Below are positions 1 through 19,431 of a DNA stretch of 19,431 nt, in pieces. The stretch comes from Candidatus Nanohalarchaeota archaeon (GTDB lineage Archaea; Nanohalarchaeota; Nanosalinia; Nanosalinales; JAFCCC01). The DNA lies in NCBI GenBank assembly GCA_017610385.1, contig JAFCCC010000011.1:1-19431 (forward strand), read 5' to 3'. The notes beneath the pieces are model-generated. The model was not told the DNA's origin and made no database searches. It worked only from the letters and a program-made list of their open reading frames with translations. Numbering within the stretch: position 1 is the first letter of the stretch; the number at the start of each line of letters is the position of its first letter. Both the position numbers and the translations under genes were made by a program.

Positions 1-131
1 CGAGCATTTGGAGCTAGCTTACTTATAATAAATTTTTTGGGTTTGTATTTCATTCCAATAATGTGCCGCCGCATCATTGAACCTAAAATAGCTTTTTTAA
101 TTTGTTCTATATTATGTCGGTTTTTGGTCAT
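1..131 (-). CDS. Partial unknown protein (N-terminus only)
   Basis: An open frame starts with ATG at 131 and runs off the left edge, giving 43 codons. The peptide begins MTKNRHNIEQIKKAILGS and is lysine/arginine rich with no membrane segment, so a small basic, perhaps nucleic-acid-binding, protein is possible. No family was recognised. A GTGAT Shine-Dalgarno-like stretch lies just before the ATG (plus 132-141), and a TATA-like sequence lies at about 179-191, so a real promoter is plausible. It is divergent from the winged-helix gene at 239. The missing C-terminus prevents any functional call. Confidence 0.5.
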   Translation of the reverse strand, partial: MTKNRHNIEQIKKAILGSMMRRHIIGMKYKPKKFIISKLAPNA

Positions 132-178
132 ACCTATCACGTATCAAGTTTGATCCATTGAAAGACTCAATATCGATA

Positions 179-208
179 ATTATTTATACTTATTTTACCT
201 TTATACTA
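179..208. promoter_or_regulatory. Divergent promoter region with two TATA-like boxes
   Basis: On the minus strand AAGTATAAATAAT (179-191) would serve the partial gene ending at the window edge. On the plus strand CTTTATACTA (about 199-208) lies some 35 bases before the winged-helix ATG. These are assigned by sequence similarity to archaeal TATA boxes and by spacing only. Confidence 0.4.
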
Positions 209-238
209 TTGCAATAAATTGAATATAGAGTGATAAAT

Positions 239-550
239 ATGTATGTTCTAAACCCGCGCCTTAGAAAAGTAATGGACTTTTTACTAGATAACGCTCCTTT
301 AGATTTCTCAAAAACCGAAATTGCAGAGTATTCCAAAATTGGTAGAGCAACTTTAAATCGAATGTGGGAACAAATAGAAAACTTGGGATTAGTTATTCCA
401 ACAAGAAAATATGGTGGCACGCAATTGTTCAAATTAAATATCAAATCTGAATTAGTTAATAAAATTGCCGAGATTATGGATAGGATAGAACAATCAGAAG
501 AAAAGTCCGAAGAAGAAACAAAACAAAAAGAAATTGAGATTGATATGTAA
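239..550 (+). CDS. Winged helix-turn-helix transcriptional regulator
   Basis: A 103-residue protein whose N-terminal 70 residues fit an archaeal MarR/ArsR-like winged helix: a first helix (RLRKVMDFLLDNA), a helix-turn-helix (KTEIAEYSKIGRATLNRMW) and a beta wing (LGLVIPTRKYGGTQLFKLN). The last 30 residues are a charged Glu/Lys tail predicted to be helical or disordered. It probably binds DNA as a dimer and represses a nearby promoter, possibly its own. A GTG at 230 in the same frame is an alternative start. ATG 239 is preferred because GAGTGA, a Shine-Dalgarno-like stretch, sits just before it. It is divergent from the partial gene at the left edge. The regulon cannot be read from the sequence. 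Confidence 0.75.
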   Translation: MYVLNPRLRKVMDFLLDNAPLDFSKTEIAEYSKIGRATLNRMWEQIENLGLVIPTRKYGGTQLFKLNIKSELVNKIAEIMDRIEQSEEKSEEETKQKEIEIDM

Positions 551-625
551 CCTTCGCAAATGAGATTTAACTATTACATTTTCTTTATCGTATAGGATGA
601 AACTAAATCTAGATCTGTAAAGTAA

Positions 626-667
626 CTTCAAAAACAGGAGTAATCGCTTCAAAAACAGAAGAAGTGG
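626..667. repeat. Two tandem 21-bp units
   Basis: CTTCAAAAACAGGAGTAATCG is followed directly by CTTCAAAAACAGAAGAAGTGG. The first 12 bases are identical and most of the next few agree. The 21-bp step equals about two helical turns, as in the larger array at 17386-17490, although the sequences are unrelated. Confidence 0.6.
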
Positions 668-713
668 TATTTGGATGAAACTTTTTTCAGAGTTAATTAT
701 AATTTAATACGAT

Positions 714-750
714 TTTATTCTTAAACGAACGCCTACTAAAACCTTATAAA
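714..750. repeat. Partial third copy of the repeat around the first TA module
   Basis: TTTATTCTTAAA (714-725) matches the right half of the 23-bp repeats at 1999 and 2611. About 12 bases later AAAACCTTATAAAA matches the promoter-like stretch at about 2651-2664. The two blocks occur in the same order and similar spacing at both places. Confidence 0.5.
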
Positions 751-769
751 ATAGCAATAGAAATGATAT

Positions 770-801
770 ATCTGGTTGTTTGGTTAAAGACATAACCAGA
801 T
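770..801. other. Hairpin, 8-10 bp stem
   Basis: ATCTGGTT (770-777) and AACCAGAT (794-801) are perfect inverted repeats. The stem extends to ten pairs with one G-U pair. There is no adjoining T-tract and no obvious gene to terminate, so its role is unknown. Confidence 0.5.
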
Positions 802-986
802 GGCTTGGCTATAATAACTATGAATACTATGACCTGTAAAAAGTACCTGACCAGAAATCCATAACAATACCGCTCTCGGGCTTAAGATTATAAGCTATAG
901 CGTAAATGAGGAATAACTTAAACGATAGACTGAGTTTAAAGGGACTTTAAGAGCTAGTTCTGACTGAGATTTTGGTATGTGCTTTT

Positions 987-1823
987 CTAATCGCTTTGAT
1001 TTGTTAACTGCTCTAAGCATTTTTTTATTTTTGGGACCGCTAACTCCGTTTCTTTTTCTCCTTTTGTAATTGTTTCTCGTCCATTAGCAAATTTAGTCCA
1101 ATTTATTTTTCTAACTTTGGGAGTGATCAGAATGTCTGTGTTTTGCAGAGAATATTTTGCTAAATTGTATCGTAAAATATTCATAGCATTATTGGCAATT
1201 GTGTAAACCCCCAAATTTCCATTGTTAACTTTAATTTCTGGTTCATCCTGAAAAGAATACGTATCTAAATTTACAGATATAACTAGATCTGAACCCATTT
1301 TTCTGACGGTGTTATCAGGCACTGGATCGGATAAGCCTCCATCAACCAATAATTTATTTTTCCATTTACAGGGTTTAAAAGCTAAGGGAATAGATGAGCT
1401 AGCTCTTATAGCCTTTGCTAAGCTTCCTTCTGTGATTTCTACTTTTTGTCCTGTAAGAATATCGGTTGCTATGATTGTAAGAGGAATTTTAAGGTCTTTA
1501 AATTCTTTCCGGCCTGTTTGGTCCAAAATAAACTTTTCGATTTTTTTGCCACCCACTAGACCACCTGAAAAAATAGTGGGTTCAATTAAAAGCGAAAGAA
1601 TGCGTCGCCAGTCAGTTTCCATTGCTACGTTCTCAACCCAACTAATATTTTTTGTTAAAGCATATAATCCACCAACCATGGCTCCTATACTACACCCGGC
1701 GATAAAATCAATGGGAATGTTATTCTTTTCTAAGACTTTGATTACTCCTATATGGGCCAAACCTTTTGGTCCACCCGAACCTAGGGCCAAACCAACTTTA
1801 GGATGTCTAATTTTTTTATTCAT
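987..1823 (-). CDS. Patatin-like phospholipase (RssA/YchK family)
   Basis: A 278-residue serine lipid acyl hydrolase. The oxyanion-hole glycine loop GSGGPKG is near residues 15-21, the nucleophile elbow GCSIG (Ser at about 45) follows, and the catalytic Asp is in DGGLSDP (about 161); this is the complete Ser-Asp dyad. Length and motif order fit stand-alone archaeal and bacterial RssA-type patatins, which hydrolyse acyl esters; the natural substrate is unknown, and ether-linked archaeal lipids make it an open question. An in-frame GTG at 1835 would add four residues. ATG 1823 is preferred because GAGTGTGG precedes it and a TATA-like AAGATATAATATAG lies at about 1849-1863. It is monocistronic by context. 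No signal peptide is seen, so it is probably cytosolic. Confidence 0.9.
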   Translation of the reverse strand: MNKKIRHPKVGLALGSGGPKGLAHIGVIKVLEKNNIPIDFIAGCSIGAMVGGLYALTKNISWVENVAMETDWRRILSLLIEPTIFSGGLVGGKKIEKFILDQTGRKEFKDLKIPLTIIATDILTGQKVEITEGSLAKAIRASSSIPLAFKPCKWKNKLLVDGGLSDPVPDNTVRKMGSDLVISVNLDTYSFQDEPEIKVNNGNLGVYTIANNAMNILRYNLAKYSLQNTDILITPKVRKINWTKFANGRETITKGEKETELAVPKIKKCLEQLTNQSD

Positions 1824-1998
1824 TTTATTCCACACTCAACTAACTATTTACTATATTATATCTTATTTTTTATTTTGGATGAGTTACATTTTTATGGGTA
1901 TTCAAGAGGCAATATTGTATCGGGAATAACATGTATCTGATTTTAGTGGTTTATAAAATGAGTTAAAAGCGTGCAATTTATGCGTTTTTATAACCTAA

Positions 1999-2021
1999 TT
2001 TCACATACTTTTATTCTTAAA
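1999..2021. repeat. Direct repeat, left of first TA module
   Basis: TTTCACATAC followed by TTTTATTCTTAAA. It matches 2611-2633 at 22 of 23 positions, in the same orientation. It lies about 80 bases before the antitoxin operator. Confidence 0.8.
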
Positions 2022-2078
2022 GTAAAGCTCAGTTTTTCCTGAATGAAACTTGTTTTAAGAATAGAAAACTATTTATAT

Positions 2079-2100
2079 TTGTTTAACAGATGTTAAACAA
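2079..2100. promoter_or_regulatory. Palindromic operator overlapping antitoxin promoter
   Basis: TTGTTTAACA and TGTTAAACAA form a perfect 10-bp inverted repeat separated by GA. A TATA-like ATTTATAT lies directly upstream at 2071-2078, and the favoured start codon at 2102 follows 1 base later. The palindrome therefore covers the expected transcription start, as in autoregulated type II toxin-antitoxin operons where the RHH antitoxin and its toxin complex repress transcription. Binding is inferred. Confidence 0.75.
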
Positions 2101-2101
2101 T

Positions 2102-2326
2102 ATGAGTCAGATAATTGCATTTAGAGTGGATAAAGAAGAAGCAGACGATATTCAAATTCTTGCCGAAAGTAATGGCTACAAAGATAAATCTAAATTTATG
2201 AGAGATATTGTTAGAAAGGAATGGGACAAGTGGGTTAGAAAACAGAAGAAATACTTTAAGGAACATCCAGAGGATTATGTGCCTCTTTCTACAATAAAGG
2301 AAGACTTGAATAAACGAAGTGGTTGA
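2102..2326 (+). CDS. RHH-type antitoxin of a type II toxin-antitoxin pair
   Basis: A 74-residue protein starting MSQIIAFRVDKEEADDI: a short beta strand (IIAFRV) followed by two helices fits a ribbon-helix-helix DNA-binding domain in residues 1-45. The charged C-terminal part (KKYFKEHPEDYVPLSTIKED) would wrap the toxin. An in-frame ATG at 2090 lies inside the palindromic operator, so ATG 2102 is favoured. That choice gives a typical RHH N-terminus and the right distance from the TATA box. The toxin gene starts 4 bases after its stop codon, so the two are one operon. It should neutralise the toxin and, with it, repress its own promoter. The family assignment rests on fold pattern and context rather than close similarity. 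Confidence 0.75.
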   Translation: MSQIIAFRVDKEEADDIQILAESNGYKDKSKFMRDIVRKEWDKWVRKQKKYFKEHPEDYVPLSTIKEDLNKRSG

Positions 2327-2329
2327 GTA

Positions 2330-2596
2330 ATGTTTAAAGTTTTTGTCAAGAGAAACGCAAGAAACTATCTCGCATCACTTTCAAAAAAAGAACACCAACA
2401 GTGTTACGATGCTCTTGTAAAATTAGGAGAAAACCCATTTAGGAAAAGATCTGGCTGTGATATTAAGAAAAAGGGCGGAGAAGAAGAGGGTTACAGATTA
2501 AGAGTTGGTAAACATAGGTTCAATTATTGGGTTGGCAAAAGTCGATTAGTTGTTACGGTTGAAGAAGGATTTCAAAGAGAAAGAGGTTACAGGTAA
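2330..2596 (+). CDS. RelE/ParE-superfamily toxin
   Basis: An 88-residue basic protein beginning MFKVFVKRNARNYLASLSKKEHQQ, the usual strand followed by a helical hairpin of the RelE/ParE fold. The C-terminal sheet holds GYRLRVGKHRFNYWV and VVTVEEGFQRERGY, matching the RelE pattern of a basic R-x-R strand followed by a terminal Arg/Tyr region. RelE members cut mRNA in the ribosomal A site and ParE members poison gyrase; the basic residues favour the RelE-like group but do not decide it. It follows the antitoxin with a 3-base gap. B repeat 2611-2633 begins 14 bases after its stop. Confidence 0.8.
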   Translation: MFKVFVKRNARNYLASLSKKEHQQCYDALVKLGENPFRKRSGCDIKKKGGEEEGYRLRVGKHRFNYWVGKSRLVVTVEEGFQRERGYR

Positions 2597-2610
2597 GTTT
2601 TAACTACCCA

Positions 2611-2633
2611 TTTCACATACATTTATTCTTAAA
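2611..2633. repeat. Direct repeat, right of first TA module
   Basis: TTTCACATAC followed by ATTTATTCTTAAA; one mismatch against 1999-2021. It starts 14 bases beyond the toxin stop codon, so the pair of repeats brackets the TA operon with its promoter. A run of seven C residues (2644-2650), striking in this AT-rich DNA, follows. Confidence 0.8.
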
Positions 2634-2696
2634 ACAAATACCACCCCCCCAAAACCTTATAAAAACTTTAAGAATATAGAAATTCAATTTTTATTT

Positions 2697-2804
2697 ATGG
2701 TTAAGACTGCACATCATAAAAGAAATTTATTGCTTCTTTTTTCCGTGGCGTTGTTATTCTTTTTAGTCATACCTGCAATTAATATGCTTCCTTTACATAT
2801 GTAG
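2697..2804 (+). CDS. Small membrane peptide, 35 residues
   Basis: ATG 2697 to TAG 2804 encodes a 35-residue peptide with a basic N-terminus (MVKTAHHKRN), then about 20 hydrophobic residues (LLLLFSVALLFFLVIPA) and a short polar tail. This is the pattern of a single-pass membrane peptide with the N-terminus inside. A good TATA-like CTTATAAAA lies at about 2655-2663, leaving a short leader, which supports expression. No family was recognised. It could be a small membrane regulator, or a hydrophobic toxin of type I style given the TA neighbour; neither can be shown. A chance frame remains possible. Confidence 0.5.
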   Translation: MVKTAHHKRNLLLLFSVALLFFLVIPAINMLPLHM

Positions 2805-2886
2805 TGCGCATCCCCAAGAGATTTAAGGTTCAAATCCAATTGTTTATTTTCAAAAGGTCATAATTCCGTAAATACTGCATTCACAA

Positions 2887-2963
2887 GGTATTTGTAGTAT
2901 ACCCCTCGGGTACTTATTATATGTGTTGACAATTGTGGGGGCGTAATGTTTATGACTGGTGAT
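2887..2963 (+). promoter_or_regulatory. gap promoter region and Shine-Dalgarno site
   Basis: GGTAT-N7-ATACC (2887-2903) is a small inverted repeat just upstream of a TATA-like TTATTATATG (about 2914-2923). GGTGAT (2958-2963), complementary to the 3' end of archaeal 16S rRNA, lies four bases before ATG 2968 and decides that start. The inverted repeat could bind a regulator of glycolytic flux. Confidence 0.5.
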
Positions 2964-2967
2964 AAAG

Positions 2968-4026
2968 ATGGTTATTTATGTGGGTATAAATGGGTTTGGT
3001 AGAATCGGTCGACAGTTTTTTAGGACCTATTCAGAGGACCCGAGGTTTAAAATTGTTGGAATAAATGATTTAATGACGCCTGAGATGGCGGCGCACCTTT
3101 TGAAATATGATAGTACATTTGGAATCGATCAAAGAGCCATTCGTTATAAAGAAAAGGGTGTTGATATAGATTCAAGAGGTAGTCTTTTTAGAGCAAATTA
3201 TATTTTTGTTAATGATGATATCTATCCCTATACAAGATCTAAAGAACCAGAAAATATTCCTTGGGCTACACTTCCCCAAGTGGTGCTTGAATCTACAGGC
3301 GTTTTCAGAACCCGTGAAGATTTAGAAAGACATTTGAAAACAGGAGTGGAAAAAGTATTACTTTCTGCACCAGCCAAAACAAAAGGTGATGTAGATTTAT
3401 ATGTAGTTTACGGAGTAAATGATGATTTAATTTTGCCTGAGCATAAACTAATTTCAAATTCTTCATGTACAAGTAATGCGCTTGCACCAGTTGCTTCAGT
3501 GCTTGATGATGCATTTGGCATAGTTTCAGGTTATATGCTTACTGTACATGGGTATACAAAAGATCAAAATCTTCAAGATGCACCACACAAAGACTTAAGA
3601 AGAGCACGAGCAGCAGCAATCAATATTATCCCAACCACCACAGGTGCTGCAGAAGCTGTGGGTTATGTTCTTCCAAATTTACAAGGAAAACTTACTGGTC
3701 TTGCCGATAGAGTTTCTGTAGCTGATGGTTCTATTGTTCATTTAGTGGCCAATTTTAAAGAACCAGTATCAATTAAAAAAATTAATGAAGCAATCAGATA
3801 TGCTTCAGAACATGAATTGCTTGGTGTTTTAGAATATTCTGAAGCGCCCCTTGTTTCAAGTGACATAATTGGTAATTCCCATTCTAGTATTTTTGATTCA
3901 AACCTCACAAGAGTCCTTGAATCTGATGAAAGAACCGCTTTTGTAAGTGCTTGGTATGATAACGAAGGTGCCTTTGCAAGACGATGTGGAGATGTAATAG
4001 CAGCTCTTTATTCTAACGTAAAATAA
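2968..4026 (+). CDS. gap: Type I (bacterial-type) glyceraldehyde-3-phosphate dehydrogenase
   Basis: A 352-residue cytosolic enzyme that oxidises and phosphorylates glyceraldehyde 3-phosphate to 1,3-bisphosphoglycerate. The Rossmann NAD(P)-binding domain starts with GINGFGRIGRQ (6-16), and Asp34 in GINDL is the residue usually contacting the NAD ribose, which favours NAD. The catalytic Cys167 is in SNSSCTSNALAP and His194 in TVHGYTKDQNLQDAPHKD; the phosphate-site stretch DLRRARAAAINIIPTTTGAA follows. These motifs are of the bacterial/eukaryotic class, not the archaeal type II enzyme, so lateral acquisition in the lineage is likely. GTG 2959 is in frame, but ATG 2968 follows GGTGAT at the right spacing. 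The gene stands alone with its own promoter. Confidence 0.95.
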   Translation: MVIYVGINGFGRIGRQFFRTYSEDPRFKIVGINDLMTPEMAAHLLKYDSTFGIDQRAIRYKEKGVDIDSRGSLFRANYIFVNDDIYPYTRSKEPENIPWATLPQVVLESTGVFRTREDLERHLKTGVEKVLLSAPAKTKGDVDLYVVYGVNDDLILPEHKLISNSSCTSNALAPVASVLDDAFGIVSGYMLTVHGYTKDQNLQDAPHKDLRRARAAAINIIPTTTGAAEAVGYVLPNLQGKLTGLADRVSVADGSIVHLVANFKEPVSIKKINEAIRYASEHELLGVLEYSEAPLVSSDIIGNSHSSIFDSNLTRVLESDERTAFVSAWYDNEGAFARRCGDVIAALYSNVK

Positions 4027-4074
4027 TCGTATTTTCTAAAGGTTTTTAATGTCTGCGATCATTAAATTACTAAA

Positions 4075-4686
4075 GTGATTATTTTGATCAAAAATAATTT
4101 TTCTCTAGCAAAAAAAATTGAAATTGAGCGAAGAAATGTTAAAAATGCTAGATTAAATGTTAATCAAGATTTAGAAGTTAAGGTAATTGTTCCTGAGCAT
4201 TATAGTGAAAGAAACATTTCGAAAATTATAGAGAACAATTCTGTATGGATAAATACTAAATTAAGAAAATTTTCCAAAATCGCAAAATACAAAATTCCAC
4301 TAAAAGAAAATGAAATTTTACTTTTTGGCCAACCGAAAATATTAGATAAAGAAAATCCAGAAGAATGGCAAAAGAAATTCGCTAGAGTTTATTTGATTGA
4401 ACGAGCACAGCAATTGGCTGAAAAGAATAATCTGAAATTTAATAGAATCTTTATTCGTTCACAAAGAACTCGGTGGGGTAGTTGCTCGTCTAAAAGAAAT
4501 ATTTCTCTAAATTGGCGTTTAATTAAGACACCAAAAGAAGTTATTGATTATGTTATACTCCATGAATTAACTCACCTAAAAGAAATGAACCATAGCAAAG
4601 ACTTTTGGAATAATCTCGAATCTAAAATCCCAAATTATAAGGAGTTAAGACTTTGGTTAAAAAGACATGGCCCTTTGTTATTCTAA
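4075..4686 (+). CDS. YgjP/DUF45-type zinc metallopeptidase (M48-like)
   Basis: A 203-residue protein with the family hallmarks: RTRWGSCSSKRNISLNWRL (131-149), then HELTH at 163-167 with ligands His163 and His167, catalytic Glu164, and the third ligand His173 in MNHSKDFW. The N-terminal half forms the usual beta-rich part. The length is close to that of YgjP proteins. The activity is predicted metal-dependent peptidase; substrates of this family are largely unknown. GTG 4075 is taken as start because the first in-frame ATG is far inside the domain. It begins 48 bases after gap and is co-oriented, so read-through from gap is possible. No membrane segment is present. Confidence 0.88.
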   Translation: MIILIKNNFSLAKKIEIERRNVKNARLNVNQDLEVKVIVPEHYSERNISKIIENNSVWINTKLRKFSKIAKYKIPLKENEILLFGQPKILDKENPEEWQKKFARVYLIERAQQLAEKNNLKFNRIFIRSQRTRWGSCSSKRNISLNWRLIKTPKEVIDYVILHELTHLKEMNHSKDFWNNLESKIPNYKELRLWLKRHGPLLF

Positions 4687-4801
4687 ATATTTAGTTTGAA
4701 TATTATGAACGTTTATTATCTGTCTTCTAAAAGTTTGGTTTACATTCTAAAAATTTAATCTGCCTTTAAAAGTTTATATTTACGGGAATTAAATTTAATT
4801 T

Positions 4802-5053
4802 ATGGCACAACACACATTTCTAGTTGGAGAAAAGAAAAAAATTAGTTTGGGTGGATTACGATTCACGACGGTTGTTTATTGTGGTATGCCAAGTGCAAAT
4901 AGTTTTTCTATAATGTACAAAGAAAAACATGTTTATCAAGGATATGCAATGAATTTATTTTATCCTACAAATATTGAAAGAATCTCCATAAAAAATACGC
5001 AATTTCAGGTAATTAGTGTTACATCAAAAGAACTTGTTTTGGAAATATACTAG
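4802..5053 (+). CDS. Small protein of unknown function
   Basis: An 83-residue protein, MAQHTFLVGEKKKISLGG onward, with alternating hydrophobic and polar residues that suggest an all-beta fold. No motif, signal peptide or membrane helix was recognised. A clear TATA-like GTTTATATTTA lies at about 4768-4778, so the ATG would be close to the transcription start, which supports a real gene. It stands alone between the metallopeptidase and the methyltransferase, both on the same strand. Confidence 0.65.
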   Translation: MAQHTFLVGEKKKISLGGLRFTTVVYCGMPSANSFSIMYKEKHVYQGYAMNLFYPTNIERISIKNTQFQVISVTSKELVLEIY

Positions 5054-5266
5054 ATACTACTTATTAGAAAATTAGTTCGTACCAAACAACTGATTATTCG
5101 TTCAACACACCGTAAATAGTTGTTATACTCAATTTTCAAAAATCTTAAAAAATAGAATGAGGTTTTCAGATTAATCCTTTCAATATTATTTATAAGATAT
5201 TTTTACAATGGTTTTCAATATTCTTTAGTTGCATAAAAGAAACATTTATAATAAGTCCATCTTCAT

Positions 5267-6340
5267 ATGCTTATTGTGAAGACCAACCACAAAATTTTAT
5301 TCCAAAACTCCAATAATATGCACCAAATTAAAGATAATTCTATTGATTTAATGATAACTTCTCCACCATATCCTATGATTCAAATGTGGGATGAAATGTT
5401 TTCAAAACAAAATCCAAAAATCAAAGAAGCATTAGAAAATAATAATGGCGATTTGGCTTTCGAATTAATGAATCAAGAATTAGATAAAGTTTGGAATGAA
5501 GTTTATAGGGTTTTGAGAGATGGAGGAATAGCTTGTATAAATATAGGGGATGCCACAAGAACAATTGATAAAAATTTTCAATTATTTTCAAATAGTTCTA
5601 GAATAATAACTCATTGTTTAAAACTTGGCTTTTCTTGTTTACCTAAAATTTTATGGAAAAAAACAACTAATGCACCAAATAAATTTATGGGTAGCGGAAT
5701 GTTACCTCCTGGGGCTTATGTTACATTAGAACACGAATACATACTTATTTTACGAAAAGGCGGGAAAAGAGAATTTAAGACAATTAAAGAGAAAGAAAAC
5801 AGACAAGAAAGCAGTTATTTCTGGGAAGAAAGAAATAGGTGGTTTAGTGATATTTGGGAAGGTTTAAACGGAGTTCTTCAAAAATTAGAAGATAAAAATA
5901 TCAGACAAAGAAGTGCCGCATATCCTTTTGAATTAGCTTATAGATTAATTAATATGTTTTCTGTAAAAGGAGATACAATATTAGATCCATATTTTGGAAC
6001 AGGTACGACAATGCTTGCTGCAATAAATAGCGGAAGAAATTCCATCGGTATTGAAATAGATTCATTTTTCGAGAACACAATTAAAGATCGGACGAAAAAA
6101 GTTATAGAAGATTCTAACAAATATATATCTAATAGAATTAAAGAACATTTAGAATTTGTTAAAGATAGAGAAGAAAAAAAAGGACCTTTAAAATATACAA
6201 ACAAAAATTATGGTTTTAAAGTTGTGACCAGACAAGAATTAGGCATATTAATTAATCCCTTGATTGCAATAAAAAATATTTCTTCAAATGAATTTGAAGT
6301 GGAATATTCAGAAGAAGTAACAAAAGAAAAAATATCTTAA
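5267..6340 (+). CDS. Site-specific DNA methyltransferase, beta class (probably N4-cytosine)
   Basis: A 357-residue S-adenosylmethionine-dependent DNA methyltransferase. The catalytic motif TSPPYP (31-36) comes first and the SAM-binding region DPYFGTGTTMLAA (240-252) with GIEID (261-265) comes last, which is the permuted beta-class order. SPPY favours N4-cytosine over N6-adenine, but this is not decisive. AAYPFELAYRLI (218-229) before the SAM motif is usual for the family. The region 37-200 contains the target-recognition part. No restriction endonuclease gene is next to it, so it is either an orphan regulator/protective enzyme or the remnant of a restriction system. The frame stays open for 53 codons after the TAA. 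A TTTATA box lies at 5245-5250, giving a leaderless or nearly leaderless transcript. Confidence 0.9.
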   Translation: MLIVKTNHKILFQNSNNMHQIKDNSIDLMITSPPYPMIQMWDEMFSKQNPKIKEALENNNGDLAFELMNQELDKVWNEVYRVLRDGGIACINIGDATRTIDKNFQLFSNSSRIITHCLKLGFSCLPKILWKKTTNAPNKFMGSGMLPPGAYVTLEHEYILILRKGGKREFKTIKEKENRQESSYFWEERNRWFSDIWEGLNGVLQKLEDKNIRQRSAAYPFELAYRLINMFSVKGDTILDPYFGTGTTMLAAINSGRNSIGIEIDSFFENTIKDRTKKVIEDSNKYISNRIKEHLEFVKDREEKKGPLKYTNKNYGFKVVTRQELGILINPLIAIKNISSNEFEVEYSEEVTKEKIS

Positions 6341-6502
6341 GAGGCCTATAGACCATCTATAATACTTTCCAGTGTTACGTTATCTTCTGTAATAGAGAAG
6401 AATGCAATTTCAAAGAAAATTGGAATTGAAAGGTTTTTGCCTTTTTTGATTGATGAGGCAAAATTTGATAGTGTTTACTCGAACTTTCCCACTACTTCTT
6501 AG
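6341..6502 (+). other. In-frame open extension after methyltransferase stop
   Basis: After the methyltransferase TAA (6338-6340) the same frame continues without a stop for 53 sense codons, up to TAG 6500-6502. It has no ATG or GTG start. The peptide (EAYRPSIILSSVTLSSVIEK, then IGIERFLPFLIDEAKFDSVY) is protein-like in composition. It could be the lost C-terminus of a longer methyltransferase, the tail of a deleted restriction gene, or chance. The 83 bases from here to the next gene hold nothing recognised. Confidence 0.35.
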
Positions 6503-6585
6503 TTTCTTTACTCATAACCCGAATTAGTTTTGGTTCATTTATTATTTTAGCAAAGTTGATTTTTTGCCCGAGAGTAAACAAAATT

Positions 6586-7119
6586 TTATTCACTGTTTGG
6601 GTTACGAGCATTTCTCCCAGACAAATTTTGCAATGCTTCTGTAACCTTTATTTCGTCTATAACTTCAAAATCTGATGATAATTCTTTGCTTAGAGGTTTC
6701 AGAGTGGCATTTAAATTGCATTTAATCGAGTTCTCTTCCAAACATATGGTTCCCCGAATGTGTGCTTGTTGAATTAATGCCGCACCTTCATCGTCCGGAG
6801 AAGCATATGAATGATCCCATCTGTTTTCTAGTTTTATATAATATCCTGGCAAGTCTATTTGTGCTGTTCTGATTTCCCTTAATTGTTCAATCACAGGCAA
6901 AAATTCATCTGCTTTAAAATAATAGCGTGCGTCTTCGTTACGTCCGTCATTATTGCCCCTAATTTCATAACCTGAAAGTACTTCAAACATTCCAAGTTCT
7001 GGCCGCAATGCGATTGATGTGTACTCAGTAGCTGGAAACCCATCAATACTGGTATTTCTTCTACCTGTGTGATTAACTTCATCTAAGAACTCTTGTATTT
7101 TATTTGATAAATCTAACAT
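6586..7119 (-). CDS. Hypothetical soluble protein, 177 residues
   Basis: An unrecognised acidic protein. An N-terminal helix (MLDLSNKIQEFLDEVNH) is followed by a mixed alpha/beta segment, and the C-terminal 50 residues look like strand and helix with a polar tail ending GRNARNPNSE. No signal peptide, membrane helix or catalytic motif is visible. A TATA-like ATATTTATAAGG on the minus strand at about 7144-7156 sits some 30 bases before the ATG, and codon composition is like that of the neighbours, so it is probably a real gene. It lies tail to tail with the methyltransferase gene, and no functional inference can be drawn from that. Confidence 0.7.
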   Translation of the reverse strand: MLDLSNKIQEFLDEVNHTGRRNTSIDGFPATEYTSIALRPELGMFEVLSGYEIRGNNDGRNEDARYYFKADEFLPVIEQLREIRTAQIDLPGYYIKLENRWDHSYASPDDEGAALIQQAHIRGTICLEENSIKCNLNATLKPLSKELSSDFEVIDEIKVTEALQNLSGRNARNPNSE

Positions 7120-7229
7120 TTAAACCAATATACATAATATACCTCTTTAAACCTTATAAATATTTTGGTTATTGTTCTCTTAGAAGTAATTACACACCTA
7201 TTTAGTTTGGTTTCAAAGGGATATGCGTT

Positions 7230-8429
7230 CTATTTGGTATTTATTAAATAATTCTCATGAATAAACTCATTAATCTCTTTTAAAATTGAATTTAAATCAA
7301 ATCCTACTTTTTCAGAATGTTCTTTTAATGTTAAATAATCCAAATCCCACGAATCTATTTTGAACTTATCGAGAATTTTTCTTGATTTTCTATATTTTTT
7401 TAATATTGAATAAATTTTCCAGTTCTTATCAATTTTATCAATAGATTCATACTTTGGGTCATTAAAGAAAATCAATTGTTCTCCTTTAAAATTCTTGTTT
7501 CTGAACAAAACGATTCTAGATGGGCTATGTTCATTTATTATTTCATACGATGGAAGAAGTTCATTTAATTTTTCAGCAAATGCCTGTACATTTTTATGAA
7601 AAGGCATATTCTCTTTTTTTAATCTCTGCCTGGAGAAGCCCAAAAACATATAAGCTTTTATTTCAATAAAATTGCTCTGTGTTTCTTCAAATAATTCTGC
7701 ATATTCTTCTAATAAATTTTCAGAATCATTTAGCCCTTTTATTTGAGTAAAGCGAAGTACTGTTCTTGTGTTTAAATTTTTTAGTAGATTTAATGTTTCC
7801 TTTAATCTTTTCCATCCATCTGAATTTGCTGGGCGAGCAATCTCTTTATACAATTTCTCATTAGGAGCATTAACAGAAACATAAAGCTGAACCGGAAGTA
7901 AATCTTTTTCATTTAATTCCTTTAATTTTTTAGGTTCCTGCCCATTTGTTACAACGAAAATAGAGCGCGTTTCTTTGTTGTTCTTTAAAATAGAAATTAA
8001 TTCATCAATTTTGTCATAAAGTAATGGTTCTCCTGCTAAGCTTATGGCCCAATGATTTGGAAATAATTCGTATGCATCTTTAAACTTTTCTTTATCAACT
8101 TTTTCATGACCCCCAAATCCGCTTAGCAAATTTTTTCTTCCTTCAATTAGCCCAAGAATCATTTCTTGTGGGTCCATTGCTTCTGATTCTTTTGAAGACA
8201 TAAACTCCATCGGTCTCCAACAATAAATACAATTATGATTGCAACATAAAATATCTGGACCCATTTCCATGCATCGATTTGTATCAATTCCATAAAATTT
8301 TCTTTTATAACAAGAACCCTCATTAATTAAATGTTTTTTAGTCCAAGAACATATTTCAACTGCGGAACTGCCACAAATTCTATATTGCATATTCAGTAAT
8401 TTGCTTTTAATTTCCAAGGGAATTGTCAT
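7230..8429 (-). CDS. taw1: 4-demethylwyosine synthase (radical SAM, TYW1/Taw1)
   Basis: A 399-residue radical-SAM enzyme that condenses N1-methylguanosine at position 37 of tRNA-Phe with pyruvate carbons to form the tricyclic 4-demethylwyosine. The radical-SAM cluster motif is C63-x3-C67-x2-C70 (CCNHNCIYCWRP). The second Fe-S cluster is set by Cys27 (VEICSW), Cys40 (GSCYKRKFYGI) and Cys53 (NRCMEM). Both sets match the archaeal TYW1 layout. ISLAGEPLLY (about 129-138) and the later barrel strands are in place. There is no flavodoxin domain, as usual in archaea. The start at 8429 is supported by a TATA-like box at 8446-8457. The promoter interlocks with that of the acyltransferase gene at 8463. 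Confidence 0.95.
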   Translation of the reverse strand: MTIPLEIKSKLLNMQYRICGSSAVEICSWTKKHLINEGSCYKRKFYGIDTNRCMEMGPDILCCNHNCIYCWRPMEFMSSKESEAMDPQEMILGLIEGRKNLLSGFGGHEKVDKEKFKDAYELFPNHWAISLAGEPLLYDKIDELISILKNNKETRSIFVVTNGQEPKKLKELNEKDLLPVQLYVSVNAPNEKLYKEIARPANSDGWKRLKETLNLLKNLNTRTVLRFTQIKGLNDSENLLEEYAELFEETQSNFIEIKAYMFLGFSRQRLKKENMPFHKNVQAFAEKLNELLPSYEIINEHSPSRIVLFRNKNFKGEQLIFFNDPKYESIDKIDKNWKIYSILKKYRKSRKILDKFKIDSWDLDYLTLKEHSEKVGFDLNSILKEINEFIHENYLINTK

Positions 8430-8432
8430 ACA

Positions 8433-8458
8433 TTTAAATTGAGAGAAAAATATTTATG
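8433..8458. promoter_or_regulatory. Interlocked divergent promoters of taw1 and acyltransferase gene
   Basis: TTTAAATT (8433-8440) lies 26 bases before ATG 8463 on the plus strand. AAATATTT (centre about 8452) lies 23 bases before ATG 8429 on the minus strand. The two TATA boxes are only about 15 bases apart, and each sits between the other box and the other gene start, so one TBP/TFB complex would hinder the other. Both transcripts would be leaderless. Confidence 0.5.
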
Positions 8459-8462
8459 TTAT

Positions 8463-9044
8463 ATGCGAAAAAAAGAAGGAATTCTTTATGATCTCTCAAA
8501 TTTTTTAGAATCTGGCAAAAAAGAGATTAAAGTACCCAACACAGGTCCCCAATTAAATTGCGGTGCTCAAATACTAAGTGACCTCTGGCATTTTAGATAC
8601 CCTTTAAAATACTTTCCAAAACATCTAAAACTCATAATAAAAATACCAATTTTTCATTTGCTGAAATTTATACCTCCCAGTAGCCTTAAAAATTCAATTT
8701 ATCGGATCTTTGGCGTGAAAATCGCTAGAGGTGTCATAATTACTTTTAATGTGTATTTAGATGTGTTTTTCCCAGAATTAATTACTATTGAAGATGGCGC
8801 GATTATCGGAGAATATACTAAAATATTTACTCATGAAGCGTTAATAAATCATATAAAATTTGGTAAAGTTCATATAGGTAAAAAAGTTGTTGTTGGATTA
8901 AATTCTGTTGTTCGTTGTGGTACAATAATTAGTGATGGCTCTGTTGTTGCTATGAATTCTTTAGTAAACAAAGATGTTCCTGAAATGGAAGTTGTTGGTG
9001 GAGTTCCTATACGGCGAATTAAGAAGTTGAAGAAGATTTTATAA
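8463..9044 (+). CDS. Hexapeptide-repeat acyltransferase (LbH fold)
   Basis: A 193-residue protein whose C-terminal half is a left-handed beta helix of hexapeptide repeats (IEDGAIIGEYTKIF, VHIGKKVVVGLNSVV, IISDGSVVAMNSLVNKDV), ending in the typical VVGGVPIRRIKKLKK. Such enzymes transfer an acetyl or acyl group from CoA to a sugar or other hydroxyl group; the likely catalytic His is in IFTHEALINH. The N-terminal part holds a hydrophobic stretch (LIIKIPIFHLLKFIP) that may sit at the membrane. The frame could start at TTG 8439, but ATG 8463 is preferred because a TATA-like TTTAAATT is 26 bases upstream. The substrate is unknown. Confidence 0.85.
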   Translation: MRKKEGILYDLSNFLESGKKEIKVPNTGPQLNCGAQILSDLWHFRYPLKYFPKHLKLIIKIPIFHLLKFIPPSSLKNSIYRIFGVKIARGVIITFNVYLDVFFPELITIEDGAIIGEYTKIFTHEALINHIKFGKVHIGKKVVVGLNSVVRCGTIISDGSVVAMNSLVNKDVPEMEVVGGVPIRRIKKLKKIL

Positions 9045-9093
9045 TCGCTAGTTTTATAAACATTATATTATAAGTCTCTTTTTAGGTGTTAAA

Positions 9094-9378
9094 ATGAAAG
9101 TAAATGAACTGCAAGATAAGGGTTCTATTGATGAAATTACCCTAAAAATTACAGAAAAACAACAGCCTCGATCCATGAGAGGAGAAACATTACATGTTTG
9201 TAATTTAACAGGTGAAGATGAAACAGGATCTGTTGTAATTGCGTTATGGAACGACGACATTGATAAGGTTAATGTCGGTAACAAAATAACCATCAAAGAA
9301 GGATGGGCAAGAGTTTTCAATAACGAAATGCAAGTATCTCGAGGAAAAAACGGAATTTTAGAGGTTGTTACAGAATAA
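9094..9378 (+). CDS. OB-fold single-stranded DNA-binding protein (RPA/SSB-like)
   Basis: A 94-residue single OB-fold protein. The pattern (MKVNELQDKGSIDEITLKI, HVCNLTGEDETGSVVIALWND, GNKITIKEGWARVFNNEMQVS) matches archaeal RPA-like/SSB OB domains, with aromatic Trp in ALWND and EGWARVF placed to stack on bases. It lacks a second OB fold and a zinc finger, so it may be a subunit or a stand-alone SSB. The TATA-like TTTATAAACATTATATTATAAG region at 9052-9073 precedes a short leader. It follows the acyltransferase gene by 49 bases with its own promoter, so it is probably a separate unit. Confidence 0.8.
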   Translation: MKVNELQDKGSIDEITLKITEKQQPRSMRGETLHVCNLTGEDETGSVVIALWNDDIDKVNVGNKITIKEGWARVFNNEMQVSRGKNGILEVVTE

Positions 9379-9380
9379 CA

Positions 9381-9412
9381 TCTCTCTTATTTTTCTTTTA
9401 ATTTGTTTCTTT
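9381..9412 (+). terminator. T-rich terminator after the OB-fold gene
   Basis: TCTCTCTTATTTTTCTTTTA followed by ATTTGTTTCT is a pyrimidine and T-rich tract right after the stop, as in archaeal oligo-T termination. It overlaps the end of the converging membrane-protein gene. Confidence 0.5.
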
Positions 9413-9733
9413 ATGGATTAAATAATTCCATAGAAATAAAAATCCAATTAAGATTATGGGTAAGGATAAAAGCAGGAAACTTAGCATATTTTCAAAGGTC
9501 GAATAGAAAAAAGTCCAAATTATTCCTAAAATAATAAATATTGTGCCGCCAACTAGCTCAAATTTCCATGAAATTACAAGAATTATGAATAAAATCGCAG
9601 TTGGAATTAAATGAATGAAAAAGGCACCACCAAAAACCTGTTCCTCAAACGCGAATAATCCCGTAAATAGTATGAATAAAATACAGAAAATTCTTGGAAC
9701 CCAATAAATCATTTTAAAAGATTTTTCTTTCAT
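9398..9733 (-). CDS. Four-helix integral membrane protein of unknown function
   Basis: A 111-residue protein with four predicted membrane helices: about residues 11-28 (PRIFCILFILFTGLFAF), 36-54, 60-77 (LVGGTIFIILGIIWTFFY) and 82-102 (MLSFLLLSLPIILIGFLFLW). The HLIPTAILFII and KFELVGG segments recall small DUF7670-like membrane proteins, which have no known function. The gene starts 116 bases after the cold-shock gene on the same strand, across a structured spacer, so co-transcription regulated by that spacer is possible. It converges on the OB-fold gene, with a gap of only 19 bases. Confidence 0.7.
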   Translation of the reverse strand: MKEKSFKMIYWVPRIFCILFILFTGLFAFEEQVFGGAFFIHLIPTAILFIILVISWKFELVGGTIFIILGIIWTFFYSTFENMLSFLLLSLPIILIGFLFLWNYLIHKETN

Positions 9734-9786
9734 AATATCTTTTTAGAAATAATACTTGAAATAAGTTCGCTTAAAGTGTTTATGCG

Positions 9787-9846
9787 AGTCTTAGTGATCT
9801 TACTCAACTTAAGACCACAAACACTAAGACTTTAGAATACTAAAGT
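9787..9846 (-). other. Structured RNA spacer with competing hairpins after cold-shock gene
   Basis: On the minus strand ACTTTAG-TATT-CTAAAGT (9829-9846) begins three bases after the cold-shock stop codon. AGTCTTAGTG (9822-9831) pairs perfectly over ten bases with CACTAAGACT (9787-9796), enclosing an inner GTCTT/AAGAT stem. The two hairpins share bases 9829-9831, so they compete. No T-run follows either. This resembles an attenuator or processing element between the cold-shock and membrane-protein genes. Confidence 0.6.
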
Positions 9847-9848
9847 AA

Positions 9849-10040
9849 TTATGCCTTACTGACATTAACCGCTTTAGGTCCTCTTTCTCCTTGTTCAACG
9901 TCGAAAGTTACAGAATCTTCATCTGTAATTCTGACATCAGGATTTAAACCAGTCATATGTACAAAGTAATCTTTGCCATCTTCTCCTGAAATAAATCCGA
10001 AGCCTTTTCCTGCGTTGAAAAACTTTACAGTTCCTTTCAT
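9849..10040 (-). CDS. Cold-shock domain protein (CspA family)
   Basis: A 63-residue single cold-shock domain that binds single-stranded RNA and DNA and melts secondary structure. RNP1-like KGFGFIS (residues 12-18) and RNP2-like YFVHM (25-29) are present with the N-terminal MKGTVKFFN. The length is at the low end for the family. ATG 10040 is fixed by an unusually strong Shine-Dalgarno site (AAGGAGGAGT, 10045-10054) in a window where most genes are leaderless. The tRNA-Glu 3' end lies 58 bases upstream on the same strand, and no well-placed TATA box lies between, so the two may be one transcript. The leader has a hairpin at 10071-10096. Confidence 0.95.
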   Translation of the reverse strand: MKGTVKFFNAGKGFGFISGEDGKDYFVHMTGLNPDVRITDEDSVTFDVEQGERGPKAVNVSKA

Positions 10041-10044
10041 TTTT

Positions 10045-10096
10045 ACTCCTCCTTATTATTTTTATGCCTTGCCAAAGGCTATTCCTTGATTTTGGC
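10045..10096 (-). promoter_or_regulatory. Cold-shock gene leader: strong RBS and hairpin
   Basis: AAGGAGGAGT (10045-10054) gives seven bases between GGAGG and ATG. Upstream, GCCAAA (minus, 10096-10091) pairs with TTTGGC (10076-10071) to form a 6-bp stem with a 14-base loop that also holds AAGG and CCTT, which can pair instead. A temperature-sensitive structure controlling translation is conceivable. Confidence 0.5.
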
Positions 10097-10098
10097 GA

Positions 10099-10190
10099 TG
10101 CTCCTACCGGGACTCGAACCCGGGTCTACGGCTTTCCCTCACTTTTCAATGACGAGAGGCCGCAATGCTTAACCACTACACCATAGGAGC
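10099..10190 (-). tRNA. tRNA-Glu (anticodon CTC) with 19-nt intron
   Basis: The 92-base gene folds as a complete tRNA after removal of an intron. The acceptor stem is GCTCCTA/TAGGAGC, the discriminator is A, CCA is not encoded, the T-arm is CCGGG-TTCGAGT-CCCGG, and the anticodon stem is GCGGC/GCCGT. The anticodon loop reads CTCTCG before the intron, giving anticodon CTC (Glu, GAG codons). The intron, 10152-10134, lies between positions 37 and 38. Loop bases 32-35 pair with GAGG in the intron, with three-base bulges on both sides (CG^T and AA^A), a canonical archaeal bulge-helix-bulge. The mature length is 73. No TATA box lies about 25 bases upstream, so it may be cut from a longer transcript. 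Confidence 0.95.
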
Positions 10191-10421
10191 AGCTGAGTTG
10201 TCAGCTAGCACCAATAGCGAGTTACGAGCATAACTCACCTTATTTACTCTTTTGTAAAGGTGACTTCCGAAGGGATGTCGCCTAAAGCATTGATTAACTT
10301 GACCGGAAAATATAATTTAATGTTAAGTTAGCCCAATCCCGTTACTCAATTAACCGATTTCCCAGTTAATTTTGCTTGAGCTTTTACTAAAAAGCTCACG
10401 CGTTAACCGATTTTGCGGTTA
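10191..10421 (-). ncRNA. Hairpin-rich spacer, candidate structured RNA
   Basis: Six inverted repeats fill this stretch: AGCTGA/TCAGCT (10191-10206, touching the tRNA 5' end), GAGTTA/TAACTC (10219-10236), AGGTGAC/GTCGCCT with an inner TCC/GGA (10258-10283), AATTAACCG/CAGTTAATT (10348-10371, nine pairs with one G-U on the minus strand), TGAGCTTTT/AAAAGCTCA (10377-10398) and TAACCG/CGGTTA (10404-10421, covering the stop codon of the next gene). TTAACCGATTT occurs twice (10350, 10403). There is no coding frame. It does not show the SRP, RNase P or 5S motifs looked for. The strand is inferred from the co-oriented neighbours; the G-U evidence is mixed. Confidence 0.45.
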
Positions 10422-10748
10422 TCCTATGTAGTTATAGGAATTATCTTTCTTTTTTGTAGCTTCCTGCTTTTTCTTTTTTGGAAGTTTTATTTCTCCAAAC
10501 TGTTTTTCATAGTTTTTAATATTCTCTGTTAGCAAATTAGAAAAAACCTTGACAGTTTTGGGATCTAAAGTAATAACTTCATGATCTATTATAATGGTTT
10601 CTTGTGTATCATTTCCTACTTGATCTATTCTTGGAGATGCTTGTTTGAAGTCCAAAATAAATTTAATGGGACTATGAATAATTGCAACCGCATCTGCAAA
10701 AAATGCGCCTTTATTATGTATACTTTGAATATTTCTCTGTTTTGCCAT
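10419..10748 (-). CDS. DUF3467-like protein
   Basis: A 109-residue cytosolic protein. FFADAVAIIHSPIKFILDFKQ (16-36), followed by a strand around IIIDHEVITLDPKTVKVFSNLL (51-72) and a helix ENIKNYEKQFGEI, fits the DUF3467 pattern of a small beta domain with a conserved S-P-x-x-F-x-L-D-F core. The C-terminus is a lysine-rich tail (KLPKKKKQEATKKK). The function of the family is unknown. TTTAAATA on the minus strand at about 10782-10789 is a suitable TATA box. It heads a minus-strand run through the hairpin spacer to tRNA-Glu and the cold-shock gene, and its stop codon lies inside the hairpin at 10404-10421. Confidence 0.72.
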   Translation of the reverse strand: MAKQRNIQSIHNKGAFFADAVAIIHSPIKFILDFKQASPRIDQVGNDTQETIIIDHEVITLDPKTVKVFSNLLTENIKNYEKQFGEIKLPKKKKQEATKKKDNSYNYIG

Positions 10749-10842
10749 TTTAATAATATATTATTCTTTTAGTAAGGTATTTAAAGCTGAAAGTAATATA
10801 CACCACAAGCTTTATATACTACTACTATAAAGGTATTTTCTT

Positions 10843-11682
10843 ATGATACCCACAAAATTTGATTTTTCAGAAATTGATCCAGGACACTATGTATTAGATC
10901 CAACTACACGCAAAATTCAGCACGCAGATTTGAACTTTGCAAAAATCTTAGATGCAAAAACTGTAGAGGCTCTTTTAGGCACCATTCTTAAAGTAAATCC
11001 TGATTTTGACTGGGAAAATTTCATTTCGGGGTTAAAAATAGGGGAAATAGAACCTTATGGTATTCCGTATATTTCTATGACTGGATGTGAAACTAATGTT
11101 TTTGGTAATGTTACACTTACTAAAGATAATCAACTTATTGGTACTGCATACCCCCACAATAAAGAAGCTAAAAGGATGGCTCAGGCTTATTTAGATCCTC
11201 TTACAGGATTACATAATAGAACCTTTCTGGATGAAGAGGTTCTTCGTATTTACAATCTAAGTCAGAGAAATAAGCATCCTATGCATTTTATTATGTTTGA
11301 TTTAAATTATCTTAAGGAAATTAATGATACTTTCGGTCATGTAGAGGGAGATAACGCTCTCAAAGCGTTTGCAGACATTTTGAAGCACAGTTTCAGAGAA
11401 ACAGATTTTATAATAAGATATGGCGGAGACGAATTTTTAATTGTTTTGCCAGAAACAGATGGAACTGCAATAGATGGTGAATCTATTTTAGATATTTTGT
11501 TAAAAAGGTATAATCACGCAATTTCAGAATATAATAGAACATCTGATTTAAACTATTCTTTAGACGCAAGTTATGGAAGCAGTGTTTATGTTCCTGACAC
11601 GGAAATTACTTTTAAAGAGTTAATTGCGTTTGCAGATCAAAAGATGTATAGTATGAAAAGAGCTAAAAAAAATAGAGGATAA
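10843..11682 (+). CDS. PAS-like/GGDEF diguanylate cyclase
   Basis: A 279-residue protein predicted to make cyclic di-GMP from two GTP. The GGDEF domain begins DPLTGLHNR (118-126). The metal Asp153 is in FDLNYLKEIND, with TFGHVEGD (163-170). The signature RYGGDEF has the intact GGDEF at 194-198. An inhibitory I-site RxxD (Arg185, Asp188) sits exactly five residues before GGDEF, so product inhibition is expected. The N-terminal 110 residues look like a PAS-type sensor (IQHADLNFAKILDAKTVEALLG, then PYGIPYISMTG). There are no membrane helices, so it senses a cytosolic signal. A TATA-like CTTTATATAC at about 10810-10819 gives a leaderless start. The unknown gene at 11687 follows by four bases, a clear operon. 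No c-di-GMP receptor or phosphodiesterase is in the window. Confidence 0.93.
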   Translation: MIPTKFDFSEIDPGHYVLDPTTRKIQHADLNFAKILDAKTVEALLGTILKVNPDFDWENFISGLKIGEIEPYGIPYISMTGCETNVFGNVTLTKDNQLIGTAYPHNKEAKRMAQAYLDPLTGLHNRTFLDEEVLRIYNLSQRNKHPMHFIMFDLNYLKEINDTFGHVEGDNALKAFADILKHSFRETDFIIRYGGDEFLIVLPETDGTAIDGESILDILLKRYNHAISEYNRTSDLNYSLDASYGSSVYVPDTEITFKELIAFADQKMYSMKRAKKNRG

Positions 11683-11686
11683 TAAA

Positions 11687-12067
11687 ATGCCTGAAACTAA
11701 AGTCTATACACTTCCTGGAAAGCCCGCTGAAGTTACATCTAGATCTATTGCCTGTACTATGCCAAATGGTGCTGTTAAAAAAGTTCACATATATGGTATC
11801 GCAAAAGATTGCTATAGTGTGGATGCAGGAGATGGTCTTGATATAGAAAAGGACATCAATAAAGAAGGAAACCGCGTAATATATCGAGTAAATAACGATG
11901 AAGTATTGTGTGTTGGAAAAGATCCAAATAAAATTCTTAGGGCGGTTTATAAAAGAAAACAAAGGGTTACGATACCAGTAATTCCTCTTTCTGAAGAAGA
12001 ACAAGAGTGGTTCACAGGCATTTTAACACAACTAGAAGGAGAAAAATCAATTAGGTTTTGGGATTAG
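11687..12067 (+). CDS. Unknown protein in operon with diguanylate cyclase
   Basis: A 126-residue protein starting MPETKVYTLPGKPAEVTSRS. Predicted strands dominate (KVHIYGIAKDCYSVDAGDG, NRVIYRVNNDEVLCVG), with a C-terminal helix (SEEEQEWFTGILTQLEG). It has Cys at about 23, 42 and 75 but no CxxC motif. It shows no PilZ RxxxR or D/NxSxxG, so it is not a recognised c-di-GMP receptor. The start follows GAGGAT inside the end of the upstream gene, with four bases between stop and start, so translation is coupled. Its constant partner would be the GGDEF protein; a role in c-di-GMP signalling is only inferred from position. A hairpin lies just after its stop. Confidence 0.8.
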   Translation: MPETKVYTLPGKPAEVTSRSIACTMPNGAVKKVHIYGIAKDCYSVDAGDGLDIEKDINKEGNRVIYRVNNDEVLCVGKDPNKILRAVYKRKQRVTIPVIPLSEEEQEWFTGILTQLEGEKSIRFWD

Positions 12068-12068
12068 A

Positions 12069-12084
12069 ACTCACTTTAGTGAGT
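12069..12084 (+). terminator. Hairpin after the GGDEF operon
   Basis: ACTCAC-TTTA-GTGAGT is a perfect 6-bp stem with a 4-base loop starting two bases after the stop codon. No T-run follows immediately, so it may stabilise the mRNA end rather than terminate. The next promoter (TTTATATTTTAT, about 12099-12110) follows. Confidence 0.4.
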
Positions 12085-12130
12085 AAATGAAACCACCATT
12101 TATATTTTATCAAATTAAAAATATAGTTTT

Positions 12131-13417
12131 ATGGCCAAAAATGTTAGAAAAGTCTTGAGAGCTCAATGGACTAAAACTGGATTTATTTTAGCAAGTATTG
12201 GTGCTGCAGTTGGTTTAGGAAATATTTGGAGATTCCCTTATATGGTCGGGGAAAATGGTGGCGGAGCGTTTTTAATCCCCTATCTTATTGGAGTTATAAT
12301 TTTTGGAATTCCGTTAATTGTTATTGAATTAGAAGTTGGTCGAAAGTATAAGGGTTCTGTTATAACGACTTTAAAAAAAGTTAATCGAAAAGTCTGGTTC
12401 GTTGGAATTTTAGCGATTTTAGTTTCTTTAGGTATTTTAAGTTACTATTTGGTTATTTGCGGATGGGCTTTAGCGTATACTATTTTTTCAGTTACAAAGT
12501 TCACAAGTTTTTCTTCTTTCACAAATAGTTTACTACCTTTGTTATTTTTTATTATATCTCTTTTAATTGTTGTATTAACTGTTTCGAGAGGTATTAAACG
12601 GGGTATTGAGAAAATGGCTATGGTTTTAATGCCACTATTTATTGCTTTAGTTGGTGCATTAACTATTTACTCTTTAACTCTTCCAGGAGCCAAAGAAGCT
12701 GTTTTATTTTATTTACATCCTGATTTTTCGTATTTACTTAACATAAAGGTCTGGATTTTGGGTTTCGCGCAGGCATTTTTTTCAATCGCGGTTGGTTATG
12801 GTATTTTAATGACTTATGGGAGCTATTTAAGTAAAAAAGACAATATTATGAAAGCTTCAGTTGAAATCGCTTCCGCCGATACATTTATTGCTGTTTTAAG
12901 CGGTCTTTTAATCTTTCCAATAATCTTTACATTTGGTTTAAATCCGGCTGCTGGCTCACAATTAACATTTATTTCTTTACCCCTTGCTTTTTCGCTAATG
13001 CCTTTTGGATTTATTATAGGTGCATTTTTCTTTTTCCTTTTATTTAGTGCAGGAATAACTTCAGCTGTTTCGATGATAGAGGTTGGTGTTTCAACACTAA
13101 TCGATGAATTAAACTGGACCAGAAAAAAATCAGCGTGGACACTTTCTATTTTAATTTTTTTAGCAGGATTGCCTTCTGCTTTAAGTTATTTTGGAAAAGG
13201 CTTATTTATTAACGGCCAACCATTAATAGAATATTTAGATTCTTTATTTGGCTCGTTACTTTTGCTTTCGGCAGCGTTAACCTGCGCAACAATTATGTGG
13301 GTTTATAAACCAAAATCATTCTCAAAATGGAAAATTGCTAAACCAGTTTATTTTTTCTTGAAATATTTGGTTCCCTTAATTTTAATTGGAATTCTGATTT
13401 ATGATCTTGTAGCGTAG
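12131..13417 (+). CDS. Sodium-dependent symporter, NSS/SNF family (LeuT-like)
   Basis: A 428-residue membrane transporter that would import an amino acid or related solute with sodium. The N-terminus has the family motif: Trp13, then GAAVGLGNIWRFPYMVGENGGGAF (24-47), the unwound TM1 with the substrate and sodium site and Arg34 of the outer gate. EVGRKYKG ends TM2. About 11 membrane helices are seen, usual for prokaryotic members, and the length is slightly short because the C-terminus ends soon after the last helix. TM6-like IAVGYGILMTYGSYL is also conserved. A TATA box at about 12099-12110 precedes the ATG. The solute cannot be told from the sequence. It stands alone. Confidence 0.93.
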   Translation: MAKNVRKVLRAQWTKTGFILASIGAAVGLGNIWRFPYMVGENGGGAFLIPYLIGVIIFGIPLIVIELEVGRKYKGSVITTLKKVNRKVWFVGILAILVSLGILSYYLVICGWALAYTIFSVTKFTSFSSFTNSLLPLLFFIISLLIVVLTVSRGIKRGIEKMAMVLMPLFIALVGALTIYSLTLPGAKEAVLFYLHPDFSYLLNIKVWILGFAQAFFSIAVGYGILMTYGSYLSKKDNIMKASVEIASADTFIAVLSGLLIFPIIFTFGLNPAAGSQLTFISLPLAFSLMPFGFIIGAFFFFLLFSAGITSAVSMIEVGVSTLIDELNWTRKKSAWTLSILIFLAGLPSALSYFGKGLFINGQPLIEYLDSLFGSLLLLSAALTCATIMWVYKPKSFSKWKIAKPVYFFLKYLVPLILIGILIYDLVA

Positions 13418-13504
13418 AACTTAATAATCTTAATAAATTTTAGAATCTAAAACAAATTATGTATTTTAAGGAAATCCAAAAACAAATTGATGGATGAACC
13501 AGCC

Positions 13505-13539
13505 AATTTGAACCGCAGTATTGGCCACCATTTCAAATT
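13505..13539. terminator. Inverted repeat between converging genes
   Basis: AATTTGAA (13505-13512) and TTCAAATT (13532-13539) are perfect 8-bp inverted repeats with a 19-base loop, located between the symporter (plus) and the toxin gene (minus). It could act as a bidirectional terminator. The rest of 13418-13575 has no supported gene. Confidence 0.35.
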
Positions 13540-13560
13540 ATGGCGCCTCTTTTAGAGTAA

Positions 13561-13585
13561 CGACGGAGATAAGATTCAAAACAAT
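13561..13585 (+). repeat. Degenerate copy of the tRNA-Ser 3' end
   Basis: Aligned without gaps to 14113-14137 (the 3' end of tRNA-Ser, same orientation) it matches at 18 of 25 positions, 13 of the first 16. It lies across the end of the toxin gene, so it and the tRNA bracket the second TA module. It is too diverged to be certain. Confidence 0.35.
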
Positions 13586-13839
13586 TTGGAAAAATAAGCA
13601 TAAACGTGTTTTCTATGCCCAATAAACAAAACAATGATTTTTTCTTTCTTTTTATTTATTTCATAAATTATTCTATAATCCTCACTCCGTAAGCTCCAGA
13701 AACTGGAATATTGCAAATGTTTTCCTTTATTTGGAAACTCTTTTAATTCAGATATTTTTTCTTTTATTCTGTTTTGAATCTGAATCTCTAATTTATCAAA
13801 AGATTTCTTTGCTTTCGGATGCAAAAAGATATTATACAT
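13576..13839 (-). CDS. relE: RelE-family mRNA interferase toxin
   Basis: An 87-residue toxin with the full RelE pattern: MYNIFLHPKAKKSFDKL, a two-helix region (IQIQNRIKEKISELKEFP), then WSLRSEDYRIIYEI and IIVLFIGHRKHVY. The basic and aromatic residues in these two strands (R, DYR, GHRKHVY) correspond to those used by RelE for ribosome-dependent mRNA cleavage. The ATG follows directly after the antitoxin TAG with no gap, so translation is coupled. The length is normal. The 3' end overlaps the degenerate tRNA-Ser copy, which may mark the edge of an inserted cassette. The toxin differs clearly from the one at 2330, so the two modules are not recent duplicates. Confidence 0.92.
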   Translation of the reverse strand: MYNIFLHPKAKKSFDKLEIQIQNRIKEKISELKEFPNKGKHLQYSSFWSLRSEDYRIIYEINKKKEKIIVLFIGHRKHVYAYFSKLF

Positions 13840-14058
13840 CTAAATATCCTCAAAAGGAATTAACATTTCTGGATTTTCTTTAACTTCGTCGCTTCTTTCA
13901 ATAAGCGTCTTGTAGAATGTTCTAGTTTTTTCTTTTTCCTCATACAAGGCCAGAATAGTTTTTATGGCATCACTTCTACTCTTAAATTTCCCACTTTCAA
14001 TCCATCCATCTAGTTCTTTAACTGTTTCTTCTGATACTCGTAATTGAACCTGAACCAC
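13840..14058 (-). CDS. RHH antitoxin partner of RelE
   Basis: A 72-residue ribbon-helix-helix protein beginning VVQVQLRVSEETVKELDGWI, with SGKFKSRSDAIKTILALYEE as the second helix region; this is a standard RHH domain in residues 1-42. The C-terminal part (RTFYKTLIERSDEVKENPEML) would bind the toxin. In-frame GTG codons at 14076, 14067 and 14058 are possible starts. 14058 is favoured because it gives the standard beta strand at the very N-terminus and has GTGAG upstream, while 14076 lies in the operator. The stop codon abuts the toxin ATG. It should repress its promoter through the palindrome at 14068-14087. Confidence 0.85.
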   Translation of the reverse strand: MVQVQLRVSEETVKELDGWIESGKFKSRSDAIKTILALYEEKEKTRTFYKTLIERSDEVKENPEMLIPFEDI

Positions 14059-14067
14059 AACACTCAC

Positions 14068-14087
14068 TGTAAACACAAGTGTTTACA
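14068..14087. promoter_or_regulatory. Palindromic operator of second TA module
   Basis: TGTAAACAC and GTGTTTACA form a perfect 9-bp inverted repeat separated by AA. A TATA-like TTTTAAATAATATT lies directly upstream on the minus strand (about 14090-14101), so the palindrome covers the expected transcription start. Layout and 2-base spacer match the operator at 2079-2100, although the arms differ. Confidence 0.75.
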
Positions 14088-14112
14088 ATATTATTTAAAA
14101 CTATTGTTAATT

Positions 14113-14250
14113 CGCCGGCGATAGGATTTGAACCTATGCGTTCTTGCGAACATTGGTTTTCTCGGGGCTTGAGTTTATGAAACTCCAATGTGATTAAACT
14201 TTGTTAAGTTTATTCGAGACCAACGCGTTAGACCACTCCGCCACACCGGC
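14113..14250 (-). tRNA. tRNA-Ser (anticodon CGA) with 54-nt intron
   Basis: The 138-base gene yields an 84-base class II tRNA. The acceptor is GCCGGTG/CGCCGGC with discriminator G, the anticodon stem TTGGT/ACCAA, the loop CTCGAA with anticodon CGA (Ser, UCG codons), the long variable arm is GTTC-GCAA-GAAC, and the T-arm is ATAGG-TTCAAAT-CCTAT. CCA is not encoded. The intron 14212-14159 lies at 37/38. Loop bases CTCG pair with CGAG near its end, with bulges AA^T and AA^A. The inner helix is not continuous, so this is a relaxed bulge-helix-bulge. The intron itself holds two 6-bp hairpins (AAACTT/AAGTTT and GAGTTT/AAACTC). A TATA-like box lies 25 bases upstream. Confidence 0.95.
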
Positions 14251-14269
14251 ATAATTATCTTTTCTTCCA

Positions 14270-14280
14270 ATAATATTAAA
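14270..14280. promoter_or_regulatory. Possible shared bidirectional TATA element
   Basis: AATAATATTAAA centred near 14275 is 25 bases from the tRNA-Ser 5' end on one side and 30 from the thiolase ATG on the other. Its core AATATT is palindromic, so one element could serve both genes. Confidence 0.45.
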
Positions 14281-14304
14281 ACGCTTCACTTTAATTTTTG
14301 AATT

Positions 14305-15261
14305 ATGCCTGAAATTACAAATGAAATAATAGATAAAACAAAATGCAGATGCGGAAAAGAAGCAGTTATATTTAGACCATATGAAGGTCACGCATTATGT
14401 AAAGATCATTTTTTACATGCAATTGAAAGCAAAGTAAAGAAAACAATTAGACAATTTAAATTAGTTGAAAAAAATGATAAAATTGCTGTTGGACTTTCTG
14501 GTGGACCAGATTCCTCTGTTCTGCTTTACTTGCTAAACAAATTTTTTAAAGACAGACCAGATATAGAAATTTTCGCTATTTTCATTAATGAAGGCATTCC
14601 AAATTATCGAGAAAAGTTATTAAAAGAGGCGAAAAAACTATGCAAACGTCTGGAAGTTAAACTTTACGATTTTACTTTTAAAGAAGACTATGGCATTGGG
14701 TTAGATGAAATTGTTGAAAAGAAAAAAGGAACCGGACTAAGTCCTTGTGCGTATTGTGGAGTGATTAGGCGAGATATTTTGAATAGAAGATCGCGAGGTC
14801 TTAATGCAACAAAACTAGCAATAGGTCACAATTTAGATGATGAGGTAGAAGCGATTATGATGAATTATATTAGAGGAGATTTGCAAAGACTTGTTCGTAT
14901 GGGACCAAAGACAACACTAAGGGCATCCCCTGATTTTGTTCCAAGAATAAAGCCATTATTATATTTACCTAAAAAGGAGATTACTCTTTATGCACAATTA
15001 AGGAATATTAAAGTAATGCCAAAAGAATGTCCTTTTGGTGGTCACTCCCATAGATTTGAAGTGCGTGAATTTATTAATGATATGGAAGAAAAACATCCAA
15101 CTACGAAGTACTCTATTCTTAATACCTTTTTACGAATTCATCCAGCGATTTTAGAAACAAGAAAAGGCGAATCTAAAAATCTTAAAAAGTGTGAACGATG
15201 TGGAGAGCCAACTAATCACAAACTTTGCAAAACCTGTCAGCTTTTAGAAAGTGTACGTTAA
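14305..15261 (+). CDS. tRNA 2-thiolation enzyme, TtuA/Ncs6 family
   Basis: A 318-residue ATP-dependent tRNA sulfurtransferase. Domain order: an N-terminal zinc site (C14-x-C16, H29-x2-C32-x2-H35), the PP-loop SGGPDSS (65-71) that adenylates the target uridine, Cys148 and Cys151 (SPCAYCG) with Cys242 (KECPFGG) that bind the [4Fe-4S] or catalytic sulfur site, and a C-terminal zinc finger (C296-x2-C299, C308-x2-C311). Archaeal members act on U54 (TtuA) or on wobble U34 (NcsA/Ncs6); the sequence does not settle which. A sulfur-carrier ubiquitin-like protein would be the usual donor and is not in this window. It is divergent from tRNA-Ser and overlaps the next gene by 18 bases tail to tail. Confidence 0.93.
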   Translation: MPEITNEIIDKTKCRCGKEAVIFRPYEGHALCKDHFLHAIESKVKKTIRQFKLVEKNDKIAVGLSGGPDSSVLLYLLNKFFKDRPDIEIFAIFINEGIPNYREKLLKEAKKLCKRLEVKLYDFTFKEDYGIGLDEIVEKKKGTGLSPCAYCGVIRRDILNRRSRGLNATKLAIGHNLDDEVEAIMMNYIRGDLQRLVRMGPKTTLRASPDFVPRIKPLLYLPKKEITLYAQLRNIKVMPKECPFGGHSHRFEVREFINDMEEKHPTTKYSILNTFLRIHPAILETRKGESKNLKKCERCGEPTNHKLCKTCQLLESVR

Positions 15262-15807
15262 GTTATATGTATTATTTTCACTTGGGTGGAGATCAATTTT
15301 CATAGCTTCTTCTTCGACTGCTTCTAAATATTTTCTTAAATCCTTATAGGGGCCTTGTAAAAGTTCTTCTTTGTCAAGACTCATGAAATATTCATATAAA
15401 CGCCTTTCCTGTGGATATATTTCTTGATTTAATATGGACGCAGTTTGTCCTTCCAAAAGACATACGATTCCCATCAAATCATCTGAACTTAAACCCATTT
15501 CTTCAGCTACTTGAATTTGTTTTTTATGAAATGCTTCATGTTCTACAACTAGTTCATAATCCATTCCCGGGGGTAATGTATCAGTGTACGTTCTTCTACC
15601 TGTTTTTAAGTCTGTTGCACCCCCAACACCATATGGTAGCGTTTCTATCTCAAACGTAGTGTCCGTATTGTCTAAACCATACGCTTCATCAACTTCGTTG
15701 GTATATGTAATTGCATTAGTTAGTTCTGGGGTTATAGTAATTGCAAGTGTAGAGTCAGGACGCCCATTGGCCCCATTTAAAATAGAAGAGACAAGCTCTG
15801 CAGACAT
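15244..15807 (-). CDS. Putative zincin-like protein with HEAFH motif
   Basis: A 187-residue protein without a recognised family. VVEHEAFHKKQ at 87-97 contains HExxH (His90, Glu91, His94), and LLEGQTASI at 117-125 supplies a Glu (119) 25 residues later. This is the layout of gluzincin metallopeptidases, where the third ligand is a Glu in a following helix. The N-terminal 85 residues look like beta strands; the C-terminus is helical (ERRLYEYFMSLDKEELLQGPY). No signal peptide is seen. A minimal metallopeptidase is plausible, but the motif is short and could be fortuitous. The 3' end overlaps the thiolase gene by 18 bases on the other strand. CCATAAAAAC (about 15832) is a candidate TATA box. Confidence 0.65.
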   Translation of the reverse strand: MSAELVSSILNGANGRPDSTLAITITPELTNAITYTNEVDEAYGLDNTDTTFEIETLPYGVGGATDLKTGRRTYTDTLPPGMDYELVVEHEAFHKKQIQVAEEMGLSSDDLMGIVCLLEGQTASILNQEIYPQERRLYEYFMSLDKEELLQGPYKDLRKYLEAVEEEAMKIDLHPSENNTYNLTYTF

Positions 15808-15906
15808 AATTCTAATTAACTTTTAATGTTTTTATGGATTTCTATTTTATAATATGTCTATATTTTGCTTTCTTTCTATTTTGCAATAGTTTCTATATTT
15901 CTATTT

Positions 15907-15934
15907 AAGTGTCCACGGATGAATTTTAAAGTTT
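15907..15934. repeat. 28-bp direct repeat, intergenic copy
   Basis: Identical to 17219-17246 in the rhomboid gene at 27 of 28 bases, in the same orientation. Read on the minus strand it keeps the rhomboid peptide NF-x-IHPWTL and then meets a stop codon. It lies between the HEAFH gene and the membrane kinase, after a T-rich stretch with irregular TTTCTATTTT repeats (15839-15905). Confidence 0.85.
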
Positions 15935-15950
15935 TGTAGTAATTCCTGTT

Positions 15951-16550
15951 TTATAATAAAATCGTGAGAATAATCGCAGAAATAATCGGAATGTAAAAAT
16001 TATCATTTATCTTTAAGTGTCGAATTTTAATTCCAGTAAATTCAAAAAGAAGAGAAACCAACGCCGCAACAAATGCAGGAAATAATGGAACAAAAGCCCA
16101 TGCGCAAAGAGATGCACAAACAATTCCAGCGAAAATACCTTCTACATTTCTATTTTTATGCAAACTTGATTTTAATGCACCATATCTTCCAACTAGGAAT
16201 GGAATAGAATCCCCAACTGCTAGAATCATTACTGACGCGGCACCAATCTTTGGAGAAAAGAACGCGACAATTATGATAACTGCAATTATACTGATTATGC
16301 CTTCAATTCCCGGCAACGTTTCCAAATTTTTCTTCCTTTCTAAATGTTTTATAGCCCATTTAATTCCCGGAATTTCCCATCTTTTGTAAATTAAAGAAAG
16401 TATTATACAGAGAAGAAGAAATGGTAACAAGAAAGTTACGGGAAGCAATTTAAAATAAATTAATACTGCAAATAATGCGTGTGCTGGCAAGTGCCAAAAC
16501 ATATTTCTTTTAAAGTCTACGGAAAGTGGTTTAGAGTTATTTGAAAACAT
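15951..16550 (-). CDS. Dolichol/polyprenol kinase-like membrane enzyme (CTP-dependent family)
   Basis: A 199-residue integral membrane protein with about six or seven helices. The family signature is present: VGDSIPFLVGRYGALKSS with a KNRNVEGIFAG loop, and near the C-terminus EFTGI followed by NDNFYIPI. These are the GD...GR and S/NxEG motifs and the DN-x-x-x-P motif of the dolichol kinase/phosphatidate cytidylyltransferase superfamily, which uses CTP to phosphorylate or activate isoprenoid or lipid phosphates at the membrane. Which activity applies, a polyprenol kinase for glycan carrier lipids or a CDP-lipid synthase, is not decided. It lies between the two copies of the 28-bp repeat and is co-oriented with the rhomboid gene, but 161 bases away. 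Confidence 0.8.
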   Translation of the reverse strand: MFSNNSKPLSVDFKRNMFWHLPAHALFAVLIYFKLLPVTFLLPFLLLCIILSLIYKRWEIPGIKWAIKHLERKKNLETLPGIEGIISIIAVIIIVAFFSPKIGAASVMILAVGDSIPFLVGRYGALKSSLHKNRNVEGIFAGIVCASLCAWAFVPLFPAFVAALVSLLFEFTGIKIRHLKINDNFYIPIISAIILTILL

Positions 16551-16652
16551 TTTGATCTACGTATCATACTTTTGCCATTGTGTTATTTTTCAAAAAATAA
16601 ACAAAAGCTTCTGGGAGCTACCCAAAAAATATGAGCGCAAATAACTATTAGT

Positions 16653-16670
16653 TTTTTGATTTAAATTATT
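16653..16670. repeat. 18-bp direct repeat, downstream copy
   Basis: TTTTTGATTTAAATTATT, identical to 16699-16716. It lies 42 bases outside the 3' end of the rhomboid gene. Confidence 0.8.
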
Positions 16671-16698
16671 GTTATTTATTAAATTTAATTCTTGCGAG

Positions 16699-16716
16699 TT
16701 TTTGATTTAAATTATT
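16699..16716. repeat. 18-bp direct repeat across rhomboid stop codon
   Basis: Identical to 16653-16670; this copy covers the rhomboid stop codon. A local duplication or two binding or termination sites are possible. Confidence 0.8.
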
Positions 16717-17359
16717 TCATGTATGTATCTTCCCAATCACTTACTTCTCTTTCACTTGGATCCTCTTTTTCTTGGTTTACTGAACGAGGATCTTTAGGAA
16801 TTTTTATTATAGACCGCAAATAAACTCCGATCAAAATCCCAAAAGCGCCACCATACAAATGCGCTTCAGTTGCAATATTCCCACCAATAAACGTCAATAG
16901 AACATTATTCAAGAACCAGAGAATTGCAACCAAATACATTCTCATTGGAACTCCAAAATATAGTCCTACCATTTTTGGTCTTAAAATCGTTAAAGCAAGC
17001 ACAACTGTTGAAATGGCACCTGAAGCACCTAGAACTATTGAATGTTGATAAAAAGTAAATGCAGAAAGATTCGCAATTATTCCTCCTGATAGAAACACAA
17101 TAATGAATTTTTTAGAACCAATTAATTTCTCTAGAAGTGTTCCAAATACTAATAGAAAAAACAAATTGTTAAGCAGATGTAGCACGTCGCTTGGAGAATG
17201 AACAAAAATTGAAGTTAAAAGTGTCCACGGATGAATTATAAAGTTTGAGACGCTTAGAGCCAAAAAATACGTCAACTGAGGAAACAGCAACTGTGCAATA
17301 TATATTACTATTAAAAGCCCACATAATATGCCGGTTACGAACCTAAATTTTTCGTTCAT
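16712..17359 (-). CDS. Rhomboid-family intramembrane serine protease
   Basis: A 215-residue protein with six predicted membrane helices and no extra domain. The catalytic Ser113 is in GASGAIS, and the partner His167 in ATEAHLYGG. HLLNNLF (61-67) supplies the conserved His and Asn of the oxyanion region. These define an active rhomboid that cuts membrane protein segments within the bilayer. The last 30 residues (KIPKDPRSVNQEKEDPSERE onward) are an acidic cytosolic tail. ATG 17359 is the natural start. It is divergent from lysS, and the tandem 21-bp array begins 27 bases upstream. A 28-bp piece of the gene around residues 38-47 recurs at 15907. Confidence 0.92.
   Translation of the reverse strand: MNEKFRFVTGILCGLLIVIYIAQLLFPQLTYFLALSVSNFIIHPWTLLTSIFVHSPSDVLHLLNNLFFLLVFGTLLEKLIGSKKFIIVFLSGGIIANLSAFTFYQHSIVLGASGAISTVVLALTILRPKMVGLYFGVPMRMYLVAILWFLNNVLLTFIGGNIATEAHLYGGAFGILIGVYLRSIIKIPKDPRSVNQEKEDPSEREVSDWEDTYMK
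17219..17246. repeat. 28-bp direct repeat, copy inside rhomboid gene
   Basis: The coding copy; one mismatch against 15907-15934. It encodes NFIIHPWTLL on the minus strand. The copies bracket about 1.3 kb holding the kinase-like gene and most of the rhomboid gene. Confidence 0.85.
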
Positions 17360-17385
17360 AAAACGTATTTAGAAGTTAATGATTT

Positions 17386-17490
17386 AAGAAAGACTGATTA
17401 ATTACTAAAGAAGACCGAGTAATTATTAAAGAAGATTGATTAATTACCAAAAAAGACTGAGTAATTATTAAAGAAATTGATTAATTGTGG
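17386..17490. repeat. Five tandem 21-bp repeats before lysS
   Basis: Units start at 17386, 17407, 17428, 17449 and 17470, with consensus AAAGAAGAYTGAKTAATTAYT. Units 1, 3 and 5 carry GATTAATTA or GATTAATTG; units 2 and 4 carry GAGTAATTATT, so there is also a 42-bp double period. There are no spacers, so this is not a CRISPR array. The 21-bp step places each TAATTA core on the same DNA face. The array fills the divergent promoter region of rhomboid and lysS. Confidence 0.9.
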
Positions 17491-17506
17491 GTTCAAAGGA
17501 AATAAA

Positions 17507-18979
17507 ATGGCAGAACAAAAAACAAATAGAAGATCAGAAATAGAAAAAGAGAGATTAAAATCTTTACAAGAACTTGAAGATATGGGGATTAACCCTTTTG
17601 TATATAGCTATAAAAGAACAATTACTCTTTTGGTTCTTAGAGAAAAATACGGAGAATTAGAAGAAAAGAATCTGCCAAAAAAGGTATTTCGCGTTGCTGG
17701 GCGCATAATGAAATTTAGAAAAATGGGAAAAATGTCTTTTGCGGACATAGACGATGCGTTTTCTCATATTCAACTAATTTTTAAGAAAGATCTTTTAAAA
17801 GATTACAATTTATTAAAGAATTTAAATATTGGTGATTTTTTAGGTGCAGAGGGAACCCTATTCAAAACACATACTGGGGAATTTTCCCTGCTACTTTCAA
17901 AATTTACTTTATTAACAAAATCGTTACTTCCTCTTCCAGAAAAATACCACGGAATAAAAGATCAAGAATTGAAATACAGAAAGAGATATCTGCATTTAAT
18001 TATGGATAAAGATGCAAGGAATTTATTTAGGACAAGAAGTAAAATTATTTCGGAAGTACGGCGGTTTTTAGGTTCTAGAGGATTTATAGATGTTGAAACG
18101 CCGTATTTGCAACCCATATATGGCGGAGCAAATGCAAAACCATTTAAAACCCATTTAAATTCTAAAAATACCGATATGTTCCTGGCGATATCCCCAGAGC
18201 TTTATTTGAAAAGATTACTCATTGGTGGTTTTGAAAAAGTATTTGAAATCGGCAAAAGTTTCAGGAACGAAAGTATAGATACCACACATAATCCGGAATT
18301 TACAATAATGGAGGTTTATTGGGCGTATGTAGATTATAATGATATGATGAAATTAACTGAGGAGATGATTTCTGAAATTATTTTTAATATTACTGGAAGT
18401 CATACACTCCTTTACCAAGGAAAGAAATTGAACTTTAAGGCGCCATGGAATAGAATAACCATGTCAAATGCGATTAAGGAACACCTTAAAATCAATATAG
18501 AAAAAATGAACGATATTGAAATTTCTGATTTCATAAAAAAGCATAAAATTGTTATCGAAGGCGGATTTAATCGCGGATTGGCCATAGCAGAAATTTTTGA
18601 TAAATTAGTGCAACCGCATCTAATTCAACCTGTTTTTGTAACAGATTATCCAAAAGAAACTACTGCCTTATGCAAACTACATAGAAAAAACAAAGATAAA
18701 ATTGAGAGATTTGAAATATTTGTGCTTGGTATGGAATTAGGAAATGCATATTCAGAACTAAATAATCCTGTATTGCAAGAAGAGTTTTTCAATAATGAAG
18801 AAAGAAGAGCAGAATTGGGTGTATTAGAGACTCAGAAATTCGACGCAGATTTTATTGAAGCATTGAAATATGGCATGCCTCCTGCTGGTGGATTGGGTGT
18901 GGGTCTGGATAGATTAATTATGTTGATTTGTGATAAAGTCTCTTTGAGAGACGTAATATTGTTTCCAATTGTGAAATGA
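17507..18979 (+). CDS. lysS: Lysyl-tRNA synthetase, class II
   Basis: A 490-residue enzyme that charges tRNA-Lys. The N-terminal OB-fold anticodon-binding domain covers about residues 40-140 (RVAGRIMKFRKMGKMSFADI). Class II motifs follow: motif 1 around GFIDVETPYLQPI, motif 2 FRNESIDTTHNPEFTIMEVY, motif 3 GLGVGLDRLIML near the C-terminus. These agree with bacterial/eukaryotic LysRS, while most archaea use a class I enzyme. A TTG at 17477 is in frame, but ATG 17507 is chosen because AAAGGAAAT precedes it as a ribosome binding site and the extra ten residues fall in the repeat. The upstream repeat array is a likely regulatory region. Length is normal. Confidence 0.96.
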   Translation: MAEQKTNRRSEIEKERLKSLQELEDMGINPFVYSYKRTITLLVLREKYGELEEKNLPKKVFRVAGRIMKFRKMGKMSFADIDDAFSHIQLIFKKDLLKDYNLLKNLNIGDFLGAEGTLFKTHTGEFSLLLSKFTLLTKSLLPLPEKYHGIKDQELKYRKRYLHLIMDKDARNLFRTRSKIISEVRRFLGSRGFIDVETPYLQPIYGGANAKPFKTHLNSKNTDMFLAISPELYLKRLLIGGFEKVFEIGKSFRNESIDTTHNPEFTIMEVYWAYVDYNDMMKLTEEMISEIIFNITGSHTLLYQGKKLNFKAPWNRITMSNAIKEHLKINIEKMNDIEISDFIKKHKIVIEGGFNRGLAIAEIFDKLVQPHLIQPVFVTDYPKETTALCKLHRKNKDKIERFEIFVLGMELGNAYSELNNPVLQEEFFNNEERRAELGVLETQKFDADFIEALKYGMPPAGGLGVGLDRLIMLICDKVSLRDVILFPIVK

Positions 18980-19169
18980 ATGAATAAATTTCTAAACTAC
19001 TTGTGTAATCTTTACGCAAAGGATAATCCTGCTGAATACACAAGGCATTTCCCGCCCTCAATATATACTCATTATATGTGGCAAAGAATAATGAATAATT
19101 AAATTCTTAATGATCTTGGCTAGTATTATTATTAATTATAATTGCAAATATAATGGGGCAAGATAAAAA
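18980..19169. other. Intergenic region after lysS
   Basis: 190 AT-rich bases with no supported gene or RNA. An AT-rich TATTATTATTAATTATAATT stretch (about 19125-19144) may hold the promoter of the ferredoxin gene. Confidence 0.4.
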
Positions 19170-19431
19170 ATGATAAACATAAGCAAAAATAAATGTGTTG
19201 GGTGTGGACTTTGTATGGCTAAATGTCCAGTAAATGCAATTTCTCTTAATGAGCAAGGCTTTGCAGTAATTGACCAGAATAAATGTATTAATTGTGGATT
19301 GTGTTTACAAACTTGCCCGCAAAAAGCCATAGTTGATATTAAAGAGAAGTTAATTTTTGCAATAGGAACCGATGACGAAAAAACAATAAAATCAGATGAT
19401 CATGTTGGCATGTCTAAATATTTTTTAATAT
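19170..19431 (+). CDS. Ferredoxin fused to NifX/NifB-type cofactor-binding domain (partial)
   Basis: ATG 19170 opens a frame that runs off the window after 87 codons. Residues 1-55 are a 2x[4Fe-4S] ferredoxin: [12 protein letters not shown] (9-20) and [12 protein letters not shown] (39-50). From about residue 60, [21 protein letters not shown] followed by MSKYFLI resembles the start of the dinitrogenase iron-molybdenum cofactor-binding fold (NifX/NafY, with the H-x-G-x-S-x-x-F pattern). Archaea have such small proteins outside nitrogen fixation, possibly for Fe-S or metal cluster handling. No nif genes are seen. GGGG upstream (19155-19158) is a weak ribosome binding site. The C-terminus and operon partners lie beyond the edge. 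Confidence 0.85.

Follow-up and report, generated by a model that had tools for sequence, protein, structure and literature searches.

The closest described systems are the diguanylate cyclases of the WspR and PleD type, both of which were recovered as homologues among PDB sequences. The protein analyzed here shares with them a complete GGDEF domain, the metal Asp, the spacing of the subsequent Asn and Asp residues and an RxxD motif five residues before GGDEF. It differs from them in lacking a receiver domain, in having an N-terminal region without family assignment, in carrying Lys instead of Arg in the C-terminal GRN motif and in being encoded in an archaeal genome. In 2005, no active-looking archaeal cyclases were found (PMC1183210), and in 2018 one archaeal GGDEF protein was known (PMC5847659). 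By 2021, BLAST returned more than 300 archaeal GGDEF hits, many of them from Asgard and DPANN archaea, and c-di-GMP was not detected in the cultivated model archaea Haloferax volcanii and Sulfolobus acidocaldarius (PMC8646023).

Genome searches agree with this patchy picture. A GGDEF domain was detected in 3 of the 28 genomes of the phylum and in 37/394 archaeal genomes sampled around the source genome. The initial annotation had called c-di-GMP synthesis sparse in archaea, and these counts, together with the archaeal GGDEF proteins already reported, make sparse the right word and unique the wrong one. The second GGDEF protein of the phylum (locus L003) comprises 232 aa with a charged, possibly coiled-coil N-terminus, and the third (locus L004) is an open reading frame at a contig end with an early stop. 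Like the cyclase described here, the other archaeal GGDEF proteins are patchily distributed, mostly single-copy and found in small genomes; some of them differ from it in being fused to REC-GAF or HD_5 domains, none of those examined has the partner gene described below, and they fail to group with the present cyclase in the tree. More complete c-di-GMP-like architectures are represented by an archaeal GGDEF-HD_5 protein (L008, 1237-2565) and an archaeal REC-GAF-GGDEF protein (L005, 79-2055). The cyclase thus belongs to a known, sparse archaeal set, and its partner is an orphan neighbour.

The window, i.e. the whole stretch of 19,431 bp that was analyzed, is one entire contig out of 18 that together give a genome of 788 kb, with an estimated completeness of 93.5% and contamination of 0.45%. 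Two open reading frames on the plus strand, at 10843-11682 (279 aa) and 11687-12067 (126 aa), were confirmed as initially annotated. The first encodes a GGDEF-domain diguanylate cyclase, the sole GGDEF protein of its genome, which is predicted to be soluble since its highest 19-residue hydropathy mean is 0.92 and no membrane-like segment is present. The match to PF00990 has an E-value of 3.2e-39 and 134.7 bits (curated cut-off 23.8) and covers model positions 1-161 of 161, placing the catalytic domain at residues 115-278 (11185-11676); TIGR00254 matches with an E-value of 1.4e-38. The motif DPLTGLHNR begins at residue 118, the metal Asp is D153, the guanine-contacting N161 (+8) and D170 (+17) follow at canonical spacing, and the GGDEF signature occupies residues 194-198. 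D170 is the position altered in hybrid cyclases that make cAMP-GMP, and its retention favours c-di-GMP as the product. The RxxD inhibitory site that had been claimed at canonical spacing is RETD (residues 185-188, 11395-11406, plus strand), separated from GGDEF by the five residues FIIRY as in a canonical I-site. Such a site is not unusual in itself: an RxxD motif at the same spacing is present in 10 of the 28 archaeal and 75 of the 84 bacterial GGDEF matches examined.

Bacterial PAS-GGDEF cyclases offer a further comparison. The archaeal protein resembles them in having about 110 residues ahead of the GGDEF domain, and residues 1-114 (10843-11184, plus strand) align collinearly in BLAST to a Cupriavidus region that Pfam calls PAS. 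It differs from them in its lack of a Pfam PAS match or hhalign support. The PAS assignment was checked by Pfam, PDB sequences and hhalign; no Pfam match was obtained for residues 1-114 up to an E-value of 10, and alignment by hhalign to four PAS regions was off register and gave no confirmation. A low-confidence structure model shows elements in a PAS-like order, and a PAS-like sensor function of this region is a tentative guess from that order and the one collinear alignment. The single-sequence AlphaFold models of the two proteins, with mean pLDDT values of 40.3 and 47.5, were too poor for use in fold searches.

The cyclase domain is similar to scattered bacterial ones, at identities of roughly 40% or below. 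When bacterial and archaeal genomes were scanned with a four-row alignment as query, the best 80 of the matching loci were all bacterial and came from several phyla, with best-segment identities of 28-41%. Scans with the cyclase sequence alone as query gave no matches in genome contigs and likewise none in IMG/VR. A tree built from 101 GGDEF domains places the source domain, with weak support (SH-aLRT 82), in a neighbourhood of mainly Bacillota rows and requires 12 changes for the archaeal rows. The gene was likely gained by horizontal transfer; transfer is not proven, because the starred branches of the tree allow one origin of the archaeal GGDEF domains. The explanation we consider probable is a single, probably active, bacterial-type diguanylate cyclase that was most likely acquired horizontally by an archaeal lineage.

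The surroundings of the gene look archaeal. Upstream, and divergently oriented, lies a DUF3467 gene (10419-10748, minus strand), separated from the cyclase gene by a gap of 94 bp. A TATA box, TTTAAATA, at 10778-10785 on the minus strand lies about 33 nt from the DUF3467 start codon at 10748 and is the putative promoter of that gene. A second one, TTTATATA, at 10811-10818 on the plus strand is the putative promoter of the cyclase-partner pair, its centre being 28.5 nt upstream of the cyclase ATG. The motif TTTAWATA is found no more than five times in the window, below the number in shuffled sequences, and two of the five sites fall in this gap on the correct strands, some 28-33 nt from the start codons. 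A rough simulation with five randomly placed sites, for which the regions had been picked after seeing the sites, gave a chance of about 5e-6 for such an arrangement. Since the divergent TATA boxes are on the right strands, the pair probably has its own archaeal-type promoter, and the distance between box centre and ATG suggests a near-leaderless cyclase transcript. The partner starts 4 nt past the cyclase stop, and its ATG is preceded, at a distance of about 8 nt, by an SD-like AGAGGA. This layout suggests translational coupling of the two genes, which are probably co-transcribed. Directly after the partner stop, a hairpin (ACTCAC-TTTA-GTGAGT, 12069-12084, plus strand) is a weak sign of a possible operon end; the fold of 12055-12140 has a z-score of -2.0 and the stem has no T-run directly behind it. 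The next gene, encoding an SNF-type transporter, starts 63 nt past the partner stop.

The partner (11687-12067, plus strand) is very probably a real gene, as its codon usage matches that of other genes. The log-odds per codon are +0.189 in frame, against -0.182 and -0.179 when the remaining forward frames are read; the training genes range from 0.045 to 0.215, and an open reading frame antisense to the partner (11663-12004) scores -0.349. The protein is predicted to be soluble, with a highest 19-residue hydropathy mean of 0.67 and no membrane-like segment. Pfam gave no match above cut-off for it and NCBIfam, PHROGs and PADLOC gave none; PDB sequences yielded a chance-level match (E 2), and no relatives were found in plasmid, phage and IMG/VR searches. 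No homologue was found in the 27 further genomes of the phylum or beside any other archaeal or bacterial GGDEF gene examined, and the other 393 archaeal genomes gave chance-level matches (best E 0.009 per genome, with 394 genomes searched).

Since no partner homologue was found, the sampled relatives do not preserve the linkage of the gene pair that the initial annotation had proposed to look for; lack of this linkage is one of the two observations that the annotation had named as refuting its proposal. A functional link between the two genes is suggested only by their adjacency and by a transcript that they probably share, in one genome. These results agree best with an orphan or rapidly evolving partner gene whose only tie to the cyclase is a common transcript, a reading that we regard as somewhat favoured by the complete absence of relatives and by the gene order around the DUF3467 gene, which is likewise not kept in relatives. 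The strong coding signature and the tight spacing speak against it, and the absence of relatives refers to a sample that includes one genome of the source family.

Several known identities of the partner were rejected. It matches two small aIF5A-like open reading frames weakly (L040, 1441-1830; L041, 1369-1782), and with an hhalign probability of 11% an aIF5A-like protein was discarded. The PF01287 profile was detected in 1 of the 28 genomes of the phylum, below cut-off, and the aIF5A C-terminal domain may be divergent there. A PilZ receptor was also rejected, in agreement with the earlier statement that the partner lacks a PilZ motif: RxxxR occurs once (residue 63), [DN]xSxxG is absent and the PilZ profile gives no match. 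A known anti-phage cyclase-effector system was dismissed as well, as PADLOC assigned 0 families to the cyclase, the partner and the DUF3467 protein.

The rest of a c-di-GMP pathway was searched for in the same genomes. EAL and PilZ profiles gave no match in any of the 28 genomes of the phylum; HD_5 was not detected in the source genome and was above cut-off in one other genome of the 28 searched. No c-di-GMP riboswitch was found in the window, in which all RNA family matches are tRNAs. That a genome of 93.5% completeness shows neither a known receptor nor a specific phosphodiesterase, and so offers no explanation for the output, counts against an active cyclase, as does the failure to detect c-di-GMP in the two model archaea mentioned above. 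If c-di-GMP is used, some non-PilZ receptor would be needed.

This gap leaves room for the partner as a c-di-GMP receptor or cyclase regulator of a novel type that would form a minimal two-protein signalling module with the cyclase. The 4-nt gap, the shared promoter, the genome without PilZ, EAL and HD_5 matches and the low-confidence prediction that the partner is rich in beta-strands are in keeping with this proposal, which we nevertheless consider rather unlikely: no homologue accompanies any other GGDEF gene examined, the other 393 archaeal genomes hold no relative, and neither a structural nor a motif sign of nucleotide binding was found in the partner. The earlier idea of a receptor, regulator or output protein is unsupported by any genome or library searched, and an unrelated orphan on the same transcript is the more likely reading. 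Quite improbable is the stronger version, that the partner is the founding member of a c-di-GMP receptor or cyclase-regulator family not described before and that the locus is a minimal archaeal module without PilZ or a dedicated phosphodiesterase. If the partner does bind c-di-GMP, it would define a new receptor family; if it does not, what remains is an ordinary cyclase of patchy distribution. With one intact cyclase, an I-site and neither a known receptor nor a known phosphodiesterase, the genome offers a compact setting in which to ask whether archaeal GGDEF proteins make c-di-GMP and what would read it.

The residues of the cyclase bear on its predicted activity. All catalytic residues had been listed as present, and this holds for GGDEF, D153, N161 and D170; the exception lies in the C-terminal phosphate-contact motif YxxKxxGRN, which reads YSMKRAKKNR and in which, by alignment to WspR, the Lys is kept and the Arg of GRN is replaced by Lys. 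GGDEF proteins in which the signature, the metal Asp, the Asn and Asp that follow it and the I-site are intact are usually active, and all of these are intact here. A catalytically dead GGDEF protein serving as a receptor for GTP or c-di-GMP is therefore unlikely, notwithstanding the substituted Arg and a fusion of REC to an inactivated GGDEF domain reported from Micrarchaeum (PMC5847659).

For an active, horizontally acquired cyclase, the following scheme may be envisaged. The soluble, tentatively PAS-like N-terminal region would sense a cytoplasmic cue and join two GGDEF domains; each of these would bind GTP and the dimer would produce 3',5'-c-di-GMP, which at the RxxD site would restrain further synthesis. 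Because neither EAL nor HD_5 (HD-GYP) was detected, the level of c-di-GMP would be set by this feedback inhibition and by unspecific phosphodiesterases or dilution. If c-di-GMP is made, its inhibitory binding at the I-site would be the chief brake that can be named. An archaeal promoter of its own would drive the cyclase gene, probably together with the gene of the lineage-restricted 126-aa protein. If that protein is involved, it would most simply regulate or bind the cyclase, or read its product.

That the contig is a bacterial contaminant in an archaeal bin, a doubt that has been voiced where archaeal contigs carry response regulators of bacterial type (PMC5847659) and that is compatible with the patchy distribution of GGDEF domains within the phylum, is very improbable in view of the archaeal TATA boxes at the locus, the adjacent DUF3467 gene, for which relatives 32-47% identical turned up in 12 of the remaining 27 genomes of the phylum, a TYW1 equivalog that exceeds the NCBIfam cut-off 2.4 kb from the cyclase gene and a GC and GC3 content of the cyclase gene that resembles that of the neighbouring transporter gene.

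Some minor features were recorded along the way. In several genomes of the phylum, a glutaredoxin-like open reading frame lies near the DUF3467 relative. Two open reading frames on the minus strand of the window, at 6586-7119 (177 aa) and 15244-15807 (187 aa), have coding-like codon usage and no Pfam family above cut-off. A match to a ParE-type toxin family (PF05016, E 3.8e-13) lies at 13576-13839 on the minus strand. Two tRNA matches are also on this strand: one at 10097-10191 (Rfam 54 bits), which ARAGORN lists with a length of 95 bases and an anticodon of two bases (ct) that is not resolved, and one of 138 bases at 14113-14250 (Rfam 47.3 bits), which was missed by ARAGORN and possibly bears an intron.
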